From: Herbidospora sakaeratensis
GTDB lineage: Bacteria; Actinomycetota; Actinomycetes; Streptosporangiales; Streptosporangiaceae
Reading direction: 5' to 3'
Length of the DNA: 61,470 nt
Assembly: GCF_001570525.1 (NCBI RefSeq)
Contig: NZ_BBXC01000029.1
Location: 18,183-79,652 of the forward strand
Positions 1 to 61,470 of the stretch are shown one piece after another. Position 1 is the first letter of the stretch, and each line of letters opens with the position of its first letter. The notes below the pieces were generated by a model. That model did no database searches and had not been told where the DNA came from. It was given only the letters and a program-made list of their open reading frames with translations. A program made the position numbers and the translations under genes.

Positions 1-95
1 GTGGGGTGGGCGGAGCCGTAATGGAATAGAAGAAGGTTCTTGTTCTTGGGTGGGGGTGCGCGGAATGGTGGGAAGGGGGTCGGTAGGGTTTCTCT
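1..95. other. upstream region of coaBC, no gene seen
   Basis: This short stretch holds no supportable gene. It may be the tail of an intergenic region after rpoZ, which commonly precedes coaBC in actinobacteria, but nothing here proves that. The only signal is the -10-like hexamer at 84-89. Confidence 0.4.
84..89 (+). promoter_or_regulatory. -10 hexamer for coaBC, probably leaderless
   Basis: TAGGGT lies exactly 6 nt before the GTG at 96, which would place transcription initiation at the start codon. No convincing -35 is visible. Confidence 0.4.
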
Positions 96-1295
96 GTGGC
101 GAATCGGGTGGTGCTGGGGGTTTCCGCGGGGATCGCGGTCTATAAGGCATGTGAACTTCTTCGGTTGTTTACCGAATCGGGGCATTCTGTCCGTGTTGTG
201 CCTACACGGGATGCTTTGCGGTTTGTGGGGGAACCGACGTGGGCGGCGCTTTCCGGGAATCCCGTTTCCGCTGAGGTGTGGGATTCGGTGGAGGAGGTGC
301 CGCATGTGCGGATCGGGCAGAATGCCGATCTTCTCGTCGTGGCGCCGGCGACCGCCGACATTCTCGCCAAGGCCGCTCATGGGCTGGCCTCCGATCTGCT
401 GACCAACACGTTGCTGACCGCCCGCTGCCCTGTCGTGTTCGCGCCGGCGATGCACACCGAGATGTGGGAGCACCCGGCCACCCAGGCCAACGTCGCGACC
501 CTGCGGGCGCGGGGGGCCATCGTGATCGAGCCCGCCGTGGGGCGGCTGACCGGGGCCGACTCCGGGAAAGGGCGGTTGCCCGATCCTTCCGCGATCTTTC
601 AGGTCTGCCGCGCGGTTCTCGCCGGTGCGCGGGCCGATCTCGCGGGGCGGCGGGTGGTGGTGTCCGCCGGCGGGACACGCGAGGCCATCGATCCCGTTCG
701 GTTCATCGGGAACCGGTCGTCCGGATTGCAGGGGTATGCGCTGGCGCGCGTCGCGGCCGCGCGGGGGGCCGCGGTGACGCTCGTGGCGGCCAACGTGTCA
801 CTGCCCGACCCCGCGGGAGTGGACGTCGTGCGGGTCGAGTCGGCGTTGCAGCTCAGGGACGCCGTGATCGACGCCGTAGCCGACGCCGACGCGGTGGTCA
901 TGGCGGCGGCGGTGGCGGATTTCCGGCCGGTCGCGCCTCGTCAGAGCAAGATCAAGAAGACGGGGGACGAGCCCGAGGCCATTCGTCTCACCAAGAATCC
1001 GGACATTCTGGCCGAGCTCGGGGAGCGGCGCCGGGCGGGGGAGAAGTCGCCCCGGGTGATCGTCGGGTTCGCGGCCGAGACCGACGACGTGCTGGCCAAC
1101 GGGCAGGCCAAGCTGGCGCGCAAGGGCTGTGACCTGCTCGTCGTCAACCAGGTGGGGGAGAACCTCGCCTTCGGGACGCCCGACAACGCGGCCACCGTTC
1201 TGGTGGCGGGGGGCGAGCCGGTCGAAATCCCGCGCGGGCCCAAGGACGATCTCGCGGGGGTCGTCTGGGATCTGATCGCCGCACGGCTGGTGTAA
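96..1295 (+). CDS. coaBC: bifunctional phosphopantothenoylcysteine decarboxylase / phosphopantothenate-cysteine ligase
   Basis: CoaBC makes 4'-phosphopantetheine for coenzyme A in two cytosolic steps: ligation of cysteine to phosphopantothenate (CoaB) and FMN-dependent decarboxylation (CoaC). At 399 aa it has normal length. The CoaC half occupies residues 1 to about 180 (VSAGIAVYKA, VAPATADILAK, PAMHTEMW). The CoaB half follows with SAGGTREAIDPVRFIGNRSS and the KIKK lysine motif. The first-half motif reads PAMH where E. coli has PAMN, and the flap region TGADSGKGRLP has no cysteine at the place of the E. coli active-site Cys. I believe this variant is usual in actinobacteria but could not check. 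The start is GTG, with metK downstream. Confidence 0.95.
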   Translation: MANRVVLGVSAGIAVYKACELLRLFTESGHSVRVVPTRDALRFVGEPTWAALSGNPVSAEVWDSVEEVPHVRIGQNADLLVVAPATADILAKAAHGLASDLLTNTLLTARCPVVFAPAMHTEMWEHPATQANVATLRARGAIVIEPAVGRLTGADSGKGRLPDPSAIFQVCRAVLAGARADLAGRRVVVSAGGTREAIDPVRFIGNRSSGLQGYALARVAAARGAAVTLVAANVSLPDPAGVDVVRVESALQLRDAVIDAVADADAVVMAAAVADFRPVAPRQSKIKKTGDEPEAIRLTKNPDILAELGERRRAGEKSPRVIVGFAAETDDVLANGQAKLARKGCDLLVVNQVGENLAFGTPDNAATVLVAGGEPVEIPRGPKDDLAGVVWDLIAARLV

Positions 1296-1375
1296 CGCGC
1301 GGGTTCGCGGGACAAAGAGGGAATGAGGCCCATAAAAGGCTCGTTTGGCTCTCCGGGCACATGAAGGAGATGGCC

Positions 1376-1732
1376 ATGCCCGTGTCCGCCGCGATCCGGG
1401 AACGTTGCCGCGCCCTGCTCCCGCCGGGCGAGGACCTGCGTTACGTCTTCCCGGCCTACGCCGACGGCGGCGGCTATCTCGTCGTGGTGACCGACCGGTC
1501 GATCACCGTCCTGGCCACCAAGGTGTTCGGGCGGCACGAGCCCGCGTCGGTGTGGGCCCGCCACCCCCGGCGCACCCGGCTCGGGCCGGTCGACTTCTCG
1601 CCGGGGCCCGTCATCGAGCTCGGCGGCGTGTCGTTCGAGGTCGCCGACGAGTACGTGGCCGTCGTCGGGGCGGCCGACGCCGAGGCGTTCGCCCCGGGGG
1701 ATCTCCCGAGGGATCCGCTACCCGACTTGTAA
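1376..1732 (+). CDS. conserved hypothetical protein, about 118 aa
   Basis: I do not recognise this family. The protein is small and soluble, with no signal peptide, membrane segment or metal motif. Its middle alternates hydrophobic and charged residues (GGYLVVVTDRSITVLATKV, then VIELGGVSFEVADEYVAVVG), which suggests a compact beta-rich fold, perhaps PH-like. An ATG also exists at 1361, but the AAGGAG at 1363-1368 makes the ATG at 1376 the better start. It sits between coaBC and metK on the same strand with its own ribosome binding site. Nothing in the sequence shows its role. Confidence 0.6.
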   Translation: MPVSAAIRERCRALLPPGEDLRYVFPAYADGGGYLVVVTDRSITVLATKVFGRHEPASVWARHPRRTRLGPVDFSPGPVIELGGVSFEVADEYVAVVGAADAEAFAPGDLPRDPLPDL

Positions 1733-1822
1733 CGTGAGACGGTTTCGCGGGGGTGACGGTCGTCCGGCTACACTCAGCGAAGCCATTTAGCCGTCAGCAG
1801 CCGCTGCATGAGGAGCCACGAG

Positions 1823-3010
<1,188 letters not shown>

Positions 3011-3018
3011 TTTTCCCC

Positions 3019-3049
3019 AGATCCCCGGGCTCCGGCCCGGGGATCTTTT
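3019..3049 (+). terminator. intrinsic terminator after metK
   Basis: A perfect 12-bp GC-rich stem (AGATCCCCGGGC, loop TCCG, then the complementary arm) is followed by TTTT. It separates metK from priA. Confidence 0.9.
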
Positions 3050-3073
3050 GGTTGCTGCTAGGACTTGGGCCTT

Positions 3074-6000
3074 GTGAGCGAGGGTTCGCAGGAGGCGCTG
3101 ATCGCGCTTCCCTCCGACGCGACCTCCCCGGCAGCCCGAGGGAGGGCCGCAGGCGCGCCCGCACCCGCCCCGCACCTTCCGGTGGCGCGTGTCGTGGTCG
3201 ACAACCCGCTGCCGCACCTGGATCGGCCCTTCGACTATCTCGTTCCCGTGGCGCTCGACGACGTCGCCCTGCCCGGGGTGCGGGTGCGGGTGCGGTTCGC
3301 CGGGAAGCTGACCGATGCGTTTCTGCTGGAGCGGGTGGAGTCCAGCGCGCATCAGGGGGCGTTGCTCTTCCTTGAGCGGGTGATCTCGGCTGAGCGGGTG
3401 CTGACGGCGGAGATCTCCGCTCTGGCGCGGGCGGTGGCCGACCGGTATGCGGGGACGTTGTCCGACGTGCTGCGGCTGGCGATCCCGCCGCGACACGCGC
3501 GGGCGGAGGCGGCGGCGGTGTCCCGGCGGGGGGTGTCGGCGACTCTTCGGCCTGGTGACGGCGGGGGGGCTGGGGGCGCGAATCTTGAAATTTCCGGCGG
3601 CGTGGGGTCTTCGCGGCAGGGGGGCGCGGGTTCCGAGGGGTCGTCGGGCGGGACGAATGCCGAAATTTCTGGTGGTGCGGCGGTTGCGGCGTCTTTGCCG
3701 GATGGGGATCGGTCGGCGGGTGGGCCGATTCCTGGCCGGGCAGATGGAGTGTCTTCCCCAGAGGGGAATGCGGGCCGGGGGTCGTCTGGCGGGGTGATAC
3801 CCGTAACTTCTGGCGGTCCTGCGGATGTGGCGTCTTTGCCGCCGGGTCATGAGGGGCCGGGGGGTGGACCGAGTCCCGAGTTGGTCGGTGGTCAGGCAGA
3901 CCAGGTGTCTTCGCCGGAGGGGAGTGCGGGTCAGGGGTCGTCTCGCGGGGTGAATCCCGTAATCTCTGGCGGTCCTGCGGATGTGGCGTCTTTGCCGGGT
4001 CGGGATCGGCTGCCGGGTGGGCCGAGTCCTGAAATATCGGGCGGCCGGGCGGATGCGGTGTCTTCGCTGCAGGGGAACGCGGGACAGAGCGGGGCGTGGG
4101 GCACGGCGAATCCCGAAATTTCTGGCGGTGCCGCGGTTGCGGGGTCTTTGCCGGGTCAGGAGGGGTCGGCGGGTGTGCCGAGCCTCCAGGTGTCCGGCAG
4201 CCGCGCAGATGTGGCGTCTTCGCCGCGGGGGGACGCGGGTCAGGGCTCGTGGGGCGGGGCGAATTCTGAGACGTCTGGCGGTCCTGTGCATGTGGCGTCT
4301 TCGTCGGATGAGGATGCGGGTCACAGGCGGCCATCGGGCGGATCGGGCGGGTCTGGCGGGTCTGGCGGGTCTGGCGGGGGAAATCCGCTGACTTCTGGCG
4401 GTCGCGCGGTCGCGGCGTCTACGCCGCATGGGGGTGAGGTTCGCTTGCGGCCCTCGGCCGGGGCGGTTGAGGCGCATTCTGAGAATTCCGGCGACCGTGC
4501 GGTTGCGGCATCTTCGCCGCTGGGGGAGGCGGGTCGCGAGTGGCCGTCGCCTGGGTCGGTTAGGGCGAGTCACGTGACTTCCGGTGGTCCCGGAGATGAG
4601 ACTTCCTCGCCCCCGGGGGAGGCGGGCCGGGAATGGTCGTCGGCCGGGGCGAATCCTGATATTTCCGGTGGGCCTGCCGACGGGGTGTCCTCGCCGCAGG
4701 AAGACACGAGTCATGACTGGAGCAGCGGCTACTGGGCTGCCTATCCCGCCGGGCCCGCATTCCTCGCCGCGCTTCACGAAGGGCGGGCGGTCCGGGCCGT
4801 CTGGACGGCGTTGCCCGGCGGGCCGCCCAGCTGGCCGCAGGCCGTGGCCGAGGCCGTTGCCGCCACCGTGGCCGCCGGGCGGGGGGCCGTGGTGGTGGTT
4901 CCCGATGGCAAGGACGTCGCCATGGTCGACGCCGCGCTCGCCGACGTCCCGCACGTCGCCATCACCGCCGATCTCGGGCCCGCCGAGCGTTATCGACGGT
5001 GGCTCAAGGTGCTGCGCGGGGAGGTCGGGGTCGCCGTCGGCAACCGGGCCGTGGCGTTCGCGCCGGTGCGGGAACTGGGGCTCGCGGTGCTCTGGGACGA
5101 CGGGGACGATCTGCACTCCGAGCGGCTGGCGCCCTACCCGCACGCCCGGGAGGTCCTGGCGACGCGGGTGCACGCGGCCGGGGCGGCGATGCTGATCGGA
5201 GGGTACGCGCGTACCGCCGAAGGGACACGGCTGATCGCCACCGGGTGGGCGAAACCGTTGACCGCCGCCCGCGATGACGTCCGGCGGCGGGCGCCCCGGG
5301 TGCGGGCGGCCGGGGACGACGCCGAGCTGCACCGCGACGAGGCGGCCCGGGCGGCCCGGTTGCCGAGTGTCGCCTGGCGGGCGCTCAAAGGGGGGCTGGA
5401 GAGCGGGCCGGTGCTCGTGCAGGTGCCTCGGCGGGGATATCTCCCGGCGTTGAATTGTCAGTCTTGTCGCACGCGGGCGCAGTGTTCGGCCTGCTCCGGG
5501 CCGCTGGCGCTGACCAACGGGCATGCGGCGCCCTACTGCCGCTGGTGCGGCCGGATCGCCGGAGACTGGCGGTGCCCCAACTGCGGGTCTCCCCGGCTGC
5601 GAGCGGCTGTCGTGGGAGCGCGCAGGACGGCCGAGGAGCTGGGGCGGGCGTTCCCGTCGACGCGGGTCACCACGTCGGGGCGCGACGGGGTGCTCGCGTC
5701 GGTGCCCGACGCGCCGGCCCTCGTGGTGGCCACTCCCGGCGCCGAGCCGGTCGCCGAAAACGGTTACGCGGCCGCCGCGCTGCTCGACGGGTGGGCGATG
5801 CTCAGCAGGCCCGATCTGCGGGCCGCCGAGGAGGCGCTGCGCAGGTGGCTGAACGCCGCCGCGCTCGTGCGGCCCGGCGGGGAGGTGGTCGTGCTCGCCG
5901 ACGCGCAGGCGCCGGTCACCCAGGCGCTGGTCCGGTGGGATCCCGTCACGCACGCCGAGCGCGAGCTCCGCGACCGCGCCGAACTCGGGTTCCCGCCCGT

Positions 6001-6256
6001 CACTCAGGTCGGTACGCTCACCGGGCCCCCTTCGGCGATCCGCGAGATGCTCGGGCTGGTGACCCTTCCGGAAGGTGTCGAGGTGCTGGGGCCGGTGCCG
6101 GTGGGGCGGACCGGCGAGGAGCGGGCCGTGCTCAGGGCGGCGCGGTCGCGGGGGGCCGAACTGGTCAGAGTCCTCAAGGGCGCGGCCGGGATCAGGTCGG
6201 CGCGCAAGGCCGCCGACGTCGTGAGGATCGACATCGATCCGCTCGATCTGCTGTGA
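3074..6256 (+). CDS. priA: primosomal protein N' (PriA-like) with a large internal repeat insertion
   Basis: PriA recognises stalled forks and starts replisome reloading. The N-terminal DNA-binding domain is recognisable around residues 40-140 (VVVDNPLPHLDRPFDYLVP, VRVRVRFAGKL). The C-terminal part has paired cysteines (NCQSC, CSAC, YCRWC, RCPNC) that bind zinc in PriA. Where a Walker A motif is expected the sequence reads LPGGPPSWPQ, and the Walker B region reads LWDDGDD, so helicase activity is doubtful, as in other actinobacterial PriA proteins. The protein is about 1060 aa. Residues ~165-555 are a degenerate Gly/Ser-rich repeat, without which it would be a normal ~670 aa. The reading frame is intact. 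The start could also be the TTG at 3065. Confidence 0.9.
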   Translation: MSEGSQEALIALPSDATSPAARGRAAGAPAPAPHLPVARVVVDNPLPHLDRPFDYLVPVALDDVALPGVRVRVRFAGKLTDAFLLERVESSAHQGALLFLERVISAERVLTAEISALARAVADRYAGTLSDVLRLAIPPRHARAEAAAVSRRGVSATLRPGDGGGAGGANLEISGGVGSSRQGGAGSEGSSGGTNAEISGGAAVAASLPDGDRSAGGPIPGRADGVSSPEGNAGRGSSGGVIPVTSGGPADVASLPPGHEGPGGGPSPELVGGQADQVSSPEGSAGQGSSRGVNPVISGGPADVASLPGRDRLPGGPSPEISGGRADAVSSLQGNAGQSGAWGTANPEISGGAAVAGSLPGQEGSAGVPSLQVSGSRADVASSPRGDAGQGSWGGANSETSGGPVHVASSSDEDAGHRRPSGGSGGSGGSGGSGGGNPLTSGGRAVAASTPHGGEVRLRPSAGAVEAHSENSGDRAVAASSPLGEAGREWPSPGSVRASHVTSGGPGDETSSPPGEAGREWSSAGANPDISGGPADGVSSPQEDTSHDWSSGYWAAYPAGPAFLAALHEGRAVRAVWTALPGGPPSWPQAVAEAVAATVAAGRGAVVVVPDGKDVAMVDAALADVPHVAITADLGPAERYRRWLKVLRGEVGVAVGNRAVAFAPVRELGLAVLWDDGDDLHSERLAPYPHAREVLATRVHAAGAAMLIGGYARTAEGTRLIATGWAKPLTAARDDVRRRAPRVRAAGDDAELHRDEAARAARLPSVAWRALKGGLESGPVLVQVPRRGYLPALNCQSCRTRAQCSACSGPLALTNGHAAPYCRWCGRIAGDWRCPNCGSPRLRAAVVGARRTAEELGRAFPSTRVTTSGRDGVLASVPDAPALVVATPGAEPVAENGYAAAALLDGWAMLSRPDLRAAEEALRRWLNAAALVRPGGEVVVLADAQAPVTQALVRWDPVTHAERELRDRAELGFPPVTQVGTLTGPPSAIREMLGLVTLPEGVEVLGPVPVGRTGEERAVLRAARSRGAELVRVLKGAAGIRSARKAADVVRIDIDPLDLL
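3570..4725 (+). repeat. in-frame degenerate ~75-nt repeats inside priA
   Basis: Roughly 14-15 diverged units encode a ~25-residue pattern that can be written NPEISGGxADVASSPxGxAG plus a short Gly/Ser tail. The marker ISGG/TSGG recurs about every 25 or 50 residues. Near 4340-4380 a 9-nt TCTGGCGGG tract is tandemly repeated and encodes GGS units. Frame is kept throughout, so length changes appear to have occurred in multiples of three. Confidence 0.85.
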
Positions 6257-6297
6257 TCACACCTGAATCCCGAGGGGTGAAGACCCGCTGAGGTCGG

Positions 6298-6660
6298 CGC
6301 GTCAGGGGGCGACGACTCGTATGTGGTCCCGCGTTCGAGGGAGCGAAGGGGCGAGGACTTGGTGTGAGCACCGCCTCTCAAGGGAGGAGGACTTGCTGTG
6401 AGCACCGCGTCTCAGGGGGCGACGATTGGTATGTGGTGCCGCCTTGCAGGGGCGGGGACTGCTGTGAGCACCGCGCCTCAAGGGGCGAGGACTCGCTATG
6501 AGCACGCGTCTCAAGGGGCGACGACTCGCATGTAGTCCCGCGTCTCAAGGGGCGACGACTCGCATGTAGTCCCGCGTCTCAAGGGCTCGCTGTGATCATC
6601 GTGTTCTGAGCGTCGAAGACTTGCATGTGGTCACCGCGAACCCGAGAGTCGAAGACCTCC
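6298..6660. repeat. degenerate ~34-bp tandem minisatellite
   Basis: About 11 adjoining units of 27-41 bp (mostly 32-35 bp) start just after priA. Two neighbouring units (6506-6539 and 6540-6573) are identical and begin CGCGTCTCAAGGGGCGACGA. Units fall into two types, one with a CATGTAGTCC-like end and one with CTGTGAGCAC. Short dyads lie within many units (GACT/AGTC or TGCT/AGCA). There are no unique spacers. Confidence 0.85.
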
Positions 6661-7137
6661 GACGAAGGCGTTCGCCGGTGCGGTCGGGGCTTTACGGAAG
6701 TGGCATCTCCAGTTTCTGCGGAAGCAGAGTGTCGTCGCGCTGCCAAGAAGGCGTTTCCTTTCTTGTTTGCGCCGCCAAGGTTCCAGTTCTAATCGGGACA
6801 AAGGAATGTCGCTGGTGGCGTTTCTGCGGGTTTGCGCACCCGGGAGCGCGTCATCAACTCCCGCAGGAGCGGATCCCACACGTACCGGTCGGCGGCCCTC
6901 CTATGCCGACAGGCACCCGATCGGCAGGAGACGTTCTCCGTGCAAGCGGAGGCTTGTCCTCACCTGCTGCCGGGCAGAGGCCCGCTGACCGAGGCCGGCC
7001 TCGCCTGGCTCTCGGGCAGTCCGGCCGGGGTGTTCGCCCTGGGGAAGCAAGCGAGAATCCCACAGCGGAAACGTCCCGGCCCCGAAAGCCGAGTCATCCG
7101 GCTTGGGGACCCTGCGTGATGCCGGCCTGTTTTACGG

Positions 7138-7193
7138 CGTGCCGATAATTGACTCGGTGATTGGCTTCGAGTCACGTCAGGGAGCTCGGCACG
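7138..7193. repeat. nested inverted repeats (possible RNA structure)
   Basis: An outer pair CGTGCCGA (7138-7145) and TCGGCACG (7186-7193) is perfectly complementary over 8 bp. It encloses an inner perfect 6-bp pair GACTCG (7151-7156) and CGAGTC (7168-7173). No T-tract follows, so it is not an ordinary terminator. Confidence 0.5.
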
Positions 7194-7416
7194 AGGAAGG
7201 AAAGAGCACGATTTCGTGAAGCGCGGTCGCCGGGATATGCGGCCGAGGGGAGCGGAGCCTTTCCCGGGAGCGCGAGGGACGAGGCCCTTCGCCGAGGCCG
7301 CCAGAGCGAAAGCGACCCCTGGGCGGCGGTGGACCAGGGAAGCGGGAGAGCCTTCGCGGTGAGGGGTTCCGGGGGTCGTCCGCACCGGTGAATTCGCGAT
7401 GCGGTCAGTAACCCGT

Positions 7417-7422
7417 TAGCGT
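7417..7422 (+). promoter_or_regulatory. -10 hexamer, probably leaderless start at 7429
   Basis: TAGCGT sits 6 nt before the GTG at 7429. No Shine-Dalgarno sequence is present in that gap. Confidence 0.45.
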
Positions 7423-7428
7423 CTCCCT

Positions 7429-9114
7429 GTGTCGATCGAATGGGTGAACCGGGCCATCGATGGCCTGCGCGTGTGGGGGCACGAGAACGGCGTCACGCCC
7501 GATGTCGATGAGATCAGGCTGCTGTGCGACTACGCGAGTGACTACCTGGAGGTCGGGGCGCCGGGGGATTTCCGGCCCGCCACTTTCGAGGAACTGCTGC
7601 TGGAGATCTATCCACGCAAGGTGATCACCCCGCCCGACAGCGCGCCGGGAACCGTCGCGGCCGCCCACTCGCTCGTCGACTTCCTGGCCGCGACCGGCGA
7701 GGTCGACGATACGACCGCCGCCGAGATGCGGGGCACGCTCGACCGGGTGGGGCCGCTGATGCCGGCCGCGCTGGCCGACTCGTCCAAGTTCGGCATGGCC
7801 AAGAGCATTTTCAGCGTCATCGGGGCCGACACCTTCGAGCTCATCGAGCCGGGGGTCGACGACGCCGCGCCGCGCCTCGGGCAGGGGCGCAGCCTCACCC
7901 TCGACGAAGACTGCGACTGCCCCGGCTGCGCGCCGCTGCCGCCGGTGCGGCTGGCCGCGCCGGGTGAGGTCGCCAAGCTGGTGCGCGAGGTGCCGCTGCT
8001 GCGCGACGCCCACACCGTCGTGGCCTGGATGGTCGGCAGCGGGGCCACCGCGACCACCCGCAAGGCGCTGCGGGTCAAAGACGCCAAGGTGCTCGCCGGG
8101 CGCGGGGTGGCGCGGCCGGCCGCCGCCTGGGGGCTGGCGCTGGAGCTCGGGCTCGCCGAGCTCGACGGCGTCCAGGTCAGCGCCGAGGCCGGGTTCCGGC
8201 CGCTGGAGGAGCGGGCCGACGAAGACGTGCTCGACCTCTGGGTCGGGCTGGTCGAGTTCCTGGGCGAAGACCGGGGCGAGGTCACCGGGTCGGCGGTGGT
8301 CGACAAGGAGGTCTACGCCATCCACGACCTGCTCTACCGGCTCCAGGTCCCGGTCCCGGTCGAGGCGGTGGGCGACTATCTCAGCGAGGTGGCCGACGAC
8401 GGGCCGGTGGGCGACCTGACCGAGGCGCTCGAAGGGCTCGCCGCCGCCGGCACCGTCGCCGTCACGTCCGAGGGGCTGGTGCTGACCCCCCACGGGATGT
8501 GGGGGATCCGCGAGATGTACGCCGAACTCGGCCTCGACGCGCCCATCGCGCCCGACCTGGCCGAGGGCGACGCGAGCGGGCTCATCGCGGGGCTGCTGTC
8601 CGATGGGATCTCGCCCGAGGCGGCCGAGCCCGACATCGTCCGGTGGCTGGGCGCGCGGTCGCCCGCAGAGGCCGCCGGGGAGCTGCTCGAAGCGGTCGTC
8701 GGCGCGCCCGCCGAGGTGCGCGGGGTGGCCGTCACGATCGTCGACCGGCTGGGGTTCGAGGCCGAGCCCGCCGTCCGGCGGTACCTGTCCGACCAGGAGC
8801 TGCGGCCCCACGTCATCCACTGGTTGTCGGCCCGCCGGCTGGGCGCGCCGCCGATGACCGACGACGAGATGCTCTGGGTCAGCGTCGACATGCTGGCGCT
8901 GGCGATCCCGGCGGCCGAGGCCGATCCCGAGTCGTTCGCCGAGAACATGGCCGCCTCCGGGCCGTCGCCCGAGGTGATCGAGGACATGTGGAAGGTGGAG
9001 CACCCCGACGTCGTGCAGGTGCTTGAATTGCTCGGGCACACCCTGCCTGACCGCAACGCCGCCAAGGCCGCCAGGAAGGCCGCCTTCAAGGCTCGTTCGC
9101 GGGGTATCAGGTAA
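7429..9114 (+). CDS. uncharacterised protein, longer member of a tandem paralogue pair
   Basis: I do not recognise this 561-aa protein. It is acidic and soluble, with a helix-rich C-terminal half that could form HEAT-like repeats. The first ~180 residues are unique to it and end near a cysteine cluster, DCDCPGC, at about residue 161. From about residue 185 it resembles the next gene: VREVPLLRDA against VRAVPLVRDA, a shared TGSAVVD, and a basic tail AAKAARKAAFKARSRG. The C-terminal HPDVVQVLELLG also matches its neighbour. It starts at GTG with a leaderless-type -10 element and lies 23 nt before its paralogue. Function is unknown; the basic tail could contact nucleic acid, which is only a guess. 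Confidence 0.7.
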   Translation: MSIEWVNRAIDGLRVWGHENGVTPDVDEIRLLCDYASDYLEVGAPGDFRPATFEELLLEIYPRKVITPPDSAPGTVAAAHSLVDFLAATGEVDDTTAAEMRGTLDRVGPLMPAALADSSKFGMAKSIFSVIGADTFELIEPGVDDAAPRLGQGRSLTLDEDCDCPGCAPLPPVRLAAPGEVAKLVREVPLLRDAHTVVAWMVGSGATATTRKALRVKDAKVLAGRGVARPAAAWGLALELGLAELDGVQVSAEAGFRPLEERADEDVLDLWVGLVEFLGEDRGEVTGSAVVDKEVYAIHDLLYRLQVPVPVEAVGDYLSEVADDGPVGDLTEALEGLAAAGTVAVTSEGLVLTPHGMWGIREMYAELGLDAPIAPDLAEGDASGLIAGLLSDGISPEAAEPDIVRWLGARSPAEAAGELLEAVVGAPAEVRGVAVTIVDRLGFEAEPAVRRYLSDQELRPHVIHWLSARRLGAPPMTDDEMLWVSVDMLALAIPAAEADPESFAENMAASGPSPEVIEDMWKVEHPDVVQVLELLGHTLPDRNAAKAARKAAFKARSRGIR

Positions 9115-9125
9115 CCAGTGTGGAG

Positions 9126-9131
9126 TAAGTT
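9126..9131 (+). promoter_or_regulatory. -10 hexamer before the second paralogue
   Basis: TAAGTT lies exactly 6 nt before the ATG at 9138. The gap GCAGGA also has weak Shine-Dalgarno character, so both leaderless and read-through expression are possible. Confidence 0.35.
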
Positions 9132-9137
9132 GCAGGA

Positions 9138-10367
9138 ATGCCAGGTTCAGCGATCCTCGACAGCGACGTGCTCACCTTCCCGCCGGTGGAGCTGGCGCTC
9201 GACGACGAGCTCGCCGCTCAGGTGCGGGCGGTCCCCCTGGTGCGCGACGCGGCCCGCCTCGCCGTCTGGACCGGCACCCGCCCCGTCGCCGACGATCACA
9301 ACCTCCTGCCGGGCGACGCCGCGCAGGTCGTCCACGACCTCGGCCTGAAGGCCGACCGGCTGCGGCTGCTGTGGATCGTGGCGGTCAACGGCCGCCTCGT
9401 CGAGATCACCCCCGAGGGCGCCCGTCCGGGGCCCGGGGTTCGCGACACGATGGAGTTCTGGGACGGCGTCGTCATGGACGTGCTCGACCGGACCGACGAG
9501 CAGGGCCTGACCGGCTCGGCCGTCGTCGACGAGCACCTGACCGAGATCCTGGCGACGATGTACTCCGTGCGCGAGGGCATGGCGGTGCCGCTGCTGACGA
9601 CCGGCATCCTGCAGGCCCACGAGGTCGGCTGCGAGGCCGGGCTCCAGGAGCTGCGAAGGCTGCGCCTGGCACTGCCCGCCGAGCTCGCCGCCGCGATGGA
9701 GCTGCTGGCCTACTGCGGGCTGATCGAACCGGCGGGGGCCGACTCGGTGCGGCTCACCCCGATCGGCGTGTGGGCGGTCCGCCGCGACCTGCTGCGTGAG
9801 GGCCACGACGCCCCCTCGCTGAGCGAGATCGAGGGCCTGGCCCTGCTGACCGCCGGCGAGCTCGTCGACGCCCTGATCGCCGGCAAGGCGTCGGCCAGCG
9901 CGGCGAGCCTGTGGCTGGAGCGGCGGGCGCCCGAGGAGGCGGCCCGCGACCTCATCAAGATCGCCGCGACCGGCAACGCCGCCCAGCGCGGCACCGCCGG
10001 CACCGTCCTGGAGGAGCTCGGCCCCGAGGCCGCCCCGGCCGTGCGCGAGGCGCTCGACGAGCCGCTGATGTGGCGCTACGCCGCCGCCTGGCTGGGCGTG
10101 CGCGACTTCGACGCCCCGGCCCTCGGCGAGGCCGACGGCGCGTGGGTGGCCGTCGACACCCTGGCCGCCCTGCTCTACCTGGGCGCCCCGGCCAAGGGCG
10201 GCGACCTCGACGTGCTCGGCGACGACCTGCTCAGCCTGGTGCCCGTCATGGGCGCGGCCGACCACCCCGACGCTCTGGCCGTGCTCGAACTGCTCGGCAA
10301 GAACCACCCCGACGTCGTGGTCGCCAAGGCCGCCCGCAAGGCGGCGATGAAGACCCGGTCGCGCTGA
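9138..10367 (+). CDS. uncharacterised protein, shorter member of a tandem paralogue pair
   Basis: This 409-aa protein is homologous to the C-terminal ~375 residues of the gene just upstream and lacks that protein's N-terminal region and cysteine cluster. Shared landmarks are VRAVPLVRDA near residue 30, TGSAVVD near 130, HPDALAVLELLGKNHPD near the end, and the basic tail AKAARKAAMKTRSR. No catalytic motif, signal peptide or membrane segment is visible. The order suggests duplication followed by gain or loss of the N-terminal part. It lies before def-fmt-rsmB on the same strand, but a probable promoter for def separates them. Confidence 0.7.
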   Translation: MPGSAILDSDVLTFPPVELALDDELAAQVRAVPLVRDAARLAVWTGTRPVADDHNLLPGDAAQVVHDLGLKADRLRLLWIVAVNGRLVEITPEGARPGPGVRDTMEFWDGVVMDVLDRTDEQGLTGSAVVDEHLTEILATMYSVREGMAVPLLTTGILQAHEVGCEAGLQELRRLRLALPAELAAAMELLAYCGLIEPAGADSVRLTPIGVWAVRRDLLREGHDAPSLSEIEGLALLTAGELVDALIAGKASASAASLWLERRAPEEAARDLIKIAATGNAAQRGTAGTVLEELGPEAAPAVREALDEPLMWRYAAAWLGVRDFDAPALGEADGAWVAVDTLAALLYLGAPAKGGDLDVLGDDLLSLVPVMGAADHPDALAVLELLGKNHPDVVVAKAARKAAMKTRSR

Positions 10368-10412
10368 GAGCGCCCTTAAACTGGGCTGATCCCTAGTCCA
10401 AGGAGCCTTCTG

Positions 10413-10961
10413 GTGGCAGTTCAGCCGATCCGCCTGTTCGGCGACCCCGTGTTGCGCACTCCGGCGGAGCCGGTGAAGACCTTCGACAAGGAACTGCGCA
10501 AGCTGGTCAAAGACCTGACCGACACGATGATGGACGCCCCGGGCGCGGGCCTGGCCGCCCCGCAGATCGGCGTCGGGCTCCGCGTCTTCACCTACAACAT
10601 CGACGACGTGGTCGGCCACCTGGTGAACCCGGTCCTCGACCTGGGCGAGGAGTGCGACGAGGAGGGCGAGGAGGGCTGCCTGTCCTTCCCCGGCCTGGCC
10701 TTCCCGACCCCGCGCGCCATCCGCGCGGTCGCCAAGGGCTTCAACATGCACGGCGACCCGGTCACGATCGAGGGCACCGACCTGATGGCGCGCTGCCTGC
10801 AGCACGAGACCGACCACCTCGACGGCATCCTGTTCATCGACCGCATGGACCAACGGCAGCGCAAGGCCGCCATGAAGGCGGTCCGCGAGGCCGAGTGGAG
10901 CGGCCTGTCCGCCCCGGTCGTGCGGTTCTCGCCCCACGCCACCGGCGGGAGGGCCATCTAG
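10413..10961 (+). CDS. def: peptide deformylase
   Basis: Def removes the formyl group from the initiator methionine of new proteins, using a metal ion. All three family motifs are present: [19 protein letters not shown] with the metal-binding cysteine, and QHETDHLDG with the HExxH metal ligands and catalytic glutamate. At 182 aa it has normal length. It starts at GTG with AAGGAG at 10400-10405, and a TAAACT -10 element lies upstream at about 10377. Its stop overlaps the GTG of fmt by one base, which couples the two genes that remove and add formyl groups. Confidence 0.96.
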
Positions 10962-11887
10962 TGCGTCTCGTCTTCGCGGGCACCCCCGAGACCGCGCTCC
11001 CGTCGCTGCGGGCCCTGCTGGCCTCCCGCCACGAGGTGGCGGCCGTGGTGACCCGGCCCGACGCCCAGTCGGGGCGGGGCCGGCAGTTCCATCCCAGCCC
11101 GGTCGCCGAGCTCGCCGCCGAGGCGGGCGTCGAGGTGCTGAAGCCCGCGAAGGCCGGCGACCCGGCGTTCCTCGACCGGCTGCGCGAGATCGCGCCCGAC
11201 TGCTGCCCGGTGGTCGCCTACGGCGCGCTGCTGCCGCAGGCCGCGCTCGACATCCCGGCCCACGGCTGGGTCAACCTGCACTTCTCGCTGCTGCCGGCCT
11301 GGCGCGGCGCGGCCCCCGTCCAGCACTCCGTGCTGCACGGCGACGAGATCACCGGAGCGGCCACCTTCCGGATCGTCAAGGAGCTCGACGCCGGTCCGGT
11401 GTTCGGCGTGGTCACCGAGGAGATCCGGCCCTCCGACACGAGCGGCGAGCTGCTGGCGCGGCTGGCCGAGTCGGGCGCGGGCCTGCTGGCCGCCACGATC
11501 GACGGCATCGCCGACGGCTCCCTCGAAGCGCGTCCGCAGCCCGCCGAGGGCGTCAGCCTGGCGCCCAAGATCCAGGTCGACGACGCCCGGGTCGACTGGG
11601 CCGCCCCGGCCCTGCGCGTCGACCGGCTGATCCGGGCCTGCACGCCCAACCCCGGCGCCTGGACCGAGTTCCGGGGGCAGCGGCTGAAGCTGGGGAGAGT
11701 CGAAAAGGCTCCTGACGCCGAGAAGCTGGCGCCGGGCGAGATCCGCGTCCAGAAGAACCGCGTCTGGGTCGGCACGGCCAGTCACCCCGTGCTCCTCGGG
11801 GAGGTGCGGGCCGAGGGGAAGAAGCCCATGGCGGCGGGCGATTGGGCCCGCGGTGCCCGAATCGGGGAAGGCGACCACCTCAGCTGA
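10961..11887 (+). CDS. fmt: methionyl-tRNA formyltransferase
   Basis: Fmt formylates Met-tRNA(fMet) with 10-formyltetrahydrofolate before initiation. The catalytic domain shows [12 protein letters not shown] at the N-terminus and [15 protein letters not shown] with the active-site asparagine-histidine region, followed by the LDAGPVF aspartate motif. The C-terminal tRNA-binding domain is present ([13 protein letters not shown] and beyond). The protein is 308 aa. The GTG start gives [10 protein letters not shown], the standard family N-terminus, and overlaps the def stop by one base. The frame is open upstream, but those extra codons lie inside def and are not used. Confidence 0.95.
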
Positions 11888-11935
11888 GCTACCCTGAATG
11901 ATCGCTCGCCACCACCAACCAAAGGCAACCGCCAG

Positions 11936-13345
11936 ATGACGAACCGGGGCAACAACCCCTCAGGACGGGCCCGCTCCACCGGTCGGCGCGGCGGCCCTCC
12001 GAGGCCCCCCAAGCCCGTCCGTGACGAGGCGAGAAACGCGGCGTACGACCTGATGAGGGCCGTCGACGAGCGCGACGCCTACGCGAACCTGCTGCTGCCG
12101 CAGATGTTGCGGCAGCGTGACATCACCGGCCGCGACGCCGCCCTCGCGACCGAGCTGGCCTACGGCACCCTGCGGGGTCTGGGCACCTACGACGAGGTGA
12201 TCGCCGCCTGCAGCGACCGCCCGCCGGAGGAGATCGACCCGCCGCTCCTCGACGCCATGCGCCTGGGCGTCCACCAGCTGCTGCGCACCCGCATCCCGGC
12301 CCACGCCGCCGTCTCGGCCACGATCGACCTGGTCCGGCTGCGGGTCGGCCAGGGGCCGTCGCGGTTCGCCAACGCGATCCTGCGCAAGGTCAGCCAGCGT
12401 TCGCTCGACGAGTGGCTGAAGGCCGTCGCGCCGCCGGTCGAAGACGACCCGGTCGGCCACCTGGCGATCACCTACAGCCACCCGAAGTGGATCGTCACCG
12501 CCCTGCGCGACGCCGTCGGCGGGTCGATCGACGAGACCGCCAAGGCGCTTGAGGCCGACAACGAGCGGCCCCGGGTGGCCCTGGTGGCGCGGCCGGGCCG
12601 GGCCACGATCGACGAGCTCGTTGACGCCGGGGCCGAGCCCGCGCCCTACTCGCCCTACGGCGCCTACCTGGTCGACGGCGACCCCGGCCGGCTCAAGGCC
12701 GTCGGCGAGGCCCGCGCGGCGGTGCAAGACGAGGCGAGCCAGCTCGTCGCCCTCGCGCTGACCCGGGTGCCGCTCGACGACCGCGACGGCACCTGGCTCG
12801 ACATGTGCGCCGGCCCCGGCGGCAAGGCGGGCCTGCTCGACGCGGTGGCCGCGCAGACGGGCGCCCGGCTGCTCGCGGGCGACTCGCAGGAGCACCGGGC
12901 CCGGCTGGTCTGGCAGGCGACCAAGGAGGCCGCCGTCGTGGTGGCCGACGGCACCCGTCCGCCGTGGCGGGAGGGCGTGTTCGACCGGGTCATGCTCGAC
13001 GCGCCGTGCACCGGCCTGGGGGCGCTGCGCCGCCGTCCGGAGGCGCGGTGGCGGCGTGACCCGCGCGGCATCCCCGAGCTGACCGCGCTCCAGCGGGCGC
13101 TGCTCAGGGAGGCGCTGCGGGCGGTGCGTCCCGGCGGCGTGGTCGCCTACGTGACCTGCTCGCCCCACATCGCCGAGACCCGCGCCGTCGTCGGCGACAT
13201 GGGCGACCTGGCCGAGACCCTCGACGCCCGCGCCTACCTGCCCGAGGTCCCGGGGCTCGGCGACGGCCCCTACGTCCAGTTCTGGCCGCACCGCCACGGC
13301 ACCGACGCGATGTTCCTGGCGCTGCTCAGACGTCGCGCCGCCTGA
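11936..13345 (+). CDS. rsmB: 16S rRNA (cytosine-5) methyltransferase RsmB
   Basis: RsmB methylates C967 of 16S rRNA with S-adenosylmethionine. The N-terminal NusB-like RNA-binding domain covers about residues 30-170 (DEARNAAYDLMRAV, TELAYGTLRG, FANAILRKV). The Rossmann methyltransferase domain follows with SAM-binding LDMCAGPGGKAG. The two cysteines of the mechanism are in DAPCTGLGALRR and YVTCSP. Length is 469 aa. A TACCCT element about 45 nt upstream may be its -10. It converges on the ABC permease gene, the two coding regions overlapping by 20 bp at their 3' ends. Confidence 0.94.
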   Translation: MTNRGNNPSGRARSTGRRGGPPRPPKPVRDEARNAAYDLMRAVDERDAYANLLLPQMLRQRDITGRDAALATELAYGTLRGLGTYDEVIAACSDRPPEEIDPPLLDAMRLGVHQLLRTRIPAHAAVSATIDLVRLRVGQGPSRFANAILRKVSQRSLDEWLKAVAPPVEDDPVGHLAITYSHPKWIVTALRDAVGGSIDETAKALEADNERPRVALVARPGRATIDELVDAGAEPAPYSPYGAYLVDGDPGRLKAVGEARAAVQDEASQLVALALTRVPLDDRDGTWLDMCAGPGGKAGLLDAVAAQTGARLLAGDSQEHRARLVWQATKEAAVVVADGTRPPWREGVFDRVMLDAPCTGLGALRRRPEARWRRDPRGIPELTALQRALLREALRAVRPGGVVAYVTCSPHIAETRAVVGDMGDLAETLDARAYLPEVPGLGDGPYVQFWPHRHGTDAMFLALLRRRAA

Positions 13346-14114
13346 ACAGGACGAACGCGACCACGAGCACCAGGGCCGTGTAGCCCGCGAAGACGCCGAA
13401 CCCCTGCCACGGCGGCAGGGTGACCGGCGTCTCGCGGGTGGTCAGAATGGCGCTCCCGGCGGCCGGGGGCAGGAACTTCTGCACGGTGCGCCCCCAGTCC
13501 TCCGGCAGGAACACCCCGAAGATCGGCGCGACGAACAGCACCCCGAGCACCGACGTGATCGCCCCGGCGGTGTGCCGCACGATCGCCCCCGCGCCGAGCG
13601 AGATCAGCGCGATCAGCGTGAGGTAGAGCCCGCCGCCGGTGACCGCCCGCAGCACCTCGGGGTCGCCGATCCCGGCCCCGAGCCGCCGCATCGAGAAGAC
13701 CGCCTGCGAGGCGAAGAACGCCGCGAACGACGAGATCAGCCCCACGGCCAGCGCGACCGCGGCCAGCACCACGGCCTTGGCGGCCAGCAGCCGCGACCGG
13801 CGCGGCACGGCCGACAACGAGGTCCGCACGAGGCCCGAGGAGAACTCGGTCGACACCACCAGCACCCCGAGCACGCCCAGGGTGATCACCCCGAAGTTCA
13901 GCCCGGCCAGCCCGTAGGCGACCGGGTCGAAGGCCAGCCGGGCCCGGAAGCCGAGCCGGTCGTACGACAGCGTGTACGCCAGCGTCAGCAGCGACGAGAG
14001 CCCCACGGTCACCACGACGGTGGCGAACATGCTCCACCACGTCGACCGCACGGTCCAGATCTTGATCCACTCCCCGGCCACGGCTCCCGCGAAGCCGGCC
14101 CGCCGGAGGGTCAT
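13326..14114 (-). CDS. ABC-2 type transporter permease
   Basis: This 262-aa integral membrane protein has about six hydrophobic segments, including SMFATVVVTVGLSSLLTLAY near the N-terminus and ALVLVVAFVLF at the C-terminus. An amphipathic start (VAGEWIKIWTVRSTWW) is typical of ABC-2 permeases. It pairs with the ATPase gene upstream, whose stop overlaps its start as ATGA, so the two are co-translated. Likely roles are efflux of a drug, lantibiotic or lipid; the substrate cannot be read from the sequence. Confidence 0.85.
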   Translation of the reverse strand: MTLRRAGFAGAVAGEWIKIWTVRSTWWSMFATVVVTVGLSSLLTLAYTLSYDRLGFRARLAFDPVAYGLAGLNFGVITLGVLGVLVVSTEFSSGLVRTSLSAVPRRSRLLAAKAVVLAAVALAVGLISSFAAFFASQAVFSMRRLGAGIGDPEVLRAVTGGGLYLTLIALISLGAGAIVRHTAGAITSVLGVLFVAPIFGVFLPEDWGRTVQKFLPPAAGSAILTTRETPVTLPPWQGFGVFAGYTALVLVVAFVLFRRRDV

Positions 14115-15007
14115 CCACCGCCCCCGTGATACTCGACGCTGTCGGCGGTCAGGCGCATGAACGCCTCCTCCAGCGACGGGTGGACGGGTGACAACTCGTG
14201 CACCCGGATCCCGTTCCGGTAGGCGAGGTCGCCGACGTCGGCGGGCGTCACCCCGTACACGAGCAGGGCGTCGTCGGCGGGACGGGCCCGCCAGTCCTCG
14301 GCGGCGACGGCCCGGACGAGGGCCGCCAGGTCGGGGGAGCGCACCCGCACGTGGCTGGCGGGGATGAAGTCGGCCATCGGGGTGTCGGCCAGGATCCGGC
14401 CCCGGCCGATCACGATCAGGTGCCCGGCGGTCAGCGCCATCTCCGCCATCAGGTGGCTGGAGACGAACACGGTCCGGCCCTCGGCGGCCAGCGACTGCAT
14501 CAGCCGCCGGATCCACAGGATGCCCTCGGGGTCGAGCCCGTTGACCGGCTCGTCGAACATCAGGATCGCGGGGTCGCCGAGCAGGGCGGCGGCGATGCCG
14601 AGCCGCTGGCCCATGCCGAGCGAGTAGCTCTTGGCGCGTTTCCCGGCGACGTCGTGCAGGCCGACGATGTCGAGCACCTCGCGCACCCGGCGTTTGGGGA
14701 TGCCGTTGGTGCGGGCCAGGAAGCGCAGGTGGTCGTGGGCCGACCGGCCGCCGTGCCACGCCTTGGCCTCCAGCAGGGCGCCGACCTCGCGCAGCGGCAC
14801 GGGCAGGTCGCGGTAGCGGCGGCCGTTGACGGTGACCGAGCCGGCGGTGGCCCGGTCGAGGTCGAGGATCAGCCGCATCGCGGTCGACTTGCCCGCGCCG
14901 TTCGGGCCGAGGAAACCCGTCACCACACCCGGCCGGACCGTGAAGTCGGCGTGATCGAGGGCGGTCCTCCCGCCGTAGACCTTGGTCAGGCCGGCTGCGC
15001 TGATCAT
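14111..15007 (-). CDS. ABC transporter ATP-binding protein (CcmA/DrrA type)
   Basis: This 298-aa protein couples ATP hydrolysis to export by the permease encoded next to it. It has Walker A (GPNGAGKST), the signature [14 protein letters not shown] (SLGMGQ in place of the usual LSGGQ), and Walker B with the catalytic glutamate ([15 protein letters not shown]). The C-terminal ~80 residues form the extension seen in drug and antibiotic exporters of the ABC-2 group. The ATG start is preceded 6 nt upstream by TAGCCT, so the operon probably makes a leaderless mRNA. It diverges from rpe. Confidence 0.9.
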
Positions 15008-15013
15008 GGTTCG

Positions 15014-15019
15014 AGGCTA
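15014..15019 (-). promoter_or_regulatory. -10 hexamer for the ABC transporter operon
   Basis: On the reverse strand TAGCCT lies exactly 6 nt before the ATG at 15007. No Shine-Dalgarno is present. Confidence 0.45.
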
Positions 15020-15068
15020 GTTTGCGCAGATCATCCACAGGTTCATGAGGGGACAAAACCTTGCCGCG

Positions 15069-15074
15069 TAGACT
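15069..15074 (+). promoter_or_regulatory. -10 hexamer for rpe
   Basis: TAGACT lies 8 nt before the ATG at 15083, so the 5' leader would be absent or nearly so. Confidence 0.4.
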
Positions 15075-15082
15075 GCGGCGTC

Positions 15083-15742
15083 ATGGCCGTACAGATCTCG
15101 CCCAGCATCTTGTCCGCTGATTTCGCCCGACTGGCCGACGAGGCCGCCCGGGTCGCCGGGGTGGCCGACTGGCTCCACGTCGACGTGATGGACAACCACT
15201 TCGTGCCCAATCTGACGCTCGGCCTGCCCGTGGTGGAGGCGCTGCTGAAGTCGGTCTCGACCCCGGTCGACTGCCACCTCATGATCGAAGACCCCGACCG
15301 CTGGGCCGTCGGCTACGCCGAGGCGGGCGCCCGGAGCGTGACCATCCACGCCGAGGCGGCCAAGGCCCCGGTGCGCACCCTGCGGGCGATCCGCAAGGAG
15401 GGCGCGCGGGCCGGGTTCGCGCTCAACCCGGCGACGGCCGTCGACGCCTACGAGGACCTGCTGCCCGAGATCGACATGCTGCTGCTGATGACCGTCGAGC
15501 CGGGGTTCGGCGGGCAGTCGTTCATCGACGGGGTGCTGCCGAAGATCCGCCGGGCCCGCCAGCTGGTCTCCAAGCACGGCCTGGAGGTCTGGATCCAGGT
15601 CGACGGCGGGGTGGCCGACGAGACGATCGAGCGCTGCGCCGAGGCGGGCGCCGACGTCTTCGTGGCCGGGAACGCCGTCTACGGCCGCGACGACCCCGCC
15701 GCGGCGGTGCAGGCCCTTCGTGCGCTCGCCGAGGGGGCGTAG
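15083..15742 (+). CDS. rpe: ribulose-phosphate 3-epimerase
   Basis: Rpe interconverts ribulose 5-phosphate and xylulose 5-phosphate in the pentose phosphate pathway, which also feeds the riboflavin genes nearby through ribulose 5-phosphate. The TIM barrel motifs are in order: [19 protein letters not shown] (metal and catalytic Asp), [19 protein letters not shown], and QVDGGV with the second catalytic Asp. Length is 219 aa. The ATG is supported by the standard N-terminus ([14 protein letters not shown]). An open frame runs further upstream but crosses the divergent ABC gene. Confidence 0.96.
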
Positions 15743-15745
15743 CGT
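15740..15745 (+). promoter_or_regulatory. -10 hexamer before the MpaB-like gene
   Basis: TAGCGT begins on the last codon of rpe and lies 6 nt before the ATG at 15752. Confidence 0.3.
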
Positions 15746-15751
15746 GAGGTC

Positions 15752-16531
15752 ATGAACCAAGACGGGCTGTTCGGTCCCGGTTCGGTCACCTGGCGGGTGA
15801 TGGCGGAGCCGGTCCTGTTCGTCGGCGGCTTCCGGGCCCTGCTGATGCAGGGCCTGCACCCCCGGGCGATGCGCGGGGTGATCCAGAACTCGGCCCTGTT
15901 CGATCCCTCCGAGGCGTGGGCGCGGTTCCTGCGCACCACCGAGTTCGTCCGGGTGCGCACCTACGGCAGCGCCGAGGAGGTCGACAAGGCGGCCAAGCGG
16001 GTCCGTAAGATCCACGCGACCCTGACCGCCTACGACCCCGACGTCGGCGACCGCTACCACCTCGACGAGCCCGACGCGCTGCGCTGGGTGCACGTCGGGG
16101 AGGTCGACTCCTACCTGTCCACGGCCCGCCGCGCCGGGGTGCCCCTGACCGACGACGAGGCCGATCAGTTCGTGTACGAATGGCGCCGCGCCGCCGAGGT
16201 CGTCGGCCTGTCACCCGGCGACGTGCCCCATTCGGTGGGCGAGATGCGCGACTACATCGACGCCGAACGGCCGAAGTTGCGGTTCGTGCCCGAGGCGCCC
16301 CACCCGCTGCTGATGTCGCTCAACCCGCCGCTGCCGGCCCGGCTCACCCTGATCAAGCCGATCTTCCCGTGGATCACCGCCGTGGCCTTCGCCAGCCTGC
16401 CCCGGTGGGCCAGACGCCTCTACGGCCTGCCTGCCACCCCGTTCGGCGACGTGTGGGCGACGATGACGCTGCGCACCGTCCGGACCGGCCTGAACGCCGT
16501 GCCGAGGGCACTGCGACCGGCGCCACATTGA
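15752..16531 (+). CDS. oxygenase MpaB family protein (DUF2236)
   Basis: The 259-aa protein matches the DUF2236/MpaB family, which includes heme-dependent rubber oxygenase (Lcp) and the fungal mycophenolate enzyme MpaB. Recognisable parts are the opening GPGSVTWRVMAEPVLFVGG, then LMQGLHPRAMRGV with the family histidine, and an arginine/threonine-rich helix (RFLRTTEFVRVRTYG). The C-terminal region is hydrophobic (LIKPIFPWITAVAFASLP), which suggests membrane association. It follows rpe by 9 nt. The physiological substrate is unknown; rubber degradation is not implied. Confidence 0.8.
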   Translation: MNQDGLFGPGSVTWRVMAEPVLFVGGFRALLMQGLHPRAMRGVIQNSALFDPSEAWARFLRTTEFVRVRTYGSAEEVDKAAKRVRKIHATLTAYDPDVGDRYHLDEPDALRWVHVGEVDSYLSTARRAGVPLTDDEADQFVYEWRRAAEVVGLSPGDVPHSVGEMRDYIDAERPKLRFVPEAPHPLLMSLNPPLPARLTLIKPIFPWITAVAFASLPRWARRLYGLPATPFGDVWATMTLRTVRTGLNAVPRALRPAPH

Positions 16532-16608
16532 CGCCGCCCGGAACCGTCGTGGCAGACTGGGAATAACTTGCGTAGGCAACAGCCTTGACGCACATCGAAG
16601 AACACAAT

Positions 16609-16735
16609 GCGTGCTCCGGGGTCGGTGAAAGTCCGAACCGGCGGTGACAGTCCGCGACCCGGCCGAATCCATCGGCCGGTTGACCTGGTGGAATTCCAGG
16701 ACCGACGGTGAAAGTCCGGATGGGAGGCAGCACGC
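16609..16735 (+). promoter_or_regulatory. FMN riboswitch (RFN element)
   Basis: The P1 stem is formed by GCGTGCT (16609-16615) and AGCACGC (16729-16735). Inside are the conserved RFN core blocks GTCGGTGAAAGTCCG, GGCGGTGACAGTCCGCGACC, the GACCTGGTGGAATTCCAGG arm, and CCGACGGTGAAAGTCCGGAT followed by GGGAGGCAG. It lies 87 nt before the ribD start. FMN binding should lower expression of the operon that follows. Confidence 0.97.
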
Positions 16736-16745
16736 GGCGGGCGAG

Positions 16746-16760
16746 GCCCCCTATTGGGGC
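16746..16760 (+). promoter_or_regulatory. hairpin in the riboswitch expression platform
   Basis: GCCCC, loop CTATT, GGGGC forms a perfect 5-bp stem 10 nt after the aptamer. There is no T-tract, so control of translation or Rho access is more likely than intrinsic termination. Confidence 0.4.
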
Positions 16761-16822
16761 GCGTCCGTCCTTGGGCGCTTCCATGCCCATGCCCCGGAGC
16801 CCTGATGCAGGGAAGGACCGGG

Positions 16823-17878
16823 GTGGACGACCACTTCATGCGCCGGGCGATCGACCTCGCCGCGCGCGGGCTGGGCACGACGAGCCCGAATCCGGTGGTC
16901 GGGTGTGTGATCACTTCGGCCGGGGGATCCGTCGTCGGCGAGGGCTTCCACGCCGCGGCCGGCGGGCCGCACGCCGAGGTCTGGGCCCTGCGCGAGGCCG
17001 GTGAGCTGGCCCGGGGCGGCACCGCCTACGTCACCCTCGAACCCTGCGACCACCACGGCCGGACCGGCCCCTGCTCCGAGGCGCTACTGAAGGCCGGCGT
17101 CGCGCGGGTCGTCGTCGCGGTGCCCGACCCCAACCCCGTCGCGGCCGGCGGCCTGGAGAGGCTGCGCCGCGAGGGGGTCGCCGTCGAAAGCGGGCTCCTG
17201 CGGGCCGAGGCGGAGCGGGGGAACGCCCACTGGCTGACGTACACGCGGCTGAGGCGGCCGTTCGTCACGTGGAAGTTCGCCGCGACCCTCGACGGCCGGT
17301 CGGCCGCCGCCGACGGCACCAGCCAGTGGATCACCTCGCCGGAGGCCCGCGCCGACGTGCACCGCCTGCGCGGGCAGCATGACGCGATCATGGCCGGGAT
17401 CGGCACCGTGCTGGCCGACGACCCCCACCTGACGGTCCGGCCCGGCCCCGCGACACCCCTGCGGGTCGTCGTCGACAGCGAGGGCCTCACGCCCCCGCAC
17501 GCGAGGGTGCTCGACGACGCCGCGCCCACCCTGCTCGCCGTCGGGGCCGACCTGCCCGCCGAGCACGCCGTGCGCGTCCCGCGCGGCCCGCGCGGCCTCG
17601 ACCTCGCCGCCCTGCTGACCGAACTCCACCGGCGTCAGATCGTCAGCGTCTTCCTCGAAGGCGGCCCCACCCTCGCCGGGAGCTTCCTGCGCGCCGGTCT
17701 GGTCGACCGGGTCGTCGCCTACCTGGCGCCCGCCTTCCTCGGCTCGGGGCGCGCCGCCCTGGGCGACGCCGGGGTGACGGGCGTCGGCGGCATCCACCGC
17801 TGGGAGTTCGAAGACGTCGTCCCCATTGGACCGGACCTGCGCGTGACCGCGCGGCCGGCGCCCCCGAAGGAGAACTGA
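16823..17878 (+). CDS. ribD: bifunctional diaminohydroxyphosphoribosylaminopyrimidine deaminase / reductase
   Basis: RibD carries out the deamination and NADPH-dependent side-chain reduction that follow GTP cyclohydrolase II in riboflavin synthesis. The deaminase domain (residues 1-~145) has TSPNPVVGCV, HAEVWAL and PCDHHGRTGPC, giving the His-Cys-Cys zinc site and catalytic Glu. The reductase domain has FVTWKFAATLDGR and VFLEGGPTLAGSFL. Earlier in-frame starts exist at 16754 and 16805, but GGAAGGA at 16811-16817 favours the GTG at 16823, giving 351 aa. It is the first gene after the FMN riboswitch. Confidence 0.95.
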   Translation: MDDHFMRRAIDLAARGLGTTSPNPVVGCVITSAGGSVVGEGFHAAAGGPHAEVWALREAGELARGGTAYVTLEPCDHHGRTGPCSEALLKAGVARVVVAVPDPNPVAAGGLERLRREGVAVESGLLRAEAERGNAHWLTYTRLRRPFVTWKFAATLDGRSAAADGTSQWITSPEARADVHRLRGQHDAIMAGIGTVLADDPHLTVRPGPATPLRVVVDSEGLTPPHARVLDDAAPTLLAVGADLPAEHAVRVPRGPRGLDLAALLTELHRRQIVSVFLEGGPTLAGSFLRAGLVDRVVAYLAPAFLGSGRAALGDAGVTGVGGIHRWEFEDVVPIGPDLRVTARPAPPKEN

Positions 17879-17880
17879 GC

Positions 17881-18468
17881 ATGTTCACCGGAATCGTCGA
17901 GGAACTCGGCCAGGTCGTCGCCGTCGACCCCCTCCCGCAGGCGGCCCGGCTGGCCTTCCGCGGCGCCCTCGTGACCCAGGACGCCAAGCACGGCGACTCG
18001 ATCGCCGTGAACGGGGTCTGCCTGACCGTCGTCGCGGTCGAGGGCGACGTCTTCACCGTGGACGTCATGAAGGAGACCCTCGACCGGAGCAGCCTCGGCG
18101 CCCTGGAGTCGGGTTCCCCCGTGAACCTGGAACGCGCGGTCAGGGCCGACCAGCGGCTCGGCGGCCACATCGTGCAGGGCCACGTCGACGGGACCGGCGT
18201 CATCGTGCGGCGCGAGCCCGACGAGCACTGGGAGGTCGTCACGATCTCGCTGCCCGCCGACCTGGCCCGCTACGTGGTGCACAAGGGCTCGATCACCGTC
18301 GACGGCGTGTCGCTCACCGTCGCGTCGGTGTCCGCCGAGGAGTTCACGGTCAGCCTGATCCCGACCACCCTGGCGCTGACCACCCTCGGCTCGAAGGTCG
18401 CCGGCGACCCGGTGAACCTGGAGGCCGACGTCATCGCCAAGTACGTCGAGAAGCTGGTGGTGAGGTGA
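17881..18468 (+). CDS. ribE: riboflavin synthase alpha chain
   Basis: This enzyme dismutates two lumazine molecules into riboflavin and the pyrimidinedione. The two tandem lumazine-binding repeats are evident: [10 protein letters not shown] with [10 protein letters not shown] and [12 protein letters not shown] in the first, and [12 protein letters not shown] in the second. Length is 195 aa. The ATG comes 2 nt after the ribD stop, and AAGGAG inside the end of ribD supplies its ribosome binding site. Its stop overlaps the next gene. Confidence 0.96.
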
Positions 18469-19081
18469 ACGCCACCTTCGAGGCCTTCGGGACGACCGTC
18501 CTGTGGACCGACCTCATCGGCAACGTGCTGGCCCTGGCCACGGTCGTGTTCGCCATCCGCCGCTCGCTCTGGACGTGGCCGGTCCAGCTCACCGCCTCGG
18601 TGCTGCTGCTGACCGCCTCGCTCGACGCCGGGCTGATCGGCAACGCGCTGAAGCAGGTCATGTTCGGCGTGCTGGCCGTCTACGGCTGGGTGCGCTGGAA
18701 GAGCCAGGGCGAGCAGCTGGCCGTGCGTACCGCGACGTACGCCGAGCGGGTGTTCCTGACCGGGACCGTCGTCGCCGGGACCGCCCTGGCCGGCTGGTTC
18801 TTCTTCGTCACCGGGCTCTCGTGGGGCGCGCACGCGCCGCTGCCCGAGGGGTACTTCCTGGTGGCCGCCGACGCCTACATCTTCGTCGGCAGCGCGGTCG
18901 CGACCTGGGCCCAGGGCAGGGCGCTGACCGACTTCTGGCTCGTCTGGATCGCCGTCGACCTCGTCGGGGTGCCGCTGGCCTTCCGGTCGGGGCTGGTCGT
19001 CTCGGGGGCCGTGTACGCGGTGTTCTTCGTCCTGGTCCTCACCGGATTCGTGAACTGGCGCAAGCAGGAGGCTGTCGCAGT

Positions 19082-19085
<4 letters not shown>
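18465..19085 (+). CDS. ribM: PnuC-family transporter, probable riboflavin importer RibM
   Basis: The 206-aa protein has seven or so hydrophobic segments and PnuC-family features, such as the [17 protein letters not shown] and [12 protein letters not shown] regions. PnuC itself carries nicotinamide riboside. In actinobacteria, PnuC-like proteins encoded inside FMN-riboswitch operons (RibM/PnuX of Corynebacterium and Streptomyces) import riboflavin. The position here between ribE and ribBA, overlapping both by 4 nt, makes riboflavin the likely substrate. The start is GTG. The substrate assignment rests on context rather than on residues seen. Confidence 0.8.
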
Positions 19086-20778
<1,693 letters not shown>

Positions 20779-20789
20779 CGTTCGGTCTC

Positions 20790-21242
20790 ATGTTCCCGAC
20801 TGTTCCCGCGCCGCCCCTCCCCGTGGTCTGGCGTCCGAAGAGGGCCCGCGTGGTGGCCTACACGCTCGCGGCGGTCATGGTGGGCGGCGCGCTGATCCTG
20901 GCGGTCGTCCTCCCGGGGCAGTTCCACCTCCCCGACCGCATCGGGGTCTTCGTGTTCGGCTGCGCCGTCGCCTTCCTCCTCCACCTGCTGGGCCGGTTGC
21001 GGGTGGTGGCCGACGACGGCGGCGTGACCGTGGTCAACGCGGTGCGGGTGCACCGCTACGAGTGGGCCGAGATCCTCGGCGTCTCCCTGCCCGACGCCGA
21101 GCCCTGGCCCCACCTCGACCTCGCCGACGGAAGCGTCGTGGGGGCGATGGGGATCCAGGGCTCGGAGAAGGCGCGGGCGGCCCGCGCGGTGGCGGAGCTG
21201 AACGCCCTCATAAAGATCAAGAGCGAGGCTCCCGACCACTAG
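20790..21242 (+). CDS. PH domain-containing membrane protein
   Basis: The 150-aa protein has two hydrophobic segments (about residues 22-42 and 50-68) and then a soluble region with VADDGGVTVVNAVRVHRYEWAEILGVS, the hallmark of the short bacterial PH-domain family found after ribH in many actinobacteria. A TAACGT hexamer lies 8 nt before the ATG, so it may also have its own promoter. It converges on the ssuD-like gene and their stop codons overlap (CACTAG). The function is unknown, and its position next to ribH may be only historical. Confidence 0.75.
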   Translation: MFPTVPAPPLPVVWRPKRARVVAYTLAAVMVGGALILAVVLPGQFHLPDRIGVFVFGCAVAFLLHLLGRLRVVADDGGVTVVNAVRVHRYEWAEILGVSLPDAEPWPHLDLADGSVVGAMGIQGSEKARAARAVAELNALIKIKSEAPDH

Positions 21243-22345
21243 GCGGCTTTCGCGACCAGGCCCCTCCTGCGCAGCTCGGGCAGCACGCCCTCGCCGAACC
21301 AGTAGGCCTCCTCCAGGTGGGGGTAGCCCGAGAGGATGAACTCCGACGCCCCGTGGGCGGCGTACTCCTCCAGCAGGTCGGCCACCTCCGAATGGCTGCC
21401 CACCAGCGCGGTGCCCGCGCCGCCGCGCACGAGGCCGACGCCCGCCCACAGGCCCGGGTGGATCTCCAGGTCGCGGGCCCTGCCGCTCTTGAAGCCCTCG
21501 TGCAGGGCCAGCATGCGCTTCTGGCCGACCGACTCGCTGCTCGACAGCAGTTTCCGGGCCTTGGCGATGTCGCCGCCCGGGATGCGCTCCAGCAGGCGGC
21601 CGGCTTCGGCCCACGCCTCCTCGCTGGTGTCGCGGGTGATGACGTGCAGGCGCACGCCGTACCGGAGCGTGCGGCCTTCCGCCGCGGCCAGGTCGCGGAT
21701 CCAGCCGAGCTTCTCGCCCACCTGCGCGGGCGGTTCGCCCCAGGTCAGGTAGACGTCGGCGTGCCTGGCGGCCACCGGGCCGGCCGCGCCGGAGGAGCCG
21801 CCGAAGTAGATCTCCGGGGTCGGCTCCGGCGGCGCGGCGACGCGGGCGTCGGCCACGTCGTAATACGTGCCGGTGAAGTCGAAGCCGCCCTGCCAGGCGC
21901 CCCGCACGACGCTGAGGAACTCGTCGGTGCGGGCGTAGCGCTCGTCCTTGCTCAGGTGGTCGCCGAACCGGGCCTGCTCGGCGGCCTCGCCGCCGGTCAC
22001 CACGTTCAGCAGCAGCCGCCCGCCCGACACGCGCTGGTAGGTCGCGGCCATCTGCGCGGCCAGCGTCGGGGAGAGCAGGCCGGGCCGGAACGCCACCAGG
22101 AACTTCAGCCGGGTGGTCACCTGGGTGAGGGCGGCCGTGATCAGCCAGGCGTCCTCGCACCAGGTGCCGGTCGGGGTGAGCACCGCCTCGAAGCCGACCT
22201 GCTCGGCCGCCTTCGCGATCTGGCCGAGGTACTCGACCGTCGGCGGGCGGTATTCGGCGTCGCCGTAGGTGCGGCCCAGGCCGTGGCCGCCGGCCACGAT
22301 CGAGCGGCCGTCGCCGGTCGTCGGCAGGAACCAGTGGAACCTCAC
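21239..22345 (-). CDS. ssuD: LLM class flavin-dependent alkanesulfonate monooxygenase (SsuD-like)
   Basis: SsuD-type enzymes use FMNH2 and oxygen to release sulfite from alkanesulfonates for use as a sulfur source. The 368-aa protein has the luciferase-like barrel with FHWFLPTTGDGR at the start, KFLVAFRPGLLSPTLAAQMAAT, GGRLLLNVVTGG, and the YARTDEFLSVVR helix. Its assignment is strengthened by the three transporter genes just upstream. The GTG start overlaps the stop of the substrate-binding protein as GTGA. The flavin reductase that must supply FMNH2 is not encoded next to it. Confidence 0.88.
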   Translation of the reverse strand: MRFHWFLPTTGDGRSIVAGGHGLGRTYGDAEYRPPTVEYLGQIAKAAEQVGFEAVLTPTGTWCEDAWLITAALTQVTTRLKFLVAFRPGLLSPTLAAQMAATYQRVSGGRLLLNVVTGGEAAEQARFGDHLSKDERYARTDEFLSVVRGAWQGGFDFTGTYYDVADARVAAPPEPTPEIYFGGSSGAAGPVAARHADVYLTWGEPPAQVGEKLGWIRDLAAAEGRTLRYGVRLHVITRDTSEEAWAEAGRLLERIPGGDIAKARKLLSSSESVGQKRMLALHEGFKSGRARDLEIHPGLWAGVGLVRGGAGTALVGSHSEVADLLEEYAAHGASEFILSGYPHLEEAYWFGEGVLPELRRRGLVAKAA

Positions 22346-23304
22346 TGCGCCGCCCCCACGATGTCGTTGAACCGCTGGTCGACGAAGTCGGCGAACGTCA
22401 GGCCGCCCGGGATGAGGCCCTCGGCGGCGAAGGCGTCGGCCATCTCCTGCTCGGAGGTGATCACCGCGTCGTCGATGACGATCGGCGAGGAGACCGCGTT
22501 GTCGACGGCCGCGTCGGCGACCTCTTGCGGCAGGCCGGTCTCGGCCGCCCACACCTTGGCCCATTCGGGCTTGTGGGTGAGCGCCCACTCACGGGCCTTG
22601 CCGAGCCGGGTGAGGTAGTCGCGGACCGCGTCGGTCTTCGACTCCACGGCCTCGGGGGCGGCGACGGTGAAGTTCAGGCCGTTGACGTAGCCGGTGCCGT
22701 CGACCAGCACCTTCGCCTTGTGCTGCAGGATCGCCTGCGAGGTGAACGGCTCCCAGATCGTCCAGGCGTCGACCGTGCCGCCGGAGAAGGCGGCCAGCGC
22801 GTCGGCGGGCTGGAGGTACTGCGGCTGGATGTCGGAGAACTTCAGGCCCTCCTTCTTCAGCACCGACAGCAGGTGGTGGTGGGAGGAGCTGCCCTTGGCC
22901 ACCGCGATCTTCTTGCCCTTGAGGTCGGCCGGGCTCGTGAGGGTCGAGTTCGCCGGTACGACCACCGCCGCCCCCGTCACGTTCTGCTTGTAGGCCGCCA
23001 CGATCTTGATCTTCGAGTCGGCCGCCGCCGCGAAGATCGGGGGAGTGTTGCCCACCCCGCCGATGTCGACGGCCCCGGCGTTGATCGCCTCCAGCAGCGG
23101 CGGGCCCGACGTGAACTGGGCGAAGGTGATCTTGTAGGGGGCGTCGTCGAGCAGCCCGGCCGCCTTCAGCAGCGCCTGCGAGCCGGCCTTCTGGTCGCCC
23201 ACGCGGAGCGTGATCGTCGAATCGGCGGCGCCGGCGTCGGTCGCCGGTGCGCCGCACGCGGCGGCGGCCAGCAGCAGGACGGCGGCCATCAGTGCGCGTT
23301 TCAT
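22342..23304 (-). CDS. ssuA: aliphatic sulfonate ABC transporter substrate-binding lipoprotein
   Basis: This 320-aa secreted lipoprotein should capture sulfonates outside the membrane. It begins with a signal sequence and lipobox cysteine (LLLAAAACGAP, Cys near residue 17). The NMT1/SsuA fold follows, with LRVGDQKAGSQALLKAAG, GGVGNTPPIFAAA, GKKIAVAKGSSSHH and DAWTIWEPF. Neighbouring genes supply its permease, ATPase and monooxygenase. Taurine or another sulfonate cannot be excluded as the true ligand. Confidence 0.88.
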   Translation of the reverse strand: MKRALMAAVLLLAAAACGAPATDAGAADSTITLRVGDQKAGSQALLKAAGLLDDAPYKITFAQFTSGPPLLEAINAGAVDIGGVGNTPPIFAAAADSKIKIVAAYKQNVTGAAVVVPANSTLTSPADLKGKKIAVAKGSSSHHHLLSVLKKEGLKFSDIQPQYLQPADALAAFSGGTVDAWTIWEPFTSQAILQHKAKVLVDGTGYVNGLNFTVAAPEAVESKTDAVRDYLTRLGKAREWALTHKPEWAKVWAAETGLPQEVADAAVDNAVSSPIVIDDAVITSEQEMADAFAAEGLIPGGLTFADFVDQRFNDIVGAAQ

Positions 23305-23996
23305 GATCTTCCTTCGGGTGAGACGCCGAGCGCGGCGAGCAGGGTGGTCCGCAGGGTGACGAGGCCGGGGTCCTCGCGGTGGCGGGGACGGTCGGCCGTG
23401 ATGGAGATGTCGTGGGCGATGCGGCCCTCGTCGAGCACCAGCACCCGGTCGGCCAGCAGCAGCGCCTCGTCGACGTCGTGGGTGACCAGCAGCACGGCCG
23501 GGCGGTGCCGGGCCCACAACTCCAGGACCAGCTGGTGGATGGTGATCCGGGTGAGCGCGTCGAGGGCGGAGAACGGCTCGTCGAGCAGCAGCAGCTCGGG
23601 CTCGCGGACCAGCGCGCGGGCCAGGCTGGCGCGCTGCGCCTCGCCGCCCGACAGGGTCAGCGGCCAGGCGTCGGAGCGTTCGCTCAGCCCGACCTCGGCC
23701 AGCGCCTCCTTCGCCTTGGAGACGGGGGCGTCGAGCCCGAGGGTGATGTTGGCCAGCAGCCGCTTCCACGGCACCAGCCGGGGCTCCTGGAAGGCCACCG
23801 CGACCGAGTCCGTCACGTCGATCGTCCCGGTGACCTCGGGGTCGAGCCCGGCCAGCGCCCGCAGCAGGGTCGACTTGCCGGAGCCGCTGCGGCCCAGCAG
23901 GGCGGTGAACTCGCCGTCGCGCAGTTCCAGGTCGAGCGAGTCGAGCACGACCCGGTCGCCGAACGCGCGTGCTACGCCAGAAAGCCGCGTCGCCAT
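23301..23996 (-). CDS. ssuB: aliphatic sulfonate ABC transporter ATP-binding protein
   Basis: The 231-aa ATPase powers sulfonate import. Motifs are Walker A (LGRSGSGKST), Q-loop (FQEPRLVPWKR), signature (LSGGEAQRASLARAL), Walker B (LLLLDEPFSALD) and the switch histidine (LLVTHDVDEAL). The short length is normal for SsuB/TauB. It overlaps the permease gene by 25 nt and the binding-protein gene by 4 nt. Confidence 0.9.
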   Translation of the reverse strand: MATRLSGVARAFGDRVVLDSLDLELRDGEFTALLGRSGSGKSTLLRALAGLDPEVTGTIDVTDSVAVAFQEPRLVPWKRLLANITLGLDAPVSKAKEALAEVGLSERSDAWPLTLSGGEAQRASLARALVREPELLLLDEPFSALDALTRITIHQLVLELWARHRPAVLLVTHDVDEALLLADRVLVLDEGRIAHDISITADRPRHREDPGLVTLRTTLLAALGVSPEGRS

Positions 23997-24793
23997 GCCA
24001 GCGCCCTCCTCTCCAGCAGCCGGACGATCGCGTCGGTGGCCAGGCCCAGCGCGCTGTAGACGAGCAGGCCGACCACGATCACGTCGGTGCGCAGGAACTC
24101 GCGCGCGTCGTTGATCATGTAGCCGAGGCCGGTGGTCGCGTTCACCTGCTCGGCCACGATCAGCGCCAGCCAGGCCACGCCGAGGGCCTGCCGCAGCCCG
24201 ACGAGCGTCTGGGGGAGCGCGCCCGGCAGCACGATGTGCCTGATCAGCTGGCCGCGGGACAACTTGAGGGTGGTGGCGACCTCGGCGAGCTTGCCGTCGA
24301 CGCCCCGGATGCCGGAGAAGGTGTTCAGGTAGAGGGGGAACGACACCGCCAGGGCCACCAGCAGGATCTTCGGCTCCTCGCCGATGCCGAACCAGAGGAT
24401 GAACAGCGGGATGAGGCCGAAGAACGGCAGCGCCCGCAGCGCCTGCATGATCGGGTCGACCGCGTTCTCACCCGCCCGGCTCAGCCCGGCGGCCAGGGCC
24501 AGCACGATCCCGGCCGCGCCGCCGACCAGGAAGCCGATCAGCACCCGCTGGAGCGAGACCCCGATCGCGGTCGGGAGCGTGCCCGCCTGGGTCAGTTCGA
24601 CGGCGGTGGAGGCGATGGCGGCCGGCGCGGCCAGCAGGCGTTCGGGGAGCAGGCCGGTCGCGCTGGCGATCTGCCAGACCACGAGCAGGGCGAGCGGGCT
24701 CAGCCAGCGATGCCACGCGGTGACGCGGCGCCGCGGCCCTTTCGGCGTGGCGCGCGGTTTCTCGACCGGGCGCGCCAGCTCGACGACGGACAT
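23972..24793 (-). CDS. ssuC: aliphatic sulfonate ABC transporter permease
   Basis: The 273-aa inner-membrane permease has about six transmembrane segments and the EAA-type cytoplasmic loop that contacts the ATPase (EVATTLKLSRGQLIRHIVLPGALPQ is the region, residues ~170-195). It is the first gene of the ssu operon. A GAGG ribosome binding sequence precedes the ATG by 8 nt. Confidence 0.9.
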   Translation of the reverse strand: MSVVELARPVEKPRATPKGPRRRVTAWHRWLSPLALLVVWQIASATGLLPERLLAAPAAIASTAVELTQAGTLPTAIGVSLQRVLIGFLVGGAAGIVLALAAGLSRAGENAVDPIMQALRALPFFGLIPLFILWFGIGEEPKILLVALAVSFPLYLNTFSGIRGVDGKLAEVATTLKLSRGQLIRHIVLPGALPQTLVGLRQALGVAWLALIVAEQVNATTGLGYMINDAREFLRTDVIVVGLLVYSALGLATDAIVRLLERRALAWRRGFLA

Positions 24794-24832
24794 ACGGGAA
24801 CCTCGCAGAGAGCGGTGAGTGGACCGCCCTCA

Positions 24833-24860
24833 GAGTTACCCATATTTCCTACCAAGTCAA
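24833..24860 (-). promoter_or_regulatory. candidate promoter of the ssu operon
   Basis: On the reverse strand TTGACT (24855-24860), a 16-nt spacer and TAACTC (24833-24838) resemble a sigma-70-type promoter about 40 nt before the ssuC start. It overlaps the end of the HD-domain gene. A TACC/GGTA dyad (24850-24866) surrounds the -35 and could be a regulator site. Confidence 0.4.
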
Positions 24861-25444
24861 TCGGTAATACCGCGAAGCTCCCGCGCCAGGTTGTGCCGGG
24901 CCTGCTCTTCCCACAGGTCACGGGCGGTCTCGGTGCCGTAGAGAGAACCGCCGAGCAGCCGCCGGAGCACCTCGGCCCGGCCCACGCGGAACAGGGGGTC
25001 GGGCACGTGGCGGTACTCCCGCCGGACCGCCTCGGCGTAGGCGGCGTACAGCTCCGGGCTCTGGCCGAGCACGGCCAGGTCGGCGTCGCACAACACCGCC
25101 GCGTTCCCGTCACCCTCGGCATAGGCGTGCGTCGTGGTCACCCGGACCAGCCGGGCCACCTCCCGGGCGACCGGCAGGCCCAGGGCCGTCAGGCGCGACT
25201 GGGCGAGCTGGGCGCTGCGTTCCTCGTCGAGGCCGGGGCGGCCGTCGTAGACGGCGTCGTGGAACCAGGCCGCCAGCCGCACCGCCCGGAGGTCGGGCGC
25301 GTGCTCTCTCAGCGTCTCGACCGCCGCCAGGACCTCGGTCAGGTGGCGGGTCGTGTGGTAGCGGCGGTGGGGTTCGGCCCAGCGTGCGGACAACTCCGCG
25401 ACCAGGGCGCGCCCCGCGGGGGAGTCGGGGAAATCCTGCGTCAC
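24857..25444 (-). CDS. HD domain-containing metal-dependent phosphohydrolase-like protein
   Basis: The 195-aa protein belongs to the HD superfamily of predicted phosphohydrolases (COG4339 type). Visible motifs are RRYHTTRHLTEVL, AAWFHDAVYDG with the His-Asp pair, TTTHAYAEGD, and CDADLAVLG. The substrate is unknown, though relatives act on nucleotides. It starts at GTG, with TAGGTT 6 nt upstream on the reverse strand, and diverges from the MoxR gene across only 58 nt. It lies 63 nt ahead of ssuC but probably is not part of that operon. Confidence 0.82.
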   Translation of the reverse strand: MTQDFPDSPAGRALVAELSARWAEPHRRYHTTRHLTEVLAAVETLREHAPDLRAVRLAAWFHDAVYDGRPGLDEERSAQLAQSRLTALGLPVAREVARLVRVTTTHAYAEGDGNAAVLCDADLAVLGQSPELYAAYAEAVRREYRHVPDPLFRVGRAEVLRRLLGGSLYGTETARDLWEEQARHNLARELRGITD

Positions 25445-25450
25445 CCGGCG

Positions 25451-25456
25451 AACCTA
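25451..25456 (-). promoter_or_regulatory. -10 hexamer for the HD-domain gene
   Basis: Reverse-strand TAGGTT lies exactly 6 nt before the GTG at 25444. Confidence 0.4.
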
Positions 25457-25490
25457 CCAAGGGCGGCCGCCGCGTGATCACGCGCCGAAG

Positions 25491-25496
25491 TAGCCT
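25491..25496 (+). promoter_or_regulatory. -10 hexamer for the CoxD-like operon
   Basis: TAGCCT lies exactly 6 nt before the GTG at 25503. It is the same hexamer and spacing as upstream of the ABC operon at 15007. Confidence 0.45.
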
Positions 25497-25502
25497 GGAC
25501 GG

Positions 25503-26366
25503 GTGGAAATCGACTCCCCGGAGACCCTGCGGGACCTCCTCGAACAGCGCGACTACCTGGCCGGGCCGGGCCTGGCGACCGCCGCCTACCTGGCCCTGCG
25601 CATGGGCCGCCCGCTGTTCCTCGAAGGGGAGGCCGGAGTCGGCAAGACCGAGCTCGCCAAGACCCTCGCCGCCGTCCTCGGCGCGCCGCTGATCCGCCTC
25701 CAGTGTTACGAGGGCCTCGACGCCGCCCAGGCCCTCTACGACTGGGACTTCGCCCGCCAGCTGCTGCACCTGAAGGCCGCCGAAGCGGCCGGCGTCACCG
25801 ACCTGAAAGCCCTCGAAGGCGAGATCTACGACCGCCGGTTCCTCATCGCCCGCCCATTGCTGCAGGCGATCGAGACACAACCCGCCGTCCTTCTCGTGGA
25901 CGAGATCGACCGGGCCGACGACGAGTTCGAGGCGTTTCTTCTGGAAGTGCTCTCGGATTTCACCATTTCGATTCCCGAACTCGGAACCATTCGCGCTTCC
26001 TCGCCGCCGTTGGTCGTGCTGACCTCGAATCGCACCCGCGAAGTGCACGACGCGCTGAAGAGGCGCTGCCTCTACCACTGGCTCGACCATCCGGGATTCG
26101 ACCGCGAGGTCGCCATCCTGCGTCGCCGCCTGCCCTCCTGCACGACCGCCCTCGCCGAGCAGGTCGCCCGCGCGGCGGCCCGGCTGAGGGCCGCCGACCT
26201 GCTGAAACCGCCCGGCATCGCCGAGACGATCGACTGGGCCGAGGCCCTGCTGACCCTGGGAGCCGACCGGCTCGACCCGGCCCTGGCGGCGGTCACCCTG
26301 GGGGCCGCGCTGAAACACCGCGAAGACCAGCAGGCGGCCCTTCAGAACGGCCTTCTCGATGTCTGA
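25503..26366 (+). CDS. MoxR-family AAA ATPase, CoxD-like
   Basis: The 287-aa ATPase has Walker A (EGEAGVGKTELAKT), Walker B (AVLLVDEIDRAD) and sensor-1 (VVLTSNRTREVHDALKRRC). MoxR proteins act as metal-centre chaperones with VWA partners, and CoxD assembles the copper-sulfur-molybdenum site of CO dehydrogenase. The VWA, XdhC and MocA-like genes that follow make a molybdenum hydroxylase role likely. The next gene starts inside its last codons (8-nt overlap). Confidence 0.88.
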   Translation: MEIDSPETLRDLLEQRDYLAGPGLATAAYLALRMGRPLFLEGEAGVGKTELAKTLAAVLGAPLIRLQCYEGLDAAQALYDWDFARQLLHLKAAEAAGVTDLKALEGEIYDRRFLIARPLLQAIETQPAVLLVDEIDRADDEFEAFLLEVLSDFTISIPELGTIRASSPPLVVLTSNRTREVHDALKRRCLYHWLDHPGFDREVAILRRRLPSCTTALAEQVARAAARLRAADLLKPPGIAETIDWAEALLTLGADRLDPALAAVTLGAALKHREDQQAALQNGLLDV

Positions 26367-27444
26367 CGTCGTTTCGGTGCTGGCGGGTTTCGTCCGGACA
26401 CTCCGGGCGGCCGGAGTGGCGGCCGACCACGAGCGGGCGCGGGGTTTTCTCGAAGCCCTGGAGAATCTCGACGCCGGCGAAAGGCACGACGTCTATTGGG
26501 CCGGCCGGCTCACCCTCTGTTCCGGCCCCGACGACCTTCCGAGATACGACCGCTGTTTCGCCGCCTATTTCGACGGCCGCGATTCACCCAGGCCCTTGAC
26601 GCCGGCCGTCACGGTCACCCGATACGTCGCCTCACCCGGCGGCGACGAGGTCGCCGGTGAGACGACCGCCGCCGCCACCGCCAGCACGCTCGAAGTCCTG
26701 CGCTCCCGCGACGTCGCGAAGCTCACCCCCGAGGAGCGCGCCGAGATCAACCGGCTGCTCGCGCTCATGCGCACCACCCGCGAGACGCGGGTCTCCCGCC
26801 GCCTGGCCCCTGCCCGGCACGGCTCCCTCGACCCCCGCCGCACGGTCAGGGAGGCCATGCGGCGCGGCGGCGAACCGGCCCGGCTGCGGTTCCGCGACCG
26901 GCGGCGCAAACCCCGCCGGGTGGTGCTGCTGATCGACGTGAGCGGCTCGATGCGGGCGTACGCCGACACCCTGCTGCGCCTGGCCCACGCCGTGGTCCGG
27001 TCGGCCCCCCGCGCCACCGAGGTCTTCTCCGCCGGCACCCGCCTCACCCGGCTCACCGCCGAACTGCGCGTGCGGGACGCCGCCCGCGCCATGGACCAGG
27101 TCTCGGCCGCCATCCCCGACTGGAGCGGCGGCACCCGCCTGGGCGAGGAACTGCGGGAGTTCCTGAAAGGCCCCGACGCGCGGGGCGCGATCGTGGTGAT
27201 CGCCTCAGACGGATGGGAACGTGGTGATCCGTCCCTGCTCGGCGCGCAGATGGAGCGGCTGGGCCGGATGGCCCACCGGGTCATCTGGGTTAACCCTCAT
27301 AAGGGGGACCCGGCGTACCGCCCGCTGACCGGGGGGATGCGGGCGGCGCTGCCCCACGTCGACGACTTGGTGGCCGGGCACAGCCTGGCCGCCTACGAGG
27401 AGCTGGCCGGGCTCCTCGCGGGAAGGAGAGCCGGGCATGCGTGA
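26359..27444 (+). CDS. VWA domain-containing protein, CoxE-like
   Basis: The 361-aa protein carries a C-terminal von Willebrand A domain with the metal-binding MIDAS residues: DVSGSM in VLLIDVSGSMRAY, the threonine in WSGGTRLGEEL, and the aspartate in VVIASDGWERGD. The N-terminal half is helical and family-specific (RTLRAAGVAADHERARGFLEAL). Together with the MoxR protein encoded immediately upstream it forms the CoxD/CoxE-type pair used to mature molybdenum-containing dehydrogenases. It overlaps both neighbours by 8 nt. Confidence 0.88.
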   Translation: MSDVVSVLAGFVRTLRAAGVAADHERARGFLEALENLDAGERHDVYWAGRLTLCSGPDDLPRYDRCFAAYFDGRDSPRPLTPAVTVTRYVASPGGDEVAGETTAAATASTLEVLRSRDVAKLTPEERAEINRLLALMRTTRETRVSRRLAPARHGSLDPRRTVREAMRRGGEPARLRFRDRRRKPRRVVLLIDVSGSMRAYADTLLRLAHAVVRSAPRATEVFSAGTRLTRLTAELRVRDAARAMDQVSAAIPDWSGGTRLGEELREFLKGPDARGAIVVIASDGWERGDPSLLGAQMERLGRMAHRVIWVNPHKGDPAYRPLTGGMRAALPHVDDLVAGHSLAAYEELAGLLAGRRAGHA

Positions 27445-28540
27445 CATCCTTTCGCAGGTCAACCGCTGGTGGACGGCCGACCGGGGCGTGTTCGGCCTGG
27501 CCACGGTCGTCGGCACCTTCCGCAGCGCGCCCCGCCAGCCCGGCGCGGCCATGGCCGTCCTGGGCGGGGAGGCGGTCGGCAGCGTGTCGGGCGGCTGCGT
27601 CGAGGGCGCGGTCTACGAACTGGCCCAGGAGGTCGTCGCGTCCGGGAGACCCGTCCTGCAGCGGTACGGGGTGAGCGACGACGACGCCTTCGCCGTCGGC
27701 CTGACCTGCGGGGGGATCATCGACGTCTTCGTCGAGCCGGTCTCCAGAGACGCCTACCCCGAGCTGGGCGAGATCGCGGCGTCAATCGAGAAGCGCGTGC
27801 CGGTGGCGGTGGCGACCATACTGTCCGGTCCGGGCAGGGTGGGCGCGCGGCGCGTCGTGTGGGACGACCACGTGTCGGGCACGCTCGGCTCGCCCCGCCT
27901 CGACGCCGCCGTCGACGACGACGCCCGAGGCATGCTGGCCCAGGGCACGACCGGCGTCCGCCGCTACGGCCGCAGCGGCGAACGCCGCCTCGACGACCTC
28001 CAGGTGTTCGTGCAGTCGTTCGCGCCGCCGCCGAGGATGCTGGTGTTCGGCGCGATCGACTTCGCGGCGGCGGTGGCCCGGGTGGGCAAGTTCCTCGGCT
28101 ACCACGTGGTCGTCTGCGACGCCCGGCCGGTGTTCGCCACCTCCAAGCGGTTCCCCGACGCCGACGAGGTCGTGGTGAAGTGGCCCCACGACTACCTGTC
28201 CCACGCGGCGGTCGACGAGCGCACCGTCATCTGCGTGCTGACCCACGACCCGAAGTTCGACGTCCCGCTGCTGGAGGTGGCCCTGCGCACGCCCGCCGCC
28301 TACGTCGGCGCGATGGGCTCACGGCGCACCCACGACGACCGGATGGCCCGGCTGCGCGAGATCGGCCTGACCGAGGCCGAACTGGCCCGGCTGCGCTCCC
28401 CGATCGGCCTCGACCTGGGGGCCCGCACCCCCGAGGAGACGGCCGTGTCGATCGCGGCCGAGCTCATCCAGCTGCGCTGGGGCGGCTCGGGCCGCCCGCT
28501 GACCACCACCGAGGGCCGCATCCACGGCGACCTCGCATGA
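27437..28540 (+). CDS. XdhC/CoxF family molybdenum cofactor maturation protein
   Basis: XdhC proteins bind molybdenum cofactor, promote its sulfuration and insert it into xanthine or CO dehydrogenase-type enzymes. The 367-aa protein has the N-terminal XdhC/CoxI domain (GSVSGGCVEGAVYE with the conserved cysteine) and the C-terminal Rossmann domain (PPRMLVFGAIDFAAAVARVG, VGAMGSRRTHDDRMARL). A second conserved cysteine lies in GLTCGGIIDVFVEP. It is embedded between the VWA and nucleotidyltransferase genes with short overlaps on both sides. Confidence 0.9.
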   Translation: MRDILSQVNRWWTADRGVFGLATVVGTFRSAPRQPGAAMAVLGGEAVGSVSGGCVEGAVYELAQEVVASGRPVLQRYGVSDDDAFAVGLTCGGIIDVFVEPVSRDAYPELGEIAASIEKRVPVAVATILSGPGRVGARRVVWDDHVSGTLGSPRLDAAVDDDARGMLAQGTTGVRRYGRSGERRLDDLQVFVQSFAPPPRMLVFGAIDFAAAVARVGKFLGYHVVVCDARPVFATSKRFPDADEVVVKWPHDYLSHAAVDERTVICVLTHDPKFDVPLLEVALRTPAAYVGAMGSRRTHDDRMARLREIGLTEAELARLRSPIGLDLGARTPEETAVSIAAELIQLRWGGSGRPLTTTEGRIHGDLA

Positions 28541-29091
28541 TCGCCGGAGTGCTGCTGGCCGCCGGCGAGGGCCGCCGCTTCGGCCGCCCGAAGGCCCTGG
28601 TCGAGTACGAGGGCGAACGGCTGGTCGACCGGGGGGTGCGGCTGCTCGAAGAGGGCGGCTGCCATCCGGTCGTCGTCGTGCTCGGGGCGGTGTGCGCCCA
28701 GGTGCGGGGCGCGGTGACGGTGCTGAACCCCGACTGGGCGACCGGGATGGGCTCCTCGTTGCGCGTCGGCCTGGCGGCGGTGCCGCCCGAGGCGGCGGGT
28801 GTGGTGGTCGCCCTGGTCGACCAGCCGCTCATCCGCCCCGAAGCGGTCGAACGGCTCATCGCCGCTTTCCAGGCCGGGGCCGAACTCGCCGTCGCCACCT
28901 ACGGGGGAGCGCCGCGCAACCCCGTGCTGATCGGCCGCGACCACGTCGCCGCGGTGGCCGGCTCGCTCGAGGGCGACGTGGGCGCGCGGCCCTACCTCAA
29001 GCGGAACCGCCACCTGGTGACCGAGGTGCCCTGCGACGGCGCGGGCGACCCCGCCGACCTCGACGAGCCGGGCGACCTGCCGGTCGGCTAG
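28537..29091 (+). CDS. MobA/MocA-like molybdenum cofactor nucleotidyltransferase
   Basis: The 184-aa protein has the NTP-transferase signature AGVLLAAGEGRRFGRPKAL and a LVDQPLIRPE motif with the metal-binding aspartate. MocA-type enzymes attach CMP to molybdopterin to form the dinucleotide cofactor used by CO and xanthine dehydrogenases, which fits the neighbouring genes. The ATG overlaps the XdhC stop as ATGA. Whether it uses CTP or GTP cannot be decided here. It converges on the EEP-family gene, whose last codon it overlaps by 4 nt. Confidence 0.85.
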   Translation: MIAGVLLAAGEGRRFGRPKALVEYEGERLVDRGVRLLEEGGCHPVVVVLGAVCAQVRGAVTVLNPDWATGMGSSLRVGLAAVPPEAAGVVVALVDQPLIRPEAVERLIAAFQAGAELAVATYGGAPRNPVLIGRDHVAAVAGSLEGDVGARPYLKRNRHLVTEVPCDGAGDPADLDEPGDLPVG

Positions 29092-29975
29092 AACCTGAGG
29101 TCGGCGACCGCCGCGCGGTGGTCGCTGCCGGACGCCTCCCGGACGTCGGCCAGCGTGGCCTCCATGCCCCGGTAGAGGATGTGGTCGGGGCGGGTGATCG
29201 GGAAGCCCGACGGCCAGGTGAAGCCGAAACCCTGGCCCGCCTCCTCCTGCGCGTCGCGCAGCGGCGGCACCAGGTTGCCCCTGGCCCGGTCGGTCGTGGC
29301 GGTGTTCAGGTCGCCCAGCAGGACCAGCCGGCGGCTCTTGTCCTTGGCGATGACCTCACCGGCCTCCTTCAAAGTCTTGTCGCGGAACGAGGTCTCACCG
29401 GGACGGGCGGAGGCGAGGTGCATGACGTACACGGTCACGTCGCCTTTCTCGGCCTTGACGACGGCGCGCAGCGCCCTGGCCCAGCCGAGCCCGACGTCGA
29501 CCCGTTTCGCCCCGTCGAGCCGGTACCTGCTCCACAAGCCGACCGTGCCGACCTGGAATCGGTAGGGGTAGATGCGGTTCAGCTCCTTGGCGGCCGGGCC
29601 GCCGGGGGTGAGCTCCTGCGCCGCCACCACGTCGCGGCCCTGCGCGGCCGCCCGCACCGCCTCGCCGGACAGTTCGTTGGCCACCCCGACGTTGAGCGTC
29701 GCGACCGTGAAGTCGGCGGCCCCGCCGGGCGGGTGCCGCAGCACGCCCGGCCCGAACATCACCGCCCACACCACCGCCGGGGTCAGCGAGGCCACGACCG
29801 CCCCCCGCGACCGGGCCACCGCCGCCATCGCCACCAGCGGCACGATCAGCACCCCGAGCCACGGCAGCACGCTCTCGAGAACCGGCGTCACCCCGCCCAG
29901 TTCGGGCAGCAGCGAATGCCCGGCCAGGACCGCGGCGAGCGCGACCGCGACCACCGACACCACACGACCCAGCAA
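29088..29975 (-). CDS. endonuclease/exonuclease/phosphatase family membrane protein
   Basis: The 295-aa protein has three N-terminal hydrophobic segments (about residues 1-80) followed by an EEP-fold domain. Its landmarks are ATLNVGVAN, VVAAQELTP with the metal-binding glutamate, VLLGDLNTATTD, RPDHILYRG and SGSDHRAAVADL. The catalytic face is likely extracytoplasmic. Substrate could be DNA, a phospholipid or a sugar phosphate. I chose the TTG at 29975 because GGGGAGGG precedes it and a TACACT -10 lies upstream; an ATG at 30035 would lengthen it by 20 residues. Confidence 0.8.
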   Translation of the reverse strand: MLGRVVSVVAVALAAVLAGHSLLPELGGVTPVLESVLPWLGVLIVPLVAMAAVARSRGAVVASLTPAVVWAVMFGPGVLRHPPGGAADFTVATLNVGVANELSGEAVRAAAQGRDVVAAQELTPGGPAAKELNRIYPYRFQVGTVGLWSRYRLDGAKRVDVGLGWARALRAVVKAEKGDVTVYVMHLASARPGETSFRDKTLKEAGEVIAKDKSRRLVLLGDLNTATTDRARGNLVPPLRDAQEEAGQGFGFTWPSGFPITRPDHILYRGMEATLADVREASGSDHRAAVADLRF

Positions 29976-30086
29976 GATCCCTCCCCTGCCGCGAAAGTGT
30001 ACGGCTCCCCGGATACGGAGGACGTGAGCCGACATGTACCCTCGGAATCCCGTACTACCGGAACAACATTCGGTCCAGGAGGATCT

Positions 30087-31121
30087 ATGCGGATCGGGAT
30101 GGCCCTGAGCTATTCCGGCGGTTTCAAGGAGACCGTCGCCGAACTGGCCGACTACGAGAAGGCCGGCCTCGACATCGTGTACGTCGCCGAGGCCTACAGC
30201 TTCGACGCCGTCAGCCAGATGGGGTACATCGCCGCCCGGACCGAGCGCCTGGAGATCGCCTCCGGCATCCTCCCGGTCTACTCCCGCACCCCCGCCCTGC
30301 TGGCCATGACGGCCGCCGGCCTCGACTACGTCTCCGACGGCCGCTTCACCCTGGGCCTGGGCGCCTCCGGCCCGCAGGTGATCGAGGGCTTCCACGGCGT
30401 GCCCTACTCGGCCCCGCTGGGCCGCACCCGCGAGGTCATCGAGATCTGCCGCAAGGTCTGGAAGCGCGAGCGCCTCGAATACCAGGGCAAGCACTACACG
30501 ATGCCCCTCCAGGGCGGCACCGGCCTCGGCAAGCCGCTGAAGCTGATCAACGCCCCGGTCCGCGACCGCATCCCGATCGTGGTGGCGGCCATCGGCCCCA
30601 AGAACGTCGAACTGGCCGCCGAACTGGCCGAGGGCTGGCTGCCCATCTTCTACATGCCGGAGAAGGCCGCCGACGTGTGGGGCCCGTCCCTGGCGGCCGG
30701 CGCGGCCAAACGCGACCCGGAACTCGGCGGCCTGGACGTCGTCGCCACCGCCCACCTGGCCATCGGCGACGACGTGGCGGGCTTCCTGGAGTTCGGCCGC
30801 CCGATGGCGGCCCTCTACATCGGCGGCATGGGCGCGAAGGGCAAGAACTTCTACAACGACCTCGCCGTCCGCTACGGCTACGAGCAGGAGGCCGCCGAGA
30901 TCCAGGACCTCTACCTGGCCGGCAGGAAGGACGAGGCCGCCGCGAAGGTGCCCCACGAGCTGCTGGAGAAGATGTCCCTGATCGGCAGCGAGGGCTTCGT
31001 CCGCGACCGCCTGGCCGCCATGAAGGACAGCGGCGTCACGACGGTGAACGTGACCCCGGTCGGCGCCACCCACGAAGACCGCGTCCGCCTGATCGAGAAG
31101 GTCAAGGAACTGGCGAACTGA
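30087..31121 (+). CDS. LLM class F420-dependent oxidoreductase
   Basis: The 344-aa protein is a luciferase-like monooxygenase-fold enzyme of the type that uses coenzyme F420 in actinobacteria. Motifs are AELADYEKAGLDIVYVAEAY, GYIAARTERLEIASGILPVYSRTP, GRFTLGLGASGPQVIEGFHG, and VVAAIGPKNVELAAELAEGW. A strong AGGAGG at 30078-30083 sets the ATG start. The gene stands alone, divergent from the EEP gene. The substrate cannot be inferred. Confidence 0.88.
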   Translation: MRIGMALSYSGGFKETVAELADYEKAGLDIVYVAEAYSFDAVSQMGYIAARTERLEIASGILPVYSRTPALLAMTAAGLDYVSDGRFTLGLGASGPQVIEGFHGVPYSAPLGRTREVIEICRKVWKRERLEYQGKHYTMPLQGGTGLGKPLKLINAPVRDRIPIVVAAIGPKNVELAAELAEGWLPIFYMPEKAADVWGPSLAAGAAKRDPELGGLDVVATAHLAIGDDVAGFLEFGRPMAALYIGGMGAKGKNFYNDLAVRYGYEQEAAEIQDLYLAGRKDEAAAKVPHELLEKMSLIGSEGFVRDRLAAMKDSGVTTVNVTPVGATHEDRVRLIEKVKELAN

Positions 31122-31153
31122 ACTGTCGGTGCCGCCCCCTAGGGTCGTCCACC

Positions 31154-31699
31154 ATGAGCCCCCCGTTCGCGTGGTCCGACGTCTTCCCGCCCAAGGGGCC
31201 GATGCCCGAGGAACTCGCCGACTACCCCTTCCCGCCCGACCACGGTCTCCACGCCGCCGCGGGTGAGCCGGAGGTGCGCCTGCTGGAGGAGCGGCTGGGC
31301 AGGCCGCTCCCACCGAGCTACCGTGCCCTGCTCCTCTACGCCGACGGCTACGGCGACGGGGACGAAGAGGAGTACTGCCTCTTCCGGACCCACCAGGTCG
31401 GCTGGCTGCGCGACCTGGAACCCGAGTGGGTCCGGCTCTGGGGCCCGAAGGAGGGCGACAGGGTTCCGAGCGTGCCCGACGACCTCTATTTCGACTACGG
31501 GCCGGGGCAGAACGGTTTCGTCCGCGGCGAATACGTGCCGCACACCCTTCTCGTCGGCCACTGGGACGGGCTGCTGCTCCTCAACCCGCTGGTCGTCACC
31601 GCCGAGGGGGAGTGGGAGGCGTGGCACCTCGCGTCGTGGCGGGCGGGCGCGGCTCGAGGGCGGTCGTTCTGGGAGCTGATGAAGGGCGACCTGGTCTGA
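31154..31699 (+). CDS. SMI1/KNR4 (SUKH) family protein
   Basis: The 181-aa protein has the SUKH-domain core: EVRLLEERLGRPLPPSYRALLLYADGYG spans residues ~37-64, followed by an acidic stretch and LLLLNPLVV near residue 139. SUKH proteins often serve as immunity proteins to nuclease or deaminase toxins, but stand-alone copies like this one are common and uncharacterised. No toxin gene is adjacent. A TAGGGT hexamer lies 8 nt before the ATG. Confidence 0.75.
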   Translation: MSPPFAWSDVFPPKGPMPEELADYPFPPDHGLHAAAGEPEVRLLEERLGRPLPPSYRALLLYADGYGDGDEEEYCLFRTHQVGWLRDLEPEWVRLWGPKEGDRVPSVPDDLYFDYGPGQNGFVRGEYVPHTLLVGHWDGLLLLNPLVVTAEGEWEAWHLASWRAGAARGRSFWELMKGDLV

Positions 31700-31724
31700 G
31701 GCCGGGCTGAGCGGTGACCGTGCC

Positions 31725-32273
31725 TCAGGGGCGCAGGCAGATTTCGAACATCGCCTTCAGGCGGGCCTCGACCTCTTCGGCGTCGACCGCCTCGATCACG
31801 CCCGGGCCGAAGAGGCGGCGTACCGAACCGGTTCCCAGGATCATCGTGGCGGCCAGCAGGGCGCGTTGTTCCGGGTGGGGGCCGTCGAGCTGGGCGGCGA
31901 TGCGCTTGATGATCGTCGCCTCGACGTGGGCGTGGAGGATGGCCTGGATCTCGGGGCTGGTGCCGGCGCGGTCGACCATGCGGGTCACCGGTTCGGTCGC
32001 GCCGCTCTGCAGGCGGACCGCCAGCCGGTGGGCCAGCCGCCCGGCCAGGCCCGCCGGGTCGCCGGCGATCACCGACTCGATCGTCGAGCCGGTCGCCAGG
32101 GCCTCGGCGAAGAGGGCCGCCTTGGTGCCGAAGTAGCGGTTGACGAGGGCCACGTTGGCGCCGGCCTCGGCGGCGATCATCCGCATCGTCACCTGGTCGT
32201 AGCCGTGGGCGGCGAACAGGTCGCGGGCCGCCTCCAGGATCCGCCGGCTGGTCGCCTCCCGATCTCTCGTCAC
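31725..32273 (-). CDS. TetR family transcriptional regulator
   Basis: The 182-aa repressor has an N-terminal helix-turn-helix (ILEAARDLFAAHGYDQVTMR then IAAEAGANVALVNRYFGTKA) and a variable ligand-binding domain. It is divergent from an MFS exporter gene that it very likely controls, repressing until a drug or metabolite binds. A longer start at TTG 32300 was rejected, because the GTG at 32273 is preceded 7 nt upstream by TAATAT with TTGTTT 16 nt before it, so the TTG would lie in the promoter spacer. Confidence 0.88.
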   Translation of the reverse strand: MTRDREATSRRILEAARDLFAAHGYDQVTMRMIAAEAGANVALVNRYFGTKAALFAEALATGSTIESVIAGDPAGLAGRLAHRLAVRLQSGATEPVTRMVDRAGTSPEIQAILHAHVEATIIKRIAAQLDGPHPEQRALLAATMILGTGSVRRLFGPGVIEAVDAEEVEARLKAMFEICLRP

Positions 32274-32280
32274 CTGACGA

Positions 32281-32308
32281 ATATTAGCTGCGTTTGACAA
32301 GTAAACAA
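32281..32308 (-). promoter_or_regulatory. tetR promoter, probably leaderless
   Basis: On the reverse strand TTGTTT (32303-32308), a 16-nt spacer and TAATAT (32281-32286) precede the GTG by 7 nt. It overlaps the divergent exporter promoter. Confidence 0.5.
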
Positions 32309-32322
32309 GCGTCTACTAACTC
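32292..32322 (+). promoter_or_regulatory. MFS exporter promoter with candidate TetR operator
   Basis: A perfect -35 TTGACA (32294-32299), a 17-nt spacer and TAACTC (32317-32322) drive the exporter. An inverted repeat GTTT-N7-AAAC (32292-32306) covers the -35 and overlaps the tetR promoter, a good position for control of both genes. Confidence 0.6.
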
Positions 32323-32359
32323 TGTTGAGGAGCATTCTTTACACGGGGGGACGCCGGCT

Positions 32360-33913
32360 TTGACTCTCTTGGACGCACCACAACGCACCTACAGCCATCG
32401 CCAGGTCCTGGAGATCCTCTCCGGCCTCCTGCTCGCCCTCATGACCTCGATGCTCTCCACGTCGGTCGTCGGCACCGCCCTCCCCACGATCGTCGGCGAC
32501 CTGGGCGGCCAGGAGCAGCTGTCCTGGGTGGCCAGCGCGACCCTCCTCACGATGACCGTCTCCACCCCGCTCTGGGGCAAGCTGTCGGACATCTTCGGCC
32601 GCAAGCGCCTCTTCCAGATCGCCCTCGGCCTGTTCGTGGCCGCCTCTGTGGTGGCGGGCCTGTCGCAGAACATCGGCATGCTGATCGCGGCCCGCGCGGT
32701 CCAGGGCCTCGGCACGGGCGGCCTGTCGGCCCTCACCCAGGTGATCCTGGGCGACATCGTGCCGCCCCGGGAACGCGGGCGTTACTCGGGCTACGTCGGC
32801 GCGGTGTTCGGCCTCTCGACCGTCGCCGGGCCGCTGCTCGGCGGGTTCATCGTCGACACCGACTGGCTGGGCTGGCGCTGGTGCTTCTACGTCTGCGTGC
32901 CGCTCGCGGTCGTCGCCTTCGCGGTGGTGCAGCGGGTGCTCCGGTTCGACCACGAGAGCCGCGACGCCCGCATCGACTGGTGGGGCGCGACCACGCTGAC
33001 CGGCGGCGCGACCGCCCTCATGCTGCTGCTGTCGTTCGGCGGCCACGAGTTCGCGTGGAACTCGGCGTGGACCTACGTCCTGGGCGCGGTCACCGTGGTC
33101 CTGGTCGCGGCGGCCGTGGTGGCCGAGCGGGCGGCGGCCTCGCCGATCCTGCCGCCCCGGCTGTTCCGCGACCGCACGTTCGTGCTGGCGAGCATCGCCT
33201 CGCTGCTGGTCGGCGTCGCCCTGTTCGGCGCGATGATCTACCTGCCGCAGTACCTCCAGATCGTCAAGGGCATGTCGCCCACCGAGTCGGGCCTGATGAC
33301 CCTGCCGATGGTGATCGGGCTGTTCCTCAGCTCGATCGTCTCGGGCAAGGTCGCCTCGACGACCGGGCGGTGGAAGGCGTTCCCGGCTGTCGGCCTGGTG
33401 CTGGTCGCGATCGGGCTGTTCCTGCTGTCGCGGCTGCACGTCGACTCCACGCCGGTGGAGATCGGGGCGTACATCACGATCATGGGCGCGGGGCTCGGCA
33501 TGACGATGCAGATGCTCGTCCTGGCCGCGCAGAACGCCGCCTCCCGCCAGGACATGGCGGTCAGCACCTCCGGTGTCACGTTCTTCCGCAGCCTGGGCGG
33601 CGCGGTCGGCGTCGCGGCGTTCGGGGCGATCCTCACCAACCGGGTCAAGGACGAACTGGCCGCCCGTCTCGGCGGCGTCGCCGCCGCGCCCCAGCTGGGC
33701 ACCCCCGAGGCCATCCACGGGCTGCCGCCGCAGGTGGTGAAGGCGGTGCTGGAGTCGTACACCGAAGCGATGCAGACCGTCTTCCTGGTCGGCGTGCCGG
33801 CGGCGGTCCTCGGGGTGGTCGCGGTGTTGTTCCTCAAGGAGGTGCCGCTGCGCGGCGGCCCGGCCCCGCAGCAGCGGGGCGGCCGGCACGAGCGCCGCAG
33901 GCAGCCCGTCTGA
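32360..33913 (+). CDS. MFS transporter, DHA2 family drug exporter (EmrB/QacA type)
   Basis: The ~517-aa protein has about 14 transmembrane segments and typical drug:proton antiporter motifs: motif A GKLSDIFGRKRLFQ, ALPTIVGDLGG in helix 1, and motif C GLSTVAGPLLGGFI. It probably expels a hydrophobic or cationic compound and is likely controlled by the divergent TetR protein. The start is uncertain. The frame is open from 32294, but the -35 and -10 elements occupy that stretch, so the TTG at 32360, with a run of six G ten nt upstream, is chosen. Confidence 0.85.
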   Translation: MTLLDAPQRTYSHRQVLEILSGLLLALMTSMLSTSVVGTALPTIVGDLGGQEQLSWVASATLLTMTVSTPLWGKLSDIFGRKRLFQIALGLFVAASVVAGLSQNIGMLIAARAVQGLGTGGLSALTQVILGDIVPPRERGRYSGYVGAVFGLSTVAGPLLGGFIVDTDWLGWRWCFYVCVPLAVVAFAVVQRVLRFDHESRDARIDWWGATTLTGGATALMLLLSFGGHEFAWNSAWTYVLGAVTVVLVAAAVVAERAAASPILPPRLFRDRTFVLASIASLLVGVALFGAMIYLPQYLQIVKGMSPTESGLMTLPMVIGLFLSSIVSGKVASTTGRWKAFPAVGLVLVAIGLFLLSRLHVDSTPVEIGAYITIMGAGLGMTMQMLVLAAQNAASRQDMAVSTSGVTFFRSLGGAVGVAAFGAILTNRVKDELAARLGGVAAAPQLGTPEAIHGLPPQVVKAVLESYTEAMQTVFLVGVPAAVLGVVAVLFLKEVPLRGGPAPQQRGGRHERRRQPV

Positions 33914-33938
33914 GGCGCGCGTTTGGCAGCATGGCCGG

Positions 33939-35366
33939 GTGACGTCAATCGACTCGCACGACGCCCGTGCTCTGGCCGAGAGCCTCCGCCGGGTCTACGA
34001 CGCGGTCGCGCAACGCGTGACCGAGGAGAACGCCACCTCGCCCCTGGCCGCGAAGGTCACCGGCCACCTGGCCCGGCCCATCGGGGAGGTGGTCGTGGTC
34101 GAGGAGAAGTACCGCCTCTTCGAGCACGCCGCCCTCCAGCTCGCGGCCGACCGCTATCTCGCCGAGCACAGCCCCGGCGCCGAGTGGTTCGGCATCGTCG
34201 GCTCCGACCGGCGCTGGGAGAGCCTGATCAACATGATCACCAGCGCCATGAAGTCGGGCGGCGTGCTCCTCGGCCGGCCCGACTACGCGGTCGCCGCGGT
34301 CGGGCCCGACGACACCATGGACGTGATCCAGCTCGGCATGGTGTGCACCCACGCCCCCGACGGCAGCCCGGTGATCCTGGGAGTCAGCAACCGCGAGGAC
34401 TACAACAAGTTCGCCCTCCTCACGGTGATCGCCACCGAGCGGGAGGCGGCGGCCGCCGTGCGCGCCGAGGTCGACCGCCTGAAGAACACGCTCGACCCGC
34501 TGCGCGGCCAGGTGGTGAGCTTCGGCTTCTCCGAGCACCGCGAGAACGAGCTGCTCACCTTCATCCCCCGGGCCGACCTCGCCCCCGAGGAGGTGGTGCT
34601 GCCCGACGGCCGCCTGGAGGCCCTCGAAGACCACGTCGTGGGGATCGGCCGCGAGGCCGACCGGTTACGCGAGGCCGGTCAGCACCTGCGCCGGGGCCTG
34701 CTGCTCTACGGCCCGCCCGGCACCGGCAAGACCCACACCGTCCGCTACCTGATCGGGCGGCGGCCCGAGAGCACCGCGATCCTGATGACCGCCGAGGGCA
34801 TGTCGAAGATCGACTTCGCGGTGGCGCTGGCGCGGCGGCTCCAGCCGTCGATCGTGGTCGTCGAGGACGTCGACCTCATCGCCGAGGACCGCTCCCAGTT
34901 CGAGACCAGCCCCCTGCTGTTCGCCCTCCTCGACGCGATGGACGGCGTGACCGGCGACGCCGACGTGACCTTCCTGCTCACCACCAACCGGGTGGAGACC
35001 CTCGAGGCCGCGCTGGTCCAGCGGCCCGGCCGCGTCGACCTGGCCGTCGAGGTCCCGCCCCCCGACGCGGCCGCCCGCGACCGCCTGATCCGCCTCTACG
35101 CCCGCAACCGGCCCCTCGCCGCCGACGTCGAGGCCGTCGTCAAGGCCACCGAGGGGGTCACCGCCTCGTTCGTCAAGGAACTGCTCAGGAGGGTCGTCCT
35201 CACGGCCCTGAGACGCGACGAGCACGCCCTCACCGACGACCACTTCACCACGGTCCTCACCCGGATGGCCGGGGACGGCGAGTCGCTCACCCGGGCCCTC
35301 CTCGGCGGGGCCGCGCCGTCACGGGAGCCGCGCGCCAGAGCCCGCCTGGAGCCCCCGCAATGTTGA
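33939..35366 (+). CDS. AAA ATPase with an uncharacterised N-terminal domain
   Basis: The 475-aa protein has an N-terminal region of about 230 residues that I cannot assign with certainty; it resembles the DUF5925 domain found before AAA modules in actinobacteria. A classic AAA module follows: Walker A YGPPGTGKTHTVR, Walker B SIVVVEDVDLIAEDR, sensor-1 FLLTTNRVETLE and the arginine-finger region VQRPGRVD. This architecture resembles Cdc48/FtsH ATPases, but no protease or membrane segment is present. The GTG start is preceded by a poor CAGCAT hexamer at 6 nt. Confidence 0.8.
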   Translation: MTSIDSHDARALAESLRRVYDAVAQRVTEENATSPLAAKVTGHLARPIGEVVVVEEKYRLFEHAALQLAADRYLAEHSPGAEWFGIVGSDRRWESLINMITSAMKSGGVLLGRPDYAVAAVGPDDTMDVIQLGMVCTHAPDGSPVILGVSNREDYNKFALLTVIATEREAAAAVRAEVDRLKNTLDPLRGQVVSFGFSEHRENELLTFIPRADLAPEEVVLPDGRLEALEDHVVGIGREADRLREAGQHLRRGLLLYGPPGTGKTHTVRYLIGRRPESTAILMTAEGMSKIDFAVALARRLQPSIVVVEDVDLIAEDRSQFETSPLLFALLDAMDGVTGDADVTFLLTTNRVETLEAALVQRPGRVDLAVEVPPPDAAARDRLIRLYARNRPLAADVEAVVKATEGVTASFVKELLRRVVLTALRRDEHALTDDHFTTVLTRMAGDGESLTRALLGGAAPSREPRARARLEPPQC

Positions 35367-35373
35367 CATGTCC

Positions 35374-35379
35374 TAGATT
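35374..35379 (+). promoter_or_regulatory. -10 hexamer for the pepQ-like gene
   Basis: TAGATT lies exactly 6 nt before the ATG at 35386. Confidence 0.45.
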
Positions 35380-35385
35380 CTGACC

Positions 35386-36423
35386 ATGAGTTTCGCGGAA
35401 CGCCGAGCCCGTCTGGCCGCCCTCCTCGCCGAGGGCGGCCACCCCGGCCTGCTGGTCACCCGGCCCGTCAACGTGCGCTACCTGACCGGGCTGGCCAGCT
35501 CCAACGCCGCCGTGCTGGTGCGCGCCGACGCGACCGCCGTGCTCGCGACCGACTCCCGCTACATCGAGACGGCCCGGGGGCTCGATGGCGACGTACAGAT
35601 CAAGGAGACCCGCGACGTCGCCGGGGAGCTCCTGGAACCCGGCGCCGCCGTCGAGGCCCACCACCTGACGGTCGCCGAGTTCCGCCGCCTGGGCGGGACC
35701 GCGCCCCTCACCGAGGGCCTGGTCGAAGACCTCAGAAGGGTCAAGGACGACGCCGAGATCGCCGCCCTGGCCCGCGCCTGCGCCCTCACCGACGAGGCGT
35801 TCTCCCTGGTCGTCGCCCAGATCGCGGCCGGTATGACCGAGCGCGAGATCGCCCGGATGCTGGAGGCGCGGATGACCGAGCTCGGCGCCGACCGCCCGGC
35901 CTTCGAGACGATCGTCGCGAGCGGCCCCAACGGCGCCGTCCCGCACCACTCGCCCGGCGACCGCCCGCTGCGGCGGGGCGACCTGGTGACCATGGACTTC
36001 GGCGCCCTGTACGCCGGCTACCACGCCGACATGACCCGGACCGTCGCCCTGGGCGAGCCGGCGGACTGGCAGCGCGAGATCTACACCCTCGTCCACGACG
36101 CCCAGGCGGCGGGACGCGCCGCCGTCCGCCCAGGGGCCACCGCCGCCGAGATCGATTCCGCCGCGCGCGACCTGATCGACCACGCGGGCTACGGCGACCG
36201 CTTCGGCCACGGCCTGGGCCACGGCGTGGGCCTGGAGATCCACGAGGAGCCGTTTCTCGGCCCCGGCCGGACCGGTAGACTAGAGGATCGAGTTCCGATC
36301 ACCGTCGAACCCGGGGTCTACCTGCCGGGGTTGGGCGGTGTGCGCATCGAGGACACGCTCGTGACGCGTGACCCATTGCCGGAACTGCTCACACTCACCA
36401 CCAGGGAGCTGCTCGTCCTGTGA
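35386..36423 (+). CDS. M24 family Xaa-Pro peptidase
   Basis: This 345-aa cytosolic metallopeptidase should cleave peptide bonds next to proline. The N-terminal creatinase-like domain covers residues 1-~120. The pita-bread catalytic domain has the five metal ligands in order: two Asp in TMDFGALYAGYHADMTRT, His in FGHGLGHGVGLEIHE, and two Glu in ITVEPGVYL and VRIEDT. The gene lies upstream of efp, an arrangement common in actinobacteria. Aminopeptidase P and prolidase cannot be told apart here. Confidence 0.92.
   Translation: MSFAERRARLAALLAEGGHPGLLVTRPVNVRYLTGLASSNAAVLVRADATAVLATDSRYIETARGLDGDVQIKETRDVAGELLEPGAAVEAHHLTVAEFRRLGGTAPLTEGLVEDLRRVKDDAEIAALARACALTDEAFSLVVAQIAAGMTEREIARMLEARMTELGADRPAFETIVASGPNGAVPHHSPGDRPLRRGDLVTMDFGALYAGYHADMTRTVALGEPADWQREIYTLVHDAQAAGRAAVRPGATAAEIDSAARDLIDHAGYGDRFGHGLGHGVGLEIHEEPFLGPGRTGRLEDRVPITVEPGVYLPGLGGVRIEDTLVTRDPLPELLTLTTRELLVL
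36276..36281 (+). promoter_or_regulatory. possible internal -10 for efp-nusB
   Basis: TAGACT inside the end of the peptidase gene stands in an unusually A/T-rich spot (followed by AGAGGATCGAG). TTTCTC lies 17 nt upstream as a weak -35. It would give efp its own transcript with a ~170-nt leader. Confidence 0.3.
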
Positions 36424-36453
36424 GCGGCCCGCACGCAGGAGAAGAGACTTCAC

Positions 36454-37014
36454 GTGGCGACCACGAACGACCTGAAGAACGGACTCGTGCTCAAACTCGA
36501 CGGCGGCGACCTCTGGTCGGTCGTGGAGTTCCAGCACGTCAAGCCCGGTAAGGGCGGCGCGTTCGTCCGCACCAAGCTGAAGAGCATCAAGTCGGGCAAG
36601 GTCGTCGACAAGACCTTCAACGCCGGCGTCAAGGTCGAGGTGGCGACCGTCGACCGTCGTGAGATGCAGTTCTCCTACATGGACGGCGACGAGTTCGTCT
36701 TCATGGACACCGAGACCTACGACATGCTCAACGTCTCGCGGGTGGCCGTCGGCGACGCCGCCAACTACCTGCTCGAGAACATGACCGCCACGGTCGCGAT
36801 CAACGAGGGCAACGTCCTCTACGTCGAGCTCCCGGCCGCCGTCGAGCTGATCATCTCCGAGACCGAGCCGGGCCTCCAGGGCGACCGCTCGACCGGCGGC
36901 ACCAAGCCCGCCACCCTCGAGACCGGCGCCGAGATCAAGGTGCCGCTCTTCATCACGACCGGCGAGAAGGTCAAGGTCGACACCCGGACCGGCGACTACC
37001 TCGGTCGCGCTTGA
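36454..37014 (+). CDS. efp: translation elongation factor P
   Basis: EF-P rescues ribosomes stalled at polyproline stretches by binding between the P and E sites. The 186-aa protein has the KOW-like N-domain with the tip loop KPGKGGAF, whose central lysine aligns with the residue modified in other bacteria, then two OB domains ending in [19 protein letters not shown]. The GTG start is supported by GGAGAAGAG upstream. No EpmA/EpmB-type modification gene is adjacent. The many proline-rich proteins in this window, such as FtsI's N-terminus, are plausible clients. Confidence 0.96.
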
Positions 37015-37424
37015 TGTCTGCCCGGGGGAAGGCGCGCCGCCGCGCGCTCGACATCCTCTTCGAGGCCGAGGCACGTGACACCAACCCGCTCGACATCCTC
37101 GCCGAGCGGGTCGAGCGGGCCGAGCCGCCGGTCAACGAATACACGGTCAGCCTGGTCGAGGGCGTGGCCGGGCGGCTGGGCCGCATCGACGAGCTCATCT
37201 CGACCTACTCGGAGGGGTGGACGATGGAGCGCATGCCCGCCGTCGACCGCAACATCCTCCGGGTCGGCACCTACGAGATGCTCTGGGTCGAAGAGGTGCC
37301 CGAAGGCGTCGTGATCAGTGAGTGGGTGGCCCTCGCCGGTGAGTTGTCGACCGACGAGTCGCCCCAGTTCGTCAACGGGCTGCTGGCCCGTTTCAAGCAG
37401 CTCAAGCCGTCCCTGACGCTCTGA
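37014..37424 (+). CDS. nusB: transcription antitermination factor NusB
   Basis: NusB binds boxA RNA with NusE and helps prevent early termination in rRNA operons. The 136-aa all-helical protein shows SARGKARRRALDILFEAEAR, the IDELIS region, RMPAVDRNILRVGTYEML, and EYVALAG-like sequence near the end (ISEWVALAGELST, FVNGLLARF). The ATG overlaps the last base of the efp stop (TGATG), so the two are coupled. A TTG one codon earlier is less likely. Confidence 0.95.
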   Translation: MSARGKARRRALDILFEAEARDTNPLDILAERVERAEPPVNEYTVSLVEGVAGRLGRIDELISTYSEGWTMERMPAVDRNILRVGTYEMLWVEEVPEGVVISEWVALAGELSTDESPQFVNGLLARFKQLKPSLTL

Positions 37425-37484
37425 GCTCCGGCGGCGGCGTAGGCTGGCGTGCCTACGTCGTCGTCGACTTTTCGGAGGATCACC

Positions 37485-38180
37485 GTGCGTGACGCCACGC
37501 GGCAGGCCGTCGTCTGGGAGTCGCTCCAAGCGGTCATCGCCGGCAGATCCGCGCTCGACATCCTCGACGCCGGCGGCGGCACCGGCGGCTTCGCGGTGCC
37601 GCTGGCCCGCCTGGGCCACGCGGTGACCGTGGTCGACCCCACCCCCGACTCGCTGGCCGCGCTGGAGCGCCGCGCCGCCGAGGCGGGCGTGACCGTCACC
37701 GGCCTCCAGGGCGACGCCGGCGACCTGGCCGACCTCCTCCCGCCCGCCAGCGCCGACCTGGTGCTCTGCCACAGCGTGCTCGAATACGTCGACGACCCGT
37801 CGGCCGCCCTCGCGTCGGTCCACACGGTCGTGCGCCCCGGGGGAGTGGTCAGCGTCCTGGCCGCCAACCCCGTCGCGACCGCCATCCACCGCGCCCTGGC
37901 CGGCAACTTCGCCGAGGCCCGCGACGTCCTCGACACGGGCACCTGGGGCGAGAAGGACCCGACCCCCCGCCGCTTCACCGGCGAGGCCCTCGCCGCCCTG
38001 CTGGGCAAGGCCGGCTTCACCGTCGGCGAGGTCCAGGGCGCCCGCATCTTCACCGACCTGGTCCCCAGCCGCTTCGCCGAAGACGACCCTGATGGCTTGA
38101 TCGAGCTTGAACGGGCCGCCGCCGCCCACCCCGTGCTGAGGGACATCGCGACCAGGCTCCACCTCCTCGCCCACCGCTAA
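37485..38180 (+). CDS. SAM-dependent class I methyltransferase
   Basis: The 231-aa protein is a small Rossmann-fold methyltransferase with the SAM-binding motif LDILDAGGGTGGFAVPLARLG, acidic motif VTVVDPTPDSL, and a later PGGVVSVLAANP segment. The HSVLEYVDDP loop resembles enzymes of the UbiE/CmoA-like group, but the substrate is unknown. GGAGGA at 37474-37479 sets the GTG at 37485 as start; an earlier GTG at 37449 is not needed. It follows nusB by 60 nt and may be co-transcribed. Confidence 0.85.
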   Translation: MRDATRQAVVWESLQAVIAGRSALDILDAGGGTGGFAVPLARLGHAVTVVDPTPDSLAALERRAAEAGVTVTGLQGDAGDLADLLPPASADLVLCHSVLEYVDDPSAALASVHTVVRPGGVVSVLAANPVATAIHRALAGNFAEARDVLDTGTWGEKDPTPRRFTGEALAALLGKAGFTVGEVQGARIFTDLVPSRFAEDDPDGLIELERAAAAHPVLRDIATRLHLLAHR

Positions 38181-38417
38181 GAGCCTCTTTTCCGTTACGG
38201 CTCCGCCCACCCCGGCACCGACCACCGCTCCCGGGAAGCGCCGCACCCGGCGCCGACCGGCCGCTCCCGCGTCGCGCCCAACGAGCAGGCCGGGCGAAAA
38301 GAGCGATCTTGCCCCGCCGTGGGCGTCGGCCGGGCGAGGGGTTGGATGAACATGCAGGTCTGCTCGTGCGCTCGGGCCCGCGCGTGCGGGGCACGCGCAG
38401 TCAAACACGCGTTCGGT

Positions 38418-38423
38418 TAGACT
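38418..38423 (+). promoter_or_regulatory. -10 hexamer for dinB, probably leaderless
   Basis: TAGACT lies exactly 6 nt before the ATG at 38430. No ribosome binding site fits in the gap CGCGCC. No clear LexA box was seen. Confidence 0.45.
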
Positions 38424-38429
38424 CGCGCC

Positions 38430-39668
38430 ATGTCGAGGAAACAGGTGTTGCCGCAGGTCACCACCCCGGCCGGGAGCGCCGACGACAGCGGCTGCCCGAT
38501 CCTCCACGTCGACATGGACGCGTTCTTCGCCGCGGTCGAGCTGATCGACCGCCCGGAGCTCGTGGGCACCCCCGTGATCGTCGGCGCCGCCGGGGCGCGG
38601 GGCGTGGTGCTGAGCGCCACCTACGAGGCCCGCCGGTTCGGCGTCCACTCGGCGATGCCGATGACCCGGGCGATGCGGTTGTGCCCGCAGGCGACGGTCA
38701 TCCCGCCCTCCCACGGCAAGTACGGCGCGATCTCCAAGGGCGTCTTCGAGATCTTCCACGCGGTCACCCCGCTCGTGGAGCCGCTCTCGGTCGACGAGGC
38801 GTTCCTCGACGTCGGCGGCGCCCGCCGCAGGCTGGGGTCCCCGGTTCAGGTCGCGGCGGCGATCCGGGCCCAGGTGGCCGAGCGTTTCGGGGTGACCTGC
38901 TCGGTCGGGGTGGCGTCCACCAAGTTCGTCGCCAAGCTCGCCTCCCGCCAGTGCAAGCCCGACGGCCTCCTGGTCGTCCCGGCCGACGGCGTCGTCGAGT
39001 TCCTCCACCCGCTGCCCGTCGCGGCCCTGTGGGGCGTGGGCGAACGCACTGAGCAGGCCCTGACGCGGCTGGGCATCAAAACCGTGGGCGATTTGGCCCG
39101 GGTGCCCGTTGCCACGCTCCAGCGCGAGTTCGGGGCCGCGGGGAGCCATCTGGCGGCGCTGGCGTGGGGCCGCGACGAGCGCCGGGTGACCGCCCACGTC
39201 CCCGACAAGAGCATCGGCAACGAGGAGACCTTCGCCCACGACGTCGACGACCCCGAGACGATCATGCGGGAGCTGCTCCGGCTCTCCGAGCGGGTCGCCG
39301 CCCGGCTGCGCGCCGCCGGCTACGTCGGCCGGACCGTCAGCGTGAAGCTGCGCCGATCCGATTTCACGACCATCACGCGGTCGCGTACCCTCCGAGAGGC
39401 CACAGATGTGGCGAAAGAGATACATACCACCGCTTGCGACCTCTACAGGGCCGCAGGTCTCGATAGAGTGCGGCTGCGACTCGTAGGCGTCCGGATGGAG
39501 AACCTCCGCCCGGCAGACACGGCGACCAGGCAAATCGGCCTGGGAGACCGCGAGATCGGCTGGCGGGAGGCGGAACAGGCCATGGACAGGGCGATCCGGA
39601 GGTTCGGGCCCGATGCGGTCCGCCCCGCCTCGCTCGTCCGAAAACGGTTTGGTCCAATGGATCTATGA
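38430..39668 (+). CDS. dinB: DNA polymerase IV (Y family)
   Basis: DinB copies past damaged bases with low fidelity. The 412-aa protein has HVDMDAFFAAVE with the first catalytic Asp, SATYEARRFGV, and LSVDEAFLDVGG with the Asp-Glu pair. The helix-hairpin-helix region is ALWGVGERTEQALTRLGIKTV is at residues ~192-212, and the little-finger domain follows with SVKLRRSDFTT. The C-terminal RPASLVRKRFGPMDL has no obvious beta-clamp motif. The polymerase core is complete, so it should be active. Confidence 0.93.
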   Translation: MSRKQVLPQVTTPAGSADDSGCPILHVDMDAFFAAVELIDRPELVGTPVIVGAAGARGVVLSATYEARRFGVHSAMPMTRAMRLCPQATVIPPSHGKYGAISKGVFEIFHAVTPLVEPLSVDEAFLDVGGARRRLGSPVQVAAAIRAQVAERFGVTCSVGVASTKFVAKLASRQCKPDGLLVVPADGVVEFLHPLPVAALWGVGERTEQALTRLGIKTVGDLARVPVATLQREFGAAGSHLAALAWGRDERRVTAHVPDKSIGNEETFAHDVDDPETIMRELLRLSERVAARLRAAGYVGRTVSVKLRRSDFTTITRSRTLREATDVAKEIHTTACDLYRAAGLDRVRLRLVGVRMENLRPADTATRQIGLGDREIGWREAEQAMDRAIRRFGPDAVRPASLVRKRFGPMDL

Positions 39669-39824
39669 CGTCACCTCCGCATTGGACCGCGCTTGTGGAC
39701 GTTCTGACCGTTTTCTTTCGCCCACGTCTACAGACTCGTATTCTGGGGATAACCGACCGCAGGGTTCGGACATCCTTCGTTCGTTGCCGTCTTCCCCGTC
39801 TTGGGGCCGTCCTTGGGAGGCGCC

Positions 39825-40223
39825 GTGCCGCTGTCTGAGCACGAGCAGCGCTTGCTCGACCAGATCGAGCAGGCCCTCTATGCCGAGGACCCGAAGTGGG
39901 CCAATACCGTCCGGATCAGTGACCCACGCAGCCATTACAAGCGCCGCCTGGTGAAGGCCTCCATCGGCTTCGCACTCGGCGTCGTCCTGCTGATGGTCGG
40001 CGTCGTGTCCACCGTCATCTGGCTCGGGGTCGCCGGCTTTGTGGTCATGCTCGCGACGTGTCTGTGGGGTCTGTCCAGCTGGAAACGCATGAACGGTTTC
40101 CACGGCGACAGCCGCTCCGCCACGTCCACGCAGCAGCAGGGGCCGGCCGCCCGCCGTGGGCGCCGTCCCGGCTTCATGGAGCGCATGGAGGAGCGCTGGC
40201 GCCGTCGTAACGACGAGCGCTAG
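39825..40223 (+). CDS. DUF3040 domain-containing membrane protein
   Basis: The 132-aa protein starts with the family signature PLSEHEQRLLDQIEQALYAEDPKWA, has two transmembrane helices (about residues 43-85), and ends in an Arg-rich cytoplasmic tail. The GTG at 39825 is chosen because GGGAGG lies at 39815-39820 and the N-terminus then matches the family; longer starts give unrelated residues. Such proteins sit near the division cluster in many actinobacteria, but their role is not known. A TATTCT -10-like element lies at 39739-39744. Confidence 0.85.
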   Translation: MPLSEHEQRLLDQIEQALYAEDPKWANTVRISDPRSHYKRRLVKASIGFALGVVLLMVGVVSTVIWLGVAGFVVMLATCLWGLSSWKRMNGFHGDSRSATSTQQQGPAARRGRRPGFMERMEERWRRRNDER

Positions 40224-40260
40224 CCGCCGCAGTAGTTGTCACAGTAATCATGGAAAGACG

Positions 40261-40292
40261 GCGGGCCCGGGGCTGACACGCCCCGAGCCCGC
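40261..40292. terminator. bidirectional terminator between DUF3040 and tgpA genes
   Basis: GCGGGC and CGGGGC pair with GCCCCG and GCCCGC around a TGACAC loop, with one internal mismatch. It is followed by TCGTTTGTT on the plus strand. It lies between convergent genes, so it can serve both. Confidence 0.75.
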
Positions 40293-40307
40293 TCGTTTGT
40301 TCCGGTA

Positions 40308-42872
40308 TTACCGACGCGACCCGACCTGTGACTCCAGCACGTCCTCAGTGGCCGCGGTCTCGGGTTCCTTCCTGGCCGGCCGCAGCCGGATGTTCTCCAG
40401 GCGGTCGAACCCGTCCAGCATGCGCTCGCCGAGGCCGCGCACCCGCAGCAACGACGACATGGGCGCCAGCACCGCCGCGATCCGCCGCCCGCGCGACACC
40501 GACGCCGCCAGGCCCCGCCTGACCGCCTTCAGGTCGTCGACCAGAGGCGTGACCTCGCCGGGGGTGCGGGCGTACCGCAGCTTCTCCTCGCTGGTGGCGA
40601 TCTTGGCCAGCGCCTTGGCCGCCTCGGTGTCGAGGGGGTAGGCGCCGGCCAGCCGCCGGCCCAGCGCCCGGGGCGTCTCGCTGCTCGCCTTGGGCATGCC
40701 CAGGTCGACCAGCGTGTCGCAGAGCTCGGCCCAGGCGGCCTCCACGGCCGGGGCCGCGAAGGTGTTCTCCTGCTTGGGCGCCGCCACGACCGGCTCCTCG
40801 GCGACGGCCCAGACCGACAGGGGCTTCTCGGCGGGCTCCCCGCCGATCACCTCGCCGCCGCTCCAGCCGTCGTCGTCGTCCTTCTTCGGTTTCACGACGG
40901 GCACCTCGTCGTCGGGCACGGCGGCCGCCCGGTTGAGCACCCGCCGCCGCCAGAGCCAGAGCACCGCCCGCATGAACGCGGGGATCAGCGACAGCAGCAG
41001 CGCCACGGCGACGCCGATGCCGACGTTCACCCAGACCGACCGCTCCTCGGCCACCGGCAGACCGGTCGGCCCGAGCTCCCGCTCGGCGTTGCCGATCCCG
41101 CGCGCCGGGTTGCTCGCCCCCGGCGAGGCGGCCGGGTCGCTCGACGGCCGGGCCGAGGCCCCCGACGAGGGCTCGGCGGAGTCCGACTGCGGCAGCGTGT
41201 ACGACGGCACCCGCGCCGTCGCCTGCCCGAACCCGCCCGCCGGCGTCGGCTCGAAGGTCAGCCATCCGGCGCCCTCGAAGTAGAGCTCCGGCCAGGCGTG
41301 CGCGTCGTGGGTCCGGACGACCCACCGGTCCTCCGACTTGGTGCCGCCGGTGTAGCCGATCGACACCCGCGACGGGATGCCCAGCACCCGCGCCAGCACC
41401 GCGAAGGCGCTGGCGAACTGCTCGCAGTAGCCCGACTTGCCGACCAGCAGGAAGTCGGTCAGCGCGTCGAGCCCCGACCCCTTGGTCTGCACGTCGTAGG
41501 TGAACCCGCCGGTGCGGGTGAACCACTCCTGCAGCTTCACCGCCATCTGGTACTTGGTGGCCGCGCCCCGGGTGACGTCGTCGGCCAGCGCGACGACGGC
41601 GGGGTCGATGTCGGCGGGCAGCGTCAGGAAGCGGCCCTGCACGTCGATCGGCGCCATCGGCGCGTTGTCCAGCATCTCGGGCGTGGGCCGCACGTCCTTG
41701 CCGATGACCTGGTATTCGAGCCCGGCCGCGTCGTCCTCGGTGGAGAACACCATCAGGGTGTTGCGGTCGGCCCGCCAGTCGCCGTCGGCGACGACCCGGG
41801 TGGCCGGGTAGGGGAGCGGCAGGAAGCGCAGCTCCTCGATGTCCTCGCTGACCGTGATGGTCTGGTCGGTCGCCGTCCCCGGCGTCATGGGCGACAGGCC
41901 CGGCGCGGGCGGCATGACGCTCTCGCTCACCCGGTCTTCGGGACGCCCGCGCAGCGCGCTCGACTTGAACTGCTGCCCGTCGAACTCGTCGAGGGAGTAG
42001 ATGCGCAGGTAGCGCGGCACGTCGTCGGTGGAGGTGTAGCTCAGCACCGGCGCGTTCACCGGGTGCGACAACTGCCCGCTGAGCTTGGCGATGGCGTCGG
42101 GGATGCCGACGTTGCGGCCGCCCGGCCCCAGGCCGTTGCCGACGCCGAACCCGAACGGCGGGTTGGGCGTCAGCGTGGGGATCAGCGCCGGGATGCCGAT
42201 GGCCAGCGCCACGGCGGTGACCCCGATGCGCTTGCCCGACAGGACCAGCTTGCCCGCGTCGGGGGTGGTGGTGGTCGTGCGCGAACGCCGTACCAGCACG
42301 GCCCGGCCCCAGTGGGACACCCGCTCGCGCCCGTCGGAGACCAGCAGGCCGACGAACCCGAGCGCGCCGATGATGAACGCGGGCCAGGCGATCGGCTCGT
42401 TCAGCACCGCGGCCGGGACGGTGAACAGCCCGAGCAGCGGCAGGCCCGCCAGCGCCGCCCGGCGCACCCGCACCGCGAACGCGTCGACGAGGATCGCGAT
42501 GAACGCGACCCCGCCCGCGGTCAGCAGGCTGATGCCCCCGGTCGACGGGACCGGCGCGGCGAACTTCTGGATCTCGTCCCAGCCCTCGGCCATCGTCTCG
42601 GCGATCCGGGCGGTGGAGTCGAAGTTGGGGATGAACCCCCACCACGCCTCGTCGCGGGCGAAGGTGACGGTCATGAACAGGATCGCCGCCAGCGCCATGC
42701 CGACCGGCGCGGCGAACGCGGGCTGCGCGTACCGCGACACCAGCGCCGCCGCCAGCGTCGTGCACAGCAGGATGCCGAGCGTCGCCCAGAACCACGAGCC
42801 CTCGGAGAACAACGGATAAAGGGTGAGCGCGACGGCACCCGTGGCCGCCCCCGAAGCGATCGGCAGTCGCAT
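40308..42872 (-). CDS. TgpA-like transglutaminase domain membrane protein
   Basis: The 854-aa protein has a block of N-terminal transmembrane helices (residues ~1-235), a large extracytoplasmic part with a transglutaminase fold, another membrane helix near residue 620, and a cytoplasmic C-terminal DUF4129-like tail. Catalytic residues are Cys483 in GKSGYCEQFASAFA and His525 in RTHDAHAWPELYF. The third position is Glu541 (FEPTP) rather than the Asp of Pseudomonas TgpA. It is the last gene of the moxR-DUF58-tgpA operon, and its ATG overlaps the previous stop by one base. A role in the cell envelope is inferred from its place beside the dcw cluster. Confidence 0.88.
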   Translation of the reverse strand: MRLPIASGAATGAVALTLYPLFSEGSWFWATLGILLCTTLAAALVSRYAQPAFAAPVGMALAAILFMTVTFARDEAWWGFIPNFDSTARIAETMAEGWDEIQKFAAPVPSTGGISLLTAGGVAFIAILVDAFAVRVRRAALAGLPLLGLFTVPAAVLNEPIAWPAFIIGALGFVGLLVSDGRERVSHWGRAVLVRRSRTTTTTPDAGKLVLSGKRIGVTAVALAIGIPALIPTLTPNPPFGFGVGNGLGPGGRNVGIPDAIAKLSGQLSHPVNAPVLSYTSTDDVPRYLRIYSLDEFDGQQFKSSALRGRPEDRVSESVMPPAPGLSPMTPGTATDQTITVSEDIEELRFLPLPYPATRVVADGDWRADRNTLMVFSTEDDAAGLEYQVIGKDVRPTPEMLDNAPMAPIDVQGRFLTLPADIDPAVVALADDVTRGAATKYQMAVKLQEWFTRTGGFTYDVQTKGSGLDALTDFLLVGKSGYCEQFASAFAVLARVLGIPSRVSIGYTGGTKSEDRWVVRTHDAHAWPELYFEGAGWLTFEPTPAGGFGQATARVPSYTLPQSDSAEPSSGASARPSSDPAASPGASNPARGIGNAERELGPTGLPVAEERSVWVNVGIGVAVALLLSLIPAFMRAVLWLWRRRVLNRAAAVPDDEVPVVKPKKDDDDGWSGGEVIGGEPAEKPLSVWAVAEEPVVAAPKQENTFAAPAVEAAWAELCDTLVDLGMPKASSETPRALGRRLAGAYPLDTEAAKALAKIATSEEKLRYARTPGEVTPLVDDLKAVRRGLAASVSRGRRIAAVLAPMSSLLRVRGLGERMLDGFDRLENIRLRPARKEPETAATEDVLESQVGSRR

Positions 42873-44110
42873 CACGCGGCACTCCTCTTGTACGCGGCGT
42901 CGGGCCAGATCGCGGCCAGCGACACCCCGGCGGGCAGCCGCAGCACCCGCCAGCCGCTCGCGGCCAGCACCGCCTGCGCCTGCTCGTGCTCGGGGGAGAC
43001 CTCGCCCTCCGAGCCGCCCTCCCAGGTCGCGACGTCGAGCAGCACCGCGACGCCGGTCATGTGGCCGTGCCGCAGCCGCGCCAGCGACTGCGCGTCGTCG
43101 AGGTCGAGCGCCCCGAGCACCGCCACGATCAGTCCTTCGCCGCCGCCCTGCCGCAACCCGGCGATGCCGTTGGAGAGCGAGCGGGCCTGGCTGTTGCGCA
43201 CCACCGCGAGCGTGTCGAGCAGCGAGGCCTGCACGCCGCCCTCCATGAGCTGCTGCGGCCCCTGGTCGGTGACCAGCCGCAGCCCGAGCCCCTCGTGCGC
43301 GAGGTGCACGCCGATGGAGGCCGCCGCCGAGACCGCGACCTCGAACGACGAACGCGGGCCCTCGCCCCGGTGGGCGGGCCGCCGCGTGTCGAGCAGGAGC
43401 GCGCCGCGGCTCTGCCACTGCTGTTCCTCGCGCCGCACCATCAGCTCGCCGTAACGCGCGGTCGAGCGCCAGTGGACGCGGCGCAGGTCGTCGCCCTGCC
43501 GGTAGTCGCGCGGCGCGACGTCGTCGTCGCCCGCGGCCGCCACCGACCGGGTGCGGCTGTCGCCGCCGCCCGCCCACTCGCCCGACAGGCGCACGTAGGG
43601 CAGCGGGATGACCTGCGGGGTCACCACGAGGGTGTCGGTCGCGGTGAACGTGCGGGCCAGTTCGACCAGCCCGAACGGGTCGGTGATGCGCACCGACAGC
43701 GGCCCGATGGAGTAGCGCCCGCGCAGGTCCGACCGCACCTTGTAGTCGATCTCGCGGATCCCCTTGGCCTCCACCCGGTCGAGCACGAACCGGGGGCGGG
43801 TGCCCAGGGCGTACTGGAGCGTGTCCTCGACGAGGAGCAGGCCGGTGGGCAGCCGGGTCACGTTCTCCAGCCGCAGCGTGACCGTGCTGTCGTTGCCGGC
43901 CTCGACCCGGGAGGGGTCGAGGCGGCGCGCGCAGCTCAGCCGGTAACGGGTCCGCGCCACGACCATGACGGCCAGCAGCGGCAGCGCGACGATCAGGATC
44001 GCCACCCGGATGAGGTCGTGCTCTCCGAGCAGGAACGCGCACACCAGGGCGGCGATCCCGGACGCGAGGAACGACCTGCCCCGGGCGGTGAGCGCCCTGA
44101 GTCCGGTCAT
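42872..44110 (-). CDS. DUF58 domain-containing protein
   Basis: The 412-aa protein has two N-terminal transmembrane helices (about residues 12-50) and a soluble domain with the DUF58 signature around RDYRQGDDLRRVHWRSTARYG (residues ~205-225). DUF58 proteins resemble VWA-type partners of MoxR ATPases. Here the MoxR gene is immediately upstream and the transglutaminase-like gene immediately downstream, so the three products probably act together at the membrane. The exact function is unknown. Confidence 0.88.
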   Translation of the reverse strand: MTGLRALTARGRSFLASGIAALVCAFLLGEHDLIRVAILIVALPLLAVMVVARTRYRLSCARRLDPSRVEAGNDSTVTLRLENVTRLPTGLLLVEDTLQYALGTRPRFVLDRVEAKGIREIDYKVRSDLRGRYSIGPLSVRITDPFGLVELARTFTATDTLVVTPQVIPLPYVRLSGEWAGGGDSRTRSVAAAGDDDVAPRDYRQGDDLRRVHWRSTARYGELMVRREEQQWQSRGALLLDTRRPAHRGEGPRSSFEVAVSAAASIGVHLAHEGLGLRLVTDQGPQQLMEGGVQASLLDTLAVVRNSQARSLSNGIAGLRQGGGEGLIVAVLGALDLDDAQSLARLRHGHMTGVAVLLDVATWEGGSEGEVSPEHEQAQAVLAASGWRVLRLPAGVSLAAIWPDAAYKRSAA

Positions 44111-44121
44111 AGAGAGGAGTC

Positions 44122-45108
44122 CTACTTCGTGTCGGGCACCGGGATGCGGCGCACAAGCTCGGCGAGCGACTGCTCGGGCGTCCGGCGCTGGCCCTGCGCC
44201 TCCATGCTGGGCAGCAGGCGGTGGGCCAGGACCGGCACGGCGAGGTCCTGGAGGTCGTCGGGGATCACGTAGTCGCGGCCGGACAGCGCGGCGTGCGCGC
44301 GGGCCGCCCTGACCAGCTGCAGCGTGGCGCGCGGGGAGGCGCCGAGCCGCAGGTCGGGGGTCTGGCGGGTGGCGGTGACCAGGTCGATGGCGTACTTCTT
44401 CACCGGCTGCGAGACGTAGACCGCGCGGACCGCCTCGATCAGCGCCTTCACCTCGGCGGTGGTGGCGACCGGCTCCAGCTTGTCGAGCGGCTGGGAGGCG
44501 CCGTGCACGTCGAGCATCTCGAGCTCGGCCACCGGCTCGGGGTAGCCCATGGCGATCTTGGCGGTGAAGCGGTCGCGCTGCGCCTCGGGGAGGGGATAGG
44601 TGCCCTCCATCTCGATGGGGTTCTGGGTCGCGATGACCATGAACGGCGCGTCGAGCCGGTGGGTGAGGCCGTCGACGGTCACCTGCCGCTCCTCCATGCA
44701 CTCCAGGAGGGCCGACTGGGTCTTCGGCGAGGCCCGGTTGATCTCGTCGCCGACCACGATGTTGGCGAACACCGGGCCGGGCTTGAACTCGAACTCCCGG
44801 GTCTGCTGGTTGTAGGCGCTCACACCGGTGATGTCGGAGGGGAGGAGGTCGGGGGTGAACTGCACGCGGCGCATCGGGCAGTCGATCGACTTCGCGAGCG
44901 CTTTGGCGAGCATCGTCTTTCCCACGCCCGGTACGTCTTCGATGAGAAGATGACCTTCCGCGAGCAATACGGTCAGCGTCAGCCGAACCACGTCGCTCTT
45001 GCCTTCGATGACGGATTCGATCGCGTCCCGGATCCGGTGCGCGGTCTCGACCAGCTCGTTGAGACTCTCCGAGCCGGTTTTGTCACCGACGCCGTGAGTT
45101 ACTGCCAC
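44122..45108 (-). CDS. MoxR family AAA ATPase
   Basis: The 328-aa ATPase has Walker A (EDVPGVGKTMLAKAL), Walker B (IVVGDEINRASPKTQSALLECM), sensor-1 (FMVIATQNPIEMEGTYPLPEAQ) and an arginine-finger region (RDRFTAKIAMGYPE). It is a second MoxR protein, distinct from the CoxD-like one in this window, and pairs with the DUF58 protein. It starts at GTG with TTGGAGG four nt upstream and diverges from mraZ. Confidence 0.93.
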   Translation of the reverse strand: MAVTHGVGDKTGSESLNELVETAHRIRDAIESVIEGKSDVVRLTLTVLLAEGHLLIEDVPGVGKTMLAKALAKSIDCPMRRVQFTPDLLPSDITGVSAYNQQTREFEFKPGPVFANIVVGDEINRASPKTQSALLECMEERQVTVDGLTHRLDAPFMVIATQNPIEMEGTYPLPEAQRDRFTAKIAMGYPEPVAELEMLDVHGASQPLDKLEPVATTAEVKALIEAVRAVYVSQPVKKYAIDLVTATRQTPDLRLGASPRATLQLVRAARAHAALSGRDYVIPDDLQDLAVPVLAHRLLPSMEAQGQRRTPEQSLAELVRRIPVPDTK

Positions 45109-45416
45109 CGGGCCTCCAAGGGCGTGCCGTATTGCTGGGGGTTTGCCATTTCTTATCCATTGTGTGTACCGAGACTATGCCGCACGTGGTTCTCCGGCGA
45201 CTTTGTGCGGAAAGAAGCGTGAACTGCCCACAGTGTCGTGCTAAGCGGTACCGATCGCGTGGTACGCCGGTCAGGATTCCGTGACACGCCGGGCGGGCGA
45301 CTTGACCTCTCGGCGGCGCGCGACACGCCCGCGCCGCTCCGGCGCCCCACTTCACACCACCGCGTTTGACCTGCGAAAACGTCCGATAAACGAGATCGTC
45401 ATACCGTTTGAATCAG
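45109..45416. other. divergent intergenic region between moxR and mraZ
   Basis: No gene is supported. The segment nearest moxR holds its ribosome binding site and A/T-rich promoter-like sequence on the reverse strand (TACACACAATGG, GATAAGAAATGG). The middle is GC-rich and unremarkable. The mraZ promoter begins at 45417. Confidence 0.5.
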
Positions 45417-45444
45417 TTGACGGTGGAGAGAAGTGGAGTATGGT
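45417..45444 (+). promoter_or_regulatory. mraZ (dcw cluster) promoter
   Basis: TTGACG (45417-45422), a 16-nt spacer and TATGGT (45439-45444) form a good promoter about 65 nt before the mraZ start. Confidence 0.65.
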
Positions 45445-45468
45445 GGAGCCCAATGGAGGACCGTGGCT
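45423..45468 (+). promoter_or_regulatory. five 10-bp phased MraZ-binding repeats
   Basis: GTGGAG occurs at 45423, 45433 and 45443, then ATGGAG at 45453 and GTGGCT at 45463, each 10 bp apart. Direct repeats of this form are the known binding sites of MraZ. They cover the promoter spacer and the -10, so MraZ bound here should repress its own operon. Confidence 0.85.
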
Positions 45469-45508
45469 GTAGGGCTTCGTGTTCCCCATGGCACGGGAGG
45501 TGGCGCCG

Positions 45509-45940
45509 GTGTTCCTCGGCACTCACCACCCGCGCCTCGATGACAAAGGACGGCTGTTCCTGCCGGCGAAGTATCGCGAGGAGCTGGCGGAGGGTCTTGT
45601 GATCACCAAAGGCCAGGAGCGCTGCCTCTACGTCTTCCCCGTAGAGGAGTTCCAGCGCATCACTGAGGCTTTGCGCACCGCGCCGGTGACCGCCAAGGCC
45701 GTCCGCGACTACAGCCGCGTCTTCTTCGCCAGTGCCTCCGATGAGACCCCCGACAAACAGGGGCGCGTCACCATCCCGTCCGGCCTGCGCCAGTACGCCG
45801 GGCTCGATCGTGACTGCGTGGTCATCGGCGCCAACACCCGGCTGGAGATCTGGGCCGCCCCGGCGTGGGAGGCCTATCTCGCCGACCAGGAGCAGGCATT
45901 CGCCGACCTGTCCGAGGAGGTGTTGCCAGGGATCCTGTGA
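45509..45940 (+). CDS. mraZ: transcriptional regulator MraZ
   Basis: MraZ is the first gene of the division and cell-wall cluster and a DNA-binding regulator of it. The 143-aa protein has two SpoVT/AbrB-like halves, each with the family Asp-Arg motif: [19 protein letters not shown] and [19 protein letters not shown]. The GTG at 45509 gives the family-standard start VFLGTHHPR and is preceded by GGGAGGTGG at 45496-45502. An ATG at 45488 would add extra residues and is less likely. The phased repeats at 45423-45468 are its presumed operator. Confidence 0.95.
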
Positions 45941-45996
45941 CCTTTCGAAATGACCCGTCGGTGACGTTCGGCGAGGTCTCCACCCGCCCGCCGGGT

Positions 45997-46024
45997 ACCT
46001 GATGCACCTTCCCCGGTGTCAGGT
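45997..46024 (+). promoter_or_regulatory. stem-loop in the mraZ-rsmH leader
   Basis: ACCTGA-TG-CACC, loop TTCCCC, then GGTG-TCAGGT forms a 10-bp stem with a 2-nt bulge; three further pairs can extend it. There is no T-tract. It lies in a 244-nt gap within an otherwise tightly packed operon. Confidence 0.5.
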
Positions 46025-46184
46025 GCCACGAGACGCGGTCTGCGGATGGGGACCTGGCCGGACGGGTCGGCCGTCCGCCATAGTTCTCGGCGGCAGTCGA
46101 CCGAGGGTGGGGACTGTCTAGCCGACGGGGCGCCGCGCGACCGCGAGCCCAGAAGCGGCATTTACTCATGGGGGTGTACGACGT

Positions 46185-47144
46185 ATGACCGACCAGAACA
46201 CCGGTGGGCACGTTCCGGTGCTGCTCGGCCGTGTGCTGGAGCTGCTGGCTCCCGCGCTCACCGGGCCGTCTCCGGTGGTCGTCGACGCCAACCTGGGCCT
46301 CGGGGGCCACGCCGAGGCGATCCTCGCCGCACATCCCGACGTGCACCTCATCGGCATCGACCGCGACCCGTTCGCCATCGACCACTCCACCAAACGGCTG
46401 GCGCCCTACGCCGACCGCACGACCATCGTGCGCGCGGTCTCCAGTGAGCTTCCCGAGGTGCTCGCCGACAGCGGCCACCCGGTCATCCACGGCGCGCTGT
46501 TCGACCTCGGCGTCTCCTCGCCGCAGCTCGACGAGGCCGACCGCGGGTTCGCCTACTCCTACGACGCGCCCCTCGACATGCGCATGGACCGCGACCAGGA
46601 GCTGACCGCCGCCGACGTGGTGAACACCTACGAGCCCCGCGACCTGGCCCGGGTGCTGCGCGACTTCGGCGAGGAACGCTTCGCCGCGCGCATCGCCGAG
46701 CGGGTCGCCAAGGAACGGGCCGTCGAGCCGATCACCTCGACCAAACGCCTCGCCGACCTCGTGCGCGAGGCGATCCCCGCCGCGACCCGCCGGACCGGCG
46801 GCAACCCGGCGAAACGAACCTTCCAGGCGTTGCGCATCGAAGTGAACGCGGAGCTGGCCGCCCTCGACGCGGCCCTGCCCGCCTCGCTCGACGCGCTCGC
46901 GGTGGGCGGGCGCGTGGTCGTGCTCTCCTACCACTCCTTGGAGGACCGGCTCACCAAGCAGGTCCTCGCGGCGCGAACCAGGGAAACCGGCCCTCCGGGG
47001 CTGCCGGTCCCGTTGGAGGCTCACCAGCCCCGGTTCCGTCACCTGACAAGGGGGGCCGAGCTCCCCGACGACGACGAGCTGGCCCGCAACCCGCGGGCCG
47101 CCTCGGCCCGGTTGCGGGCGGCAGAGAGGATCCGCCAGGGATGA
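46185..47144 (+). CDS. rsmH: 16S rRNA (cytosine(1402)-N(4))-methyltransferase
   Basis: RsmH (MraW) methylates N4 of C1402 in the ribosomal decoding centre. The 319-aa protein has [13 protein letters not shown], the SAM motif [16 protein letters not shown] (usually DGTLGxGGH, here DANLGLGGH), [20 protein letters not shown], and the conserved tail [17 protein letters not shown]. The ATG lies 244 nt after mraZ. Its stop overlaps the next ATG. Confidence 0.95.
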
Positions 47145-47683
47145 GGCCGACGATGAGCCCACTGAAAGACCCGAAGACCGGCGCCAAGCCCGGCGCCAAG
47201 CCCGGCGCCAAGCCCGACGCGCGCCGTCGCCCGCGCGGCCCCGTGACCCACGCCCGCCCGGTCGAGCGGACGGAGGTCCCGGTCGCCCGGCGCGCGCCGC
47301 AACCGCCGTCCGAACGGCGGCGTCCGCCGAGGGCGCCCTTCGTCATGCTCGTCGTCGGCCTGCTCGGCGGCGGTCTGGTCAGCCTGCTGCTGCTCAACAC
47401 GGTGCTGGCGCAGGACTCGTTCAAGCACAACGAGCTGCGCCGCGTGAACGAGCAGCTGCGTCAGCAGGCCGACGCGGAGAAGGGCCGCATCCGCGACGCC
47501 CGCCAGCCCGACGCGGTCGCCAAGGGCGCCGTGCAGCACGGCGTCTCGCCCGACGAGTCGGCCCCGAAGTGGGTCGGCGGCGGTCACACGCCGTCGGCGC
47601 CGGGCGCCGAGCCCACCACGTCGGGCCGCACCGAGCCCGGCGGCGCGGCTGAGGCTTCGGAGACGGGGAGCAGCGAGCAGTGA
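47141..47683 (+). CDS. ftsL: FtsL-like septal membrane protein
   Basis: The 180-aa bitopic protein has a basic, Pro-rich cytoplasmic part (residues 1-~65), one transmembrane helix ([21 protein letters not shown]), and an extracytoplasmic coiled-coil-like stretch ([19 protein letters not shown]), followed by a Gly/Pro/Ser-rich tail. Sequence similarity to FtsL is weak by nature; the call rests on size, topology and position between rsmH and ftsI. The N-terminus holds a perfect triple 12-nt repeat encoding [12 protein letters not shown]. The ATG overlaps rsmH as ATGA; an ATG at 47153 is an alternative. Confidence 0.75.
47180..47215 (+). repeat. three perfect 12-nt tandem repeats in ftsL
   Basis: GGCGCCAAGCCC occurs three times in a row and encodes GAKP units in the cytoplasmic tail. 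Confidence 0.9.
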
Positions 47684-50292
47684 GCAGTGGCGGCGGCCGC
47701 CCACCGTCCCCGGGCCGGCCGGGCAGCCCCGGCGACCGGGGCCCGCGCGACGGCCGCCGCGCCTCGGGCTCGGGTTCCCACCCGGGCCGCGCCGACGGAC
47801 CGGGCCGCCCCCGGCGCCCCGACGACCCGGGCCGCCCCCGTGAGGCCGACACCGAACCGGGCGCCCCCCGCACGGGCCGCCCGGCCGACGACCATCCGGA
47901 GACCTCCCGCGAAGGCCGCCGCCCCACCGACGGCGGCGCGCGTTCCCGCGACGGCGGACGGTCCGGCGACGCCGGCGCGCGTTCCCGCGAGAGCGGGCGG
48001 GCCGGTGAGGGCGGCGCGCGCTCGCGTGAGGGTGTGCGCCCTGGCGACGGCGGCGCTCGTTCCCGTGATGGCGGTCGGGCCGGTGACAACGGAGCTCGGC
48101 CTCGCACGCGGGGGCCGGCCGGTGACGGTGGTGCGCGCTCGCGTGATGGCGGGCGCGGCGAGTCCGGCCTTCGTGACGAGGGCCGGTTTCACGACGGGGG
48201 CCGTCCCGGAGACGGCCGATCCAGGAATGCCGCACGCCCGGCTGACGCCCGCTCGGCCGACGGGCGTGCCCGCACGGGCGGCCGCGCTGGCGACGGACCG
48301 TCTCGTGGCGGTGGTCGTCCTGCCGACGGATCTCTTCGTGACGGTGGCCGGTTCGCCGACGGGCCGCTTCGTGAGGGCGCCCGTGGGCGGGACGGCGCCG
48401 GGAGGCCGTCGCGGCCCGGAGAAAGGCCCGGCGAGAGGTCCGGCGACCGGCCCGCGCGGCCGTTGCGGCCGGGGGAGCGGCCGGTCCTGGGGCGCGACGG
48501 CGACGTGCCGCCGCGCAGGTCGCCCGCAGGGCCCGGGGGGCCGCCTCGGCGGCCGGGGCCGCCGCCGCGACCCGCGGTGTTGCGGCTGGGCAATCCGCGG
48601 CGGCGGATCAACATCGCGCTGATGGCCATGGCCGTGGTGTTGTCGCTGTTCGCCGGGCGGCTGGTGCAGCTGCAGGGGCTGAACTCCAAGACGTTCCAGG
48701 CCAAGGCCGCCGACCAGCGGGTCACGCCCGAGGTCCTGCCGGCCAAGCGGGGGTCGATCACCGACGCCAACGGCAACGAGCTGGCCGTCACGGCCGACGC
48801 CCGGGAGATCTACCTCGACCCCAAGGAGGTCAAGGAGACCCAGCGGGAGCTGATCGCCACCACGCTCTCGGCCGAGCTCGGCAAGCCCAAGGACGGCATC
48901 GCCGCCAAGCTCGCCCAGGTCGACAAGCGTTACCTGGTCGTCGCCCGCGACGTCGACCCGCTGGTCGCCCGCAAGATCATGGGCATGGGCTTCCGGGGGG
49001 TGGGCTCCAAGCCGACGTACCGGCGGCTCTATCCCGGCGGCACGCTGGCCGGCGGGCTGGTCGGGTTCGTCGGCGACGACGGGTTCGGGCTCGAGGGGCT
49101 GGAGCAGGCGTACAACAAGACGCTCGCGGGTCAGGACGGCCAGCAGAGCATCGAGATCGGCCGGGGCGGCGAGCGCATCCCGATGACGCGCAGCACCCGC
49201 CAGGCGCCGGTGCCCGGCCGCGACCTGCGGCTGACGATCGACCGGTACATCCAGTGGGCCGCCTACGAGGCGATCGCCAAGCAGGTCAAGGCGGTCGGGG
49301 CGCGCAGCGGCAGCGTCATCGTCATGGACATCAAGACCGGGCAGATCCTCGCCATGGCCAACGCGCCCGAGGTCGACCTGCGCGACTGGCAGGCGACCAG
49401 CGCCGAAGACCGGGGCAACAAGGCCGCCGCCGAGGTGTTCGAGCCGGGCTCCACCAACAAGGTCATCACGGCCGCCGCCGCGCTGGAGGCGGGCGTGGTC
49501 GCGCCGTCGACGCTGTTCACGGTGCCCGACAACATCCAGTGCGCCGACAAGGTGCTGCGCGACGCCCACCCGCACCCGACCGAGCAGATGACCTTCGCCC
49601 AGATCCTCGAGGAGTCGAGCAACGTCGGCACGATCATGGCGGGCACCAAGATCACCGACCAGCGGCTGCACAACATGTTCACCGCCTTCGGCTTCGGCGC
49701 GAAGAGCGGCGGCAGCATCCCGAGCGAGGAGGCCGGCCTGCTGCCCGACTGGCAGGACTGGAGCGGCTCCCAGCGCTGCACCATCATGTACGGCCAGGGC
49801 ATCAGCGTCACCGCCCTCCAGATGGCCAGCGTCTACCAGACCATCGCCAACGGCGGCGTGCGGCTGACCCCCACGATCGTCGCGGGCACCACCGACGAGA
49901 AGGGCCACCTGGTCCCGGCCGCCGCCCCGAAGCAGACCCGGGTGATCAGCGAACTGACCGCCCGCCAGCTCGCCGGCATGCTCGAGAAGGCGGTCGCCGG
50001 AGCCGACGGAACCGGTGGCGCGGCCGCCATCGAGGGCTACCGGGTGGCGGGCAAAACCGGAACCGCCATGCGCTATGACCAGAAATGTGGCGGATACTGC
50101 GGTTATACGGCGACCTTCGTCGGCTTCACCCCCGCCGAAGCGCCCCGCCTGATGGCCCTGGCCGTCATTCAGGACCCGAAAAAAGACCATTACGGCGGTA
50201 CGATCGCCGCGCCCGTTTTCCAGGAAGTCATGACTTTTGCGTTGAAGACCAAGAAAATCCCGCCGACCGGGTCGACGAGCCTTCTCCGGTGA
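47680..50292 (+). CDS. ftsI: penicillin-binding protein FtsI (PBP3 class) with a long N-terminal extension
   Basis: FtsI is the septal transpeptidase working with FtsW. The 870-aa protein has the class B PBP plan: membrane helix (residues ~309-328), dimerisation domain (AKRGSITDANGNELAVT), and transpeptidase domain with STNK at 591-594 (active Ser591), SSN at 646-648 and KTGT at 792-795. Unusually, ~300 residues of Gly/Arg/Asp/Pro-rich, probably disordered cytoplasmic sequence come first, with a ~13-residue repeat at about 84-180. Relatives usually have a much shorter tail. The frame is intact. The GTG overlaps ftsL as GTGA. Confidence 0.94.
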   Translation: MSSGGGRPPSPGRPGSPGDRGPRDGRRASGSGSHPGRADGPGRPRRPDDPGRPREADTEPGAPRTGRPADDHPETSREGRRPTDGGARSRDGGRSGDAGARSRESGRAGEGGARSREGVRPGDGGARSRDGGRAGDNGARPRTRGPAGDGGARSRDGGRGESGLRDEGRFHDGGRPGDGRSRNAARPADARSADGRARTGGRAGDGPSRGGGRPADGSLRDGGRFADGPLREGARGRDGAGRPSRPGERPGERSGDRPARPLRPGERPVLGRDGDVPPRRSPAGPGGPPRRPGPPPRPAVLRLGNPRRRINIALMAMAVVLSLFAGRLVQLQGLNSKTFQAKAADQRVTPEVLPAKRGSITDANGNELAVTADAREIYLDPKEVKETQRELIATTLSAELGKPKDGIAAKLAQVDKRYLVVARDVDPLVARKIMGMGFRGVGSKPTYRRLYPGGTLAGGLVGFVGDDGFGLEGLEQAYNKTLAGQDGQQSIEIGRGGERIPMTRSTRQAPVPGRDLRLTIDRYIQWAAYEAIAKQVKAVGARSGSVIVMDIKTGQILAMANAPEVDLRDWQATSAEDRGNKAAAEVFEPGSTNKVITAAAALEAGVVAPSTLFTVPDNIQCADKVLRDAHPHPTEQMTFAQILEESSNVGTIMAGTKITDQRLHNMFTAFGFGAKSGGSIPSEEAGLLPDWQDWSGSQRCTIMYGQGISVTALQMASVYQTIANGGVRLTPTIVAGTTDEKGHLVPAAAPKQTRVISELTARQLAGMLEKAVAGADGTGGAAAIEGYRVAGKTGTAMRYDQKCGGYCGYTATFVGFTPAEAPRLMALAVIQDPKKDHYGGTIAAPVFQEVMTFALKTKKIPPTGSTSLLR
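47925..48220 (+). repeat. ~39-nt degenerate repeats in the ftsI 5' part
   Basis: Six or so units encode variants of DGGARSRDGGRAG in residues ~84-180 of FtsI. The units differ at many positions, so the array is old or under loose constraint. Confidence 0.75.
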
Positions 50293-50302
50293 CCGGGAAC
50301 GA

Positions 50303-50308
50303 TACGCT
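50303..50308 (+). promoter_or_regulatory. -10 hexamer for murE, probably leaderless
   Basis: TACGCT lies exactly 6 nt before the murE GTG, inside the only real gap between ftsI and murE. It could give the mur genes an extra promoter. Confidence 0.4.
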
Positions 50309-50314
50309 CTCGCC

Positions 50315-51871
50315 GTGAACGAGCCCGACCGCACCGCCCGACCTTCACCGGATCAGCAGATGCGCCCGTCGTCCAGCCCGCCGCGCCCGCTCTCGGGGCT
50401 CACGGCCCTGCTCGGCGTGCAGTCGGTCGCCGGTGCGGGGCGCGGCGTGGTCACCGGGGTCACGATCGACTCCCGCCGGGTCCGCCGGGGCGACCTCTAC
50501 GTCGCCATCCAGGGCAAGACCGCGCACGGCGCCACCTTCAGCTCGGCCGCCATGGGCGCCGGCGCGAGCGCCATCCTGACCGACCACGAGGGCGCCGAGA
50601 TGGCCGCCGAGACCGGCCTGCCGGTGTTCGTGCTGCCCGACCCGCGCGCGGTGCTCGGCCAGGTGGCCGCCTGGGTCTACGGCCAGCCGGCCGCCGACAT
50701 CCCGGTCATCGGGGTCACCGGCACCAGCGGCAAGTCGACCTCGACCTTCCTGCTGGAGGCGGGGCTGCGCGCGGCCGGGCACCGCACCGGCCTGGTCGGC
50801 GGCGTCGAGATCCACGCGGGCGACGTCGTCATCAAGCCCGAGCTGACCACCCCCGAGGCCAGCGACCTGCAGGGCCTGTTCGCGCTGATGCGCGAGCAGA
50901 AGGTGAGCGCCGCGACGATGGAGGTCTCCAGCCACGCGCTGGCGCTGGGCCGGGTCGAGGGCCTGTTCTACGACGTCGCGATCTTCACCAACCTGTCGCA
51001 GGACCACCTCGACTTCCACAGGGACTTCGACGACTACTTCGCCGCCAAGGCGCGCCTGTTCACGCCGGAGTTCTCCCGGCTGGGCGTGATCAACGTCGAC
51101 GACCCCCACGGGCGCGAGCTGGCCGGGTTCGTGAAGATCCCGATCACCACGTTCTCGGCCGAGGGCGCGGCCGACGCCGAGTGGCGGGCGGCCGACGTCC
51201 GGCTCGGGGCCGACGGGAGCTCCTTCCGGGTCGTCGGGCCGGGCGGGGTCGAGGCCGACGTGACCGTCGGGCTGCCGGGTCCGTTCAACGTCGCCAACAC
51301 CCTGGGCGCGCTCGTGGCGCTCGTGGAGTCGGGGGTGCCGCTGCAGACCGCCGTCCACGGGGTGAGCGGGTTCCGCGGCGTCCCGGGGCGGATGGAGCGG
51401 GTGCCCGGCGGCGACGGGTTCCAGGCGATCGTCGACTACGCCCACAAACCGGGCGCGGTCGAGTCGGTGTTGCGTGCGCTGCGCGAGGTCACCGACGGTA
51501 CTCTGACGGTCGTCCTGGGCTGCGGCGGCGACCGCGACAGCGGCAAGCGCGCCCTCATGGGCGAGGCCGCGGCGCGGCTGGCCGACGTGGCCGTGTTCAC
51601 CAGTGACAACCCCCGCAGCGAAGACCCGCTCGCGATCATCGCCGCGATGCTCGACGGCGCGCTGGCCGTGCCGCGCGAAGACCGCGCCCGCGTGATCGTC
51701 GAGCCTGACCGGGCCGCCGCGATCGACCTGGCGATCTCCAGGGCCGGCCGGGGCGACGTGGTCGTCGTGGCCGGGAAGGGCCACGAGCAGGGGCAGTACT
51801 TCGCGGGCGAAGTCGTCCCGTTCGATGACCGTGACGTGGTCGCCGCCGCCATCAGCAGGAGGAACGCATGA
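50315..51871 (+). CDS. murE: UDP-MurNAc-tripeptide synthetase MurE
   Basis: MurE adds the third stem-peptide residue to UDP-MurNAc-L-Ala-D-Glu. The 518-aa protein has TIDSRRVRRGDLYVAIQG, the ATP-binding loop GVTGTSGKSTSTFLL (GTSGKS where many have GTNGKT), the carbamylated-lysine region, and DNPR in TSDNPRSED. DNPR is the signature for meso-diaminopimelate, so the wall is probably DAP-type. The first ~30 residues are Pro/Ser-rich and not part of the fold. It starts with GTG 22 nt after ftsI. Confidence 0.95.
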   Translation: MNEPDRTARPSPDQQMRPSSSPPRPLSGLTALLGVQSVAGAGRGVVTGVTIDSRRVRRGDLYVAIQGKTAHGATFSSAAMGAGASAILTDHEGAEMAAETGLPVFVLPDPRAVLGQVAAWVYGQPAADIPVIGVTGTSGKSTSTFLLEAGLRAAGHRTGLVGGVEIHAGDVVIKPELTTPEASDLQGLFALMREQKVSAATMEVSSHALALGRVEGLFYDVAIFTNLSQDHLDFHRDFDDYFAAKARLFTPEFSRLGVINVDDPHGRELAGFVKIPITTFSAEGAADAEWRAADVRLGADGSSFRVVGPGGVEADVTVGLPGPFNVANTLGALVALVESGVPLQTAVHGVSGFRGVPGRMERVPGGDGFQAIVDYAHKPGAVESVLRALREVTDGTLTVVLGCGGDRDSGKRALMGEAAARLADVAVFTSDNPRSEDPLAIIAAMLDGALAVPREDRARVIVEPDRAAAIDLAISRAGRGDVVVVAGKGHEQGQYFAGEVVPFDDRDVVAAAISRRNA

Positions 51872-53235
51872 TCCCGTTGCCGCTGGGCCGGGTCGCAGAG
51901 ATCACATCGGGCGCCCTCACGGGCCAGGCCGACCCGGGCGCCGTCGTGAGAGGCCCGGTGGTGATCGACTCGCGGGCCGCCGAGCCGGGGTCGCTGTTCG
52001 TCGCGATCAGGGGCGAGCGGGCCGACGGCCACGACTTCGCCGCCCAGGCCCTCGCCTCGGGCGCGGCCGCCGTGCTGGCCTCCCGGCCGGTCGACGGGCC
52101 GGCCGTCGTGGTCGACGACGTCGTGGCGGCGCTGGCGAAGCTGGCCAACGCCGTCGTCACGAACCTGCCGAAGGCGACCGTGGTCGGGGTGACCGGGTCG
52201 GCCGGCAAGACGTCGACCAAAGACCTGATGGCCCGGCTGGCGGCCAGGATCGGTCCAACGGTGGCGCCGGTGGGGTCGTACAACAACGAGATCGGGCACC
52301 CCCTCACGGTGCTCAAGGCCGACGAGGACACGCGGTTCCTGGTGCTGGAGCTGTCGGCGCGTAACGCCGGACATATCGCTTATCTGGCGGAAATCGCCCC
52401 GCCGTCCATCGGGGTCGTCCTCAACGTCGGCACCGCCCACCTCGGCGTGTTCGGCGGCAAGGAGGCCATCGCGCGGGCCAAGGGCGAGCTGCCCGAGGCG
52501 CTGCCCTCCTCGGGCGTCGCGGTGCTGAACCTCGACGACCCGCTGGTCGCCGCGATGAGCGGGCGCACCCGGGCGCGGGTCCTCTACTTCGGCCGCACCC
52601 GCAGCGCCCACGTGCGCGCCTCCCACGAGACCCTCGACGACCGGGGCCGGGCCCGGTTCACCCTCCACACCCCCGCCGGCGAGGCCGACGTGGCGCTGCG
52701 CCTCCACGGCGCCCACGCGGTCGAGAACGCGCTGGCCGCCGCGGCCGCCGCCCACGAGCTGGGGTTGTCGCCGGCCGCTATCGCCGAGGAGCTGTCGCTG
52801 GCCGAGCCGCGCAGCCGCTGGCGGATGGAGGTCACCGACCGCCCCGACGGCGTGACCGTCGTCAACGACGCCTACAACGCCAACCCCGACTCGATGCGCG
52901 CCGCCTTCGCCGCGCTGCTCGCCCTGGCCGGCCACCGCCGCAAGCACGCGGTCGTGGCCTCCCTGCGCGAGCTCGGCGACGACGCCCCCGAGCTCAACGC
53001 GGGGGTCGGCCGCCTGGCCGCGGGAGCCGGTCTGGCGACCCTGGTGGTCGTGGGGGAGGACGCCGGGCAGATCATCGCCGGCGCCCCCGACGCGATCCAC
53101 GCCCCCGACGTCGAGGCCGCCGTGGCCGAGCTCACCGGCCGCCTGGCGCCGGGTGACGTCGTATTGATCAAGGGACCCCGGGCCGCCGGGCTGGAGAAGG
53201 TCGCCGAAGCCCTGTTGGGGGGTGACGCCCGGTGA
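51868..53235 (+). CDS. murF: UDP-MurNAc-tripeptide-D-Ala-D-Ala ligase MurF
   Basis: MurF completes the UDP-MurNAc-pentapeptide by adding D-Ala-D-Ala. The 455-aa protein has [20 protein letters not shown], the P-loop [27 protein letters not shown], and the substrate motif [11 protein letters not shown]. The segment after it reads [13 protein letters not shown], where many MurF have GEMLELG. The ATG overlaps the murE stop as ATGA. Confidence 0.95.
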
Positions 53236-54308
53236 GAGACATCATCGTCGCCGCAGCGGTCGCGCTCGTCGTCTCGATGCTCGGCACCCCCATCGCGATC
53301 CGGCTGTTCGGGCGGCGCGGCTACGGCCAGAACATCCGCGAGGAGGGCCCCCAGGGCCACTACGACAAGAAGGGCACGCCCACCATGGGCGGCACGGTGA
53401 TCGTGATCGCCGCCCTCCTCGGCTACGCCGTCGCCCACCTGGCCACCATGTTGTCGGCCAATCCCTCGCCCCCCACCGCCTCCGCGCTGCTCGTCCTCTT
53501 CCTCATGACGGGCCTGGGCGTGGTCGGCTTCCTCGACGACTTCATCAAGATCTACAAGCAGCGCAGCCTGGGCCTGCGGTCGGGCGCCAAGGCCCTCGGC
53601 CAGCTCCTCGTCGGCGTCGTCTTCGCGATCCTCGTGGTGCGTTTCCCCAACGCCTACGCGGTCACCCCCGCCGAGACCCGGTTGTCCTTCCTCCGCGACT
53701 TCGGCCCCTCGATCGGCCTCATCGGCTTCATCATCTGGGTGCTCATCATGATCGTCGGGTTCTCCAACGCGGTGAACCTGACCGACGGTCTCGACGGCCT
53801 GGCCTCCGGCGCCACCGGCGTGGTGCTGGCGTCGTACGTGCTCATCGGCAACTGGCAGCTGCGCAACAGCTGCACGACCGCGATCCTCGGGCCCAACTGC
53901 TACATCGTGCGCGACCCGCTCGACCTGGCCGTCGTGGCCGCCGCCGTGCTCGGCGCGCTGATCGGGTTCCTGTGGTGGAACGCCCCCCCGGCCAAGATCT
54001 TCATGGGCGACACCGGATCGCTGGCCCTCGGCGGCGTGATCGCCGGTCTGGCCATCACCACCCGCACCCAGCTGCTCCTGCTGCTGCTGGCGGGCCTGAC
54101 CGTCGTCATCACCTCCTCGGTGATCATCCAGGTCGGGTTCTTCAAGATGACCAGGAAACGCATCTTCCGGATGGCGCCCCTTCAGCACCACTTCGAGCTC
54201 AAGGGCTGGGCCGAGACCACGATCGTGGTCCGGTTCTGGCTGATCGCGATGTTGTGCGCCGCCGCCGGGCTCGGTCTCTTCTACGTGGAATGGATGCCCA
54301 AGACGTGA
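53232..54308 (+). CDS. mraY: phospho-MurNAc-pentapeptide-transferase MraY
   Basis: MraY transfers phospho-MurNAc-pentapeptide to undecaprenyl phosphate at the membrane, making lipid I. The 358-aa protein has about ten transmembrane helices and the motifs [21 protein letters not shown] with catalytic Asp residues, [12 protein letters not shown], and [12 protein letters not shown]. The C-terminal [15 protein letters not shown] is typical of the family. The GTG overlaps the murF stop as GTGA. Confidence 0.97.
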
Positions 54309-55651
54309 GCCGTGTCGTCGTCGCCGGGCTCGGCGTCTCGGGCACCGCCGCCGCGCGCGGCCTGGCCCTGGGCGGCGAGCGGGTCGTCGTGGTCGAGCAG
54401 TCCGACCGGCCGCTGCCTGCGGAGCTCGCCGACCTCGGGGTCGAGAAGGCCGACCGGCTGCCCGACAAGGTGGAGCTGGTCGTCACCTCGCCGGGCTGGC
54501 GGCCCGGCCACCCGCTGCTGGTCGAGGCGGCGGCGGCCGGGATCGAGGTCATCGGCGAGGTCGAGCTGGCCTGGCGGCTGCGCCACGAGGGCGCCGCGCC
54601 GTGGCTGGCCCTCACCGGGACCAACGGCAAGACGACGGCCGTGCGCATGCTGACGTCCATCCTCGAGGCGGCGGGGGAGCGGCCGCTGGCGGTCGGCAAC
54701 GTCGGCACCCCGATCATCGACGCGGTCCTCGACCCCGGTGACACCACCGTGCTGGCCGTGGAGTTGTCGAGCTTCCAGCTGCACTGGTCGTCCAGCGTCG
54801 CCCCGGCGGCCGCCGCGATCCTCAACGTCGCGCCCGACCACATCGACTGGCACGGTTCCTTCGAGGAGTACGCCGCCGCCAAGGCCCGCATCTTCGCGGG
54901 CGCCGGCGTGGTCGTGCACAACGCCGACGACCCCTGGGCGGCCCGGCTCGCCGAGCCCTACGACTCGATCGGGTTCACGCTCCAGGTGCCCCGGCCGGGC
55001 GAGCTCGGCGTGGTCGAGGACCTGCTGGTCGACCGGGCCTTCTGCGACGACCCGCGCACCTCGGCGGTCGAGCTGGCCACGCTCGCCGACGTCCGGCCGT
55101 TCGCGCCCCACAACGTCGCCAACGCGCTGGCCGCCGCCGCGCTCGCCCGCGCCCACGGGGTGCCGGCCGAGGCGGTGCGCGAGGGGCTGGCGGCGTTCAC
55201 CCCCGACCCCCACCGGATCGCCCACGTGGCGACCGTCGGCGGGGTCTCCTACGTCGACGACTCCAAGGCCACCAACCCCCACGCGGCGGGGGCGTCGCTG
55301 GCGGCGTACCCCTCGATCGTCTGGATCGCGGGCGGGCAGCTGAAGGGCGCCGACGTCGACGATCTGGTCGTGCGGGCCGCCAAGCGGCTGCGCGGCGCGG
55401 TGCTGCTGGGCGCCGACCGGGCCAGGATCGCCGAGGCTCTCGCGCGACACGCGCCGGATGTTCCCGTCGTGGAGGTCGCCGGGGAAGACACTGGGGTGAT
55501 GGACCGTGTCGTCACCGAAGCCGCCCGGCTCGCCTCCCCGGGTGACACCGTGCTGCTGGCCCCCGCCGGGGCGTCATTGGACATGTTCGCCAACTACGGC
55601 GCGCGGGGAGACGCCTTCGCGCGCGCCGTTCGCACCCTGGAACCGCGGTGA
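54305..55651 (+). CDS. murD: UDP-MurNAc-L-alanine:D-glutamate ligase MurD
   Basis: MurD adds D-glutamate to UDP-MurNAc-L-Ala. The 448-aa protein has [20 protein letters not shown] at the N-terminus, the ATP loop [13 protein letters not shown], the [16 protein letters not shown] region and the C-terminal [11 protein letters not shown]. The GTG at 54305 overlaps the mraY stop as GTGA and gives the correct N-terminus. Confidence 0.96.
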
Positions 55652-56901
55652 CCGCCACCCAGGAGGCGGAGGAGACCCAGACCCGGTCGCGTCCGTCGTG
55701 GGCGGCGACCCAGCTCGGCGCCCTGCGCGAGCTGCTGAGCCGCCCGCTGACCTCCTACTACCTGATCCTCGGGTGCAGCGCCCTGCTGCTGGCGCTCGGC
55801 CTCATGATGGTGCTGTCGGCCTCGTCGATCGAGGCGCTGCAGATGATGGGCGACCCGTTCTACTGGTTCCTCAAGCAGTCGCTCTCGGTCGGGCTGGGCC
55901 TGCCCCTCATGTACGTCTGCTCGAAGCTCCCGCAGCGCTATTTCCGGCTGGCCGGATATCCGCTGATGGCGTTGTCCATCATCGGCCTGGTCATGACCAT
56001 CTTCATCGGCTCCTCCGAGCTCGGCGCGCAGCGCTGGATCTACATCGGCAGCCTGACCATCCAGCCGTCCGAGCCGGCCAAGCTGGCCATGGTGATCTGG
56101 GGCGCCGACCTGCTCGCCCGCCGGGCCCGCAACGGCATGATCGAGTGGCGGCACCTGCTGGTCCCGCTGATGCCCGGCGTCGCCATCCTGGCCGTGCTGG
56201 TCATGCTCGGCCGCGACCTCGGCACCACGATCGTGCTGATGATCATCTTCCTGGCGTTGTTGTGGGTCGTCGGCGCGCCGGTGCGGCTGTTCGCCGGCAT
56301 CCTGTCGCTGCTCGCCATGGCCACCGTCTTCATGATCATCTCCGAGGGGTATCGGTCTGACCGGATCGAGGGCTGGCTGAACCCCTGGGGCAACGCGCAG
56401 GGGTCGGGCTACCAGGCCGCCCAGGGGCAGATCGCGATGGGGTCGGGCGGCTGGTTCGGACTCGGCCTCGGGTCGTCGCGGCAGAAGTGGGACTGGCTGC
56501 CCCATGGCGAGAGCGACTTCATCTTCGCCATCCTCGGCGAGGAGCTCGGCCTGATGGGCACCCTCACGGTGCTCTGCCTGTTCGGCCTGCTCTGCTACGC
56601 CGGGCTGCGCATCGCCTCGCGGACCAAGGACCCGTTCATCCGGCTGACCGCCGCCGCCTGCACGGCCTGGATCGGCGGGCAGGCGATCGTGAACATCGGC
56701 GCGGTCATCGGCGCGCTGCCGATCACCGGCATCCCGCTGCCCCTGGTCTCCTACGGCGGATCGGCGCTGTTGCCGACGCTCGCCGCGCTTGGCATGTTGT
56801 TGTCGTTCGCCAAACGCGAGCCGGGGGCCGCCGAGGCCTTGGCCGCACGGGGCCCCGGCCCGGCCGCACGGGCTCTAAGCTGGCTTGGCCTCAAGACCTG
56901 A
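55648..56901 (+). CDS. ftsW: septal peptidoglycan polymerase FtsW
   Basis: FtsW is the SEDS glycosyltransferase that polymerises lipid II at the septum with FtsI. The 417-aa protein has about ten membrane helices and the family motifs [33 protein letters not shown] with the SEDS aspartate, and [21 protein letters not shown]. The C-terminal [21 protein letters not shown] is typical. The GTG overlaps murD as GTGA. Confidence 0.95.
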
Positions 56902-56945
56902 CGCATACGTGGGCGAACAGGTCCACAGCACGACTAGGGAGAGAC

Positions 56946-58025
56946 ATGAGGGTTGTCCTCGCCGGCGGCGGGACGGCCGGCCACATCGAGCCGGCGCTGG
57001 CGCTGGCCGACGCGCTTCGTCAGTTCGACCCGTCGATCGGCATCACCTGCCTCGGCACCGAACGCGGCCTGGAGACGCGGCTGGTCCCGGCCCGGGGTTA
57101 CGAGCTGGCGCTCGTGCCCGCGGTTCCGCTGCCCCGCGCGCTGACGCCTCAGCTCCTCACCGTGCCGGGACGGCTCGCCGGGGCGATCAGCGCCGCGGGC
57201 AACATCCTGGAGCGGGTGGGGGCCGACATCCTGGTCGGCTTCGGCGGCTACGTCGCCACGCCCGGCTACCTGGGGGCGCGCCGCAAGGGCGTGCCGATCG
57301 TCGTCCACGAGGCCAACCCGCGCCCGGGACTGGCCAACCGGCTGGGCGCCCGCCTGACCTCCCACGTGTTCACCGGCCACCCCGACACGCCGCTGCCGGG
57401 CGCCGAATACGTCGGCATCCCGCTGCGCAAGGACGTCTCGACGCTCGACCGGTTCTCGCTGGGCGACAAGGCGCGGTCCTACTTCGGCCTCGAGAGCGAC
57501 CGCCCGACGCTGCTGGTGTTCGGCGGCTCCCAGGGGGCCCGCTCGATCAACAACTCGGCCCTCAACGCCGAGCCCTATCTGCGCCGCGCCGGCATCCAGG
57601 TCATCCACGTGATCGGCCCGAAGAACACCGTCGAGGTCGAGCCCCCGCCCGGCGACCCGCAGTACGTGATCCTGCCCTACGTCGACCGCATGGACCTGGC
57701 CTACGCCGCCGCCGACCTGGTGTTGTGCCGCAGCGGCGCGATGACCACCGCCGAGCTGACCGCCGTCGGCCTGCCGGCCGCCTACGTGCCGCTGCCCCAC
57801 GGCAACGGCGAGCAGCGTCTCAACGCCGAGCCGATCGTGCGGGCGGGCGGCGGCCTGATGGTCGACGACGCCGAGCTCTCCCCCGACTGGATCATGCGCA
57901 CCCTCGCGCCCCTGCTCCACGACCCCAACCGGATAGCCGCCATGTCGGAGGCCGCCGCCCGGATGGGACGCAAGGACGCCGACGTGACGCTCGCCCGCAA
58001 GGTTCTGGAGATCGCAGCCCGATGA
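56946..58025 (+). CDS. murG: UDP-GlcNAc:undecaprenyl-pyrophosphoryl-MurNAc-pentapeptide transferase MurG
   Basis: MurG adds GlcNAc to lipid I to make lipid II on the cytoplasmic face. The 359-aa GT-B protein has [67 protein letters not shown] and [15 protein letters not shown]. The glycine-rich loop reads GTAGH in place of the E. coli GTGGH. The ATG lies 44 nt after ftsW, one of the few real gaps in the cluster. Confidence 0.96.
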
Positions 58026-59419
58026 GTCTGGTCAAACTGGTTGAGCCCATCCCCGCCGAGGAACTCGGGCGGGTCCACTTCATCGGGATCGGCGGGGCCG
58101 GCATGTCCGGCATCGCGCGCATCCTGCTCAAGCGCGGGGTGGCCGTCTCCGGCAGCGACGCCCGCAGCTCCGACCTGCTGACCGAGCTGCGCGAGCTGGG
58201 CGCGACCGTCCACGTCGGCCACGCCGCCTCGCACATCCGCGACGTCAACACCGTCGTGGTCTCCACCGCGATCCGCGACTCCAACCCCGAGCTGGGGGAG
58301 GCGCTGCGGCAGAACGTGCGCATCATCCCGCGCGCCGCCGCGCTCGCGGCCGTCATGACCGGCAAGACCGGGGTCGCCGTCGCCGGCACCCACGGCAAGA
58401 CGACCACCACCTCGATGCTCACCGTGGCGCTGCAGAAGTGCGGGGCCGACCCGTCGTACTGCGTCGGGGGCCAGCTCGTCACCACCGGCCTGGGGGCCGA
58501 CGAGGGCACCGGCCGGGCGTTCGTGGCCGAGGCCGACGAGAGCGACGGCTCGTTCCTGATGCTCGCCCCGCGCATCGCGGTGGTCACCAACGTCGAGGCC
58601 GACCACCTCGACAACTACGGCGAGCCGCAGGCCGTCTACGACAGCTTCGCCCGCTTCGTCGAGCGGATCGGAGAGACGATCGTGCTCTGCTCCGACGACC
58701 CGGGCGCCGCCGCGCTGGCCCCGATCGCCCATGCCCAGGGCCTGAAGGTCGTCACCTACGGTGAGGGCGAAGAGGCCGACCTGCGCATCTGCGACGTGGT
58801 GCCGCGCGGCCTCGGGGTCGAGTTCACCCTCAAGGGCCACGGCGCGGTCCGCCTGTCGGTGCCCGGCCGCCACAACGCCCTCAACGCCACCGCCGTCATC
58901 GCCGTCGCCCTCGACCTCGGCCTGCCGTTCGACGAGGTCAGAGACGGCCTGGCCGCCTTCACCGGGGCCAAGCGGCGGTTCGAGTCCAAGGGCGAGGCCG
59001 ACGGCGTCACCGTCTTCGACAGCTACGCCCACCACCCGACCGAGCTGGCCGCCGACCTGCGCGCCGCCCGCGACGTGGTGGCCGGGGCGGGCCGGGTCAT
59101 CGCGGTCTTCCAGCCCCACCTCTACAGCCGCACCCGCTTCTTCGCCGACGAGTTCGGCGCCGCGCTCGGCCTGGCCGACGAGGCGATCGTCCTCGACGTG
59201 TACGGCGCCCGCGAAGACCCCGAGCCCGGGGTCTCCGGCGCGCTGGTGGCCGGCAAGGTCACGCTCCCGGCAGACAACGTGGCCTACGCGCCCGACCGGG
59301 CGGCCGTCCCGGCGCTGGTCGCCGAGCGGGCCCGTCCCGGCGACATCGTGCTGACGATGGGCGCCGGCGACGTCACCGAGCTCGGCCCCCGCATCGTCGC
59401 GGAGCTGCGGTCGCGGTGA
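58022..59419 (+). CDS. murC: UDP-MurNAc-L-alanine ligase MurC
   Basis: MurC adds the first stem amino acid, L-alanine, to UDP-MurNAc. The 465-aa protein has [18 protein letters not shown], the ATP loop [34 protein letters not shown] and the C-terminal [16 protein letters not shown]. The ATG overlaps murG as ATGA. No D-Ala-D-Ala ligase or murB is encoded here. Confidence 0.96.
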
Positions 59420-60150
59420 CCCCTTCCGAAGCCCCGGTCGTCACCGAGAGGCCGCCCGCCGCCGAGCGGGCGGCCCGCAGGCGGCCGGGCATCTGGCGGT
59501 TCGCCACCGCCGCCCTGATCACCGGCGGCACGCTGGCGGTCTCGGGCTGGCTGGTGTTCCTCTCGCCCGTGCTGGGCGTCAAGGAGATCAGGGTCGAGGG
59601 CGTGCTGGGGCTGGCGCCCGAGCAGATCGAGCAGGCCGCCGCGCTGCCGCTCGACACGCCGATGGCCATGGTCGACACCGAGGCGGTCCGCCAGCGGGTG
59701 GCCGCCGTGACCGAGGTCGAGTCGGCCAAGGTCGAGCGGGTCTGGCCGGGCACCGTCACCATCAGGATCCGCGAGCGCACGGCGCTGGCCTCGGTGCCGA
59801 TGAACGGCAAGTCGGCCGTGGTCGACCGGTTCGGCGTGGTGCTCGACATCGTCGCGGTCGCCCCGCCCCGGCTGCCGGTGGTCCGGCTGCCCCACCTCGA
59901 CCCGCAGGACCCGTCGGTGCGGGCCGCGCTGACCGTGCTCGGCGTGCTGCCCGACCATCTGCTGCGCAAGGTCCACGAGGTGCAGGCCAAGACGGCCGAC
60001 TCGGTGACCCTGCTGCTCTCCGACGGCCGCACCGTCGTCTTCGGCGGGCCCGAGCGCGCGGCCGACAAGACCCGTATCCTTCTCGGGCTGCTGAACCAGC
60101 GGGCCGAGACCTTCGACGTGAGCTCTCCGGAAGTCGTCACCGTACGCTGA
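59416..60150 (+). CDS. ftsQ: cell division protein FtsQ
   Basis: FtsQ is a bitopic membrane protein of the divisome that links early and late division proteins. The 244-aa protein has a basic Pro-rich cytoplasmic tail (residues 1-~35), a transmembrane helix (FATAALITGGTLAVSGWLVF), a POTRA domain (GVKEIRVEGVLGLAPEQIE), and the FtsQ beta domain with VERVWPGTVTIRIRERTALA. The GTG overlaps the murC stop as GTGA. Confidence 0.93.
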   Translation: MTPSEAPVVTERPPAAERAARRRPGIWRFATAALITGGTLAVSGWLVFLSPVLGVKEIRVEGVLGLAPEQIEQAAALPLDTPMAMVDTEAVRQRVAAVTEVESAKVERVWPGTVTIRIRERTALASVPMNGKSAVVDRFGVVLDIVAVAPPRLPVVRLPHLDPQDPSVRAALTVLGVLPDHLLRKVHEVQAKTADSVTLLLSDGRTVVFGGPERAADKTRILLGLLNQRAETFDVSSPEVVTVR

Positions 60151-60194
60151 GGAGACGTGTTCACGACACGCCGGGCCGGTTGCGGCGCGGTGAG

Positions 60195-60223
60195 TTGACC
60201 CTGGCGGGGCGCAACCCTACTGT
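60195..60223 (+). promoter_or_regulatory. ftsZ promoter
   Basis: TTGACC (60195-60200), a 17-nt spacer and TACTGT (60218-60223) lie about 115 nt before the ftsZ start. A second TTGACA at 60241-60246 has no good -10. Confidence 0.6.
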
Positions 60224-60247
60224 CCGTATCAATCCTCAGGTTGACAT

Positions 60248-60278
60248 AACTCTAAATCTCAACTTGAGGGTGAGAGTT
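60248..60278. promoter_or_regulatory. 31-bp symmetric dyad upstream of ftsZ
   Basis: Outer arms AACTCT (60248-60253) and AGAGTT (60273-60278) and an inner palindrome CTCAA-C-TTGAG (60258-60268) share one centre at 60263, separated by 4-nt unpaired blocks on each side. It lies just after the ftsZ promoter and right after TTGACA. It could be an operator or, in the mRNA leader, a hairpin. Confidence 0.6.
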
Positions 60279-60338
60279 GGCTAGTGCGGGCACCCGCCCG
60301 TGACGGACATATGTAAGCGAGCGGAAAGGCCCCTCGTC

Positions 60339-61470
60339 GTGGCAGCACCGCAGAACTACCTCGCGGTCATCAAAGTCGTTGGAATCGGCGGCGGCGGAGT
60401 CAACGCCGTCAACCGGATGATCGAGGAGGGACTCAAGGGCGTCGAGTTCATCGCCATCAACACCGACGCCCAGGCGCTGCTGATGAGTGACGCCGACGTC
60501 AAGCTCGACGTCGGCCGGGAGCTCACCCGCGGCCTCGGCGCCGGCGCCAACCCCGAGGTGGGCCGCAAGGCGGCCGAAGACCACCGCGAGGAGATCGAAG
60601 AGGTCATCAAGGGCGCCGACATGGTGTTCGTCACCGCAGGTGAGGGCGGCGGCACCGGCACCGGCGGCGCGCCCGTCGTGGCCAACATCGCCCGCTCGCT
60701 CGGCGCGCTGACGATCGGCGTGGTCACCCGCCCCTTCTCGTTCGAGGGCAAGCGGCGGGCGATGCAGGCGGAGGCCGGAATAGAGAATCTCCGCGCCGAG
60801 GTCGACACCCTCATCGTCATCCCGAACGACCGGCTGCTGTCGATCAGCGACCGGCAGGTCAGCGTGCTCGACGCCTTCAAGGCGGCCGACCAGGTCCTGC
60901 TCTCGGGCGTCCAGGGCATCACCGACCTGATCACCACCCCTGGTCTGATCAACCTCGACTTCGCCGACGTGAAGTCGGTCATGTCGGGGGCGGGCTCGGC
61001 CCTCATGGGCATCGGCCACGCGCGCGGCGACGACCGTTCGGTCGCCGCGGCCGAGATGGCCGTCTCCAGCCCGCTGCTGGAGGCCAGCATCGACGGCGCC
61101 CACGGCGTGCTGCTCTCGATCGCGGGCGGCTCCGACCTGGGCCTGTTCGAGATCAACGAGGCCGCGCAGCTGGTGTCCAACGCCGCCGCGCCCGACGCCA
61201 ACATCATCTTCGGCACGGTCATCGACGACGCCCTCGGCGACGAGGTGCGCGTGACGGTCATCGCGGCCGGGTTCGACGAGCCCGAGCCGGTGCGGTCCCA
61301 GCCGGTGCCGCAGCAGACCTCGCGCCCGCAGCCCGCCGCCCCGGCCGCCGCCGGCCGTCCGGCCCAGACGCAGGCCGCCGCGCAGCCGGCGCGGGAGCGG
61401 CCGACGCTCTCGTCGTTCGTCGCGCCGCCGCCCAAGCCGAAGCCCGAGCAGCGCGCCGAGGCCCCGGCCC
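60339..61470 (+). CDS. ftsZ: cell division protein FtsZ (3' end beyond the window)
   Basis: FtsZ is the tubulin-like GTPase that forms the division ring. The 377 codons seen include [15 protein letters not shown], the GTP-binding loop [17 protein letters not shown], and the T7 catalytic loop [11 protein letters not shown]. After about residue 315 the sequence becomes the Pro/Ala/Gln-rich linker. The C-terminal peptide that binds partners lies beyond the window end. The GTG start gives [15 protein letters not shown], the family-standard N-terminus. The 188-nt gap before it holds its own promoter. Confidence 0.97.

Follow-up and report, generated by a model that had tools for sequence, protein, structure and literature searches.

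The window, meaning the whole 61,470-nucleotide stretch analysed from the source Herbidospora genome (G000; the six other Herbidospora genomes searched are G001-G006), carries priA in an open reading frame at 3065..6256 on the plus strand, with no stop anywhere along the frame. Within this frame GTG at 3074 appears a likelier start than TTG at 3065 because of its AGGA spacing. The gene 5' of priA (1808-3010) is, by its reading, presumably an S-adenosylmethionine synthase. Against NCBIfam NF011452, the curated actinobacterial PriA model, the whole protein scores 976.7 bits (E 6.2e-294), slightly short of the cut-off of 980. The locus comprises the following features:

3074..6256, plus strand: priA, about 1060 aa including the linker; alternative TTG start at 3065
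3188..3487, plus strand: 3' DNA-binding domain (PriA_3primeBD), Pfam PF17764, residues 42-141, E 3.1e-16
3503..4723, plus strand: low-complexity Gly/Ser-rich linker, 407 aa, at the winged-helix position of canonical PriA
3587..3594, no strand: palindrome core GAAATTTC, exact, read as EIS
3641..4713, plus strand: 11 diverged 77-nt units (25-26 aa; double unit 156 bp), repeat search at identity of at least 60%
3662..3669, no strand: palindrome core GAAATTTC, exact, read as EIS
4031..4038, no strand: palindrome core with one mismatch (GAAATATC), read as EIS
4115..4122, no strand: palindrome core GAAATTTC, exact, inside CCCGAAATTTC, read as EIS
4337..4378, plus strand: 9-bp tandem run coding Gly-Gly-Ser repeats (Tandem Repeats Finder)
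4658..4665, no strand: palindrome core with one mismatch (GATATTTC), read as DIS
4724..6253, plus strand: pseudo-helicase lobes, zinc-binding cysteines and C-terminal domain (profile match, alignment and predicted model)

Bounded by ...IPPRHAR and SGYWAAYPAG, the linker measures 407 aa (406 with a second anchor set) and is 24% Gly, 17% Ser and 13% Ala. A sequence-only reading of this DNA had placed an in-frame repeat insertion of about 390 residues at 3570..4725, in a protein whose frame, N-terminal DNA-binding domain and zinc-binding region it took to be intact, and had expected a normal PriA of about 670 residues on its removal. Our analysis bears this out: about 653 residues remain without the linker, the frame is open, the 3' DNA-binding domain (3'BD) is a confident region of the AlphaFold2 model, the helicase-like body and the C-terminal part are preserved, and the zinc-region cysteines C795, C804, C807, C822, C825, C834 and C837 are invariant in 46 aligned rows, with C798 nearly so. 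The supposed loss of helicase function is likewise supported at the level of motifs, as Walker A or DExH occurs in 0 of the 46 aligned actinobacterial PriA rows, a state common to the rows and not peculiar to the Herbidospora protein.

All 11 linker units lie in a single codon phase, and each spacing is a multiple of 3. Tandem Repeats Finder reports a period of 156 (3.7 copies, score 542, 3734-4301) and a period of 93 in 2.2 copies (4384-4584). The earlier estimate of 14-15 units was a little high, since we count 11 units of about 26 residues by alignment and 12 by the xSG marker (14 motif rows, 2 of them SS). As one long DNA match, the linker region occurs at a single place in the genome (40 of 150 candidates scored). 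The sequence-only reading had named an assembly artefact as a threat to its own view; this is unlikely because all seven Herbidospora genomes searched carry in-frame, stop-free linkers of different lengths. Downstream of priA, the intergenic interval 6346-6585 holds about 7 copies of a degenerate 34-bp direct repeat (AAGGGGCGAGGACTTGCTGTGAGCACCGCGTCTC), and no relation between this array and the linker repeat was noticed.

Linker position and length across actinobacteria

Alignment to Escherichia coli PriA pairs query residue 143 with residue 103 and query residue 568 with residue 208, which puts the linker at the place of the winged helix, with the qualification that the N-terminal piece of this alignment is weak (i-Evalue 0.07, and 0.001 with 6dcr). 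Over residues 152-542 the AlphaFold2 model has a pLDDT of about 26-44, a low value that may in part stem from the thin alignment there, and no secondary structure is predicted in that interval. The linker is thus predicted to be disordered, in line with the earlier suggestion. Foldseek ranks 6dcr, the winged-helix deletion of E. coli PriA, in first place; by VIA, five PriA entries fall within 2 Z units (26.8 to 24.8) and are close to tied, so that 6dcr is first only nominally.

To compare linkers, we examined 105 PriA rows, namely the 7 from Herbidospora, 78 nearest matches and 20 from a class-wide search in which the PriA body was matched in 138 of 148 genomes. Two rows (L050 and L058) were dropped as the 3'BD was not found on their stretch, leaving 103 (L165 and L078 are identical). 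Linker length runs from 12 to 419 residues with a mode of 16 and a median of 35, values that are biased upward because the class-wide rows were picked mostly for long open frames; the sample is not random, leans to near relatives and long frames, and its length counts are therefore not class frequencies. In 39 of the 103 actinobacterial rows the linker has at most 20 residues, which cannot hold a domain of about 100 residues, so the winged helix has no room in many relatives. The sampled actinobacterial PriA would accordingly resemble the E. coli deletion, in which no winged helix stands between the 3'BD and the helicase body, with the difference that the 6dcr deletion is engineered and the actinobacterial state is natural, with a linker of 12-419 residues. 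We read the sampled proteins as probable natural pseudo-helicases that lack the winged helix, a claim covered by the joint probability given below for the whole explanation.

A partial parallel exists in Deinococcus radiodurans, whose PriA is described in PMC4504706 as a pseudohelicase that lacks functional Walker motifs but has a presumed role in reloading the replisome. The introduction of that paper names Deinococcus-Thermus as notable exceptions, and the legend of its Figure 1 places PriA length variation mostly in the N-terminal region. In the D. radiodurans protein, arginine takes the place of the Walker A lysine and the motif is still recognisable. Both proteins lack working Walker motifs; D. 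radiodurans keeps an altered Walker A, whereas Herbidospora PriA has lost both motifs and the winged helix.

The sequence-only reading fared less well in treating the insertion as isolated or simply recent. The linker is long in all seven Herbidospora genomes searched (121-419 aa), the five longest (285, 309, 404, 406 and 419 residues) all belong to this genus and the next has 234. Linkers of at least 80 residues occur in 35 rows, and the tree of 103 PriAs requires at least 15 changes between short and long; this tree was built from the rest of the protein by a quick method, 13 changes are forced by its starred branches and the shuffled mean is 29.4. Near neighbours on it can have very unequal linkers, as in two Sphaerisporangium with 215 and 29, Microbispora triticiradicis (26) adjacent to G070 (128), and Nonomuraea sp. 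PA05 (117) and N. solani (19). Two long stop-free frames from other families, G144 (1108 aa) and G134 (1082 aa), might have challenged Herbidospora for the longest linker, but the linker accounts for just 19 and 17 residues of them and the surplus lies upstream of the gene. Judged from these sequences, hypervariability at this site in PriA is widespread, and Herbidospora marks its extreme. In some genera (L175, L176, L168 and L177) the PriA-body match splits near query residue 250-310, which suggests a second site of variable insertion.

Within Herbidospora, linkers align between species only in short pieces, which excludes a conserved, non-repetitive domain shared by the close relatives, and the anticipated variability of the tandem expansion is evident in period as well as length: the main repeat lag is 156 in G000, 39 and its multiples in G001, 54 in G004 and 87 in G005, while in G002, G003 and G006 no lag rises much above the others (highest identity 0.38-0.39). 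These differences between species fit continuing duplication and decay. Mismatches among the 11 units fall on codon positions 1/2/3 at 0.29/0.42/0.37, and pairwise comparison of the units gives a median dN of 0.47 and dS of 0.57, with dN < dS in 29 of 55 pairs; for the C-terminal part of PriA, G000 versus G002, dN is 0.028 and dS 0.271. On the codon-position and dN/dS figures, amino-acid identity is hardly constrained in the linker and the frame is kept. The species-specific repeat content looks recent, unlike the long linker itself.

A palindrome inside and outside priA

The ISGG marker of the linker is often encoded GAA ATT TCN GG, and its EISGG form is written by the palindrome CCGAAATTTCGG. 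The exact core GAAATTTC occurs 3 times in the G000 linker, 2 in G002, 3 in G004, 3 in G005 and 0 in each of G001, G003 and G006, against at most 0.015 expected per linker from 200 dinucleotide shuffles. The linker of H. cretacea (G001) has a single degenerate copy. Allowing one mismatch, the seven linkers hold 24 core sites, every one in EIS phase, and their flanks are closer to the consensus of the dispersed copies than are the remaining in-phase positions of the linkers (0 of 20000 resamples), although the 24 sites are partly tandem copies, which lack independence, and it was this same motif that led to the family. Within the motif, the seven linkers use ATT for 17 of 25 Ile codons, compared with a share of 2.1% among the Ile codons of 23 long ORFs elsewhere counted in the window; since 7 of 13 other linker Ile codons are also ATT, this rare codon is a trait of the linker and does not by itself mark the motif.

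The palindrome is dispersed beyond priA. Across the whole G000 genome GAAATTTCNGG yields 41 strand matches at 33 places, 3 of them in priA, versus 1 match for the reversed pattern, a lenient control since it contains TAA, so that counts across family genomes serve better. In these, CCGAAATTTCGG has 18 sites in G000, 6 in G003 and 13 in G033, which belongs to another genus, and is absent from 61 of 80 family genomes; a control pattern is present in 2 of the family genomes, at one site apiece. No GAAATTTCNGG was found in loci L010-L088, all of which except L013 come from other genera.

Between genes the palindrome takes a longer form. Sixteen copies chosen by eye (15 from G000, 1 from G003) align to nCGATATGCCGAAATTTCGGGCGGCGnnnGCCGCCCG, in which a GC-rich stem comes after a tag. 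Thirteen of these hairpin-class copies were tested for their position, which is between scored genes for 12 and in cobN for 1 (L122). In 14 of the 16 copies, the stretch 3' of the tag on average folds more stably than its shuffles (mean z -2.14, range +1.34 to -5.35). The CobN copy folds at -15.0 kcal/mol with a z of only -1.23, and covariation in the hairpin alignment, taken in fixed register, received no support. The PriA copies (mean fold z +0.30, n=5) are without the hairpin half, which was lost or never present, and as a result their descent from the intergenic element rests on about 20 bp. An element model gives 31-53 matches at E <=1 in each of the seven Herbidospora genomes (rough E-values; 150 candidates scored per genome). 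When the model was run over 110 kb (six priA loci plus the window), the 12 top-scoring hits all fell within priA linkers, those of G000, G001, G002, G004 and G005 and none in G003 or G006, with the reservation that these hits include both-strand overlaps and share the core by which the family was found. A segment of G000 (G000:C11:254165-255053; L111, L219 and L220) contains six element matches within 900 bp in what is apparently an intergenic array.

Rfam gave two hits against 8 loci with the intergenic element, both below the gathering score and off the element. A RAYT transposase as mobiliser found no support, the RAYT/Y1 transposase profile PF01797 being present in 1 of the 7 Herbidospora genomes and absent from G000, with 5 of 14 control genomes positive; the search with this Y1 profile in the seven genomes yielded no mobiliser for the palindromic element. 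Among the literature matches listed, none describes the PriA linker or the palindromic element in its title or abstract opening.

The same candidate seed in unrelated proteins

Units of the same kind occur in a nonribosomal peptide synthetase (NRPS) that has Condensation, AMP-binding and PP-binding domains and a close match in all seven Herbidospora genomes. The loop before its YTSGSTGK/R motif is 31 aa long in G001, G004 and G005, with no recognisable EISGG-type units, whereas by eye the loop carries 2 such units in G002 (55 aa), 3 in G000 (80 aa), 1 in G003 (54 aa) and 5 in G006 (125 aa). The priA and NRPS palindrome copies share the core and near flanks of the dispersed element. In CobN, the corresponding loop is empty in G003 and G005 (10 aa) and in three outgroup genera (12-15 aa) and filled in G000, G001, G002, G004 and G006, where it spans 28-56 aa and ends in PEISGHATP. 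Empty-site orthologues thus exist for CobN and NRPS and none for priA, whose seven linkers are all long. In both proteins G006 is filled and its sister G005 is empty, and the states do not track the PriA tree, meaning that one has to assume loss, repeated gain or exchange. Two further palindrome copies lie in the linker of a Ser/Thr kinase.

We asked how palindrome sites sit in reading frames across several genomes. A strict two-flank coding test, which also misses real coding cases such as the NRPS site, assigned 16 of 68 sites to genes in the EIS frame, 2 to genes in another frame, 49 to non-genic sequence and 1 to a place without an open frame. A looser coding score gave 21 EIS, 4 other and 43 unassigned, and one genic site in G000 is in a non-EIS frame. 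This bias toward the EIS frame is not proof of insertion, because several non-Herbidospora EIS sites sit in apparently ordinary proteins.

Three related observations were made. At L142 (G033), three GAAATTTC palindromes at 1503, 1794 and 1902 are read as EIS(A/S)Y in one gene within 400 bp; the gene resembles a beta-hexosaminidase. What looks like a second adenylation domain, at L212 (G000:C7:876903), has VEMSGG immediately ahead of a YLIYT motif, a position that matches that of the NRPS repeats. Loci L107 (G000) and L133 (G003) encode a membrane protein, presumably a metal transporter, with a long His-Gly loop, and AEISGHAVAVLDRV is found in both species.

Seeding, expansion and competing explanations

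We propose, with a probability of roughly 0.64, that the Herbidospora linker arose in a PriA without a winged helix, where a free linker grew by palindrome-seeded, in-frame tandem duplication into a passive tether. Loss of the winged helix would have freed the linker between the 3'BD and the PriA body; comparison of the sampled proteins shows its length and sequence to be nearly free as long as the reading frame stays. Copies of the palindromic element may then have landed in loops that tolerate extra residues, and the in-frame palindrome, read as (P)EISGG, would have supplied direct repeats as a seed on which slippage or unequal recombination could act. Repeated in-frame tandem duplication and turnover, seen in the species-specific periods and the codon-position data, brought the Herbidospora linkers to 121-419 residues, probably under selection for frame only. 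We infer that the linker seed derived from the dispersed element and that this element is able to move. In the cell, the linker is probably a long flexible tether without a sequence-specific role.

The units might instead be functional, serving as short linear motifs for contact with a partner (SSB, DnaB or another fork protein) or for condensation, with copy number tuning avidity. EIS-type motifs are indeed recognisable in 6 of the 7 linkers, the Gly/Ser/Ala-rich composition is common to the genus, and codon position 1 is the least variable among units. We nevertheless regard this as unlikely, given that substitution among units is near-neutral (the 29 of 55 pairs above), that EISG was not seen by eye in long linkers of other genera, and that EISGG units also occur in the NRPS and a related piece in CobN, neither of which needs a fork partner. 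Quite unlikely, too, is a DNA-level array of sites for a regulator or nucleoid factor, with priA as the host of a cluster whose translation is incidental. Such an array would suit the perfect palindromes, which extend up to ATGTCCCGAAATTTCGGGACAT (L104), and the 13 sites in another genus of the family, but the linker sites are degenerate, species-variable and nearly lost in H. cretacea, and the hairpin half present in many intergenic copies would be superfluous in a palindrome that binds a protein.

Under slippage alone, chance would lengthen linkers that are GC-rich and of low complexity, and their base composition would happen to produce the palindrome. This account draws on the long linkers with unrelated repeats in Lentzea, Actinoplanes and Nonomuraea, at loci without GAAATTTCNGG. 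The excess of exact cores over shuffled expectation in four of the seven linkers, and the presence of the seed in two unrelated genes having orthologues without it, make it very unlikely.

Returning to palindrome-seeded expansion, the linker repeats seem to be part of a process that touches other Herbidospora proteins. Rickettsia palindromic elements (RPEs) are 100-150 bp long and occur both between genes and inside unrelated proteins whose orthologues lack them. The Herbidospora element is alike in being intergenic as well as in-frame in unrelated proteins with empty orthologues. It differs in its core of about 20 bp (37-47 bp with the hairpin) compared with the 100-150 bp of RPEs, in its high-GC, free-living actinomycete host and in its tandem amplification in priA and the NRPS. 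Insertion of RPEs in-frame in ORFs is reported in PMC3733652, whose title names REP tags of GTAG or CGTC type. With REPs the Herbidospora element shares a conserved tag followed by a GC-rich stem-loop, a mostly intergenic location and tens of matches per genome. Unlike REPs, it has the tag CGATATGCCGAAATTTC, which is of neither type, it has copies inside genes, and a Y1/RAYT-like transposase is found in just 1 of 7 genomes. The broader proposal, that a mobile or recently mobile palindromic element of Herbidospora inserts in-frame in loops of unrelated proteins (as EIS(G) in priA, NRPS and cobN) and then expands tandemly in some, as a protein-lengthening element of the RPE kind, stands at even odds.

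If that proposal is true, three proteins owe extra length to the element, namely PriA in replication restart, the NRPS in its adenylation domain and a cobaltochelatase, with the PriA linker as the largest landing pad, and a free-living high-GC actinomycete would have a protein-lengthening element of the RPE kind. Should the seeding be true, a tiny palindromic DNA would have become new protein sequence and then grown in tandem, with filled and empty orthologues in sister species. More broadly, the suggestion that the sampled actinobacterial PriA is a natural winged-helix deletion, with a linker of almost any length connecting its halves, would make the minimal needs of replication restart testable.
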